44,119 nucleotides of DNA. Origin: Oscillospiraceae bacterium. Its GTDB lineage: Bacteria; Bacillota; Clostridia; Oscillospirales; Oscillospiraceae. Of this stretch, positions 1 to 44,119 are shown piece by piece. The notes under the pieces were generated by a model. It was not told the DNA's origin. It saw only the letters and a program-made list of their open reading frames with translations, and searched no databases. Position 1 is the first letter of the stretch. Every line of letters begins with the position of its first letter. The stretch spans positions 1-44,119 of the forward strand of contig JAFRDM010000018.1 in NCBI GenBank assembly GCA_017403885.1, given 5' to 3'. Made by a program: the position numbers and the translations under genes.

Positions 1-2262
1 GCCGAGGCCCCCGCTGCCGAGGCTCCCGCCGCCGAGGCCCCCTCTGCGAACGAGACCACCCCGCTTGTTGTCGGCTACAGCCCGTTCAACAGCAAGTTCT
101 CCCCCTTCTTCTCCGAGACCGCTTACGACCAGGACGTCCAGGCCATGACCCAGATCGGCCTGCTGACTTCCGATCGTACCGGCGCCATCATCCAGAAGGG
201 CATCGAAGGTGAGACCATCGAGTTCAACGGCACCCCGTACACCTACTACGGCCCGGCTGACCTCACGATCACCGAGAACGAAGACGGCACCGTCTACTAC
301 GACTTCACGCTCCGTAACGACCTCGTCTTCTCCGACGGTGAGCCCGTCACCATCGACGACGTCATCTTCTCGATGTACGTCCTCTGCGACCCGACCTATG
401 ACGGATCCAGCACGCTGTACGCCCAGCCGATCCTCGGCATGGACGCCTACCGCAGCGGCATGGAGTCCCTGGCCAACCTGATCATTGCTGCCGGCCGCGG
501 CGAGGGCTACGTTGAGAACGAGTTCTTCACCGAAGAGCAGTACAACGCTTTCTGGTCCGCCGCTGACGAGGCCGTCGTGGCTCTGGCCCAGGACATCACC
601 GACTACTGCTGCGAGAACTACGCCGCCTACGGCGCTGTTGACGTTGCTTCTTCCGCCGGCCTCTGGGGCTTCGCTCCCGAGGAGAACACCGTCGAGTCCT
701 TCGCCGCCGCCCTGTGGGCTGCCTACGGCGACGACGTGTTCACCATGATCGGCACCGAGAAGGCCGGCAAGGGCCTTGACGAGCTCTTCCCGACCGCCGG
801 CGACTTCACCGGCAAGGGTGTCCAGACCGGCGAGTCCGCCACCAAGATCGAAGGCATCCAGAAGATCGACGACTACAACATGCGCATCGTCATGACCAAG
901 GTCGACGCCGTCGCGATCTACCAGCTCGGCGTTGCCATCTGCCCGATGCACTACTACGGCGATGCTTCCCTGTACGACTACGACAATGACAGCTTCGGCT
1001 TCCCGAAGGGCGATCTGAGCATCGTTCGTGCCAAGACCACCCAGCCCATGGGCGCCGGCCCCTACAAGTTCGTCAAGTTTGAGAACGGCGTCGTCTACTT
1101 CGAGGCCAACGAGAGCTACTTCAAGGGCGCTCCGAAGATCAAGCACATGAACTTCCTCGAGACCACCGCCGACCAGGATAAGCTCAACGGTATCACCACC
1201 GGCACCATCGACATCGGCGATCCGTCCTTCACCAACGACAACATTGCCGCCATCATGGCCACCAACTCCAACGGCGAGCTGACCGGCGACATCATCACCA
1301 CCAACACCGTCGATAACCTCGGCTACGGCTACATCGGCCAGAACGCCATGAACGTCAACGTCAACGGCGAGCCCGCCTCCGACGCCTCCAAGGCGCTGCG
1401 CAAGGCCTTCGGCACCATCTTCTCCGTCTACCGTGACGTCGCTATCGACTCCTACTACGGCGACCGCGCCGCTGTCATCAACTACCCGATCTCCAACACC
1501 TCCTGGGCCGCTCCGCGTCCCGCTGACGACGGCTACAAGGTGGCCTTCTCCGTCGACGTTGACGGCAACGACATCTACACTGCCGACATGACCGCCGAGC
1601 AGAAGTACGAGGCCGCTCTCCAGGCCGCTCTCGGCTGGTTCGAGAAGGCCGGCTACACCGTCGAGGACGGCAAGCTGACCGCCGCCCCGAAGGGCGCCAA
1701 GCTCGAGTACACCTTCTGGATCCCGGGCGACGGCATTGGCGATCACCCCGCCTTCATGATCGTTGACGAGGCCCGCAAGGCTCTCGAGACCATCGGCATG
1801 ACCCTCGTGATCAAGGACCTCTCCAACAGCTCCGATCTGTGGGATAACCTCGACGCCATCCAGGTCGAGATGTGGGCCGCCGCTTGGGGCGCCACCGTCG
1901 ATCCCGACATGTACCAGATCTACTACTCCGACGTTGCCAACGGCCCGACCAAGGAGCCCGGCAAGAACCCGCAGGGCGGCCCTGCCCAGGGCGGCAGCAA
2001 CTACGAGTACTGCATCGCGGATCCCGAGCTTGACCAGATCATCCTCGACGCCCGCGCCTCCACCGACCAGGCCTACCGCAAGGCCATGTACAAGGCCGCT
2101 CTCGACATCGTCGTCGACTGGGCCGTCGAGACCCCGACCTATCAGCGCCAGAACGCTGTTCTCTTCTCCACCGAGCGTGTCAACATGGCTACCATGACGC
2201 CCGACATCACCACCTTCTACGGCTGGGCTTCCGAGATCGAGAACATCGAGCTCAACGGCTGA
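1..2262 (+). CDS. Peptide ABC transporter substrate-binding protein (5' partial)
   Basis: The reading frame is open from base 1, so the start and the presumed lipoprotein signal lie outside the window. The first visible residues are an Ala/Glu/Pro-rich linker (AEAP repeats), as often found between a lipidated Cys and the folded domain. The rest resembles the SBP_bac_5 family, which captures oligopeptides outside the cell and delivers them to an Opp/Dpp permease; family-like segments include FSDGEPVTIDDVIFSMYVL and the later GAGPYKFVKFENG. About 753 residues are visible, longer than the usual 500-600. Extra helical-looking sequence sits roughly at bases 430-860. Codon use is strongly biased to C-ending codons, consistent with high expression. 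The four other transporter subunits follow downstream. The substrate (peptide, or another SBP_5 ligand such as nickel or a sugar) cannot be told from sequence. Confidence 0.93.
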   Translation, partial: AEAPAAEAPAAEAPSANETTPLVVGYSPFNSKFSPFFSETAYDQDVQAMTQIGLLTSDRTGAIIQKGIEGETIEFNGTPYTYYGPADLTITENEDGTVYYDFTLRNDLVFSDGEPVTIDDVIFSMYVLCDPTYDGSSTLYAQPILGMDAYRSGMESLANLIIAAGRGEGYVENEFFTEEQYNAFWSAADEAVVALAQDITDYCCENYAAYGAVDVASSAGLWGFAPEENTVESFAAALWAAYGDDVFTMIGTEKAGKGLDELFPTAGDFTGKGVQTGESATKIEGIQKIDDYNMRIVMTKVDAVAIYQLGVAICPMHYYGDASLYDYDNDSFGFPKGDLSIVRAKTTQPMGAGPYKFVKFENGVVYFEANESYFKGAPKIKHMNFLETTADQDKLNGITTGTIDIGDPSFTNDNIAAIMATNSNGELTGDIITTNTVDNLGYGYIGQNAMNVNVNGEPASDASKALRKAFGTIFSVYRDVAIDSYYGDRAAVINYPISNTSWAAPRPADDGYKVAFSVDVDGNDIYTADMTAEQKYEAALQAALGWFEKAGYTVEDGKLTAAPKGAKLEYTFWIPGDGIGDHPAFMIVDEARKALETIGMTLVIKDLSNSSDLWDNLDAIQVEMWAAAWGATVDPDMYQIYYSDVANGPTKEPGKNPQGGPAQGGSNYEYCIADPELDQIILDARASTDQAYRKAMYKAALDIVVDWAVETPTYQRQNAVLFSTERVNMATMTPDITTFYGWASEIENIELNG

Positions 2263-2301
2263 TTCCGGTAAGGCAATCGAAAAAATCATACAGCACATAT
2301 C

Positions 2302-2335
2302 ATATCCCTGCGCCCCCTCGGGGGCGCAGGGATAT
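2302..2335 (+). terminator. Perfect 16-bp hairpin between binding-protein and permease genes
   Basis: Arms 2302-2317 and 2320-2335 are exact inverted repeats with a two-base spacer. No T-run follows, so it is a poor intrinsic terminator. A structure here is better explained as an mRNA 3'-end stabiliser or processing stop that lets the binding protein be made in excess over the permease genes; that role is inferred. Confidence 0.7.
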
Positions 2336-2479
2336 CCCCCGACCGCCGTATATCCAAGGGCGGCTTTCTCGCCTTGAAAGCCGTTTTTGGGTATGCGGCA
2401 GTACGGATATTATATGGTAAGCGCGGCGGAGGTAAATTTTTCCTCTTAAAGCTCCGCGCTGCCGAAACGAACGGAGGTC

Positions 2480-3472
2480 ATGCCTGTGCGCAAGTACATC
2501 ATCAAGCGTCTCTTTCTCTCGGTGATCATCTTCTTCTTCGTGATGCTGATCATCTACACCCTGATGCGCTGTCTGCCCACATCCTACATCGAAAACGTCG
2601 CCCGCTCCAAGGCTCAGCAGCCCGGCTCGAAGAGCTATGAGGAGTGGATGGCCCAGCTCACGGCCATGTACAACATGGACAAGGGTATCCTGGGCGGCTA
2701 CTTCTACTGGCTTCGCGACTTCTTCCGCGGCAACTTCGGCGACAGCTGGTACTACACCATCCCCGTCATCGATGAGTTCAACAAGACCGTGTGGCTCAGC
2801 TTCTGGATGGGTCTGATCACGATGTTCTTCGAGCTGATCATCGCCATCCCGCTCGGCATCATCGCGGCGACGAAGCAGTACACCAAGACCGACTATACGA
2901 TCTCGGTCCTGGCCCTGGCCTTCATCTCGCTGCCGACCTTCTTCTTCATCGCCCTGCTGAAGCTGGTCTTCTGCGTCAAGCTCGGCTGGTTCGACCTCTT
3001 CGGTCTGGTCGGACGCAATTACATGCAGCTTGACGCCGCCCACCAGTTCCTCGACAAGTGCCACCACCTGGTGCTGCCGATCGTGACGCTGATCGTCATC
3101 TCCATCGGCGGACTGATGCGTTACACGCGTACCAACATGCTCGAGGTCCTGAACGCCGACTACATCCGCACGGCGCGCGCCAAGGGTCTCGACGAGCACA
3201 AGGTCATCTACAAGCACGCCTTCCGCAACACGCTCATCCCCCTGGTCACGATCGTGGGCGGATCGCTGCCGGGCCTGTTCTCCGGCGCCCTGTTCACCGA
3301 AACGATGTTCTCCATCCCGGGCATCGGCTACGCCTCCTACCACGCGATGGTCGGCGGCGATATCCCGTTCAGCATGTTCTATCTGGCCTTCCTGGCCATC
3401 CTCACGCTGCTGGGCAACCTGATCGCGGACATCCTGTACGCCGTGGTCGATCCGCGCGTACGCATCGCATAA
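2480..3472 (+). CDS. Peptide ABC transporter permease, DppB/OppB type
   Basis: This is the first of two transmembrane subunits of the peptide importer. It has 330 residues, the normal length for the family. The N-terminus (PVRKYIIKRLFLSVIIFFFV) is the typical first helix, and later helices surround the cytoplasmic EAA loop (RAKGLDEHKVIYKHAFRNTL, near residues 233-252) that docks on the ATPases. The ATG is preceded by ACGGAGGTC. The next gene starts 16 bases after the stop, so the two are co-transcribed. The binding-protein gene lies upstream, beyond a strong hairpin. Family assignment is firm; substrate is unknown. Confidence 0.93.
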   Translation: MPVRKYIIKRLFLSVIIFFFVMLIIYTLMRCLPTSYIENVARSKAQQPGSKSYEEWMAQLTAMYNMDKGILGGYFYWLRDFFRGNFGDSWYYTIPVIDEFNKTVWLSFWMGLITMFFELIIAIPLGIIAATKQYTKTDYTISVLALAFISLPTFFFIALLKLVFCVKLGWFDLFGLVGRNYMQLDAAHQFLDKCHHLVLPIVTLIVISIGGLMRYTRTNMLEVLNADYIRTARAKGLDEHKVIYKHAFRNTLIPLVTIVGGSLPGLFSGALFTETMFSIPGIGYASYHAMVGGDIPFSMFYLAFLAILTLLGNLIADILYAVVDPRVRIA

Positions 3473-3488
3473 GAAAGGAGGAGCGAAA

Positions 3489-5051
3489 ATGAACGAAGAT
3501 CTCGAAAAGAAAGAAGTTCCCGCTGCCTCCGAAGAAGAGCAGTATTCCCTCAACGACGACCGCCGCGTCAAGGTCCTGTCGCCGGGCGCCATGGTCGCCA
3601 AGCGCTTTTTCCGCAACCGCATCGCGGTCGTGGGTCTGTGCATCCTGGCCTTCATGTTCATCTTTTCCTTCATCGGCGGCATCATCAGCCCCTACAAGGA
3701 AAACCAGCAGTTCTACCGCATCGACATCCAGAACAAGGAATACGCCGGAGCCGTCAAAAACACGGAGTTCCGTTACGCCGCCGCGCCGGATCAGAAGTTC
3801 GACTCCATCATCCAGGCGCAGGTCGTCCTGGCCACAACGAAAAAGCAGGACACCGTCACCTACCGTGACGTGACCTACGGCGTGATCGAGGAGGGCAAGG
3901 ACTTCTACCGCGTGACCCTGGCCGACACCGACACGACCATCGGTCTTGCGTACAAGGACATCGTGACCCCGAGCGTCGAGGGCACGAATTTCTCCTTCGA
4001 TTTCATCTTCAACGCCCTGAAGGCCTACACCAACGACGGCACAAGCTTCACGGCGGACGGAAAGAACTATGTGATCGACGAAGACGGCGGCGTTTTCTCC
4101 TCCGACGGCGATGAGCTCGCCTTCATCAGCCGCTACGTCATCCAGACCATCGTGCCCGGACAGTTCCTCTCCCGCGCCTTCCAGGAGGAGCTGGCGGCCG
4201 AGCTCGAGGCCGGCGCCGACAGCTTTGTCTTCACCGACGTCGACGGCGTGGAGTCCGAGTACATCATCGACTACAAGCCCGACGTGAAGAACTGGAAGAT
4301 CCGCCGGGCCACCGAGACGCGCGTGTACGACACCTACGGCCAGCCGAGCCGCGAGCATCCCCTCGGCACCGACCGCAACGGCATGGACATGCTGACGCGT
4401 CTGATGTACGGCGGCCGCGTGAGCCTGATCATCGGCTTCATCGTCGAGCTGATTGCCACCTTCCTCGGCATCATCATGGGCGGCCTCGCCGGCTACTTCG
4501 GCAAGTGGGTCGACAACCTGATCATGCGTATCGTCGATATCTTCTACTGCATCCCCTCGATGCCGGTCATCATCATCATCGGCGCGGCCATGGACGCCAT
4601 GAACATGGACCCGAAGCTGCGCATGGTCTACCTGATGCTGATCCTCGGCTTCCTGGGCTGGCCCGGCATGGCGCGTCTGATCCGCGGCCAGATCCTCTCG
4701 CTGCGCGAGCAGGAATTCATGACCGCCACCGAAGCCGGCGGCATCAGCGTCTCGCGCCGTATCTTCAAGCACCTTGTGCCGAACGTCATCCCGCAGATCA
4801 TCGTCTCCGTCACGATGGGCATCGGCGGTACGATCATCACCGAGGCCTCGCTGAGCTTCCTCGGCCTCGGCGTCAAGTACCCCTTCGCCTCCTGGGGCAA
4901 CATCATCAACGACGTCAACAACACCTTCGTCCTTCAGCACTACTGGTTCATCTGGATCCCGGCCGGCGCCCTGCTGCTGCTGACGGTCCTGGCCTGGAAC
5001 CTGGTGGGCGACGGTCTGCGCGACGCCTTTGACCCGAAAATGAAGCGTTAA
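3489..5051 (+). CDS. Peptide ABC transporter permease, DppC/OppC type, with large extracytoplasmic insert
   Basis: This is the second membrane subunit of the peptide importer. The core is OppC/DppC-like: a first helix at about residues 44-66, the family motif HPLGTDRNGMDML at about 290-302, and an EAA loop (EAGGISVSRRIFKHLVPN) at about 415-432. The protein has 520 residues where about 300 is usual. The extra 200 or so residues lie between the first helix and the HPLGTD motif, on the outer face of the membrane, and are polar and rich in Asp, Thr and Tyr. This segment may form a separate domain that contacts the binding protein; that is inference. AAAGGAGGAG precedes the ATG, and the ATPase gene follows 12 bases after the stop. 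Confidence 0.92.
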   Translation: MNEDLEKKEVPAASEEEQYSLNDDRRVKVLSPGAMVAKRFFRNRIAVVGLCILAFMFIFSFIGGIISPYKENQQFYRIDIQNKEYAGAVKNTEFRYAAAPDQKFDSIIQAQVVLATTKKQDTVTYRDVTYGVIEEGKDFYRVTLADTDTTIGLAYKDIVTPSVEGTNFSFDFIFNALKAYTNDGTSFTADGKNYVIDEDGGVFSSDGDELAFISRYVIQTIVPGQFLSRAFQEELAAELEAGADSFVFTDVDGVESEYIIDYKPDVKNWKIRRATETRVYDTYGQPSREHPLGTDRNGMDMLTRLMYGGRVSLIIGFIVELIATFLGIIMGGLAGYFGKWVDNLIMRIVDIFYCIPSMPVIIIIGAAMDAMNMDPKLRMVYLMLILGFLGWPGMARLIRGQILSLREQEFMTATEAGGISVSRRIFKHLVPNVIPQIIVSVTMGIGGTIITEASLSFLGLGVKYPFASWGNIINDVNNTFVLQHYWFIWIPAGALLLLTVLAWNLVGDGLRDAFDPKMKR

Positions 5052-5063
5052 GGAGGAGAGGAT

Positions 5064-6215
5064 ATGGCAAAGAAGAGCGAAGGCTATCTCTCCGCCCGTG
5101 AAGCGCGGCGCATTTCGAGAGAGAACCGTAAGATCACGAACGCCTACGAAAAGGCGCGCAAACGCAAAAACGTTCCGGAGAGCGAGTATCTCACGCAGAT
5201 GCACGATCCGAACAACTCCGTGGAGTTCGACAACCTCCACACCTACTTCTTCACCGATGCCGGCACGGTCAAAGCCGTCGACGGCGTGAGCTATGACGTG
5301 CCCATCGGCAAGACCGTGGGCGTCGTGGGCGAGTCGGGCTGCGGCAAGTCCGTCACCTCCCTCTCGCTCATGCAGCTGCTCCAGCGCCCGCAGGGTCAGG
5401 TCGTCGAGGGCGAGATCCGTCTGAACATGGGCAACGGCAAGGCCTACGACGTGACCAAGGCGCCCAACGAGGTGCTGCAGCGCCTGAGGGGCAACTACGT
5501 GTCCATGATCTTTCAGGAGCCCATGACTGCGCTCAACCCCGTCTTCCGCATCGGCGATCAGATCAACGAGGTCATCGAGCTGCACGACGGCGAGGGCAAG
5601 AGCGAGGCGGATATCAAGGCCCGCACGATCGAGCTGCTGGAAATGGTCGGCATCGCGAACTCCGAGGGCGTCTACAAGATGTTCCCGCACGAGCTCTCCG
5701 GCGGCATGCGCCAGCGCGTCGTCATCGCGATGGCTTTGGCCTGCAACCCCCGCATCATCATCGCCGACGAGCCGACCACGGCTCTGGACGTAACGATCCA
5801 GGCCCAGATCCTGGACCTGCTGCGCAACCTTAAGGACAAGATCAACTCCTCGATCATGTTCATCACCCACGACCTCGGCGTTATCGCCGAGATGGCGGAC
5901 TACGTGGTGGTCATGTACGCGGGCCGCATCGTCGAAAAGGGCACGGCGGAGGATATCTTCTATCACCCGGCCCACCCCTACACCATCGGCCTGATGGAGT
6001 CCAAGCCCGTCGTCGGCAAGAAGATCGACAAGCTCTATTCCATCCCCGGCAAGGTGCCCAACCCGATCAACATGCCCGACTACTGCTACTTCAAGGACCG
6101 CTGCGAGAAGTGCGTCGAGCGCTGCAGCGGCGCGTACCCCGAGATGATCAGTCTCAGCGAGACGCACAAGGTCAGCTGCTATCGCTACTATGACAAGAAG
6201 GAGGATGCGAAATGA
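5064..6215 (+). CDS. Peptide ABC transporter ATP-binding protein, DppD/OppD type
   Basis: This ATPase of 383 residues powers the importer as one half of a heterodimer with the next gene. Visible motifs are Walker A GESGCGKS (about 89-96), Q-loop FQEPMTALNPV, signature LSGGMRQR, Walker B IIIADEPT and switch His in FITHDL. The C-terminus has the oligopeptide/dipeptide extension with four clustered Cys (CYFKDRCEKCVERCSG). In some DppD proteins such Cys bind a 4Fe-4S cluster, so this one may too. A basic N-terminal extension of about 50 residues is longer than usual. AAGGAGGAGAGG precedes the ATG. The stop overlaps the next start by four bases (ATGA), indicating translational coupling. Confidence 0.94.
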   Translation: MAKKSEGYLSAREARRISRENRKITNAYEKARKRKNVPESEYLTQMHDPNNSVEFDNLHTYFFTDAGTVKAVDGVSYDVPIGKTVGVVGESGCGKSVTSLSLMQLLQRPQGQVVEGEIRLNMGNGKAYDVTKAPNEVLQRLRGNYVSMIFQEPMTALNPVFRIGDQINEVIELHDGEGKSEADIKARTIELLEMVGIANSEGVYKMFPHELSGGMRQRVVIAMALACNPRIIIADEPTTALDVTIQAQILDLLRNLKDKINSSIMFITHDLGVIAEMADYVVVMYAGRIVEKGTAEDIFYHPAHPYTIGLMESKPVVGKKIDKLYSIPGKVPNPINMPDYCYFKDRCEKCVERCSGAYPEMISLSETHKVSCYRYYDKKEDAK

Positions 6216-7249
6216 GCGAGCAAAAGAAATCCTCCCTGGTGATCGAGAACAATTTTACGCCCGTTGAGTATGACCCGCAGTACATCCTGATGGTCAACGC
6301 GCTCAAGAAATACTTCCCGATCAAGGACGGCCTGATCGCCCATACCGTCGGCTACGTCAAGGCCGTCGACGGCGTCACCTTCAATCTCAAGCGCGGCACC
6401 ACGATGGGCCTCGTCGGCGAGTCCGGCTGCGGCAAGACCACGACCGGCCGTACGATCCTCCGTCTCGCGGGGGAGAAATCCGGCGGCCAGGTGCTCTTCA
6501 ACGGCCAGGAGGTCTACGACCTTACGCCCAAGGAGATGCGCGCGATGCGCCCGAAGATGCAGATCATCTTCCAGGACCCCTTCTCCAGCCTCTCCCCGCG
6601 TCTGCCCGTCGGCGAGATCATCGGCGAGGCCGTGCGCGAACACAAGCTCGTCCCCGCCAACGAGTTTGACGACTATATCGACAACATCATGGACAAGTGC
6701 GGCCTGCAGCCCTTCCATAAGGACCGTTATCCGCACGAGTTCTCCGGCGGCCAGCGCCAGCGTATCTGCATCGCGCGCGCCCTCGCGCTCAATCCGGAGT
6801 TCGTCGTCTGCGACGAGCCGGTCTCCGCGCTGGACGTGTCGATCCAGGCGCAGATCATCAACCTGCTGCGCGACCTGCAGGAGCAGTTCAAGCTGACCTA
6901 TCTCTTTATCTCCCACGATCTCTCCGTCGTCGAGCACATTTCCGACTCGGTCGGCGTCATGTATCTGGGCGATCTGGTGGAGTACGGCTCGACGGAGGAT
7001 ATCTTCTCCAACCCGCTGCACCCCTACACCGAGGCGCTGTTCTCGGCGATCCCCGTCCCGGATCCGAACGCGAAGATGAACCGCATCGTGCTCGAGGGCA
7101 GCATCCCCAGCCCGGCCAATCCGCCCGCCGGCTGCAAGTTCCACACCCGCTGCGCCCGCTGCACGGAGCGCTGCAAGCACGAGGTGCCCAAGCAGGTCGA
7201 GGTCGAGCCCGGCCACTTCGTGGTCTGCCACCTCTACGATAAGGAATGA
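6212..7249 (+). CDS. Peptide ABC transporter ATP-binding protein, DppF/OppF type
   Basis: This is the second ATPase of the importer, 345 residues. It shows Walker [11 protein letters not shown] (about 69-78), Q-loop [11 protein letters not shown], signature FSGGQRQR, Walker [14 protein letters not shown] and switch His in FISHDLSVV. The C-terminal part carries the oligo_HPY extension and a Cys cluster ([17 protein letters not shown]), again a possible Fe-S site as in related DppD/DppF proteins. Both ends overlap neighbouring genes by four bases (ATGA), so it is translated in series with the other ATPase and with the small membrane protein that follows. Subunit identity is firm; substrate is not. 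Confidence 0.94.
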
Positions 7250-7533
7250 GCGAGCGCAAGCGCGAGGAGCTCGAGGACGACGGCCGGACCATAGCCGATA
7301 TGAGCGGCGTGACGCGCCGCAACCTCTTCGGCTTCGATCCGAACGCGCTCCGTTCCGCAGCCGGCATGGAGAGAAACCGCCAAAGCGGTCCCGTCAGCCC
7401 CGCGGAGGGCGACGGTCTCTCCCGCAAAGAGCGGATCTGGGCGATCATGGGCGCCATGAAGGCGATTCTGCTCGTCGGCCTCTGCTTTGCAGTCGGCATG
7501 GCGCTGGTCATCCTTGCATTCCAGTATCTTTGA
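7246..7533 (+). CDS. Small single-helix membrane protein coupled to the peptide transporter
   Basis: I do not recognise a family. The 95-residue product has a charged, mostly polar N-terminal part (about 1-66) and one C-terminal hydrophobic helix (about 67-94, IMGAMKAILLVGLCFAVGMA), so a tail-anchored topology with a cytoplasmic domain is likely. The ATG overlaps the stop of the OppF-like gene (ATGA), and a strong terminator follows immediately. It is therefore the last gene of the transporter operon and is made in step with the ATPase. A role as accessory or regulator of the transporter is inferred from position only. Confidence 0.75.
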   Translation: MSERKREELEDDGRTIADMSGVTRRNLFGFDPNALRSAAGMERNRQSGPVSPAEGDGLSRKERIWAIMGAMKAILLVGLCFAVGMALVILAFQYL

Positions 7534-7539
7534 TCTTTT

Positions 7540-7580
7540 AACGAAAAACGGGTCTGCCGGCGGCAGACCCGTTTTTCGTT
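7540..7580 (+). terminator. Intrinsic terminator of the peptide transporter operon
   Basis: A 19-bp perfect stem (7540-7558 with 7562-7580) around a three-base loop. The right arm ends in a T-rich tract. It starts 7 bases after the last stop codon and is AT-rich at both feet, so it may act in both directions. Confidence 0.9.
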
Positions 7581-7607
7581 TACATCTTTTTCAAATCGTG
7601 ATACAAT
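7579..7607 (+). promoter_or_regulatory. Sigma-A-type promoter for the alpha-glucosidase gene
   Basis: TTTACA (7579-7584), a 17-base spacer and TACAAT (7602-7607), with TG at 7599-7600 giving an extended -10. It sits directly after the terminator and about 37 bases before the alpha-glucosidase start. Confidence 0.7.
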
Positions 7608-7643
7608 ACTTTTACATTCATCGTTCGGAAGAAGGGATCGAAC

Positions 7644-9326
7644 ATGGCGAAGAGCGATTGGTACAAAAATATGTCCGTCTATCAGATCTGGCCGCGCAGC
7701 TTCTGCGACGGGAACGGCGACGGCATCGGCGATCTGTGGGGCGTGCTGGGAAAGCTCGACTATATCAAGTCGCTGAACGTCGACGCGATCTGGTTCTCGC
7801 CGCTGTTTCCCTCGCCCAACGCCGACTACGGCTACGACATCTCGGATTACATGGACATCCATCCCGACTACGGCGACCTGCAGGTCTTCCGGCAGGTACT
7901 CGACGGCGCGCATGCGCGGGGGATGAAGGTGTTCATGGATCTTGTTGTCAACCACACCTCGGACGAACACCGCTGGTTCATCGAGGGGCGGAAGGACAGG
8001 AACAGCCCCTATCACGACTATTACTTCTGGCGCAAGGGCAAGCGGGCGAAAAACGGCCGCCGCCTGCCGCCCAACAACTGGACGAGTGTCTTTGAGGGCG
8101 GCGCCTGGGAGTACGACGCCTCTCTCGACGAGTACTATCTGCACGTTTTCGCCAAAAAGCAGCCGGATCTGAACATGGCAAATCCGCGCGTACGCGAGGA
8201 GGTCAAAAACATTCTGCGCTTCTGGCTGGATATGGGCGTGGACGGCTTCCGCGAGGACGTCATCACCTTCATCGCCAAGGACGAGGGCCTTCCGAGCTCC
8301 TATCCGCCGCTGCCCGTCGCCAACGGCATCAACCGCTATGCCAACCGGCCCAAGGCGCACGAGTATCTGATGGAATTCAAACGCGACGTGCTGGACCACT
8401 ACGACTGCTTTACCGTCGGCGAGAGCCCGATGACCACCGCGGATGTCGCGCTCAAATACATCGCCGAGGATGGGGACAAGGTGCTTGACGAGATGATCGG
8501 CTTCTCGCATATGGAGGCCGACTGCTTCATGCTCGACATGCTCCAGCTGCCCTTCAACCTCGTGAAAATGAAGCGCGCTTTCTCCGAATGGCAGAAAAAG
8601 CTGCAGGGCAGGGCCTGGAACGCGCTCTACATAGAGAACCACGACCATCCGCGCATCATCAGCCGCTACGGCAGTGAGGAATACCGCACCGAGAGCGGCA
8701 AGATGCTCGCGGCCATGTATATTCTCCAGCAGGGCACGCCCTTTATCTATCAGGGCCAGGAAATCGGCATGCTGAACATCAATCTGCCGGAGCTCAGCAT
8801 GTATAAAGATGTGATGGCCGAAAACAATATCGACATCGCCACGCGTTTCATGCCGCGTTCGACGGCGATGAAGCTCCTCGCACGCTCCAGCCGCGACAAC
8901 GCCCGCACGCCGTTCCAGTGGACGGACGGCCCAAATGCCGGATTTACAAGCGGGACGCCCTGGTTCTTCGTCAACGAGAACTATCACGAGATCAACGCCG
9001 CCAGTCAGGAGGACGACCCGAACTCGCTGCTGAACTTCTACCGCGCGATTCTGAAGTTCAGGAAGGAGACGCCCGTCGCTGTCTGGGGGGATTACAAAGA
9101 GTATTTCCCTAAGGACAAGAACTTCTATGTTTACGAACGGAGCTACGAGGGAAAGAGACTGCTCGTTATCTGCTCCTTTACCAAGAAAGCGCTTCGTTTC
9201 GATGCGCCGGAGGGCTTTGAGCTGGATTCCAGAATGCTGGTGTTCAGCAATTACGAGTACAATTTCGTCATTATGAACGGCTTTACCTCGCGGCCGTATG
9301 AAATGAGAGTGTATTACTTTGAGTGA
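7644..9326 (+). CDS. GH13 alpha-glucosidase (oligo-1,6-glucosidase-like)
   Basis: This cytoplasmic glycoside hydrolase of 560 residues should release glucose from short alpha-glucosides. The GH13 regions are clear: DLVVNHTSD (about 99-107), GVDGFREDVI with nucleophile D205, TVGESP with acid/base E260, and ENHDHPR with D334. Val206 after the nucleophile is the residue seen in alpha-1,6-specific isomaltases, where maltases usually have Thr, so isomaltose-type substrates are likely. Trehalose-6-phosphate hydrolase is a close alternative. No signal peptide is present. GGAAGAAGGG lies upstream of the ATG, and the gene has its own promoter. It overlaps ispE by eight bases, although the two functions are unrelated. 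Confidence 0.92.
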   Translation: MAKSDWYKNMSVYQIWPRSFCDGNGDGIGDLWGVLGKLDYIKSLNVDAIWFSPLFPSPNADYGYDISDYMDIHPDYGDLQVFRQVLDGAHARGMKVFMDLVVNHTSDEHRWFIEGRKDRNSPYHDYYFWRKGKRAKNGRRLPPNNWTSVFEGGAWEYDASLDEYYLHVFAKKQPDLNMANPRVREEVKNILRFWLDMGVDGFREDVITFIAKDEGLPSSYPPLPVANGINRYANRPKAHEYLMEFKRDVLDHYDCFTVGESPMTTADVALKYIAEDGDKVLDEMIGFSHMEADCFMLDMLQLPFNLVKMKRAFSEWQKKLQGRAWNALYIENHDHPRIISRYGSEEYRTESGKMLAAMYILQQGTPFIYQGQEIGMLNINLPELSMYKDVMAENNIDIATRFMPRSTAMKLLARSSRDNARTPFQWTDGPNAGFTSGTPWFFVNENYHEINAASQEDDPNSLLNFYRAILKFRKETPVAVWGDYKEYFPKDKNFYVYERSYEGKRLLVICSFTKKALRFDAPEGFELDSRMLVFSNYEYNFVIMNGFTSRPYEMRVYYFE

Positions 9327-10206
9327 TCAAAGACCCGCCTTGCCGGTCACGGAGAAGGCCTATGCCAAGCTGAATATCTCGCTGGACGTCACGGCCCGGC
9401 GCGCCGACGGCTATCATGACATGCTCATGATCATGCAGACGGTATCGCTCTGCGATGAGCTGACGATCTCTCCCGAGCGCGACGGTCTTGTACACGCCGC
9501 AACCTCGCTGCCATATGTTCCGGGGGACAGGCGCAACCTCGCGGTGCGGGCTGCGCTGCAGTTTCTCGAGCTTGTGGGCGACGGCGAGCGGGGAATGAAG
9601 ATCGCCATCCGCAAAAGCATCCCCGTCGGAGCAGGTATGGCGGGCGGCTCGGCGGACGCGGCTGCGGTGCTGCGCGCACTCAACCGCGCCTACGGCGGCC
9701 CTCTGTCGGAGAAGGAGTTGTGCGCAGTCGGGGAGAAGGTCGGATCGGACGTGGCCTTCTGCCTGCGCGGCGGCACGGCGCTGGCCTCCGGCCGCGGCGA
9801 GATCCTGCAGCCGCTCCCGCCGCTGCCTCCGTGCTGCTTTGCCATCTGCAAACCGGACTTTTCGATCTCCACGCCGGAGCTGTTCAAGAAGCTGGACGAG
9901 GCGAAACTGAGCTGTCACCCGGACACCGACGGCCTGAGCGCTGCGCTGGAAAAGGGCGATCTCGACGGGCTCTGCCGGCGAATGTACAACGTCTTTGAGG
10001 ACGTACCGGACCGCCGCATGCGCACGATCCGGGCGGCAAAGGGCGCGCTGCTCGACTGCGGTGCGCTCGGCGCGCTGATGACCGGAACGGGCTCGGCCGT
10101 CTTCGGCGTGTTCCGTGACCGGGCTGCGGCCGAGGCGGCGTGCGCGACGCTGAAAAAGGAGTACCGTTTCTGCTGCACGGCCGAAACCGTCGGCGCGCTG
10201 CTGTAA
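9319..10206 (+). CDS. ispE: 4-diphosphocytidyl-2-C-methyl-D-erythritol kinase
   Basis: IspE phosphorylates CDP-methylerythritol in the MEP route to isoprenoid precursors. The protein has 295 residues and belongs to the GHMP kinases: AKLNISLDV near the N-terminus (K17 in the position of the catalytic Lys), the ATP loop PVGAGMAGGSADAAA (about 102-116) and GSDVAFC with D144 matching the catalytic Asp. The start is TTG at 9319, inside the end of the alpha-glucosidase gene; no ATG occurs upstream of the conserved AKLN segment, so TTG is the best choice. Translation is probably coupled to the upstream gene. The family assignment is firm; the exact start less so. Confidence 0.93.
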   Translation: MSDQRPALPVTEKAYAKLNISLDVTARRADGYHDMLMIMQTVSLCDELTISPERDGLVHAATSLPYVPGDRRNLAVRAALQFLELVGDGERGMKIAIRKSIPVGAGMAGGSADAAAVLRALNRAYGGPLSEKELCAVGEKVGSDVAFCLRGGTALASGRGEILQPLPPLPPCCFAICKPDFSISTPELFKKLDEAKLSCHPDTDGLSAALEKGDLDGLCRRMYNVFEDVPDRRMRTIRAAKGALLDCGALGALMTGTGSAVFGVFRDRAAAEAACATLKKEYRFCCTAETVGALL

Positions 10207-10330
10207 GGCCGCCTGCCGCTGCCGACCTTCCGCCGCTTTCCCCGCGGGATAGGCAGCGGGGAATTTGAGATTAAGAAAAAGCAAAACCGTCTATACTTGT
10301 GGTATCCATTAAGTGACAGGCGGTTTTTTT

Positions 10331-10936
10331 ATGTCTGAACAGGCAAGGCATCTCAAAGCATGGGAACTGGCGCTGCTGTGCGCGCTGTGTCTCACGCTAT
10401 GCGCCGCGGTATGGGCGCAGGGGCAGACCGAGCGGATCAGCTCCTCCCTGATCCGCCTCCATGTGCTGGCCGCTGACGACAGCGCGGAGGAGCAGGCGCT
10501 CAAGCTGCGCGTACGCGACGCGGTGCTGAGCTTTCTCTCGCCGCGCCTCGAAGGAGCGGAAAGCAAAGCCGAGGCGGGCGAGATCCTGACGCGCTCGCTC
10601 CCTGAGCTGCAAAACGCCGCGGCTGCGGCCGCCGAGGGGCGAACGGTCACTGTCACGCTCACGCGCGAGCCCTATCCCACGCGCAGCTATGGCCCCGTCG
10701 CGCTGCCCGCAGGCGGCTACGACTCGCTGCGCGTGATCCTAGGAAAAGGGGAGGGGCGCAACTGGTGGTGCGTTGTCTTCCCGCCGATCTGTATGAGTCT
10801 GGAGAGCACGGAGCAGTTGGAGCAAAGCGTCGGCGAGGAGAGCTTTCAGATCCTTACTTCCGACGGCACCGCCCTGCGCTTTCGTCTGCTCGAATTATGG
10901 GGCCGTCTGATCTCCGCCCGACAAAAAGACTGCTGA
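10331..10936 (+). CDS. spoIIR: Stage II sporulation protein R
   Basis: SpoIIR is the forespore-made, exported signal that triggers SpoIIGA to process pro-sigma-E in the mother cell. The 201-residue product has an N-terminal hydrophobic export segment (ELALLCALCLTLCAAVWA), then family-typical blocks: SSSLIRLHVLAADDS, ALKLRVRDAVL, YPTRSYGPVALPAGGYDSLR and GRNWWCVVFPPICM. I chose ATG 10331, which has AGGCGG about 8 bases upstream, over an in-frame GTG at 10313. The stop lies inside a terminator stem. Its presence argues that the organism forms endospores. No sigma-F promoter could be assigned with confidence. Confidence 0.9.
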   Translation: MSEQARHLKAWELALLCALCLTLCAAVWAQGQTERISSSLIRLHVLAADDSAEEQALKLRVRDAVLSFLSPRLEGAESKAEAGEILTRSLPELQNAAAAAAEGRTVTVTLTREPYPTRSYGPVALPAGGYDSLRVILGKGEGRNWWCVVFPPICMSLESTEQLEQSVGEESFQILTSDGTALRFRLLELWGRLISARQKDC

Positions 10937-10957
10937 GCGGCATGCTCAGCAGTCTTT
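10925..10957. terminator. Bidirectional terminator between spoIIR and the yhaN-like gene
   Basis: A 14-bp stem (10925-10938 with 10944-10957) around a five-base loop. T-rich tracts lie on both strands, so it can end spoIIR (plus) and the converging yhaN-like operon (minus). The spoIIR stop codon is within the left arm. Confidence 0.85.
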
Positions 10958-10979
10958 CTTATCGGTTGACCTTCGGCTC

Positions 10980-12887
10980 CTAAGTCACGGGCCGACAGGT
11001 GAAGAGGATGATCTGTCGCTCTTTGGCGATCTCCTTGAGGAGATCCATCGCCTGCTTCAGACGCGTCTCGTCGAGATTGACCAGCGCGTCGTCGATGATG
11101 AGCGGGCAGGGCTCGCCCTCCGGGAGAGCCAGCTTGCAGACTGCGAGGCGCACCGCCAGATAGAGCAGATCCATCGTCCCCGCGCTCAAATAGACGCTGT
11201 CGTGCGCCACGGCGTCGGCGTCCGTGCGGGTCATGGCTGAGAAGTCGCGGTTGATCAGCACCTGCGAGTAGCGCCCGCCGGTCACGCGGGACATGTATTC
11301 CGCCGCAACGCGTCCGAGCTCGGGTGAAAAGCGGCTTTGCAGCTCGTCGTCTGCGCCGCGCAGCGTCTCGGCGGCCAGCGAAATATCCTCGTATTCCTGC
11401 TCGAGCAGCGCGTGCTCGGTCTCCATCATGCCAAGCTCGCTGCGCAGGACCATCGTGTCGCCCATGGCAGACAGACGGCCCTTGAGCGTGGCGATCTGTG
11501 CGTTGAGATGCTCGGCCTCGGCACGCTTGGCGTTCAGCTCGCGCCCGAGCCGTGCGGCCTGCGAGCTGCCGGCGACAAAGTCGAGATCAGCCAGAGCGGA
11601 GGCCTCCAGCTGCTCCTGGCGGCGGCGCGCCTGCTCGTAGAGCTCGCGCGTCCGGCGCTCGTTTTCCTCGGCGGCAAGGACGGCGGCATAGCGCCTGCGA
11701 TAGTCCTCCAGCGCGGCGGAAAGTTCGGACGCATGGGCAACGCCGTAGCCTCTCAGGATCGAAGCGCGCTCCTCGCGCGCGTCGGCTGCGGTTCTGCGCG
11801 CCTTGAGATAGAGCGTGAGCAGCACGACCGCGACGATGAGGAACACGCCTGCAGCGGCGATCCACACGATGCTTTCATAGATCGTATAGAGCGTGACGCC
11901 TGCGGCGGTCAGCAGAAAGGACAGGATCAGCCACAGCGGCGAGGCCTTCTTTTTATAGATGTCCTTGAGCTCGACCATCCGCGTGAGCGCGGCGCTGACG
12001 CGATCCTCGACGGTCTGGATATCCATGCCCTCGAAGGTGCTGCGGCGCAGCTCGCCGCGGCACTCGGAAAGACGCTCTATCGCGGCGTCGTGCTCGCCGT
12101 CGGCCTCGCTGAGCGCGGCGCGGCCGCGGCTGAGCGTCTCGATCGATTCGCGGCGCTGGCGCTTTCGGCTCTCGGTCACCTCATTCTCGAGACGTACACA
12201 GTCTTTCTTCGTCTGCTCCAGCTGCCGCTCGAGCGCCTCGATGTTTTCCGCTGAGCCGTCCATATCCTCCAAAAGGCGGCGGGAGTCCTCGATCTTGTTT
12301 TCAAGATCCGGCAGCATGCCGCGGCGGTTATAACGGCGCTTGCGCTGCCAGGCGCGCAGCCGCGCGTCGGCCTCGGTGAAAGAGGTTTCTTCCTCGCCGG
12401 TGGAAACGATGGCGTTGATGCGGCGCTCAAGATCCGGGCTGCCCGACACGGCCACCGAGCCCTGCTCGATAAAGGCGCTGCGGCGGAACACGTCGCGTGT
12501 CACGCCCGTGAGCTGTTCGCCCGCGTTGGAGCCGGTCATGCCGTCCACGCGTATGTTCGTGCCGGTGTAGGTGGCGGAGAATTCGCGCATGGGCGCGCTC
12601 TTTGTGCGCGTGGTACGCGTGAGCGTGATGTCACAGCGGTCGGCCGTCACGTCCATCTGCCCTTCCATCGGCGCGCCGGACCAAGGGGCATAGCGCTGCT
12701 TATCCGGCAGATAGCCGCCGCGCGCCCGCTCGCCGGAGTCGACGCCGTAGAGCATCGCGCGGATAAAGGCGCACCAGGTGGATTTGCCGCTCTCGTTCGG
12801 GGCGTTGATCACGTTGAGCCCCTCATGGAAGGTAAGAGTCTCGTTTTCGAGTTTTCCGAAGGAGGCCGTCAGTTTATTGATCCTCAT
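10980..12887 (-). CDS. YhaN-like AAA ATPase (SbcC/Rad50-related), short form
   Basis: The 635-residue protein starts with an SMC/SbcC-type ATPase half: MRINKLTASFGKLENETL and Walker A APNESGKST (29-37). The C-terminus has the other half, with signature-like YLSAGTMDLLYLAVRLA and Walker B PLIIDDALVNLDETR. Between them are predicted coiled-coil stretches and two adjacent hydrophobic helices (about 317-336 and 340-362), as in Bacillus YhaN, which is membrane-associated. It is clearly shorter than YhaN (over 900 residues), mainly in the coiled coil. It probably works with the preceding YhaO-like nuclease as an SbcCD-like DNA end-processing pair. The genes overlap by 14 bases. DNA repair or competence roles are inferred. 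Confidence 0.85.
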   Translation of the reverse strand: MRINKLTASFGKLENETLTFHEGLNVINAPNESGKSTWCAFIRAMLYGVDSGERARGGYLPDKQRYAPWSGAPMEGQMDVTADRCDITLTRTTRTKSAPMREFSATYTGTNIRVDGMTGSNAGEQLTGVTRDVFRRSAFIEQGSVAVSGSPDLERRINAIVSTGEEETSFTEADARLRAWQRKRRYNRRGMLPDLENKIEDSRRLLEDMDGSAENIEALERQLEQTKKDCVRLENEVTESRKRQRRESIETLSRGRAALSEADGEHDAAIERLSECRGELRRSTFEGMDIQTVEDRVSAALTRMVELKDIYKKKASPLWLILSFLLTAAGVTLYTIYESIVWIAAAGVFLIVAVVLLTLYLKARRTAADAREERASILRGYGVAHASELSAALEDYRRRYAAVLAAEENERRTRELYEQARRRQEQLEASALADLDFVAGSSQAARLGRELNAKRAEAEHLNAQIATLKGRLSAMGDTMVLRSELGMMETEHALLEQEYEDISLAAETLRGADDELQSRFSPELGRVAAEYMSRVTGGRYSQVLINRDFSAMTRTDADAVAHDSVYLSAGTMDLLYLAVRLAVCKLALPEGEPCPLIIDDALVNLDETRLKQAMDLLKEIAKERQIILFTCRPVT

Positions 12888-13989
12888 GACGGACCACCTC
12901 CTCCCGATTGTCGATCGCGGCGAGACCCCAGCGGGCGGCCTGCTCGATATGCAGGCGCTCGGCGTCGGTCTTCGCGGCGTCGTAGCGCTCGCGCAGCTTC
13001 AGCAGGAAGAGCCCGCGCAGCGAATCGTCGCCGGAGCGCTCCCACACGCTGCGACGCAGGCGCGTCTCGTCGCGCAGCTGCAGCTCGAAGAAGAACTCGC
13101 TGAGATTTTCATACAGGCGCGTAAGATCGGGCGGCGCGTCCGTCTCGCCGCGGAGGACGATGCGGTAGATATCGCGCACGGTCTCGTCCGGCAGCCGCGT
13201 ATGGACGGCGAGCAGCGGCTCGGTCTCACTGACGTCGACCTCCATCGTCTCATAGCGGCGGCTGGCCACGGAAAGCGGCCGCAGCGTGCAGTTCCCACCG
13301 CTGAGCTCAATGAGGTTAAGCGTCTTTTCTCCCGTCTCGTCAAAGCCGCGCCCTTCGGGGCAGCCGGGCCAGGAATACCAGGTCGTGCCCGCGCGGCACA
13401 GGCCGCCCGTTTTGTGCACATGGCCCAGCGCGGCGTAGTCCATGCCGCTGCGTGCGAGATCCTCCTCGCTGATCGGATCGTAGATCGAATCGCGCACGCC
13501 GACCTCGCCGTGCAGACAGAGGATATTGTACACGCCCTCCCGCCTCTCGGCGTGAAAGCCGCGCAGCAGAGGTCCGCTGCGCCGATCGGTGAAGGCCGCG
13601 CCGTATACGCAGAAGCCGAGAGAAGAGAGATCAACGCAGCGGATCGCGTTTTCGGAAAAGATGTGGATGTTTTCCGGCAGCTTCAGCCGCGCATAGGGTG
13701 AGCGTTCAGAATAAAAATCGTGGTTGCCCGGCGCGATGAACACCGGAACGCGGATCTGCCGCAGGGCGCGGATCAACTCCTCGCCCGTCTCGTAGAAGGT
13801 GTTGTCGCTGTCCAGCAGATCGCCGGAGAAGAGCACCAGATCGACCTGCTCGGATGCGGCGAGCGCCGCGATGCGGCCGAGCAGATCGCGCTGCTCGCCG
13901 CGGCGGACCGAGGCCTTGCTGGCGCCCAGCCCTTCAAAGGGAGAGTCCATGTGCAGATCCGCCGTGTGCAGGATACGCAGCTCCTTCAC
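12874..13989 (-). CDS. YhaO-like metallophosphoesterase (SbcD/Mre11-related nuclease)
   Basis: This is a calcineurin-like phosphoesterase of 371 residues. Metal-binding motifs are in order: DLH (D11, H13), GDLLDS (D57), GNHD (89-91), a later HGEVG and LGHVHKTG. These match Mre11/SbcD/YhaO exonucleases, which act on DNA ends with a Rad50/SbcC-type ATPase, here the overlapping downstream gene. The start is GTG at 13989, whose last bases overlap the ymdB stop (GTGA); GAGGGGGTGAGG precedes it. The same frame stays open further upstream, but that part lies over ymdB and has no family similarity. The operon order is ymdB, yhaO-like, yhaN-like. Confidence 0.88.
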   Translation of the reverse strand: MKELRILHTADLHMDSPFEGLGASKASVRRGEQRDLLGRIAALAASEQVDLVLFSGDLLDSDNTFYETGEELIRALRQIRVPVFIAPGNHDFYSERSPYARLKLPENIHIFSENAIRCVDLSSLGFCVYGAAFTDRRSGPLLRGFHAERREGVYNILCLHGEVGVRDSIYDPISEEDLARSGMDYAALGHVHKTGGLCRAGTTWYSWPGCPEGRGFDETGEKTLNLIELSGGNCTLRPLSVASRRYETMEVDVSETEPLLAVHTRLPDETVRDIYRIVLRGETDAPPDLTRLYENLSEFFFELQLRDETRLRRSVWERSGDDSLRGLFLLKLRERYDAAKTDAERLHIEQAARWGLAAIDNREEVVRHEDQ

Positions 13990-14759
13990 GTCAGCCTCAC
14001 CCCCTCGGCGGACAGGCAGCGGCCGGTCTCGGGATCGATCTCGAACAGGCAGCCCTCCATTTTGGCGGGCCCCTTTGCTGATTCGTAACGGCGCGGGGGA
14101 TCGCCCATGAACTTGCCGATGCTCTGCTCCGGGTCGATGCCGAGGACGGCGTTTACCGCCCCGGTCATACCCAGATCTGTGATGTAGCCCGTGCCCTTGG
14201 GCAGCACCTGTGCGTCGGAGGTCTGCACATGCGTGTGCGTGCCCCATACGGCGCTTGCGCGCCCGTCAAGCAGGAAACCCATCGCACGCTTTTCGCTGGT
14301 GCCCTCGGCGTGGAAGTCCACAAGGATGATCTTTTCGCGGATCTCCTCCATAAAGCCGTCAGCAATGACGAAGGGGTTGTCGGTGTTGACGTCCAACGTG
14401 AAGCGGCCCATCAGATTGAGTACGCACACATCGCCGAAGTCGGTGGAATAGACCTCGATGCCCTTGCCGGGACACTGCGGCGCGAAGTTGGCCGGGCGCA
14501 GAATGCGGCGCCGCTCCTCCAGATAGGGGCGCAGCTCCGTCCGCGTCCAGGTGTGGTTTCCGAGCGTCACCACGTCCGCCCCGGCGTGCAGGATCAAATC
14601 CGCCTGCTTGGGTGTAATGCCGACAACGTTGGCGTTCTCGCCGTTGACGACGACGAAATCGATGCCCCGTTCTCTGCGGTAGTTTTTCAGGTTGTTGTTC
14701 AGAAAAGCCAGCCCGGGCTCGCCGCACACGTCGCCCACGGCCAGGATCTTTACGCTCAT
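13986..14759 (-). CDS. ymdB: YmdB-family metallophosphoesterase (2',3'-cyclic nucleotide phosphodiesterase)
   Basis: The 257-residue product matches the TIGR00282/YmdB family. In Bacillus, YmdB hydrolyses 2',3'-cyclic nucleotides and affects biofilm genes. Metal ligands are visible: D10 in AVGDVCGEPG, E41-N42 in VNGENAN, N68-H69 in LGNHTW, and the later THTHVQTSDAQVLPKGTGYI block. Length is normal. GGGGAGGCG precedes the ATG, and a promoter lies at 14810-14839. It heads a minus-strand operon with the SbcD- and SbcC-like genes. Family is firm; the physiological role here is by analogy. Confidence 0.92.
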   Translation of the reverse strand: MSVKILAVGDVCGEPGLAFLNNNLKNYRRERGIDFVVVNGENANVVGITPKQADLILHAGADVVTLGNHTWTRTELRPYLEERRRILRPANFAPQCPGKGIEVYSTDFGDVCVLNLMGRFTLDVNTDNPFVIADGFMEEIREKIILVDFHAEGTSEKRAMGFLLDGRASAVWGTHTHVQTSDAQVLPKGTGYITDLGMTGAVNAVLGIDPEQSIGKFMGDPPRRYESAKGPAKMEGCLFEIDPETGRCLSAEGVRLT

Positions 14760-14809
14760 CGCTTCGCCTCCCCGTCTGAAAAGAAGCGTTTACTATAACT
14801 ATAAATAAT

Positions 14810-14839
14810 ATAATAGCACATCTTGCCTGCCGCTATCAA
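14810..14839 (-). promoter_or_regulatory. Promoter of the ymdB operon
   Basis: Read on the minus strand: TTGATA (14834-14839), an 18-base spacer and TATTAT (14810-14815). The region is AT-rich and lies about 50 bases before the ymdB start. No better candidate was seen. Confidence 0.55.
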
Positions 14840-14942
14840 TGGATTTTCTGTTACGGATGGAAAAGGACGGTTTCTTTTTCATAAACTGCACATACTATCC
14901 GTGAAAAAAAGCTGCGCAAGCGCGGCGGAAGGGGAGTACAGG

Positions 14943-15101
14943 ATGAAAAACAACGATCTCTATCTCGGCATGGGCGTGGGGCTTGCGGTCGGCGTGGTTT
15001 CGACGCTGCTGATGCGCCCGAAGAAGAAGGACGTCAAAAGCGCCGTCGCCCGTGTGATCGGCGACATGGCGGACTCTGTGTCCAAAAACATGAGCTGGTA
15101 A
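14943..15101 (+). CDS. Small YtxH-like membrane protein
   Basis: A 52-residue product: one short hydrophobic helix (about 8-24, GMGVGLAVGVVSTLLMR) followed by a basic and amphipathic tail. The layout resembles short YtxH-type gas-vesicle/general-stress-related small proteins of Firmicutes, but the similarity is too weak to name a function. The ATG at 14943 is preceded by GGAAGGGGAGTACAGG, a good ribosome site. It stands alone between the divergent ymdB operon and the tRNA gene. Confidence 0.65.
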   Translation: MKNNDLYLGMGVGLAVGVVSTLLMRPKKKDVKSAVARVIGDMADSVSKNMSW

Positions 15102-15129
15102 AGTTTTTTACAAAAGCGCGAAAAAACAC

Positions 15130-15158
15130 TTGCAAAACGATCCGAGCTGTGCTAATAT
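15130..15158 (+). promoter_or_regulatory. Promoter of tRNA-Arg
   Basis: TTGCAA (15130-15135), a 17-base spacer and TAATAT (15153-15158), ending 29 bases before the mature tRNA 5' end. Confidence 0.7.
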
Positions 15159-15187
15159 GTTCAAGCTGTCGAAGATCAAAACGACAT

Positions 15188-15264
15188 GCGCCTTTAGCTC
15201 AGCTGGATAGAGCGTCTGGCTACGGACCAGAAGGTCAGGGGTTCGAATCCCTTAAGGCGTGCCA
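15188..15264 (+). tRNA. tRNA-Arg (anticodon ACG)
   Basis: A complete 77-base cloverleaf with encoded CCA. The acceptor stem GCGCCTT pairs with AAGGCGT (one G-U pair at the end). The D-arm is GCTC/GAGC, the anticodon arm TCTGG/CCAGA with loop CTACGGA, so the anticodon is ACG, decoding CGN after deamination to inosine. The variable loop has five bases, and the T-arm is AGGGG/CCCTT with loop TTCGAAT. Part of the 3' end is duplicated downstream. Confidence 0.97.
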
Positions 15265-15268
15265 AAAG
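15236..15268 (+). repeat. 33-base direct repeat, copy 1 (tRNA-Arg 3' end)
   Basis: This stretch covers the T-arm, the acceptor 3' strand, CCA and four bases beyond. It is repeated without mismatch at 15404-15436, 168 bases downstream. Such 3'-end copies are the usual footprint of integration of mobile elements into tRNA genes, but no integrase remains nearby. Confidence 0.9.
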
Positions 15269-15296
15269 CGGGCCACCCGTTGGGTGACCCGCTTTT
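15264..15296 (+). terminator. Terminator of tRNA-Arg (repeat type I, copy 1)
   Basis: Stem 15264-15278 with 15282-15296 (one C/A mismatch), followed by a T-rich end. The hairpin with its downstream flank (15264-15313) recurs almost exactly at 15586-15636. Confidence 0.85.
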
Positions 15297-15403
15297 TGTA
15301 TTCCCGTACGAGGGCTGTTCGAACCCCTGACCTCAAAACGCGAAGCGTTTTTTGAGCGCAGCGGAAGGAAGCTGCGAAGCAGGACGCGCAGCGGCAGGCT
15401 TCG

Positions 15404-15436
15404 CAGGGGTTCGAATCCCTTAAGGCGTGCCAAAAG
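15404..15436 (+). repeat. 33-base direct repeat, copy 2 (tRNA-Arg 3' fragment)
   Basis: Identical to 15236-15268. Upstream of it the sequence does not resemble the 5' part of a tRNA, so this is a fragment and not a second tRNA gene. It runs straight into a hairpin of the second type. Confidence 0.9.
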
Positions 15437-15470
15437 AGCCACCCCATATGGGGTGGCTCTTTTGGCACGC
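15425..15470. repeat. Perfect 46-base palindrome
   Basis: Bases 15425-15447 are the exact reverse complement of 15448-15470, with no spacer. The left arm starts within the copied tRNA acceptor end; the right arm is therefore antisense to the last bases of tRNA-Arg. The core matches the hairpin at 15665-15696 (type II). Confidence 0.9.
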
Positions 15471-15585
15471 TTCGCGTGAAAGATCCGCTTCGCTCAAACG
15501 CGAAAGAGGACTCTCGTCCTCTCTCGCGCTCTTCCCATGCGGGACGCAGGCTGCGCGTACGACATCTTTAGTGTAAGGCATAGAC

Positions 15586-15636
15586 AAAAGCGGGCCACCC
15601 AAACGGGTGACCCGCTTTTTGTATTCCCGTACGAGG
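15586..15636 (+). repeat. Type I terminator repeat, copy 2
   Basis: Near-identical to 15264-15313: same arms (15586-15600 with 15605-15619), same T-run and same flank (GTATTCCCGTACGAGG). Only the loop differs. It follows no visible gene. Confidence 0.85.
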
Positions 15637-15664
15637 AAAGCTGAGCCGGGGACCGTTCCGAACG

Positions 15665-15696
15665 CAAAAGAGCCGCCCACATGGGCGGCTCTTTTG
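15665..15696. terminator. Terminator after the phosphoribosyltransferase gene (type II hairpin)
   Basis: A perfect 15-bp stem (15665-15679 with 15682-15696) with a two-base spacer. On the minus strand it lies 8 bases past the stop of the gene ending at 15704, and its right arm there is T-rich. Confidence 0.8.
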
Positions 15697-15703
15697 AAAA
15701 AGC

Positions 15704-16345
15704 TTACAGGAAGCTCGAAATACCGTAGCTGTTGACGAGCGCGTCGAGCTTGACGCCCTCTTTGCACAGCGGGCACTGGGCGGCGGGCACGGAGCGGTAG
15801 TCGCCGAGCACCTTCGCGTGGAACAGCGTCGTGACGGGAAAATCGCCGCAGCTGTCCAGACAGGAGAAGATGCTGCAGATACCCACGGGAATGCCGCCGT
15901 AATAGCGAACGGCCGCGAGCGCCTCCTGCACGGCGCCGCCGGTCGTCACGGAAGCGGCGAGGATCAGGACATGGCGGCTGCGGATCAAGTGCGCGATGTT
16001 CTCGCGGAAGATCTGCAGGTTTCCGGTGGTGATTTCGGGCGTCACGACATAGAGCGTGTTGTGCTCGTTCTCATTGCGGATGCCCTCCTCAATCAGCTCC
16101 TCGGCCAGACACGCGCCGAGGACCTCCGTCCCGTCGAGACACAGGATCGTGTCCACGATCTCGGAGCTGCGATATTTGATCGCCAGCTCGCGCGCGGCCT
16201 GCCGCGCTTCGGCGAGACGGTGCTTGGTATAGGTCATGTCGATGAAATAGTTGATATGGCTGTGGCTCGTGGCAAAATGTCCCTTCGCGATGCGGAGGGG
16301 GATCTCGCTGTATTCGCTGCGGAAATGGACGGTCGGGATTACCAT
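15704..16345 (-). CDS. Orotate-phosphoribosyltransferase-like protein
   Basis: The 213-residue protein has a type I phosphoribosyltransferase fold. The PRPP-loop region reads VLILAASVTTGGAVQEAL (the usual VDDxxTTGG acidic pair is replaced by AAS), preceded by a central strand with DTILCLDGTEVLG. The C-terminal part has several Cys, including CSIFSCLDSC and CPLCKEG, which could bind a metal. The loss of the acidic pair suggests that it may not be a classical orotate enzyme; a regulatory or ligand-binding role is possible. I chose ATG 16345 (AGGAG nine bases upstream) over an in-frame GTG at 16372 without a ribosome site. plsY lies upstream on the same strand, but this gene has its own promoter. 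Confidence 0.78.
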   Translation of the reverse strand: MVIPTVHFRSEYSEIPLRIAKGHFATSHSHINYFIDMTYTKHRLAEARQAARELAIKYRSSEIVDTILCLDGTEVLGACLAEELIEEGIRNENEHNTLYVVTPEITTGNLQIFRENIAHLIRSRHVLILAASVTTGGAVQEALAAVRYYGGIPVGICSIFSCLDSCGDFPVTTLFHAKVLGDYRSVPAAQCPLCKEGVKLDALVNSYGISSFL

Positions 16346-16404
16346 GCTTGCGCGCTCCTTTCTGCTTTTCACAATTCGGCTTCGGATGGACTGTTCTTGC
16401 TTCG

Positions 16405-16433
16405 ATCATATCATATCCCGGCGCGGGAGACAA
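16405..16433 (-). promoter_or_regulatory. Promoter of the phosphoribosyltransferase-like gene
   Basis: On the minus strand: TTGTCT (16428-16433), 17 bases, TATGAT (16405-16410). It lies between the plsY stop and the next start. Confidence 0.6.
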
Positions 16434-16461
16434 GGTGAAACAATACCTGTGCGCGGAAAAC

Positions 16462-17094
16462 TTATGATCTTCCCGTGCGCCGCAGCTCGCCGTCCTTGTT
16501 CCAAAGATAGCTCATCCTGACCTCCGTACCCTCGCGGATGCGGCGGAAGTTCTCCGAATGCTTGCAGAAGATCGGGACGATGGGGATCATCAGGACGAGA
16601 GCGGCGGGCAGAAAGCGCGTCTGCCAATAGTACAGCGCGGGGAAGAGCAGCGACATCGTCGGCGCGACGAAGCAGATATAGTTCGTCAGAAAAGCGATGA
16701 GCACCGCCAGCGCCAGCAGCGCCAGAAAGACCCGCCAGTCCCAGGACAGGATCGCGCCGCCGATGCTGGCCAGACCCTTGCCTCCGCGGAAGCGGAGCAC
16801 GACAGGATACATATGCCCGAGGATACAGGCCACGCCGCCGAGCTGTTCGGCAACGGGAAGGGTGGGAAAGAGACAGCGGCAGAGGCGGCAGGCGAAAAAG
16901 GCCTTTAAAATGTCGAGGATCGCCGTTGTGAAAAAGGCAAGCTTTCCCGCAAGAATGAAAGCGTTGGACGCGCCGGCGTTGCCCGAGCCGTCCACGCGCG
17001 GATCATAGCCCTTGCATTTGGCGAACAGAAACGCGGGGTTGATGTTCCCCAGCAGATATCCGATGACGCAGCATCCGAGTATGGCTTCCGGCAT
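16462..17094 (-). CDS. plsY: Glycerol-3-phosphate acyltransferase PlsY
   Basis: PlsY moves an acyl group from acyl-phosphate to glycerol-3-phosphate in the membrane, the first step of phospholipid synthesis. The 210-residue protein has the three family motifs: GSGNAGASNA (36-45), GHMYPVVLRFRGGKGLAS (93-110) and HSENFRRIREGTE near the C-terminus, plus several hydrophobic helices. The start is ATG 17094, behind AAAGGAGGTC. The open frame continues far upstream, but that part lies antisense to the hydrolase gene and is not PlsY. Confidence 0.95.
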   Translation of the reverse strand: MPEAILGCCVIGYLLGNINPAFLFAKCKGYDPRVDGSGNAGASNAFILAGKLAFFTTAILDILKAFFACRLCRCLFPTLPVAEQLGGVACILGHMYPVVLRFRGGKGLASIGGAILSWDWRVFLALLALAVLIAFLTNYICFVAPTMSLLFPALYYWQTRFLPAALVLMIPIVPIFCKHSENFRRIREGTEVRMSYLWNKDGELRRTGRS

Positions 17095-17131
17095 GACGGC
17101 GACCTCCTTTTTCCCGGCTGTTTCTTCAAAT

Positions 17132-17160
17132 ATTTTAACATTCACGGCGGAGAAAGTAAA
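17132..17160 (-). promoter_or_regulatory. Promoter of plsY
   Basis: On the minus strand: TTTACT (17155-17160), 17 bases, TAAAAT (17132-17137), about 38 bases before the plsY start. It is divergent from the promoter at 17191. Confidence 0.6.
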
Positions 17161-17190
17161 TAGCTTTTCCAAAGCGCCCGCATGCCGCGC

Positions 17191-17219
17191 TTGAGAAATC
17201 GCCTGTTTTCCTGTATACT
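17191..17219 (+). promoter_or_regulatory. Promoter of the isochorismatase-fold hydrolase
   Basis: TTGAGA (17191-17196), 17 bases, TATACT (17214-17219), 31 bases before the start codon. Confidence 0.7.
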
Positions 17220-17250
17220 GTCCGCAGGAACACACCAAGGAGGCCTCGCC

Positions 17251-17823
17251 ATGAAAAGCGCGCTTTTGGTCATCGACATGCAGAACGGTTTTCTTTCCCC
17301 GCGCTCGCCGCTGTTTATTGCGGGCGCGCCGGCTACCGTGCCGGCCTGCGCGCGCGTGATCGCGCATTGCCGGGAAACGGGTGTGCCGGTGATCTTCGTC
17401 ACGCGCGCCTACGCCGCGGACGGCAGCGACGTGGAAAAGCCGCGCCGCGCCGCCTTTCTCGCGGGCGGACGGCCTCTCTCGCCCGGCTGCGAGGAAGAGA
17501 TCTCCGCCGCCATGCCGGAGGAATTCGGCGCCGATCCGGGAGACTATCATATCGTCAAGCCGCGCTACTCGGCCTTTTTCCACACCGGGCTCGACGCGCT
17601 GCTCAAAGACCTGCGCGTCGGGCACGTGATCCTTGCGGGCACAACGACGCCCAACTGCATCCGCACGAGCTGCTACGACGCGATCTCGCTGGACTACGAC
17701 GTGACGGTGCTGAGCGACTGTACCTCCTCCGTCACCGGGGAGATCCAGCAGAGCAACCTCGCCGACATGGCGCGCGCCGGCGCGCGGATCCTGCGCTCGG
17801 AGGAGCTTGTCGGCGAGCTTTGA
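17251..17823 (+). CDS. Isochorismatase-family cysteine hydrolase
   Basis: A 190-residue cytoplasmic hydrolase with the catalytic triad of the family: D9 in LLVIDMQNGF, K103 in HIVKPRYSAF and C136 in GTTTPNCIRTSCYDA, the last preceded by the usual non-proline cis-peptide region. Members hydrolyse nicotinamide, N-carbamoyl compounds, ureidoacrylate or similar amides; the substrate cannot be told here. AAGGAGG precedes the ATG at 17251. The same frame is open upstream to 17182, over the promoter, which rules out the earlier start. It stands alone, divergent from plsY. Confidence 0.88.
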   Translation: MKSALLVIDMQNGFLSPRSPLFIAGAPATVPACARVIAHCRETGVPVIFVTRAYAADGSDVEKPRRAAFLAGGRPLSPGCEEEISAAMPEEFGADPGDYHIVKPRYSAFFHTGLDALLKDLRVGHVILAGTTTPNCIRTSCYDAISLDYDVTVLSDCTSSVTGEIQQSNLADMARAGARILRSEELVGEL

Positions 17824-18017
17824 CGACGGATCGATGCGATCACACATTTTTTCAACTGATACGACAAAGAAAAAGCGCGTGCGCGTCAATTGTTTTGCTT
17901 TTTTGCGCCGCCCGTGAGAGAAGACGGTATATTCCGTGATGAGAAAACCGGACCTGTTTTTCCATTTTCCGGCAATTTGCGCAGTTTTGGGAGTATCTTC
18001 TTGAGCAGATTAGCCCC

Positions 18018-18046
18018 TTGCCATTTCCCGTGCGGTATGATATGCT
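18018..18046 (+). promoter_or_regulatory. Candidate promoter of the nrfA-ccs genes
   Basis: TTGCCA (18018-18023), 17 bases, TATGCT (18041-18046), giving a leader of about 120 bases. No clear FNR or NO-sensor operator was recognised. Confidence 0.5.
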
Positions 18047-18059
18047 ATAAACGGGTAAA

Positions 18060-18101
18060 GGCGGATTTGCCGCCGCGTCTGGGAGACGCCGCGCCGTTTT
18101 T
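18060..18101 (+). promoter_or_regulatory. Two hairpins and a T-run in the nrfA leader
   Basis: GGCGG/CCGCC (18060-18064 with 18070-18074) is followed directly by GCGTCT/AGACGC (18075-18080 with 18084-18089) and, seven bases on, five T (18097-18101). The arrangement resembles an attenuator or a 5'-stabilising element. Confidence 0.4.
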
Positions 18102-18173
18102 CCCCTCCGCATACGCATCCCCTTTTCATCATGCCGCGCCGCTGACGGCGGGGCGATCGTGAGGAGATCGATT

Positions 18174-19781
18174 ATGAGAAAAATGACCATGAAACAGAGA
18201 AGGATGGCTGATATCGTCGGCCTCGCCTGCGGCGTGCTTGTGCTGATCGTCGGCATCGTCTTCGCCGTTTTGAAAGCGATGCCCGCCACCGTCGGCGCCA
18301 GCGCCGGAGACATCCCTGCCACTGCCCGGCACCTGAGCGGCACGGCCGAGGGCCGCAACGGGCCCATCGAGGTCGAAGTCGTCGCCGACGAGAACAAGAT
18401 CTATCAGATCAACGTCGTCTCCCACTCCGAGACCGACGGGATCGGCAGTGTCGCCGTCGAAAAGCTGCCCGGTATGATCTTCGAGGCGCAGAGCCTTGAG
18501 GTCGATTCCGTTGCGGGCGCAACGCTGAGCTCCGACGGCATCAAGGCGGCTGTGCTCAATGCCATGGAAAACGGCGGTCTGTCCACGGACGGCTTCGGCG
18601 GAGAAAACGTTGTCGCCGCGTCGCCCGTCAAGATGGCCTCCCGGGTCGTGACCAATTCCGGCGTCACGGTCGTTCATGCGGCCGACTGGGCGGAGCAGTA
18701 CCCCAACGAATATAACTCCTGGCTCATGACGAGAGAGAGCGACGACATCGACGACTACCTTGAGATCTATCCCATGCTCCGCACGCTCTACGAGGGCTAC
18801 GGCTTTGCCATCGATTACGGCAGCGCCCGCGGCCACTACTACGACGTGCAGGACATCGAGGCCACCGGCCGTCCCCATCCGCTCGCCAACTGCTGGACCT
18901 GCAAGACTCCGGACTTCACCATCATGGTGAACGAGGAGGGCGTCTCCGCCTACAAGAAGAGCTGGACGGACGTTCAGGCCGAGATCACCGAAGGCATCAG
19001 CTGCTACAACTGCCACGCCAACACGCCCGAAGAGATCGTCGTCACGCACACCTACTGGATCGACGCGCTCGGCGAGGACTTTGACAGCGTTGCCGGCGCG
19101 AACCTCGCCTGCGGCCAGTGCCACAACGAGTATTACTTCGCTCCCGACACAAAGGCGACCACGATCGCCCACAACAGTCTCGAGAGCATGGCACCCGATC
19201 AGATGCTGGCCTTCTTCAACGACCCGGCCAACTTCTCCAACGGCGAGGCCTTTGCCGACTGGACCAATCCCCGCACCGGCGTGCGGCAGATCAAGGTGCA
19301 GCATCCCGAATTCGAGACCTTCCTCGGCAAGGGCAGCCAGCACGCGAACGACTTTACCTGCGCCGACTGCCACATGCCCGACGCGGTGGCCGAGGACGCG
19401 ACGGAATACCGCAGCCACAACCTCGTCAGCCCGCTTGACAATCCCGATCTGATCGAAAAGACCTGCTCGCAGTGCCATACCGATCTCAAGAGCGAGGTCC
19501 GCGCCGTGCAGCAGAAGGTCGAGGATCGCACCTACTCCATCGGCTATGAGCTCGAGTATCTCACCGAGCTGCTGGCCGACGCGGTGGAGAGCGGCGAATA
19601 CACCGATGCCGATCTCGCGCGCGTCCGCGCCCTGGCCCGCAACGCGCAGTTCTACTGGGATTTCGTCTTCGTGGAGAACGCCGAGGGCGCGCACAACCCG
19701 ACGTTGACCTACGAGTGCCTTGACAAGGCCGAAGAGCTCTGCAACCAGGCGCTGAATCTGCTCAAAGCGCTGACCGCATAA
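18174..19781 (+). CDS. nrfA: FMN_bind-NrfA fusion: ammonia-forming pentaheme cytochrome c nitrite reductase
   Basis: Residues 14-36 form a membrane anchor. Residues about 55-135 are an FMN_bind domain as in RnfG/NqrC (GRNGPIEVEVV, SETDGIGSVAVEKLPG), ending in DSVAGATLSS, where T117 matches the Thr that ApbE flavinylates; Ala replaces the usual Ser/Thr three residues before it. The rest is NrfA, reducing nitrite to ammonium outside the cell: catalytic heme CWTCK (240-244) with Lys ligand, and four CxxCH hemes at 277, 313, 396 and 431. Active-site R219, Y320 and H377 and calcium ligands E319, K374 and Q376 (KVQHPE) are in place. ATG 18174 has GAGGAG upstream; a GTG at 18159 is less likely. No NrfH gene is adjacent, so the flavin may feed the hemes. 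resB and ccsA follow. Confidence 0.93.
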   Translation: MRKMTMKQRRMADIVGLACGVLVLIVGIVFAVLKAMPATVGASAGDIPATARHLSGTAEGRNGPIEVEVVADENKIYQINVVSHSETDGIGSVAVEKLPGMIFEAQSLEVDSVAGATLSSDGIKAAVLNAMENGGLSTDGFGGENVVAASPVKMASRVVTNSGVTVVHAADWAEQYPNEYNSWLMTRESDDIDDYLEIYPMLRTLYEGYGFAIDYGSARGHYYDVQDIEATGRPHPLANCWTCKTPDFTIMVNEEGVSAYKKSWTDVQAEITEGISCYNCHANTPEEIVVTHTYWIDALGEDFDSVAGANLACGQCHNEYYFAPDTKATTIAHNSLESMAPDQMLAFFNDPANFSNGEAFADWTNPRTGVRQIKVQHPEFETFLGKGSQHANDFTCADCHMPDAVAEDATEYRSHNLVSPLDNPDLIEKTCSQCHTDLKSEVRAVQQKVEDRTYSIGYELEYLTELLADAVESGEYTDADLARVRALARNAQFYWDFVFVENAEGAHNPTLTYECLDKAEELCNQALNLLKALTA

Positions 19782-19799
19782 TGACCTGACCCTTTTTGT

Positions 19800-19829
19800 A
19801 AGCTGCCCGCCCGACTGGGCGGGCAGCTT
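19800..19829 (+). terminator. Hairpin between nrfA and resB
   Basis: A 13-bp stem (19800-19812 with 19817-19829), four-base loop and a short T-run. resB starts 30 bases later with no clear promoter, so this is probably a partial terminator that keeps the biogenesis genes lower than nrfA. Confidence 0.8.
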
Positions 19830-19858
19830 TTCACGATTATCTTGAAAAAGGAGCGCTT

Positions 19859-21112
19859 ATGAAAAGAATACTCGCTTATCTGCGCTCCATGCGCTTCGGC
19901 ATATTGCTTCTGGTGCTGATCGCGGCCTGCTCGGTGGTCGGTACCGTGATCCCGCAGGAACGGGAGGTCGCCTGGTATGCGCAGACCTACAGCTCCTTCC
20001 ACGGGGCGATCCTGCTGCTGCGCTTTGATCGCATCTTCACGAGCTGGTATTTCATCCTGCTGCTCGGATTGCTCGGGCTCAATCTGACGCTGTGCAGCAT
20101 CCTGCGCGTCGCCTCGGTCGTACGCGCGGCGAAGAGCGAAAGCGAGCGTACCGCCCATCTGCGCGATACGGTCCTCCTCACGCCGGAGGGCGTGGCCGCG
20201 CTGCGGGACAAGCTGCTCGGCATGCGCTGCCGCGTCGAGAAGCTCGGCGAATGCGAGGTCTTCACCAAACGCAGTCTCGGACGCTACGGCACGTTTCTGA
20301 CGCATCTGGCCATTCTGCTCACGCTGGTGTTCGGCGCGCTCGCGCTCTATACCCCCACGGTGACGGATCAGCGCTGCATGCCCGGCGAGTCGATCCGCAT
20401 GAGCGACGGGACTGAGATCTGGGTGCAGGATTTCCGTATCACGGACGAGACGGGGCGGCTGGACTACACCAGCCATATCCGGATCACGCTGCCCAACGGC
20501 AGACGCAGCGAGATCGCCGAGCTGAAGGTCAACCATCCCTTCCGTTTCGGAGGCTGCAAGCTCTTTCAGCAGAGCTTCGGCACAGCCGGCTCGGTGACCG
20601 TGACAAATCTTGAAACGGGCGGCAGCGACGTCTTTCTGCTGGACGAGATGAGCTATCTGACCATCGACAGCCGAAACGCCATCGTCTTTGAGCAGCTTTA
20701 TCCGGACTTTCTGCGCGCTCCGGACGGCGAAGTCACGCTCATCACGCGCACCGAGGGCGCATACCCCAATCCGATCTACGCCTTTGAGATCCTGGCCGAC
20801 GGGGAGTACACGCCCTCGCTGGCCGTCCCAGGGGATTCGCTGGAGATCCTGGGTCTGCGCTTCACCTTCAACACGCCGGTGGACTATCCCGGGCTGCGCA
20901 TCAAGCAGGTCCCGACCCTGCTCAATTCGCTGCTCATCGCGGCGTTTTGTCTGATGATCCTCGGGCTGTTCATCACCTTCTTCTGTGAACCAGTCGCCGT
21001 CAAGCTGGACGCGGAGGGCTATGCCGTCGGCGGCCCGAAGCCCGAGCGCATGCGCGTCGAGCTTGCCGCGTTGGATGAGAAATATCTTCGGGAAGGGGAG
21101 AAAGAGACATGA
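19859..21112 (+). CDS. resB: Cytochrome c biogenesis protein ResB/Ccs1
   Basis: ResB/Ccs1 works with CcsA in system II, moving heme out and joining it to apocytochrome CxxCH sites. The 417-residue protein has the family N-terminus (LRSMRFGILLLVLIAACSVV), a second helix pair (about residues 55-80), a third after LGRYGTFLTHLAILLTLVFG, a large external domain with NHPFRFGGCKLFQQSFG, and a last helix (LLNSLLIAAFCLMILGLFIT). AAAGGAGCG precedes the ATG. It overlaps ccsA by four bases. Its only visible client is the NrfA protein upstream, which needs five hemes, including one on a CxxCK site. Confidence 0.92.
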   Translation: MKRILAYLRSMRFGILLLVLIAACSVVGTVIPQEREVAWYAQTYSSFHGAILLLRFDRIFTSWYFILLLGLLGLNLTLCSILRVASVVRAAKSESERTAHLRDTVLLTPEGVAALRDKLLGMRCRVEKLGECEVFTKRSLGRYGTFLTHLAILLTLVFGALALYTPTVTDQRCMPGESIRMSDGTEIWVQDFRITDETGRLDYTSHIRITLPNGRRSEIAELKVNHPFRFGGCKLFQQSFGTAGSVTVTNLETGGSDVFLLDEMSYLTIDSRNAIVFEQLYPDFLRAPDGEVTLITRTEGAYPNPIYAFEILADGEYTPSLAVPGDSLEILGLRFTFNTPVDYPGLRIKQVPTLLNSLLIAAFCLMILGLFITFFCEPVAVKLDAEGYAVGGPKPERMRVELAALDEKYLREGEKET

Positions 21113-21897
21113 AGACCCTGTTTTTCGCGGCCTTCGCCGTCTATGCGGTCTCGGTCGTGCTGGAGTTCACAGGCACGGCCTTCAAAAAGGAAAAGCTGCT
21201 CCGCGCGGCATGGATCGTCTTTCTCGCGGCCTTTGCGCTGCATACGATCTTTTTCATCGCCCGCGGTGTTGCGGCGAGAAGACTGCCGCTTTCCAATCAG
21301 TTTGAGTTTGCCAACGGATTTGCCTGGGGCGCGGCGCTTCTGTCGATCGTCGTCTGCGGCCGCGGCAGGGCAGACTGGCTGAAGATCGCGGCGCTGCCCG
21401 CGGTGCTGCTGATCATGACTTACGCGGCGCTCCAGCCGATGGAGATCCGCGACCTGATGCCCGCGCTGCGCAGCGCGTGGTTCGGCGTGCACATCGGCTC
21501 GGCGGTGCTCGCCTATGCGGCCTTTGTCATCGCGGGCTGTATCGGCGTGCGCTACCTGGTCTTTTCCAAACGGGAGGAGCCGGACAATAAAGCGCTCGAT
21601 CAGATGGATTATCTCAGCTATCGTCTGGTGAGCTTCGGCTTCCTGTTCCTCACGGTGGTGATCCTCTCCGGCGCGATCTGGGCCGAACAGGCCTGGTCGA
21701 GCTTCTGGAGCTGGGACCCGAAGGAGGTCTGGGCGCTGATCACCTGGATCATCTACGCCGTTTACCTGCACCTGCGCCTTCGCGGAAAGCATCGGGGAAA
21801 GAAAATGGCGCTGTTCCTTGTCGTAGCCGTTTTTCTCGTCTTCTTCACTTTTGCCGGCGTGAACACGCTGATGCACGGCATGCACACCTACGGCTGA
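21109..21897 (+). CDS. ccsA: Cytochrome c biogenesis protein CcsA/ResC
   Basis: CcsA is the heme-handling partner of ResB. The 262-residue multi-helix membrane protein has the tryptophan-rich WWD segment (WSSFWSWDPKEVWALITW) that presents heme at the outer face, plus conserved His in GVHIGSAVLAYAAF and near the C-terminus (MHGMHTYG). It starts in the ResB stop codon (ATGA). Attachment to a CxxCK heme often needs a dedicated CcsA-type lyase in other bacteria (NrfE or NrfI), so this pair may be specialised for NrfA; that is inference from position. Confidence 0.93.
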   Translation: MKTLFFAAFAVYAVSVVLEFTGTAFKKEKLLRAAWIVFLAAFALHTIFFIARGVAARRLPLSNQFEFANGFAWGAALLSIVVCGRGRADWLKIAALPAVLLIMTYAALQPMEIRDLMPALRSAWFGVHIGSAVLAYAAFVIAGCIGVRYLVFSKREEPDNKALDQMDYLSYRLVSFGFLFLTVVILSGAIWAEQAWSSFWSWDPKEVWALITWIIYAVYLHLRLRGKHRGKKMALFLVVAVFLVFFTFAGVNTLMHGMHTYG

Positions 21898-21970
21898 AAA
21901 CAGGCAAAAAGCGTTATCCTTTTTATGCAAAGAAAGCTCCGCCCCCTGCAGAGCGGAGAAGGAGTATGAC

Positions 21971-23635
21971 ATGAGCGATTTTGAAACCAGGATCTATGAG
22001 GCCACGCGCGAGGCCGTAAGAGCCGTGTGGGACATCGAAGCGGAGGAGGGCCTGTACGTCGTCGAGACGCCGCAGAACCCGGACTTCGGCGATTATTCCA
22101 CGAACGTCGCGATGAAGCTTTCCCGTACGCTGCGGCGCAGCCCGATGGATATCGCCGCCCCGATTGCCGAAAAGCTTGCCGCGCTCCTGCCCGAGGCCGA
22201 GAGCGTCACCGTCGCGCGGCCGGGCTTCATCAACTTCAAGCTGAGGGCCGACGCGCTCAGCGGCCTGATTGACAAGGTCATCGAGGCGGGGGAGAACTAC
22301 GGCCGGAACGAGAGCGGAAAGGGCAGGCGCGTTCTCGTCGAGTGGGTGTCCGCCAACCCGACGGGGCGGCTGCACTGCGGCCACGCACGCAACGCCGCCT
22401 GGGGCGACTGCATCTGCCGCCTGATGGAGTTCAGCGGATACGACGTGCTGCGCGAGTACTACGTCAACGACGCCGGCAACCAGATCGTGATGCTCGGCCG
22501 CTCGCTGAGCGCGCGCTATTTCGAGTACTTCGGCCGTGGGGCGGACTGTCCCATGCCCGAGGACGGCTACCACGCCGAGGACATCCGCGCCATCGCCGCC
22601 GAGATCGCGGCGAAGGACGGCGACAGATGGCTCAAAGCCGACGAAAGAGAACGCATGGACTATTTCATGCGCGTCGGCAAGGAGCTGGAACTGAAAAGGA
22701 TCGAGGAGGATCTGCTCTTCTACCGCGTGAGGATCGACTCCTGGATGCACGAGACGTTTTTTTATGAAAACGACCGCGCGCGCATCAATGCCTGCCTGCG
22801 CCGCATGGAGGAAATGGGCCTTCTCTACGAGCAGGACGGCGCGCTGTGGTTCCGCTCGAGCGATTACGGCGATGACAAAGACCGCGTCCTGCGCAAGAGC
22901 GACGGCACGTTGTCCTATCTCACGCCCGATATCGCCAACCACGTTTACAAGGTCGAGCGCGGCTATCCGATGCTCGTCGATCTCTGGGGCGCCGACCACC
23001 ACTCCTATATCACACGCATGCAGGCCGCGCTGACCGCTCTGGGCTACCCGGAAGGCACGCTTGCGGTGGACCTTATCCAAATGGTCCGCATGGTAGAGGA
23101 CGGAAAAGAGGTCAAAATGTCCAAGCGTACCGGCAACGCGCTGAGTCTGCGCGAGCTGTGCGAGGACATCAGCGTGGACGCCGCGCGCTGGTTCTTTGTA
23201 TCCAAGGACGTGGCCACGCACATGGATCTCGATTTGAAGCTGGCCCGCAGCCGCGACAACGACAACCCCGTTTACTATGCCCAGTACGCGCACGCACGCA
23301 TGAACTCGATCCTGACCAACCCGAAGATCGCACGCTTTGAAAAGACCGGGCGTTATGACCGTCTGACAGACGAGCGGGAGCTGCAGCTGCTCAAGAAGAT
23401 CGGCGAGTTCCCCGCGGAGGTCGCCGCCGACGCGGCGATGCGCAAGCCCAACAGGATGACGGACTATATCATCTCGCTGGTCAAGACCTTTCACGCTTAT
23501 TATAATGCCGTCAAGGTGAACAACCCCGATGACGCGGAGCTGACGAATCAGCGCCTCGGGCTTGTGACGGCGACGATGATCACGCTGCGCAACGCGCTTG
23601 CGCTCATCGGCGTCTCCGCCCCCGAAAGCATGTGA
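21971..23635 (+). CDS. argS: Arginyl-tRNA synthetase
   Basis: ArgRS charges tRNA-Arg. The 554-residue protein has the N-terminal Add-1-type domain, the class I HIGH variant in SANPTGRLHCGHARNA (128-143; H135, H138), KMSKRTGNALSL (from 382) in the KMSKS loop, and a C-terminal anticodon-binding helical domain ending in IGVSAPESM, close to the usual ...PERM ending. GAGAAGGAG precedes ATG 21971. It lies 31 bases before the arginine deiminase gene and is probably co-transcribed, linking charging and degradation of arginine. Confidence 0.96.
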   Translation: MSDFETRIYEATREAVRAVWDIEAEEGLYVVETPQNPDFGDYSTNVAMKLSRTLRRSPMDIAAPIAEKLAALLPEAESVTVARPGFINFKLRADALSGLIDKVIEAGENYGRNESGKGRRVLVEWVSANPTGRLHCGHARNAAWGDCICRLMEFSGYDVLREYYVNDAGNQIVMLGRSLSARYFEYFGRGADCPMPEDGYHAEDIRAIAAEIAAKDGDRWLKADERERMDYFMRVGKELELKRIEEDLLFYRVRIDSWMHETFFYENDRARINACLRRMEEMGLLYEQDGALWFRSSDYGDDKDRVLRKSDGTLSYLTPDIANHVYKVERGYPMLVDLWGADHHSYITRMQAALTALGYPEGTLAVDLIQMVRMVEDGKEVKMSKRTGNALSLRELCEDISVDAARWFFVSKDVATHMDLDLKLARSRDNDNPVYYAQYAHARMNSILTNPKIARFEKTGRYDRLTDERELQLLKKIGEFPAEVAADAAMRKPNRMTDYIISLVKTFHAYYNAVKVNNPDDAELTNQRLGLVTATMITLRNALALIGVSAPESM

Positions 23636-23666
23636 TGCTTAATAAACCGCTGACCTGGAGGGAATC

Positions 23667-24893
23667 ATGAACGGTATTTGTGTCAAAAGCGAGATCGCGC
23701 CGCTGAAAAAGGTGCTGCTGCACCGCCCCGGAGAGGAGCTTCTGAAGCTGACGCCGAAGCGCCTGCCGGAGCTGCTCTTCGATGACATCCCTTTTTTGAA
23801 GGTCGCCCAGCGCGAGCATGACGCCTTCGCCGCCATCCTGCGCGAAAACGGCACGGAGGTCGTCTATCTCGAGGATCTGATGACCGAGGTGCTCGCACTC
23901 CGACCGGAGCTTATCCGCCCCTTCCTCTATCAATGGCTGACCGAGGGCAATATCCGCACCGGCAAATGGCAGGACAAGCTCTGCGACTATCTGCTGGAAA
24001 ACTATTCCGGCAAGGCGCTGGTGAAAAAGACGATGGAGGGCATCACGCTCAAGGAGATGGGCGGGGCCTCGGCCTATTCGCTGCAGGACCGCATCGCCCC
24101 TGCCGATGATCTGATCGTCGACCCGATGCCCAACCTCTATTTCGCCCGCGATCCCTTCGCGTCAGTCGGAACGGGCGTTTTCCTCAACCGCATGCGCTTC
24201 CCTACGCGGCGCCGCGAGACGATCTATGCGGAGTATGTCTTCAACTATCACCCGGACTATTCCTCCGTCCGCCGTTACTGCAAGCGGGACGATCACGCCA
24301 GCATCGAGGGAGGCGACGTGCTCAATCTCACGGCGGACACGATCGCGATCGGTATCTCCGAGCGCACCTCGCCCGACGGCATCGAAAACGCCGCAAGGCG
24401 GCTCTTTTCCGACCAGGATGCCACGGTGCGGACCGTGCTGGCCTTCGATATCCCCGCTACCCGCGCCTTTATGCATCTCGACACGGTCTTTACGCAGATC
24501 GACACCGACAAGTATATCGTCCATCCGGCCATCATCGGTCCGCTGACGGTCTATGAGATCACGCCCGGTGCAAAGGACCCGGCCGATCTGCATATCGAGA
24601 GAGTCGACGCTCCGCTCGAGCGCATTTTGGAAAAGTATACCCATACCGAGTGCGTGAAGCTGATCTACTGCGGCGGCGACGACATGATCGCCGCGGCGCG
24701 CGAGCAGTGGAACGACGGTTCGAACACGCTGGCGATCGCGCCGGGAAAGGTGGTCGTATACGAACGCAACGACGTGACCAATCCCATCCTGCGCGACAAC
24801 GGCATCGAGATCCTGGAAATGCCCTCGGCCGAGCTATCCCGCGGCCGAGGCGGCCCCCGCTGCATGTCCATGCCGCTCATCCGGGCGGAATAA
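23667..24893 (+). CDS. arcA: Arginine deiminase
   Basis: ArcA hydrolyses arginine to citrulline and ammonia, the first step of the arginine deiminase pathway. The 408-residue protein has all catalytic residues of the family: D162 in FARDPF, E214 in SIEGGDV, H270 and D272 in MHLDTVF, and nucleophile C399 in RGGPRCMSMPLIR. GGAGGG precedes the ATG. It lies between argS and the ornithine carbamoyltransferase gene with short gaps, so the three form one unit. Confidence 0.96.
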   Translation: MNGICVKSEIAPLKKVLLHRPGEELLKLTPKRLPELLFDDIPFLKVAQREHDAFAAILRENGTEVVYLEDLMTEVLALRPELIRPFLYQWLTEGNIRTGKWQDKLCDYLLENYSGKALVKKTMEGITLKEMGGASAYSLQDRIAPADDLIVDPMPNLYFARDPFASVGTGVFLNRMRFPTRRRETIYAEYVFNYHPDYSSVRRYCKRDDHASIEGGDVLNLTADTIAIGISERTSPDGIENAARRLFSDQDATVRTVLAFDIPATRAFMHLDTVFTQIDTDKYIVHPAIIGPLTVYEITPGAKDPADLHIERVDAPLERILEKYTHTECVKLIYCGGDDMIAAAREQWNDGSNTLAIAPGKVVVYERNDVTNPILRDNGIEILEMPSAELSRGRGGPRCMSMPLIRAE

Positions 24894-24917
24894 ATACGTT
24901 TTGGAGGAAAAAACGAA

Positions 24918-25910
24918 ATGGGACTGAATATCAGAGGCAGAAGCCTTCTTACCCTGCTGGACTATACGCCCGAGGAGATCGAGTATCTTCTTGATCTCGC
25001 GGCGGAGTTCAAGCGCATGAAGTACAACGGCGTCGAGCACAAATGGCTCACGGACAAGCAGATCGTGCTGCTGTTCGAGAAGACCTCCACCCGCACCCGC
25101 TGCTCCTTCGAGGTCGCGGCGCGCGATCTGGGCATGGGCGTCACCTTCCTCGACCCGGGTTCCTCGCAAATGGGCAAGAAGGAATCCATTGCCGACACCG
25201 CCAAGGTGCTCGGCAGAATGTACGACGGCATCGAGTACCGCGGCTTCAAGCAGTCCACGGTCGAGGATCTGGCAAAGTACTCCGGCGTGCCGGTTTGGAA
25301 CGGCCTGACCGACGATTTCCATCCCACGCAGATGCTCGCGGATATCCTGACCGCGCGCGAGGAGTTCGGCGATCTCAAGGGTCGTAAGCTGACCTTCTTC
25401 GGCGACGCGCGCAACAACGTCGCCAACTCTCTCATGGTCGTTTGCGCCAAGCTGGGCCTGCATTACTGTGCCTGCGGCCCGAAGGAGCTGATGCCTGCCG
25501 AGCGGCTGATCGAAAAATGCCATGAGATCGCCGGCGAGACCGGCGCGGTGCTGGAGTTCACAGAGGACCCGGCGCAGGGCGCAAAGGACTGCGACATCCT
25601 CTACACCGATATCTGGCTGTCGATGGGCGAACCGGCTGAGCTGTGGGAGCAGCGCATCAAGCTCCTGCTGCCCTATCAGGTCAACGGCGCGCTGATGGAG
25701 AAGGCAAAACCCACGGCCATCTTCATGCACTGCCTGCCTGCCTTCCATGACCGCATGACCACCGTCGGCGAGGAGATCTATCAGAAGTTCGGGCTTGACG
25801 CCATGGAGGTCACCGACGAGGTGTTCCTCGGCAGCCATGCGCGTCAGTTCCGCGAGGCGGAGAACCGCATGCACACGATCAAGGCCGTCGTCTACGCGAC
25901 GCTCAAGTAA
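24918..25910 (+). CDS. arcB: Ornithine carbamoyltransferase
   Basis: The 330-residue enzyme interconverts citrulline plus phosphate with ornithine plus carbamoyl phosphate. Visible motifs: carbamoyl-phosphate loop STRTRCSFE (57-65), FHPTQMLAD (134-142), the SMG loop DIWLSMGE (231-238) and HCLP (271-274). Its position directly after arginine deiminase points to the catabolic role (arcB) and not to biosynthesis (argF), although the two cannot be separated by motif. GGAGG precedes the ATG. Carbamate kinase, the ATP-yielding third step, and an arginine/ornithine antiporter are not in the window. Confidence 0.94.
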   Translation: MGLNIRGRSLLTLLDYTPEEIEYLLDLAAEFKRMKYNGVEHKWLTDKQIVLLFEKTSTRTRCSFEVAARDLGMGVTFLDPGSSQMGKKESIADTAKVLGRMYDGIEYRGFKQSTVEDLAKYSGVPVWNGLTDDFHPTQMLADILTAREEFGDLKGRKLTFFGDARNNVANSLMVVCAKLGLHYCACGPKELMPAERLIEKCHEIAGETGAVLEFTEDPAQGAKDCDILYTDIWLSMGEPAELWEQRIKLLLPYQVNGALMEKAKPTAIFMHCLPAFHDRMTTVGEEIYQKFGLDAMEVTDEVFLGSHARQFREAENRMHTIKAVVYATLK

Positions 25911-25935
25911 GCTTCCGGTTTCCGGCATCCGGCAG

Positions 25936-25967
25936 AGAAAGGCTTCCCCAAGGAGGGAAGCCTTTCT
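25936..25967 (+). terminator. Terminator of the argS-arcA-arcB unit
   Basis: A 13-bp stem (25936-25948 with 25955-25967), six-base loop, then CTTTTT-rich sequence, 25 bases after the arcB stop. Confidence 0.9.
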
Positions 25968-26213
25968 TCTTTTTCGCATGCGAGGGCGTGCGCGCTTAAA
26001 AAGAACGGATCGCGGCAGGGATTGGCCATCAGGGCAGTCCCTGTTTTTTCATATGTTGGGCTCGGTCCGCGGCATTTCTTCCCCACGTCCAAGCTGCTTG
26101 CTGCTTGTGCGGATCAGCCGGATCGAACAGCCGATCAGCGTCCCCGTCATGCCGTACATGACGGCTTTGCCGGAATGCCCGTCCCTTTCGATCGAACGGC
26201 CATTTATTCCCGC

Positions 26214-26242
26214 TTGATACAGGGCGAAAAAAAGCGTATAGT
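26214..26242 (+). promoter_or_regulatory. Strong promoter placed for a leaderless transcript
   Basis: TTGATA (26214-26219), 17 bases, TATAGT (26237-26242). Each hexamer is one base from consensus. The -10 ends six bases before the ATG at 26249, so transcription should begin at or within a base or two of the start codon. Confidence 0.75.
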
Positions 26243-26248
26243 ACGAGC

Positions 26249-27376
26249 ATGGAAACGACTGCGACAAAAAAACGCGGCCTTGCCGCCATATTCGCGCTTT
26301 GCCCGAAGCGCCATGCGCTCCTGCTCGTCTCGGCGGGTCTGATCGCGCTTCATTTGCTCACAAGGGGCGATCATGCGCTGATGGTCCTCGTCTCCGAAAG
26401 GCTTGTGAGGCCGCTGCACCGCGCGCTCGGCTCGCTGAACGCCCGCGTGCCCTTTTCGATGGCGGAGCTTCTGCTTGCGTTCTTCGTGCCTGCGCTGCTG
26501 CTGTACATAGCCGTCCAGATCGTCGGTTTGATCCGAAAAGGCGAGAGGGCCGTCCGGCTGTACCGCACGCTCGTTACACTGCTTGCGGCGGGACTTTCCG
26601 TCTACGCGCTGTTCTGTCTTCTCTGGGGCGTGTACTACTACGCGGACGACTTCGCCGCCAAAAGCGGCTTTGAAAACGGCCCGGTCAGCACCGAGCAGCT
26701 CGAGAGTGTGACGCGCTATTTTGCCCGCCTGGCAAACGAATACGCCGCCGAGGTGCCGCGCGACGAAAACGGACTGTGCTGTTCGGACAGGACGGAGATC
26801 CTGCGCCGCTCGCCGGAGGTCTTTGCGGAAACGGAGAAACGGTATCCCTGCCTCGAGGGGCCGCCGCTTGCCGCGAAGGGCATCCGATGCTCGCGCGTAA
26901 TGAGCTATCTCGACTTCTCCGGATTCTTCTTTCCCTTTACGGCGGAGGCGAACGTCAACATGGACATGCCCGCCTGCGACCTCGCGGCCACCGTGGCGCA
27001 CGAGCTGTCGCATCAGCGGGGCGTGGCCAAGGAGCAGGAAGCAAACTTTACGGCCGTGCTGGCCAGTCTCGAATACGGGGATCCCGATTACTGTTACAGC
27101 GCCTGCCTGCTGGCCTACACGCATCTGGGCAATGCGCTCTACGGCGCCGACCGCGAGGCCTGGGAAACGATCTTCGAAAGTCTCAGCGAGGACGTGCTGC
27201 GGGATATCCTGTCGCGAAGGGAGTATTGGGCGCAGTTCGACACGCCTGTGCAGACGGCCTCGAACACAGTGTACGAGGGATTTCTGCACAGCTACGATCA
27301 GACACTGGGGCTGAAGAGCTACGGCGCCTGCGTCGACCTGCTGGTAAACTGCTATTACAAGGCTTCTCTCGGATAA
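26249..27376 (+). CDS. DUF3810-like membrane protein with HExxH motif
   Basis: The 375-residue product has three hydrophobic helices in its N-terminal third (about 23-40, 70-95 and 108-130), then a soluble part with ATVAHELSHQRGVAKEQEANF. HELSH is a zinc-protease HExxH motif and the downstream Glu could be the third ligand, as in the DUF3810 family. Substrate and role are unknown; membrane protein turnover or envelope maintenance are possible. No Shine-Dalgarno sequence lies upstream, and the promoter -10 ends six bases before the ATG, so the mRNA is probably leaderless. A terminator separates it from the converging carD-like gene. Confidence 0.85.
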   Translation: METTATKKRGLAAIFALCPKRHALLLVSAGLIALHLLTRGDHALMVLVSERLVRPLHRALGSLNARVPFSMAELLLAFFVPALLLYIAVQIVGLIRKGERAVRLYRTLVTLLAAGLSVYALFCLLWGVYYYADDFAAKSGFENGPVSTEQLESVTRYFARLANEYAAEVPRDENGLCCSDRTEILRRSPEVFAETEKRYPCLEGPPLAAKGIRCSRVMSYLDFSGFFFPFTAEANVNMDMPACDLAATVAHELSHQRGVAKEQEANFTAVLASLEYGDPDYCYSACLLAYTHLGNALYGADREAWETIFESLSEDVLRDILSRREYWAQFDTPVQTASNTVYEGFLHSYDQTLGLKSYGACVDLLVNCYYKASLG

Positions 27377-27383
27377 AAACGAA

Positions 27384-27415
27384 AGAGCGAGGACTGCATC
27401 CGCAGCCCTCGCTCT
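27384..27415. terminator. Terminator between the DUF3810 and carD-like genes
   Basis: Stem 27384-27397 with 27402-27415 (one mismatch), four-base loop. On the minus strand it is followed by TTTCGTTTTT, so it mainly ends the carD-like gene; it may also end the plus-strand gene. Confidence 0.8.
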
Positions 27416-27429
27416 CAGCATATTGTTTA

Positions 27430-27921
27430 TTATTCCGCCCCGGCGACGCTCCGGGTGATGTAATCCTCGACCTCGCCGATCTCGATCCCCAGCGCGACGG
27501 AAAGCTCGCCGTGCAGGATGTCCTTGGCGCGCTTCATCGTCGCCTCCGCGCGGCTGCTCTTGGTCTTGCGGTCGGCCATGCGGGAGCGGAGACCCTTGAT
27601 CACGGAGACCAGCGCCTCGCAGGAGTGGAGCTTGAAGAGGTCTTTGTAAAAAGCGTCGACATGGTTGAAGCGCGTATCGCTGCAGATCGCCGGCTCGATG
27701 CCGGGGATCGTAGCGATGAAGGCCTCCGCCTCCTCCTTGCTCATGACCGGCCGCATATACGCGGCGGAATCAACCGGCGTGAAATAGGTCCCGCTTCCGA
27801 CCAGGGGCTTAAGGTGATAATAGACCTTGCCGCCGGGTCCGTCCATCGGCAGCGTGCCGATCTCGGAGACGGTGCAGACGCCGTTTTCTCCGTATATGAT
27901 TTTCTCCCCGACGGAAAACAT
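27430..27921 (-). CDS. CarD-family transcriptional regulator
   Basis: The 163-residue protein starts with a CarD/TRCF-type RNA-polymerase interaction domain (FSVGEKIIYGENGVCTVSEI, then YYHLKPL and a VDSAAYMRPVMS stretch) and ends in a helical, basic domain typical of CarD C-termini (about 85-160). Such proteins bind the RNA polymerase beta subunit and adjust open-complex stability at promoters, often of rRNA or stress genes. GTGGGGGAT precedes the ATG. It is divergent from hemZ across an AT-rich 248-base region. Targets cannot be read from sequence. Confidence 0.88.
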   Translation of the reverse strand: MFSVGEKIIYGENGVCTVSEIGTLPMDGPGGKVYYHLKPLVGSGTYFTPVDSAAYMRPVMSKEEAEAFIATIPGIEPAICSDTRFNHVDAFYKDLFKLHSCEALVSVIKGLRSRMADRKTKSSRAEATMKRAKDILHGELSVALGIEIGEVEDYITRSVAGAE

Positions 27922-28062
27922 CGAATATTATCCCCCACTTTATTACTTACAGTATAATCATACACTATTCTCCGAAAAAATTCCAATGTTTTTTTCGCAA
28001 AAACGGCCTTTTTTTTAAAGATTTTTCTCTCAAATCGCTTGATTTTTCAATTATTTTAACCG

Positions 28063-28091
28063 TTGTCATCTTATCTGCGGTCTGTTATAAT
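28063..28091 (+). promoter_or_regulatory. Promoter of hemZ and the downstream kinase
   Basis: TTGTCA (28063-28068), 17 bases, consensus TATAAT (28086-28091), about 78 bases before the hemZ start, in AT-rich sequence. Confidence 0.8.
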
Positions 28092-28169
28092 AATACCGCA
28101 TGATTTTCAGGCGCTTTCCGATCTGTAAACGGAGAGAAAGGACCCGCGCAAAAGCGCTGGAGAGAGAAC

Positions 28170-29645
28170 GTGAAGCTGTATTTTCGCGGTCATGAATACC
28201 GTTACGCGGTCGAGCAGATGCTGCTCACGCTTTTTCCGGACGAACGGCCGGAGTACCCCGCCGGGAAGCCGGAGGGGGAGCGGATGGAGATCCGTCTCCA
28301 CCGCGCGGCCAGCTTCACGACGGCCAGCTGTGTTTTGCACCGGGGCGGCGTGTCCCGCGGCCTCGCCCGCGCGGACAACCGTGCGCTGACGGACGCGCTC
28401 ACGACCGAGCGGGTCGAACAGCGCCTCGTCAAAAACGCCGTATACCGCGCCGCGCTTGCCGCGGGGCATGAAAAGCCGGCCTGGGGCGCGCTGACCGGCG
28501 TACGGCCGGGCAAGCTCCTCACGCCGCTGCTCAAGGGCGAAGCGAGCGAGAGCAGGGCGCTGCGGCGCTTTATCGAGGCCTACGATGTTTCGCCGCGGCG
28601 CGCCGCGCTCTGCCTCGACGCTGCGCGCTGCACGGTCACGGCCGAAAGCTCGCTTGCGGAAAAGGACGTCTGTCTCTATCTCGGCATACCCTTTTGCCCG
28701 ACGCGCTGCGCCTACTGCAGCTTTGTCAGTCAGTCGGTGGAGAAGAGCATGAAGCTGATCGAACCCTTCCTCGACGCGCTGGAGAAGGAGATCGAGGCGA
28801 CGGGCGAGCAGGTGAGAAGACTCGGCCTGCGGCCGGTGGCGCTCTATTTCGGCGGCGGCACGCCCACGACGCTCTCGCCGGAGCAGCTCGACCGTGTCTG
28901 CCGCAAGCTGGAGACGAGCTTTGATCTCTCCGCGCTGAGAGAGTTTACCGTCGAGGCCGGGCGTCCGGATACGATCACCACGGAGAAGCTGCGGACACTG
29001 CGCGCCCACGGAGTCGACCGCGTCAGCGTCAACCCGCAGACCATGTCGGACGACGTGCTCGAGGCCATCGGGCGCCGTCACACGGCTGCCGATATCCTCA
29101 CGGCGCTCGACAGGGTACGCACGGTCGGCGGATTTGCCGTGAACATGGATTTGATCGCCGGCCTCCCCGGCGACGACCGGGAGGGATTTCGCAGCACGCT
29201 CTCGCAGGTGCTCGCGCTCGCACCCGAGAACATCACGGTGCATACGCTGAGCTTGAAAAAAGGCTCTCGTATCCTCACCGAGGGCGCGGAGATCCCCGGA
29301 GCGGCCGAGGTGGGGCACATGCTCGATTTTGCGGAGAAGACGCTCCGCGCGGCGGGCTACGGACCCTATTACCTCTATCGGCAGAAGTTCATGTCCGGCG
29401 GCTTCGAGAATGTCGGCTGGACGCGCGAGGGATACGTCAATCTCTATAACATCTGCATCATGGAGGAGCTGTGCAGCATCCTCTCCATGGGCGGTGGCGG
29501 CTCGACCAAGCTGATCCGGCACGACGGCGGGCGCAACCTGCGCTTTATCGCGCCGAAATACCCGCTGGAGTACATAAACGGTATCCGCGGCGTCTGTGCC
29601 GAAAAGGAGAAAATATCTGCATTTTATTGCGGATTGGAGGAATAA
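28170..29645 (+). CDS. hemZ: HemZ-type radical SAM protein (coproporphyrinogen dehydrogenase-like)
   Basis: The 491-residue protein has a HemZ-type N-terminal region (about 1-160, with WGALTGVRPGKLL) and a radical SAM domain with the cluster motif CPTRCAYC (C176, C180, C183), then FGGGTPTTLS and the later AGLPGDDREGF, as in HemN/HemW/HemZ proteins. The name implies oxygen-independent oxidation of coproporphyrinogen III, but HemZ and HemW relatives can act as heme chaperones, so the true reaction is uncertain. The start is GTG 28170, after GGAGAGAGA. The kinase gene begins two bases after the stop, so they are coupled. Confidence 0.9.
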   Translation: MKLYFRGHEYRYAVEQMLLTLFPDERPEYPAGKPEGERMEIRLHRAASFTTASCVLHRGGVSRGLARADNRALTDALTTERVEQRLVKNAVYRAALAAGHEKPAWGALTGVRPGKLLTPLLKGEASESRALRRFIEAYDVSPRRAALCLDAARCTVTAESSLAEKDVCLYLGIPFCPTRCAYCSFVSQSVEKSMKLIEPFLDALEKEIEATGEQVRRLGLRPVALYFGGGTPTTLSPEQLDRVCRKLETSFDLSALREFTVEAGRPDTITTEKLRTLRAHGVDRVSVNPQTMSDDVLEAIGRRHTAADILTALDRVRTVGGFAVNMDLIAGLPGDDREGFRSTLSQVLALAPENITVHTLSLKKGSRILTEGAEIPGAAEVGHMLDFAEKTLRAAGYGPYYLYRQKFMSGGFENVGWTREGYVNLYNICIMEELCSILSMGGGGSTKLIRHDGGRNLRFIAPKYPLEYINGIRGVCAEKEKISAFYCGLEE

Positions 29646-29647
29646 GC

Positions 29648-30583
29648 ATGTCATACGATCTTTCTGAACTCAATTTCCGCACCGTGTCCGACCCCCGCGG
29701 TTTGATCGAGGAAGGAGACGCGCGCTACCGTGCCAGTGTGGAAAAAGCGGCGGAGATGATCGCGGAAAACATCGGGAACAGCCCCATCGTGCTGCTCTCG
29801 GGCCCGTCCGGCTCCGGCAAGACGACGACGGCCGTGAAGGTGGCCGAGGCGCTGGAATGCCGCGGCATCCGCAGCCACTACGTCGGGATGGACGATTATT
29901 TCAACACCGTCAGCCCCGAGACCACGCCCCGCACGCCGGAAGGTGAGTATGACCTTGAAAGCCCGCTGTGTCTGGACATGGAGCTGATGAACGAACATTT
30001 CACGATGCTCGCGCGCGGCGAGCGCATCTATGTGCCGAAGTACGAATTCTCACGCAGGATGCGCGCCTACGAGCCCTCCAAGTCCCTCAAGCTGGGCCGT
30101 GACGAGATCGTGATCTTCGAGGGTATCCACGCGCTCAACGATATGATCACGCTGCGGCATCCGGAGGCTTTCAAACTGTATATCTCCGCGCGCAGTGATG
30201 TGACCTTCGGCGGGCGGATAGTCTTCAAGCGTACCTGGTTCCGTCTCGTGCGCCGCCTCGTGCGCGATTTTAATTTCCGCGGCTCCTCCGCGGCCGAAAC
30301 GATGAGTATGTGGGCCAATGTCCGCCGCGGTGAAAAGGCGTATATTTCGCCGTTCAAGGACAAGGCCGATTTCCAGTTCGACTCCTCTCTGCCCTACGAG
30401 CTGCCGGTGTTCAATCACACGGCCACGGCCCTGTTCCAGACTGTGCCGGAGGGGATCGAGCGCTTTGACGAACTGCGCGCCGTGCTGCCTGCGCTCCAGC
30501 TCTTCGGCGACATCGACGAAAGTTTGGTCCCGGCCGACTCGCTGATCCGGGAGTTTATCGGCGGCGGCAGCTACGAATACTGA
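29648..30583 (+). CDS. Uridine-kinase-like nucleoside kinase
   Basis: A 311-residue P-loop kinase: Walker A GPSGSGKTT (52-60), GMDDYFNTVSP as the substrate-binding DDYF segment, and IVIFEGIHALND like the lid-side motif of the uridine/phosphoribulokinase family. Related Firmicutes proteins often have an N-terminal TGS-like domain that is absent here, so this is the short form. The ATG at 29648 has GGAGG nine bases upstream; the frame is also open upstream but overlaps hemZ. The true substrate (uridine, cytidine or other) is not certain. Confidence 0.87.
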   Translation: MSYDLSELNFRTVSDPRGLIEEGDARYRASVEKAAEMIAENIGNSPIVLLSGPSGSGKTTTAVKVAEALECRGIRSHYVGMDDYFNTVSPETTPRTPEGEYDLESPLCLDMELMNEHFTMLARGERIYVPKYEFSRRMRAYEPSKSLKLGRDEIVIFEGIHALNDMITLRHPEAFKLYISARSDVTFGGRIVFKRTWFRLVRRLVRDFNFRGSSAAETMSMWANVRRGEKAYISPFKDKADFQFDSSLPYELPVFNHTATALFQTVPEGIERFDELRAVLPALQLFGDIDESLVPADSLIREFIGGGSYEY

Positions 30584-30590
30584 AAAGGGT

Positions 30591-30632
30591 AAAAGCCGCA
30601 GGAGGATGCAGATGCATCCTCCCGCGGCTTTT
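30591..30632. terminator. Bidirectional terminator after the kinase gene
   Basis: A 20-bp stem with one mismatch (30591-30610 with 30613-30632) and a two-base spacer, with A-rich and T-rich feet. It separates converging genes. Confidence 0.9.
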
Positions 30633-30671
30633 ATGCCTGCGAGGGACGAGGCCTTCGACGTACCGCCCGGC

Positions 30672-31730
30672 TCAATCCATATACTTTCCGTCGAAGCAAT
30701 CCTCGGGCAGACAGTCGGCCAGCCCGATGAGCAGCGTGCTCATGCTGAGAGGCTGTTCGGGCACGGAGGCGCTGAGCGCCGACGTGGGGATGCGCCGCGC
30801 GAGAGATACGCGCGCGGCCGTGCCGCTGCCCGCACGGCTCTCGAGCATCAGCGTGCCGCCGTGCGCCCGGGCGATGCCGCGCACGACAGAAAGGCCGAGA
30901 CCCGCGCCTCTGCCGAGCTCACCGAGCCCGTAGCCATCGCGGTAGCGTTCGAATACACTTCCCATCGCCTCTTCACGGATCCCGCACCCGTTGTCGCTGA
31001 CCGACAGGATCAGCTGTGTGGGCGTGGGCGTAAGGCTCAGCGTGATCTGACTGAATCCCTCGGCGTGGAGCAGGCTGTTGGAAATCAGATTGCAGATCAA
31101 TTGTTCGATCAGCATACGGTCGCCGAGCAGACATAGGCCGGCCTCGACATTGAGCTGGATGCAGACGTCATGGTACAGCATGGAGATAGTGTCCGCGGTC
31201 TGGCGGCAGAGCGCCGAAAGATCGAGCGCCGCCATGTCGGCCGACAGCTCTCCCGCTGCGGCGGCGCGCACGACGGAGGCGTTCTCCAGCAGACGCGTGA
31301 TGGAAAAGACGCTGCGCTGCATAGCGCGCAGTTCTCCCACCAGCGACTCGCTGCCCGCTTTCTCGGCATGCGAGCGGCACAGATCCTGCGACAGACGCAG
31401 ATTCATCAGCGCGCTGCGCATGGAGAAAAGAAAAGCGTCGTTCACCGGCGTGAGGGAATAGCCGATCTCGGAGAGAAAGAATGCCTGCAGGTCGTCCTGC
31501 TTCATCGTGCGAACGTTCAGCGGCTTCCCGGCGACCGTCGTGTCGGCGGTGAAGACGCGTGCCTGCGCCTCGGTGATATCGGCGGAAAAGATATCGCCGA
31601 GCGGCTTGCCGACAAGATCGCCTCCGAGCAGCTTTTCCGCGCGGGCGTTGACATAGACGATCCGTCCGCCGCGCACCAGAAGCGCCGCCTCGCTCGCGAG
31701 CGAGAGGACCTTCGTAGAAATCGTAAGCAT
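30672..31730 (-). CDS. PAS-domain sensor histidine-kinase-like protein
   Basis: The 352-residue protein has no membrane helix. A PAS-like domain (about 10-65, ALLVRGGRIVYVNARAEKLL) is followed by a helical region and a HATPase_c domain with N-box NLISNSLLHA, G1 DNGCGI and G2 GAGLGLSVVRGIARAHGG. I see no clear H-box: the helix before the ATPase domain (RAMQRSVFSITRLLENAS) has Gln/Arg where His is expected, so autophosphorylation is doubtful or uses another site. I chose ATG 31730 (GGAAGG eight bases upstream) over a GTG nine bases earlier. No response regulator is adjacent. Confidence 0.82.
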   Translation of the reverse strand: MLTISTKVLSLASEAALLVRGGRIVYVNARAEKLLGGDLVGKPLGDIFSADITEAQARVFTADTTVAGKPLNVRTMKQDDLQAFFLSEIGYSLTPVNDAFLFSMRSALMNLRLSQDLCRSHAEKAGSESLVGELRAMQRSVFSITRLLENASVVRAAAAGELSADMAALDLSALCRQTADTISMLYHDVCIQLNVEAGLCLLGDRMLIEQLICNLISNSLLHAEGFSQITLSLTPTPTQLILSVSDNGCGIREEAMGSVFERYRDGYGLGELGRGAGLGLSVVRGIARAHGGTLMLESRAGSGTAARVSLARRIPTSALSASVPEQPLSMSTLLIGLADCLPEDCFDGKYMD

Positions 31731-31769
31731 GGGGCCCACCTTCCTGCCATAGTTTTCCTTTCCTGTCTG

Positions 31770-31798
31770 ATTCTAACAAAAACCGACAAAATATACAA
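31770..31798 (-). promoter_or_regulatory. Promoter of the sensor-kinase gene
   Basis: On the minus strand: TTGTAT (31793-31798), 17 bases, TAGAAT (31770-31775), about 40 bases before the start. Confidence 0.6.
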
Positions 31799-31872
31799 TA
31801 CCCGAAGTCTTTGCATCCCGAAACAGGCATCATTTTCGGCAAATTTTTGTGTGGACAAGACCGAATGAAAAC

Positions 31873-31902
31873 TTGCTTTTTGTCAATAGTATATGATACA
31901 AT
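31873..31902 (+). promoter_or_regulatory. Promoter of gap
   Basis: TTGCTT (31873-31878), an 18-base spacer and TACAAT (31897-31902) with TG at 31894-31895 (extended -10). The leader is about 90 bases; no riboswitch was recognised in it. Confidence 0.65.
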
Positions 31903-31994
31903 TCAACTGTTCAGCAAGGGAGTTTTTGGCTGCCCTGCTGGTTGTGTGTCAACACACCCCGATATGCTTATTTTTTTAAAAACGGAGGATATGA

Positions 31995-33026
<1,032 letters not shown>

Positions 33027-33063
33027 TAAGCAAACAGGGACTATTTCAAGTCCACACATAAAA

Positions 33064-33094
33064 AGCGCCCTCTTTTAATTGAAAAGAGGGCGCT
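33064..33094 (+). terminator. Terminator of gap
   Basis: A 13-bp perfect stem (33064-33076 with 33082-33094), five-base loop, then GTTTTA. A TTG in the loop opens the frame of the next gene, but ATG 33112 is the better start. Confidence 0.85.
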
Positions 33095-33111
33095 GTTTTA
33101 CAGGTGTTGAC

Positions 33112-34827
33112 ATGAGCATAGAGAAAAACAACAGATCGAGATGGATCGGTTTTGTCCTCCTGACCTTCCTCGGCTGCGTCCTGATCCTGCACGGCAGACT
33201 GAGCTTCTGTCAAAGCGACGAGAGCTTCTATCTCGCCCTGGCGCATCGCCTTTGGAGCGGGGATCGGCTGATCCTGGACGAGTGGCATCCGGCGCAGTTT
33301 TATTCTCCGCTGCTGTATCCCTTTTACGCGCTGTATAAAGCGGCGGTCCCTTCCGGCGACGGCGTTTATCTGGCGGCGAGGATCCTTTACGTGACACTGG
33401 CTCTTCTCTGCAGCCTGCTGCTGTGCAACAGGATGACAGGCTCCGCAGCCTGGCCTGCCGCCTTCGCGGCGTCGGCGCTTGTTTTGCTGTACTCGCGCGC
33501 CAATATTGCCGGGCCGAGCTATTATAACCTTTGCCTGCTTTCCGCGCTGGCGGCGGTCCTTTGCCTTTCCGCCGGCAAAAAAACGCTGTGGTTCGCGGGA
33601 GGGCTATTCCTGTCCTGCGCCGTCCTCTGCAATCCCTATCTCGCCTTCTTTGCCGTGCCGCTCTTGATCGCAGCCTGTGTGATCCGGCGCTCGCGCAGAC
33701 GCGGATGCTGCTGCGCGGCGGGCGTTTTTGCTGCGGCGCTGCTCTATATCGTGCTGCTCTTTTCGTACGGGAGACCGGCTGCCCTGATCGGCTCTTTGAA
33801 AAAAGTGCTGGACGACCCGCTGCATCAGGCCGGTCTGCTCGAAAGCCTGAAAGCCGCCGCTTGGGGATTGAAGCAAAGCGTGTCGCTGTTCATTCTGCCT
33901 CAGACGGCGATCGGGTGCCTGCTGGTCCTGCTCTGCCGAAAGCGCGGGAGAAGGAGCCTTGCCGTCATCCGGTCGGCGTACCTTCTGCTCTCGCTGCTGT
34001 TCGTTGGATGGACGGCGCTGAAGGCGATCGACAGCATCTGCTTTGCGGTGTCCGTGCCTTTCACGATCCTGATGCTTCCGGCTGCGCTGGAGGCTCTTCT
34101 CGAGCGAAAAAAACCCTTTGCTCTCGCACTCTATGCCGCGGGCCTTCTGCTTGCGATGGCCTTCTGCCTCGGCTCCAATACGGGGCTTGACGCGATGACG
34201 GTCGGGTTTGCGTGCTCATCGGCAGGCGGCGCGCCTCTTCTGTTCTCCGGGAAGGGAGAAGGGAAAGCCCTTCTCGTCCGGAGAGGGCTCGTTTGCTGCC
34301 TGCTTGCGGTGCTCATCGGTACGTTCGGGGCTCACCGCTTTCTGGGGATCTACAGAGACGCCCCTGTTTCCGAGCTGGTGCAGCGTATCGAGCATGGCCC
34401 GGCCGCCGGATTGTATACGACAAAGGAACATGCTGCGGAATACGAGGAGATCCGGTCGAAGCTTCTCTCACTTCGGCAGCGGTTTCCGGATGCGGAGCGC
34501 GTGCTCATCAGCAAGCGGCTTCCCTGGGCCTACCTCGTGACGGATCTGCGCTGCGCCGACATGTCGGCGTGGACGAGCGAGATCTGTGATCCACGCCTGG
34601 AGGAATACTATGCCGACCATCCGAGGCCGGATCTGGTGATCATTCTCGCCGCCGATACGGCGAGCTATAAGACGGCGCCGTTCAACAACCATCAAGGGAG
34701 CAGTCAGATGAACGCGAATCCTCTTGAGGGGCCGTTCTTTGAGTATCTGCAGAAGAACGGAGACCTTGTTGACGAGACCGGGCTGATGCGCGTGTACCGC
34801 TTGAAAAACGCCGTGGGAGGGCAATAA
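33112..34827 (+). CDS. Polytopic membrane protein, GT-C glycosyltransferase-like
   Basis: The 571-residue protein has about ten hydrophobic helices, then a soluble C-terminal part of about 150 residues. After the first helix comes SFCQSDESFYLALAHRLWSG; an acidic pair in the first outer loop (here D36-E37) followed by helices is the layout of GT-C enzymes such as ArnT and PMT, which use lipid-linked sugars. The match is general and not to a named family, so the donor and acceptor are unknown. ATG 33112 has only a weak AGGTG upstream. It could be partly fed by gap read-through. The secreted-protein genes follow, which would fit protein or wall glycosylation, but that is speculation. Confidence 0.65.
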   Translation: MSIEKNNRSRWIGFVLLTFLGCVLILHGRLSFCQSDESFYLALAHRLWSGDRLILDEWHPAQFYSPLLYPFYALYKAAVPSGDGVYLAARILYVTLALLCSLLLCNRMTGSAAWPAAFAASALVLLYSRANIAGPSYYNLCLLSALAAVLCLSAGKKTLWFAGGLFLSCAVLCNPYLAFFAVPLLIAACVIRRSRRRGCCCAAGVFAAALLYIVLLFSYGRPAALIGSLKKVLDDPLHQAGLLESLKAAAWGLKQSVSLFILPQTAIGCLLVLLCRKRGRRSLAVIRSAYLLLSLLFVGWTALKAIDSICFAVSVPFTILMLPAALEALLERKKPFALALYAAGLLLAMAFCLGSNTGLDAMTVGFACSSAGGAPLLFSGKGEGKALLVRRGLVCCLLAVLIGTFGAHRFLGIYRDAPVSELVQRIEHGPAAGLYTTKEHAAEYEEIRSKLLSLRQRFPDAERVLISKRLPWAYLVTDLRCADMSAWTSEICDPRLEEYYADHPRPDLVIILAADTASYKTAPFNNHQGSSQMNANPLEGPFFEYLQKNGDLVDETGLMRVYRLKNAVGGQ

Positions 34828-34861
34828 CGGGAAACCCTTTGCGGAAAAGCCGCGAGGCACA

Positions 34862-34933
34862 TGATATAATGGAATGTGCCGCAAAACGGCAGGCAGCCCG
34901 TTCCTTTTCGGAACGGGCTGCCTGCCATTTTTT
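34862..34933 (+). ncRNA. Candidate short RNA: promoter followed at once by a terminator
   Basis: TGATATAAT (34862-34870) is an extended -10 with consensus hexamer; a -35 is weak. Transcription would start near 34877 and stop at the T-run 34928-34933, giving about 57 bases. The RNA would begin with TGCCG/CGGCA (34877-34881 with 34887-34891), which competes for a few bases with the terminator stem. No open frame fits. Confidence 0.35.
34888..34926 (+). terminator. Strong intrinsic terminator after the GT-C-like gene
   Basis: A 17-bp perfect stem (34888-34904 with 34910-34926), five-base loop, then A and six T. Confidence 0.93.
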
Positions 34934-34957
34934 ATCTTCTTTCGACACGAAAAGAGA

Positions 34958-34986
34958 TTGAGTTATTCAGAATCCAGTGGTACTAT
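34958..34986 (+). promoter_or_regulatory. Promoter of the CAP-thioredoxin-Ig gene
   Basis: TTGAGT (34958-34963), 17 bases, TACTAT (34981-34986). A small GTGCC/GGCAC hairpin (35012-35026) lies in the leader, upstream of the ribosome site. Confidence 0.55.
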
Positions 34987-35049
34987 TATTACAGCATAGT
35001 TCGACCTGTAAGTGCCGAAAGGGCACGATGAGGAAAAGGATGTGACAGG

Positions 35050-37842
35050 ATGAAACCAATCAACCGGAAGCTGCGTGCGCTGCTGTGCCTGCTGCTGTGC
35101 GCCGCCATGCTTGGTTCGCTTGCCGTTGTGGCGTATGCCGAAACGGCGACGGCCAAGGTGACCGGCCAGTTCCGTTATACCGAAGCACGCAGGATGCTTA
35201 CGATGATCAATCAATTCCGCACCGGGTCGGACGCCTGGTACTGGAACAGCGACGACAAGACCAAGACCGTCTGCAGCAATCTGGGCGAGCTTTCATACGA
35301 CTACGCGCTCGAAGAAATCGCCATGAAGCGCGCGCGGGAGCTGGCGCTCTATTACAGTCATACCCGCCCTACCGGTCAGGACTGCTTTACGCTGAGCTCC
35401 GACGGCGTGCAGAGCTGGGGAGAGAATATCGCCTACGGCCAAGGGAGCGCCGAAGAGGTTTTTATCGACTGGCGCGAGGACAACGACAGTTATTTAGGAC
35501 AGGGCCATCGCCGCAACATGCTCAATTCCAGTTTTAACGCGGTCGGCTTCGGCTGCTTCTATCACAAGGGCGTGCTGTATTGGGCCCAGGAATTCGGCCG
35601 TTCGCAGAGCGGCCGCGGCGCGCCGACAGCCAATGAGAACGACGTGACGGGCTATGTGGACTATTCCACGGATCTGGTGGACTGGTCGAATGAGTATAAC
35701 GGGAGACGGACGCATTGGCAGCTGAAAACGGTCGACGGCACGGCCATAGGTTTTCAAAACTATTCGGGTACGCCGCTCTTCTTTCTTTTTCACCAAGACA
35801 GCTGTTCAAATTGCGAATATATGCTTCCGGAGCTGGCCGAGGCCGACTGGGTCGGCCGCGACATCACCGTCATCGCGGTGGACATCGCTCACAGCAGCGT
35901 GTCGGATATCCGGACGCTCCGCGACTCGCTGCCCAATCACGGCGCGTCCATGATCTTCACCGCCGACGAGGGAGACAGCCCGGACGGATACTACCTGATG
36001 TGGGATTTCCTGCGGAGCTACGGTCTTACCAGCGTATATCTGCCGGCCTGCGTCGTCGTCATTGACGGCGTGGCGATCGACTATTGGGGCGGCTACTCTA
36101 CGGCGGACGAATGCAGAGAGCGGCTTGAGGCTGACGGCGTGCTGCAGTCAAAGCCGACGATCACGACACATCCGTCAAACAAGACCGCAGCGGCAGGCTC
36201 GACCGTGAAATTCACGGTGGGAGCGAGCAACGCGACGAGCTACCAGTGGCAGTACCGTACGTCAAGCAGCGGAAGCTGGAATAACTGCAGCGGAAACACT
36301 GCCAAAACCAATACGCTTTCCGTTACGGCAGAGAGCTACCGGAACGGATACCAATACCGCTGTAAAGTATCCAACAACGCAGGTACCGTGATCTCGAATG
36401 CGGCGACCTTAACGGTGAACAGCAAGCCGACGATCACGACACAGCCGACAAACAAGACTGCAACGGCAGGCACGACCGTGAAATTCACGGTGGGAGCGAG
36501 CAACGCGACGAGCTATCAGTGGCAGTACTATGCGTCGAGTACAGACGGATGGAAGAACTGCAGCGCGAGCTCGGCGAAGACGGCGACCCTATCCATTACG
36601 GCAGAGAGTTACCGGAACGGATACAAGTATCGCTGCAAGGTCACCAACAGCGTGGGAACGGTAACCTCCAACGCAGCGACGCTGACCGTGGCATCCAACG
36701 GAAAACCGACCATTCTGACACATCCCTCAGGACAGACGAGTACTGTTGGCGGCACCGCAAAGTTTTCGGTAGAGGCGAACGGCTCAAATCTGAAGTATCA
36801 GTGGCAGTATTACGACAGTTCATCAGGCACATGGGCAAACGTGACAAACAGCGCGTACACGGGGCTGACGAGCGCGACGATGAGCGTCCCGGTGACAGCG
36901 GGAAGGAATGGGCTTCGGTTCCGGTGCAAAGTATCCAACTCGAACGGGACTGTCTACTCCAACTCCGCAACGCTGAAAGTTAAGCCGACGATCACAACTC
37001 AGCCTTCAAGCAAAACCGCGGCGGCAGGAACGACCGCGACGTTCACGGTGGCGGCGAGCGGCCCGAACCTGAGCTATCAGTGGCAGTATTACGACAGCTC
37101 CAGCGGCAGCTGGGCCAGCATCACGAACAGCGCGTACACGGGGTTGACGAGCGCGACCATGAGCGTACCGGCAACTATGGGAAGAAGCGGCATGAAGTTC
37201 CGGTGCAAAGTGTCCAATGCGAACGGCACGGTTACCTCCAACTCGGCAACGCTGACAGTGACGAGTGACAGCAAGCCGACGATTACGACGCAGCCTTCAA
37301 GCAAGACTGCGGCGGCGGGGACGACCGTGACGTTCACGGTGGGGGCGAGCGGCGCGAATCTGAGCTATCAGTGGCAGTATTACAACAGCTCGTCGGGCAC
37401 GTGGTCGAATCTCACGAACAGCGCATACACGGGGCTGACGAGCGCAACGATGGGCGTACAGGCAACTGCGGGAAGGGACGGCTTGAAGTACCGCTGCAAG
37501 GTGACCAACGCCGCAGGATCAGTCTATTCTGATCCTGCCACGCTGACGGTGGTCACACAGCCGAACATTACCAGCTATTGTTCAAGCGTGACCACGAGCT
37601 GCGAGGGGACGGAAGAATTCTATGTCGAAGCCAACGGCGGCGGATTGAGTTACCAGTGGCAATATTCTGCTGACGGCGGAAATACCTGGGGGAACATCAC
37701 AAACTCCAGTTACAGCGGCATCCATTCCAGCGTCCTGAGCGTACCGGCCACTTTCTCCCGCAGCGGGTATCAGTTCCGCTGCAAAGTGTCGAACGCAGTA
37801 GGCACAATCTATTCTCCGGCTGCAACTCTGACGGTGGGATAA
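35050..37842 (+). CDS. Secreted CAP-domain, thioredoxin-like, Ig-repeat protein
   Basis: The 930-residue product has a signal peptide cut after about A30. Residues 45-185 are a CAP/SCP domain with H104, E125 (WGENIA) and H153 (GHRRNML). Residues about 220-365 look thioredoxin-like: FFLFHQDSCSNCEYMLPELA with C252-x-x-C255, and P332 in the cis-Pro position (YLPACVVVIDG). Six Ig-like repeats of about 90 residues follow, starting with KPTITTxP and containing SYQWQY and YRCKVSN. The protein ends on the last repeat; there is no LPXTG sorting signal, SLH domain or anchor. It is probably released or held by the repeats. AGGAAAAGG precedes the ATG. Two related genes follow. The fold calls are strong for CAP and the repeats, moderate for thioredoxin. 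Confidence 0.85.
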   Translation: MKPINRKLRALLCLLLCAAMLGSLAVVAYAETATAKVTGQFRYTEARRMLTMINQFRTGSDAWYWNSDDKTKTVCSNLGELSYDYALEEIAMKRARELALYYSHTRPTGQDCFTLSSDGVQSWGENIAYGQGSAEEVFIDWREDNDSYLGQGHRRNMLNSSFNAVGFGCFYHKGVLYWAQEFGRSQSGRGAPTANENDVTGYVDYSTDLVDWSNEYNGRRTHWQLKTVDGTAIGFQNYSGTPLFFLFHQDSCSNCEYMLPELAEADWVGRDITVIAVDIAHSSVSDIRTLRDSLPNHGASMIFTADEGDSPDGYYLMWDFLRSYGLTSVYLPACVVVIDGVAIDYWGGYSTADECRERLEADGVLQSKPTITTHPSNKTAAAGSTVKFTVGASNATSYQWQYRTSSSGSWNNCSGNTAKTNTLSVTAESYRNGYQYRCKVSNNAGTVISNAATLTVNSKPTITTQPTNKTATAGTTVKFTVGASNATSYQWQYYASSTDGWKNCSASSAKTATLSITAESYRNGYKYRCKVTNSVGTVTSNAATLTVASNGKPTILTHPSGQTSTVGGTAKFSVEANGSNLKYQWQYYDSSSGTWANVTNSAYTGLTSATMSVPVTAGRNGLRFRCKVSNSNGTVYSNSATLKVKPTITTQPSSKTAAAGTTATFTVAASGPNLSYQWQYYDSSSGSWASITNSAYTGLTSATMSVPATMGRSGMKFRCKVSNANGTVTSNSATLTVTSDSKPTITTQPSSKTAAAGTTVTFTVGASGANLSYQWQYYNSSSGTWSNLTNSAYTGLTSATMGVQATAGRDGLKYRCKVTNAAGSVYSDPATLTVVTQPNITSYCSSVTTSCEGTEEFYVEANGGGLSYQWQYSADGGNTWGNITNSSYSGIHSSVLSVPATFSRSGYQFRCKVSNAVGTIYSPAATLTVG
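36151..37839 (+). repeat. Ig-like repeat array 1 (six units)
   Basis: Units begin at about 36151, 36424, 36703, 36982, 37273 and 37555. Units 1-2 are of the short subtype (NATSYQWQ, TAESYRNGYQYRC); units 3-5 are of the long subtype (NLSYQWQYY, NSAYTGLTSATM, GRNGLKFRC); unit 6 is divergent. Similarity holds at DNA level. Confidence 0.85.
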
Positions 37843-37856
37843 AGCACCGACAACAG

Positions 37857-37892
37857 AAACAAGCTCCTGCGTTTTTGCGCAGGAGCTTGTTT
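37857..37892 (+). terminator. Terminator of the CAP-thioredoxin-Ig gene
   Basis: A 15-bp perfect stem (37857-37871 with 37878-37892), six-base loop, T-rich end. Confidence 0.9.
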
Positions 37893-37950
37893 TTTAGTGT
37901 CAGATCCATGCGGATAAAAGCTGTGGGGCGGAAAAGTGCGAGTGTTTCTC

Positions 37951-37979
37951 TTGACAGAGAGATTACTGTTTTATAAAAT
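37951..37979 (+). promoter_or_regulatory. Promoter of the EF-hand/LRR/Ig gene
   Basis: Consensus TTGACA (37951-37956), 17 bases, TAAAAT (37974-37979). The same pair of hexamers and spacing precedes the next surface-protein gene (41643). Confidence 0.75.
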
Positions 37980-38050
37980 TGTAATGCGTAATAATGTGTA
38001 TAAGTCTGCCGGATTTATCAATTTATAGTATTATACTGGGATGTGATCGT

Positions 38051-41000
38051 GTGAAGAAAAGACTCTTTTCCTTTCTGCTGTGCCTGGTTATGTGCCTCTC
38101 ACTGCTTCCTGTGAGCGCCGCGGCCGATGGGATTGCCATCGACGCCTCGCACTTTCCGGACAGCAAGTTCCGCGCCCAGATTATGGCCTGTTATGACAAA
38201 GACAGCAACGGCCGGCTAGATGAGACCGAGATCTCCGCAGTGAATGATATTAGCTGTTCAGACTCCGGTATTTCCACGCTGCAAGGAATTGAATTCTTCA
38301 CAGAGCTGTATTATTTAGATTGTTCCTCCAACCAGTTGACTTCACTGGATGTGTCGAATAACACAAATCTACAGCAATTGTTTTGTCATAATAACAAGTT
38401 GACATCATTGAACTTGCTGCAGAACACGAATTTGCAGGTTCTGGTTTGTTCCAACAACCGGCTGACTTCGCTGGATATGAGTGCAAGCGATGAACTGAAA
38501 ACTCTGAGTTGCGACAGAAATCAATTAACAAAGCTGAGTATCAGCGGCTGCTATATCCTTAATGGTCTATACTGCGGTTACAACCGACTGAGCTCATTGG
38601 ATGTTAGCACTAACACGGAACTGGTTGCCTTGAGTTGCGAGGGAAACCAACTGTCATCTTTGGACATATCGAACTGTCCGAAGCTCGCAGAATCTGTAAT
38701 GTATGGAACACAGACGAAAGATGATGAAACGGGTATCATCACATATAGATATCAAGGTTCATCGTCATTGACCGTCGATAGCAATGTGGAGATCTACACT
38801 GTCGCGCCTGTCAGTTTCTACATTAACGAAGACTGTGTTCCGGACGCTGTGTTCCGGGAGATTATCCGCGGACTCGATACCAATGGAGACGGTATCATGA
38901 GCGAGGAAGAGATTGCTGCGGTCATAAGTATGAATTGCTCGGGAAGAAATATTTCGTCTTTACAGGGTGTTGAGCATTTCACGTCGCTGAAACATCTGTA
39001 TTGCGATGGCAACCAGCTGACAACATTGGATGTAAGCAATTGTACCGAACTGGAGACGCTGGATTGCCGCAACAACCGGTTGACGTCGCTGGATGTGACC
39101 GGCTGCTTGATGCTGAAAAAGTTGTACTGCAGCGGAAACCAGCTAATGCTGCTGGATGTGTCGAATTGCTCTGCACTCATCGACGCTGTTCAAAATGGCA
39201 CACAAGTAGATAACGAGTATATCAATGGGAATAACACACTGAAACTGGACAACGAAGTCTTTATTCTCATGGTTCCCATCATAATTACCATGTCACCGCA
39301 ATCCGTTGTACTAGCAGAAGGGAATACTGCGACGTTCCAGGTGGAAGCTATCGGTTCAAATCTGCGGTATTGTTGGCAGTCATGGAGTAATGCCTCACAA
39401 GAGTGGGTCGATTCTTCGCACACCGGGAGCACGAAGGCGACCATGAGCATTCAGGTTTCTGGGGATTTCATGAACGGGATGCAGTTCCGCTGCAAGGTTT
39501 ACAATGGATTTGCAACTGAATACAGCGATGTGGCATTGATAAAGATAAAACCTTTGATCACAGAGCAACCGAAAGATAAGACGGTCTCCTATTACAGCTC
39601 GGCAACCTTTATCGTGAGCGCGTCTGGACCGGATCTGCAGTATCAGTGGCAGTATTACAGCAATACGCACGGTAAATGGTACAACATTAAAAGTTCCGAC
39701 TACTCGGGGGTCAATGGCCCGACGATGGACATTATTGCCACCAACAGATGGAACGGCTATCGGTATCGGTGTAAGATTTCAAACGTGAACGGAACAGTCT
39801 ACAGCAACTCGGCGACGCTGAAGGTGAAGCCGGCGATCACGATGCAGCCGAAGACAGCCACAACAGCGGCTGGCAGCACGGCGTCTTTCACAGTGAAAGC
39901 GAACGGACCGGATCTAAAGTATCAGTGGCAGTATTACAGCAGCGCCTCCGCAAAATGGATGAATATCACGAACAGCGATTATTCGGGCCAGAAGAGCGCG
40001 ACTCTGAGCCTTTCTGCGACTGCAGCAAGAAATGGCTTGAAGGTCCGTTGCAAAGTATACAACGCAAACGGCACAGCGTACAGCAACCCGGCGACACTAA
40101 TGGTAAAGCCTGCGGTCACAACGCAGCCAGTGTCGGTCACGGTGGCGGCAGAAAGTACGGCAACATTCACGGTGGCGGCGAGCGGCCCGAATCTGAGCTA
40201 TCAGTGGCAGTATTACGACAGCTCGAGCGGCAGCTGGGCGAACGTGACGAACAGCGCATACACGGGGCTGACGAGCACATCAATGGGCGTTCCGGCGACC
40301 ACGGGCCGCAACGGTCTAAAGTTCCGGTGCGCCGTGTCCAATGCGAACGGCACGGTATACTCCAACTCGGCAACGCTGAAGGTTAAGCCTGCCATTACGA
40401 CGCAACCCTCGAACAAGACGGCAGCGGCGGGAACGACAGCAACGTTCACGGTGGCGGCGAGCGGCCCGAATCTGAGCTATCAGTGGCAGTATTACGACAG
40501 CTCGAGCAGCAGCTGGGCGAACGTGACGAACAGCGTATACACGGGGCTGACGAGCGCGTCGATGGGCGTTCCGGCGACCGCGGGCCGCAACGGTCTGAAG
40601 TTCCGGTGCGCTGTGTCCAACGCCAACGGCACGGTATATTCCAACTCCGCGACGCTGACCGTGACGTCGGGCAGCAAACCGACGATCACGACGCCGCCTT
40701 CGAACAAGACGGCCGCGGCGGGAACGACAGCAACGTTCACGGTGGGAGCAAGCAACGCGACGAGCTATCAGTGGCAGTATTACGACAGCTCGAGCGGGAG
40801 CTGGGCGAACGTGACGAACAGCGCATACACGGGGCTGACGAGCGCGTCGATGGGCGTTCCGGCGACCACGGGCCGCAACGGACTGAAGTTCCGGTGCGCC
40901 GTGTCCAACGCCAACGGCACGGTTACCTCCAACTCTGCCACGCTGACCGTTACGTCGAGCGGCAAGCCGACAATCACGACTCAGCCTTCCAACAAGTCTG

Positions 41001-41515
41001 CGGCCCCCGGGGCGACGGTCACCTTCACGGTGGCGGCAAGCAACGCGACGAGCTACCAGTGGCAGTTCCGTCCCTCGAGCGCCGACGGCTGGAGCAACAG
41101 CAGTGCAAGCTCCGCCAAGACAGCAAGCTTCACCGTCACGGCCGAGAGCTACCGCAACGGTTACCAGTACCGCTGCAAGGTGTCGAACGCGAACGGCACC
41201 GTGTACTCCAACGCCGCCACGCTGACCGTTACGTCGAGCGGCAAGCCCACGATCACGACGCAGCCTTCCAATAAGTCCGCGGCAACCGGCGCGACGGTCA
41301 CCTTCACGGTGGCGGCAAGCAACGCGACGAGCTATCAGTGGCAGTTCCGTCCCTCGAGCGCCGACGGCTGGAGCAACTGCAGCGCCGCCTCCGCCAAGAC
41401 AGCAAGCTTCACCGTCACGGCCGAGAGCTACCGCAACGGCTACCAGTACCGCTGCAAGGTGTCCAATGCAAACGGCAGCGTGTACTCCAACGCCGCGACG
41501 CTGTTCGTGAGCTGA
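38051..41515 (+). CDS. Secreted EF-hand, leucine-rich-repeat, Ig-repeat protein
   Basis: I start it at GTG 38051, which gives a clean signal peptide (KKRLFSFLLCLVMCLSLLPV, cut near residue 24); an ATG at 37994 would add 19 residues ahead of it. The product has 1154 residues. An EF-hand loop (DKDSNGRLDETE, 49-60) leads into leucine-rich repeats of about 21 residues (LTSLDVSNNTNLQQLFCHNN type, a Cys in most). A second EF-hand loop (DTNGDGIMSEEE, 276-287) leads into a shorter set, so the head is an internal duplication. Eight Ig-like repeats follow to the end. No sorting signal is seen. The LRR part is clearly more AT-rich than neighbouring genes, which suggests a different origin from the Ig part. 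Adhesion or host-interaction roles are inferred. Confidence 0.85.
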   Translation: MKKRLFSFLLCLVMCLSLLPVSAAADGIAIDASHFPDSKFRAQIMACYDKDSNGRLDETEISAVNDISCSDSGISTLQGIEFFTELYYLDCSSNQLTSLDVSNNTNLQQLFCHNNKLTSLNLLQNTNLQVLVCSNNRLTSLDMSASDELKTLSCDRNQLTKLSISGCYILNGLYCGYNRLSSLDVSTNTELVALSCEGNQLSSLDISNCPKLAESVMYGTQTKDDETGIITYRYQGSSSLTVDSNVEIYTVAPVSFYINEDCVPDAVFREIIRGLDTNGDGIMSEEEIAAVISMNCSGRNISSLQGVEHFTSLKHLYCDGNQLTTLDVSNCTELETLDCRNNRLTSLDVTGCLMLKKLYCSGNQLMLLDVSNCSALIDAVQNGTQVDNEYINGNNTLKLDNEVFILMVPIIITMSPQSVVLAEGNTATFQVEAIGSNLRYCWQSWSNASQEWVDSSHTGSTKATMSIQVSGDFMNGMQFRCKVYNGFATEYSDVALIKIKPLITEQPKDKTVSYYSSATFIVSASGPDLQYQWQYYSNTHGKWYNIKSSDYSGVNGPTMDIIATNRWNGYRYRCKISNVNGTVYSNSATLKVKPAITMQPKTATTAAGSTASFTVKANGPDLKYQWQYYSSASAKWMNITNSDYSGQKSATLSLSATAARNGLKVRCKVYNANGTAYSNPATLMVKPAVTTQPVSVTVAAESTATFTVAASGPNLSYQWQYYDSSSGSWANVTNSAYTGLTSTSMGVPATTGRNGLKFRCAVSNANGTVYSNSATLKVKPAITTQPSNKTAAAGTTATFTVAASGPNLSYQWQYYDSSSSSWANVTNSVYTGLTSASMGVPATAGRNGLKFRCAVSNANGTVYSNSATLTVTSGSKPTITTPPSNKTAAAGTTATFTVGASNATSYQWQYYDSSSGSWANVTNSAYTGLTSASMGVPATTGRNGLKFRCAVSNANGTVTSNSATLTVTSSGKPTITTQPSNKSAAPGATVTFTVAASNATSYQWQFRPSSADGWSNSSASSAKTASFTVTAESYRNGYQYRCKVSNANGTVYSNAATLTVTSSGKPTITTQPSNKSAATGATVTFTVAASNATSYQWQFRPSSADGWSNCSAASAKTASFTVTAESYRNGYQYRCKVSNANGSVYSNAATLFVS
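39272..41512 (+). repeat. Ig-like repeat array 2 (eight units)
   Basis: Units begin at about 39272, 39548, 39827, 40106, 40385, 40676, 40964 and 41243. Units 1-5 are long subtype, 7-8 short subtype. Unit 6 is a hybrid: first half as in short units (GASNATSYQWQ), second half as in long units (YYDSSSGSW, NSAYTGLTS). Units 4 and 5 and units 7 and 8 are nearly identical in DNA. Confidence 0.87.
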
Positions 41516-41545
41516 GCTTCCGCTCGGCGCGGAGATCTCTTTCGG

Positions 41546-41573
41546 AAAAGAAACACATAAAAAGAAACACATA
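41546..41573 (+). repeat. Tandem 14-base repeat
   Basis: AAAAGAAACACATA occurs twice with no gap, just after the stop of the preceding gene. Likely a slippage product. Confidence 0.7.
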
Positions 41574-41578
41574 AAAGG

Positions 41579-41609
41579 AAACGGCGCGTCAAAACATGGC
41601 GCGCCGTTT
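41579..41609 (+). terminator. Terminator of the EF-hand/LRR/Ig gene
   Basis: A 10-bp stem (41579-41588 with 41600-41609), eleven-base loop and a short T-run. Weaker than the other terminators here. Confidence 0.6.
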
Positions 41610-41642
41610 TGATATTCATTATACGAGCCGGTGTCCGATACA

Positions 41643-41671
41643 TTGACAAGCAAAAAACCAGGCGCTAAAAT
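41643..41671 (+). promoter_or_regulatory. Promoter of the BspA-like gene
   Basis: Consensus TTGACA (41643-41648), 17 bases, TAAAAT (41666-41671), 54 bases before the start codon. It matches the promoter at 37951 in both hexamers and spacing. Confidence 0.75.
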
Positions 41672-41725
41672 GAAATAAAAATGCAGGGAAAAGCCATTAT
41701 TTCATTCTGAAAGGTGGAGGTATCC

Positions 41726-44119
41726 ATGAAGAAATCGATCCGGCGGCTGCTGGCGGCTCTGCTGTGCCTGCTGCTGTGCGCGGCGCTCTCCCCCGCGGCG
41801 CTGGCCGACAGCTCGGTCATCGCCTCCGGCGACTGTGGCTATGTCCCATATGTCTATATGCCAAATCTCGAAGATTACTATTACCTCTATTCGGAGCGAG
41901 ATCCCGTCAGCTGGACGCTGACGAGCGACGGCGTTCTGACGATCTCCGGCACAGGAAGAATAGGTTGGGTAGGCGTTTATAACCGCCCTTGGAGCGAATA
42001 TTCTGATAGGATCACCTCCGTCGTAATCAACAGCGGCGTAACCTCTATTCCAAGTTATTCTTTTTCTTCTTGCAGCCGCTTGAAGAGCGTGGCGATTCCC
42101 GACACGGTAGTGAATATCGACAGCTATGCCTTTTCCAACTGCATATCGCTCGGCTCTGTCAGTCTTCCAGTCGGGATCACGGTAATTCCTCGGGAATGCT
42201 TTTTCGGGTGCTCGGCGCTGAAAAGCGTCGACTTACCCTCCGGGTTGACGCAAATCGATGAATGCGCTTTCAGCTCCTGCACCGCTCTGAGTTCGCTGTC
42301 GCTGCCGTCAGCTTTGACGAACATAGGAGACGAGGCTTTCGCCAACTGCATATCGCTTTCCAGCGTCGCGATCCCGTCCGCGGTGACGGATATCGGCAGC
42401 GGCTCTTTTCGAAACTGCTCGTCGCTCGCGGCGTTCAGCGTCGCCTCCGGAAACAACCGCTTCGCCTCCGAGGACGGCGTGCTCTTCAACAAAGACAAAA
42501 CGCTTTTGGTCTTCTATCCAAGCGGCAAAAGCGGGGATTACACAATGCCCTCCTCCGTTAACACAATCAAAGCGAACGCTTTCGCCTATTGCAAAAAGCT
42601 CGGCAAGGTCACCGTAAGCAGCAATGTGTCTGCGATCCCTATGGGATGCTTTAGTAACGCACGACTGAGCGAGATTTCTTTTCCCTCCTCACTGTTGGCA
42701 ATCGATAAGGGTGCGTTCTCCTACACCTCGGGCTTGAGCAGCGTGGTCTTCCCCGCGTCGCTGAAGACTATAGGAAGCAATGCATTCCATGAATCCTCAA
42801 GCTTGATCAGCGCCACATTCCCCGCGTCGCTGGAAAGCATCGGCGACTATGCGTTTGAAGACTGCTCCCAGATCCGGACCTTAAACTTTTTGGGCAACGC
42901 CCCGGAAATCGGGCAGCGGGCACTGTACTTCCTCAGGGATGGGGATGAGTATGTAAAAGCGTTCTATCCGGCGTCCGCAAGCGGATGGAACCAGTTGGTG
43001 AAAAATGGGAAAATACAAAATCGCATTGAATGGCTGCCCTATGACGCAAAGCCCAATGTGAAGACCAACCCGAAGACGCAGACGGTCTATCCGGGCGAGA
43101 CCGCAAGCTTTACCGCCGAGGCCGATACGAACGTAGCCTACCAATGGTATTACCGCACGGGGGCGAGCGGCGAGTGGAAGCTTTACAGCGGCAAGACCGA
43201 CTCCACGCTGAACGTGACCGCTACGGCCGCGTGCGACGGCTACCAGTACCGCTGCAAGATGACGAACCCGCTCGGGACGGCGACCACCTATGCTGCGGCG
43301 CTTCACGTCTCCGCGCCGAAAATCACGGTCCAGCCGAAGGACAAGACCGCCGCAGTCGGCGATACCGCTCAGTTTGCCGTCAAGGCCAAGGGCGCATCCT
43401 CTTATCAGTGGCAGTATTACAACACGAGCACGAACAAATGGGAAAACGTGACGAACAGCAGCTACGGCGGACTGAAGACCGACACGATGAGCGTCCCCGC
43501 CACCAAAGCCCGCAGCGGCATGAAGTTCCGCTGCAAGGTGACAAATGCCATTGGAACGGTTTATTCCGACGCTGCGACCCTGACGGTTTTGAGGGCACCT
43601 TCGATCACGAACCAGCCTAAAGGTGTGACAACAGCGCCCGGTTTGACCGTGTCCTTCAGCGTGAAAGCCTCCGGCGACCAACTCAGCTACCAGTGGCAGT
43701 TCCGTCCCACGAGCGCCGACGGTTGGAGCAACTGCAGCGCAAGCTCCGCCAGGACCGAGTACTTCACCGTCACCGCCGAGAGCTACCGCAACGGCTACCA
43801 GTACCGCTGCAAGGTCTCAAACAGCGTAGGTACTGTGATCTCCGATATTGTCACGCTGACAGTCATCGGCAAGCCGACGATCACGACACAGCCTTCCAAT
43901 AAGTCCGCGGTAACCGGCGCGACGGTCACCTTCACGGTGGCGGCCAGCAACGCGACGAGCTACCAGTGGCAGTTCCGTCCCTCGAGCGCCGACGGCTGGA
44001 GCAACAGCAGCGCAAGCTCCGACAAGACCGCGAGCTTCACCGTCACCGCCGAGAGCTACCGCAACGGCTACCAGTACCGCTGCAAGGTCTCATACAGCGT
44101 AGGTACTGTGATCTCCGAC
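41726..44119 (+). CDS. Secreted BspA-type LRR, Ig-repeat protein (3' partial)
   Basis: The frame is open from ATG 41726 (behind AGGTGGAGG) to the last base, 798 codons, with no stop, so the end lies outside the window. A signal peptide (KKSIRRLLAALLCLLLCAAL, cut after LADS or just before) is followed by about ten BspA-type leucine-rich repeats (LRR_5; LKSVAIPDTVVNIDSYAFSN type) from roughly residue 85 to 400. Four or more Ig-like repeats of the same family as in the two preceding genes follow from about residue 442. BspA-type proteins of gut and oral bacteria and Trichomonas bind host or microbial surfaces; that role is inferred here. Anchoring cannot be judged because the C-terminus is missing. 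Confidence 0.9.
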   Translation, partial: MKKSIRRLLAALLCLLLCAALSPAALADSSVIASGDCGYVPYVYMPNLEDYYYLYSERDPVSWTLTSDGVLTISGTGRIGWVGVYNRPWSEYSDRITSVVINSGVTSIPSYSFSSCSRLKSVAIPDTVVNIDSYAFSNCISLGSVSLPVGITVIPRECFFGCSALKSVDLPSGLTQIDECAFSSCTALSSLSLPSALTNIGDEAFANCISLSSVAIPSAVTDIGSGSFRNCSSLAAFSVASGNNRFASEDGVLFNKDKTLLVFYPSGKSGDYTMPSSVNTIKANAFAYCKKLGKVTVSSNVSAIPMGCFSNARLSEISFPSSLLAIDKGAFSYTSGLSSVVFPASLKTIGSNAFHESSSLISATFPASLESIGDYAFEDCSQIRTLNFLGNAPEIGQRALYFLRDGDEYVKAFYPASASGWNQLVKNGKIQNRIEWLPYDAKPNVKTNPKTQTVYPGETASFTAEADTNVAYQWYYRTGASGEWKLYSGKTDSTLNVTATAACDGYQYRCKMTNPLGTATTYAAALHVSAPKITVQPKDKTAAVGDTAQFAVKAKGASSYQWQYYNTSTNKWENVTNSSYGGLKTDTMSVPATKARSGMKFRCKVTNAIGTVYSDAATLTVLRAPSITNQPKGVTTAPGLTVSFSVKASGDQLSYQWQFRPTSADGWSNCSASSARTEYFTVTAESYRNGYQYRCKVSNSVGTVISDIVTLTVIGKPTITTQPSNKSAVTGATVTFTVAASNATSYQWQFRPSSADGWSNSSASSDKTASFTVTAESYRNGYQYRCKVSYSVGTVISD
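43049..44119 (+). repeat. Ig-like repeat array 3 (at least four units, cut by the edge)
   Basis: Units begin at about 43049, 43317, 43594 and 43871. Unit 1 is divergent, unit 2 long subtype; units 3 and 4 have short-subtype second halves (TAESYRNGYQYRC). Unit 4 shares long identical DNA stretches with units 7-8 of array 2. Confidence 0.85.

Follow-up and report, generated by a model that had tools for sequence, protein, structure and literature searches.

How does a cytochrome c nitrite reductase receive its electrons when its own chain begins with a flavin-binding domain? NrfA is one of the main enzymes of nitrate ammonification, and the donors that textbooks give for it, NrfH and NrfB/C/D, tie it to the quinone pool. 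The question is raised by a gene on a contig of an Oscillospiraceae draft genome (GCA_017403885.1, JAFRDM010000018.1, positions 1 to 44,119; this whole stretch of 44,119 nucleotides is called the window below). A preliminary description of this gene had suggested that a covalent flavin on the same chain delivers the electrons, perhaps from an Rnf/Nqr-like chain, and that NrfH is bypassed.

The fusion gene (18174..19781, plus strand) is open throughout and encodes 535 amino acids when counted from the ATG at 18174, a GTG at 18159 being a second possible in-frame start upstream. Its product joins a membrane anchor, an FMN_bind domain and a pentaheme cytochrome c nitrite reductase. Both domains are matched by their Pfam profiles, which upholds the single continuous frame proposed at the outset, and the membrane anchor was recovered as a predicted N-terminal helix at residues 6-35 (18189..18278, +) from the AlphaFold2 secondary structure and a hydrophobic stretch. 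The AlphaFold2 model of the complete chain has a mean pLDDT of 80.7 and a pTM of 0.72; its best fold matches are NrfA proteins (E. coli and others), FMN_bind domains are matched as well, and the RnfG of Azotobacter (8ahx_G) is a weak match (E 0.034). A promoter-like site (9 of 12) lies at 18018-18046, upstream of the gene.

The fusion is a recurrent architecture. A protein database search for the two domains on one chain, as the preliminary description had advised, found both on 114 of the 120 homologues listed, out of 2594 significant ones. Eighty loci were kept from public genomes, 274 of which encode a relative; these loci are mostly titled Clostridia, and their NrfA carries a short FMN_bind N-terminus, carries an RnfG-like N-terminus or stands alone. 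Assemblies with the fusion have record titles that mention goat, sheep, roe deer and water buffalo among others. A tree of 85 NrfA rows, from which L046 was omitted because its frame is cut by a contig end, comprises 43 rows with the short FMN_bind N-terminus (including the window), 34 unfused rows and eight RnfG-like ones; of the latter, five were tested against the NCBIfam profile, with four over the cut-off, and L051, L052 and L057 were labelled by their likeness to L049 and L053. The architecture changed at least nine times on this tree (mean of shuffled labels, 33). When 391 genomes were drawn evenly from the class, NrfA was found in five, the window's genome included, and no second fusion appeared among these 391, the other four NrfA frames being too short (410-451 amino acids); within the class the fusion is thus rare, and what is known here of its spread comes from the public-genome loci only.

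The FMN_bind domain (PF04205) occupies residues 60-132 (18351..18569, +) and scores 57.4 bits against a Pfam cut-off of 22. Its closest solved relatives are 8p2b (40% identity) and 8p2a, domains of multi-flavinylated proteins. The flavinylation motif D111-SVAGA-T117 fits D-x-x-x-G-A-T, with T117 (codon at 18522..18524, +) as the predicted FMN attachment site, in line with the near-canonical DSVAGAT site proposed earlier. In an alignment of the window protein with 78 hand-chosen proteins of the 120 listed (A1), this threonine is kept in all 75 rows in which the column is filled, the four gapped rows of the 79 (P0097, P0099, P0101 and P0109) being forms without an FMN domain, and E86, T87 and G91 are kept in 74 of 74 rows. 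The ratio dN/dS against six relatives ranges from 0.20 to 0.59 in the FMN part and from 0.06 to 0.30 in the NrfA part; on these sequence comparisons, the FMN domain is under purifying selection. The window protein falls short of the full RnfG profile (24.6 bits, cut-off 102). A search for apbE in the same genome, also advised in the preliminary description, gave one match (247.7 bits), on contig C38 (G000:C38:5596-6420).

The catalytic half is a complete NrfA, as had been claimed. It matches Cytochrom_C552 (PF02335) over residues 170-533 (18681..19772, +) with 264 bits (Pfam cut-off 24.1), and all five heme motifs were located on the plus strand: CWTCK, the active-site heme motif with a lysine ligand, at residue 240 (18891..18905), CYNCH at 277 (19002..19016), CGQCH at 313 (19110..19124), followed by E319-Y320, CADCH at 396 (19359..19373) and CSQCH at 431 (19464..19478). 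The protein also carries all ten key residues. By alignment with Wolinella NrfA, we take R219, E319, Y320, K374, Q376 and H377 to have catalytic or calcium-binding roles, with Arg, Tyr and His presumably catalytic and Glu, Lys and Gln presumably forming the calcium site, and we take H221, H390, H415 and H507 to be the distal heme ligands, H390 being offset by one position in the pairwise alignment with the Wolinella enzyme. These catalytic and heme-ligand residues are well conserved, the ten being identical in 79 of 79 close rows (A1). Among the 85 more diverse rows of the tree, R219, Y320, H377 and K244 are invariant, H390 is missing in one FMN-fused row and H507 falls in a gap in one row. 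The calcium site is altered in ten of the 85 (nine unfused rows and the FMN-fused L050; E319 to D, K374 to M, Q376 to N), all of which retain the catalytic Arg, Tyr and His; NrfA activity may therefore differ in L065, the eight other unfused rows and L050. A K-x-Q-H-P motif is missing from the NrfAs of L050, L062, L064-L068, L070, L073 and L075. The window protein stays below the curated NCBIfam cut-offs for NrfA (218.8 against 595 for NF008339, 178.2 against 692.5 for TIGR03152), and we take these two models, an equivalog and an exception model, to describe narrower NrfA groups.

Downstream lie a resB-like gene for cytochrome c maturation by System II (19859..21112, +) and ccsB of the ResC type (21109..21897, +), a heme handling and ligation protein that exceeds its NCBIfam cut-off. 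A resB gene follows nrfA in 75 of the 80 loci, and two of the five exceptions (L019 and L061) end at a contig edge. In Wolinella, the CxxCK heme is matured by a CcsAB-type protein, according to passages of PMC12285233, so the ResB/CcsB pair probably serves the window's NrfA. Inspection by eye shows a GC-rich hairpin with four T behind it at 19800-19833, in the gap that separates nrfA from resB; a rule-based scan of 17900-20000 accepted no terminator, this hairpin included. The window's nrfA is adjacent to neither rnf nor apbE. Elsewhere in the window, argS is followed by genes for arginine deiminase and ornithine carbamoyltransferase, an arginine fermentation set (23667-25910), and two large proteins with immunoglobulin-like repeats, probably surface proteins, are encoded at 35050-37842 and 37994-41515, one of them containing a CAP domain and the other leucine-rich repeats.

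Candidate donors were surveyed in 50 genomes: the window's draft genome (1.98 Mb, 91 contigs) and 49 from the loci, a non-random panel of mostly larger contigs that covers all architectures. The window's genome is 77.5% complete, so that its absences are soft. NrfH, the usual quinone-oxidising partner of NrfA, was sought elsewhere in the genome, together with a NapC-type protein that might replace it. Neither was found: NrfH/NapC (PF03264) has no match in any of the 50 genomes, with a positive E. coli control, which supports the proposed bypass of NrfH in genomes with this NrfA family. ApbE is present in 44; the six genomes lacking a match include G008 and G009, which have 12 and 14 FMN_bind matches, respectively, and thus point to incomplete assemblies (probably draft gaps). 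RnfD/NqrB is found in 48, all except G043 and G044, a count that is weak by itself since Rnf is probably common in the lineage whatever its NrfA. UbiA, the prenyltransferase step of quinone synthesis and here a single marker, is over the cut-off in only seven genomes (any match in 12; 14 of 14 control genomes positive) and has no match in the window's 77.5% complete draft. Most panel genomes thus seem quinone-free, and menaquinone-linked extracellular electron transfer is disfavoured as the donor. The NapH-like Fer4_5 is found in 35 and DUF4405 is over the cut-off in eight. Among the 33 genomes with a fused NrfA, the counts are 32 for RnfD, 28 for ApbE, 22 for Fer4_5, seven for DUF4405 over the cut-off, six for UbiA over the cut-off and none for NrfH. 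The window's genome has a full rnfCDGEAB set (contig C66), and its only FMN_bind matches are RnfG and the window's NrfA. Molybdopterin oxidoreductases have no match in 34 of the 50 genomes. The window's genome is one of these 34, so that its likely substrate is nitrite rather than nitrate, and a tie of FMN-NrfA to a nitrate reductase of its own was rejected.

Closer links between NrfA and Rnf emerge from the related loci. The NrfA N-termini of L041 (136.8 bits), L049 (144.3), L053 (120.2) and L069 (229) exceed the RnfG cut-off of 102, and that of L048 (92.5) is under it. Unfused NrfAs are encoded within rnf operons at three loci. In L059, the order is rnfC, rnfD-rnfG, rnfE, rnfA, rnfB, nrfA, resB, ccsB, with six bases between rnfB and nrfA, and the RnfG part of this operon is the only FMN_bind match in the genome. 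L061, which is cut at both contig ends, retains part of rnfG, then rnfE, rnfA, rnfB and nrfA, and L065 reads rnfCDGEAB, tatA, tatC, nrfA, resB, ccsB, with a changed calcium site in its NrfA. As L059 and L061 are close kin, these operons represent about two independent cases. In L059, RnfD and RnfG share one open frame (L059:4297-5832), in which Ser replaces Thr in the flavin motif of the RnfG part.

FMN_bind domains can also be repeated before NrfA, with three in P0009 and P0012, five in L069 (L069:6297-9491) and P0210, and six in P0204; judged from sequence, such rows may form a covalent flavin wire to the heme enzyme. The gene apbE lies upstream of nrfA in L062, L064, L067, L069 and L073. 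In the genome of the L069 RnfG-NrfA (G043), RnfD is without a match and UbiA has two, so that RnfG-NrfA of this type may use another donor.

Several other arrangements were noted in these loci. L049, L051, L052, L053 and L057 have an RnfG-like NrfA fusion, then a second, unfused nrfA, then resB. A tatC-like gene lies directly upstream of unfused nrfA in L062, L064, L065, L067 and L073 (tested in L065 and assigned by sequence likeness in the other four, with a tatA-like gene in L064 and L065). This position is odd, as Sec is the usual export route of c-type cytochromes, which pass through it unfolded. P0206 consists of two complete NrfA units in tandem with ten heme motifs and no FMN domain; a cytochrome c3 domain in place of FMN was considered for this protein and rejected, the region being these two units. 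Finally, a reductase with FMN_bind and FAD_binding_2 domains (L011:5829-7838) is encoded directly upstream of an FMN-NrfA gene, and FMN_bind frames of similar length adjoin the fusion in L004, L016 and L025.

The best explanation of these data, and in our view a likely one, is that electrons pass from ferredoxin through Rnf and a covalent flavin to NrfA and nitrite. The RnfG-NrfA fusions, the rnf-nrfA operons and the near-constant presence of RnfD/NqrB make an Rnf-type chain the best-supported form of the Rnf/Nqr-like donor first suggested; the electron route itself we infer from gene content. The substrates of Rnf are ferredoxin and NAD+. In the description given by PMC8238504 (passages on Rnf), the complex takes electrons out of the cytosol to an outer-face flavin and then returns them to a substrate in the cytosol. 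In the proposed route, reduced ferredoxin would feed RnfB, and the electrons would be carried through the membrane to RnfG and its extracytosolic flavin. From there they would pass to the FMN on NrfA, in place of returning to NAD+ via RnfD and RnfC, and then along the heme chain to nitrite, six per molecule. Rnf would thus act as an outlet to nitrite, with only the outward half of its circuit in use, and the neighbouring ResB/CcsB would attach the hemes, the lysine-ligated one included. The route would serve as a sink for electrons and would also detoxify nitrite; a role as electron sink or in defence against nitrite and NO fits as well as one in energy conservation. Taken more broadly, the loci suggest, at somewhat better than even odds, a quinone-free anaerobic respiration in gut Clostridia that runs from ferredoxin through Rnf and one to six FMN domains to NrfA and reduces nitrite to ammonium, with Rnf as the transmembrane outlet towards a terminal reductase and with an inlet added to NrfA several times independently.

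The FMN domain might instead relay electrons to NrfA from a membrane protein other than Rnf, either a NapH-like iron-sulfur protein or another flavin-associated one (DUF4405 type). NapH-like proteins are known flavin partners (PMC8238504, in the parts on such systems), the window's genome is one of 35 in the 50 that encode a Fer4_5 membrane protein (on contig C62), Fer4_5, FMN_bind and ApbE are clustered in G027, and in G028 nrfA and a Fer4_5 gene are some 3 kb apart. However, Fer4_5 is missing in 11 of the 33 fused genomes and DUF4405 is over the cut-off in seven, against 32 for RnfD, and the RnfG fusions and rnf operons favour Rnf, so that we regard such a donor as unlikely. The Fer4_5 protein of the window's genome (L093:7304-9215, G000:C62) adjoins a redoxin gene, which suggests thiol chemistry; it is perhaps a thiol reductant for cytochrome c maturation. 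Still less probable is that the FMN domain persists as a relic or as a purely structural spacer, with some soluble donor feeding NrfA. Five close relatives (L026, L031, L032, L033 and L038) do have an NrfA without the FMN part, but the constancy of T117, E86, T87 and G91 in every filled row, a dN/dS below 1 and the multiplication of FMN domains up to six in relatives all speak for a retained function. As for an assembly join between a flavoprotein gene and nrfA, the origin of the window in a draft of 91 contigs gives it a negligible residual probability; the same fusion in many separate assemblies rules it out.

A further reading concerns physiology rather than wiring. The enzyme may chiefly remove nitrite, NO or hydroxylamine as stress protection, with the flavin still as its inlet and the system not respiratory, a view to which we assign slightly less than an even chance. 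It is consistent with the gene for Hcp, a hydroxylamine reductase, upstream in L049 (755.6 bits, cut-off 367), and with the 34 genomes that have no molybdopterin oxidoreductase match and hence no nitrate reductase of that kind. Placement in rnf operons and rows of flavin domains suggest instead a steady electron flow, and if neighbours supply the nitrite that is reduced, protection and respiration would both benefit. Stress protection and the electron route from Rnf to NrfA do not compete.

Compared with the NrfAs of NrfHA and NrfABCD systems (Wolinella 1fs7, E. coli 1gu6, Desulfovibrio 2j7a), the window protein shares the pentaheme fold, the CxxCK motif, the Arg/Tyr/His set and the His ligands; unlike them, it is predicted to be membrane-anchored and carries an FMN_bind domain, and its genome has no NrfH/NapC match. 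A covalent-flavin domain on an extracytosolic reductase is also found in the FMN_bind-linked FrdA of Listeria and UrdA of Shewanella, where this domain fills the role of the cytochrome domain of related enzymes (PMC8238504, in its passages on these enzymes); the catalytic part of those enzymes is a flavoprotein, whereas that of the window protein is a multiheme nitrite reductase. The reductase encoded beside the fusion in L011 is a protein of this FMN_bind-linked kind. The nearest precedent comes from Meheust et al. 2021, whose text on Fig. 6H mentions that some RnfGs of Christensenellales are multi-flavinylated and bear a multi-heme cytochrome domain, left unnamed, and proposes for them a second outer-side outlet from Rnf (PMC8238504). 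In these proteins, flavin domains, here of the RnfG type, likewise share a chain with hemes. In contrast, the window protein lacks an RnfG N-terminus and its FMN_bind domain is single, and the passages concerned in PMC8238504 name neither the heme domain nor nitrite reduction. The Christensenellales multi-heme RnfGs are probably related to the fusions described here and likely kin of L069. MmcA of Methanosarcina acetivorans, which to our knowledge has no FMN domain of its own, offers a further comparison. This multiheme cytochrome c is encoded with rnf and passes on Rnf electrons but, unlike the window's NrfA, has seven hemes, is related to octaheme tetrathionate reductases and reduces methanophenazine or extracellular acceptors (PMC11024163, in the passages on MmcA).

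By term search, the only nitrite reductase in the main text of PMC8238504 is NirS with NapH-like systems, nitrite has no match in its 2024 follow-up, and FMN and Rnf have none in the NrfA papers searched, where a lone flavin match is unrelated. An NrfA fused to FMN or RnfG is not named in the open literature searched (most subscription papers lie outside it), including passages of PMC12285233, PMC10716430, PMC8840924, PMC12780646, PMC6479175, PMC11334425 and PMC11024163, and the single-FMN form of Oscillospiraceae is not described in it either. The initial impression that no example had been described thus stands in part: within these sources, none names the heme part as NrfA or reports the single-FMN form, and the Christensenellales proteins had already been mentioned. 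Meheust et al. 2021 hence made a partial prior sighting, and the NrfA identity and the single-FMN form appear new.

To conclude, if a covalent flavin and Rnf do feed this enzyme, NrfA can work in quinone-free fermenters, and nrfA genes from the rumen would be no simple sign of respiration through quinones. In ruminants, methane formation faces competition from nitrite and hydrogen sinks, so that a nitrite sink linked to ferredoxin would be of consequence for models of electron flow in the rumen. The bacterial Rnf would gain a terminal acceptor on its outer face, and a well-known enzyme of the nitrogen cycle would be wired differently in rumen-type Clostridia.
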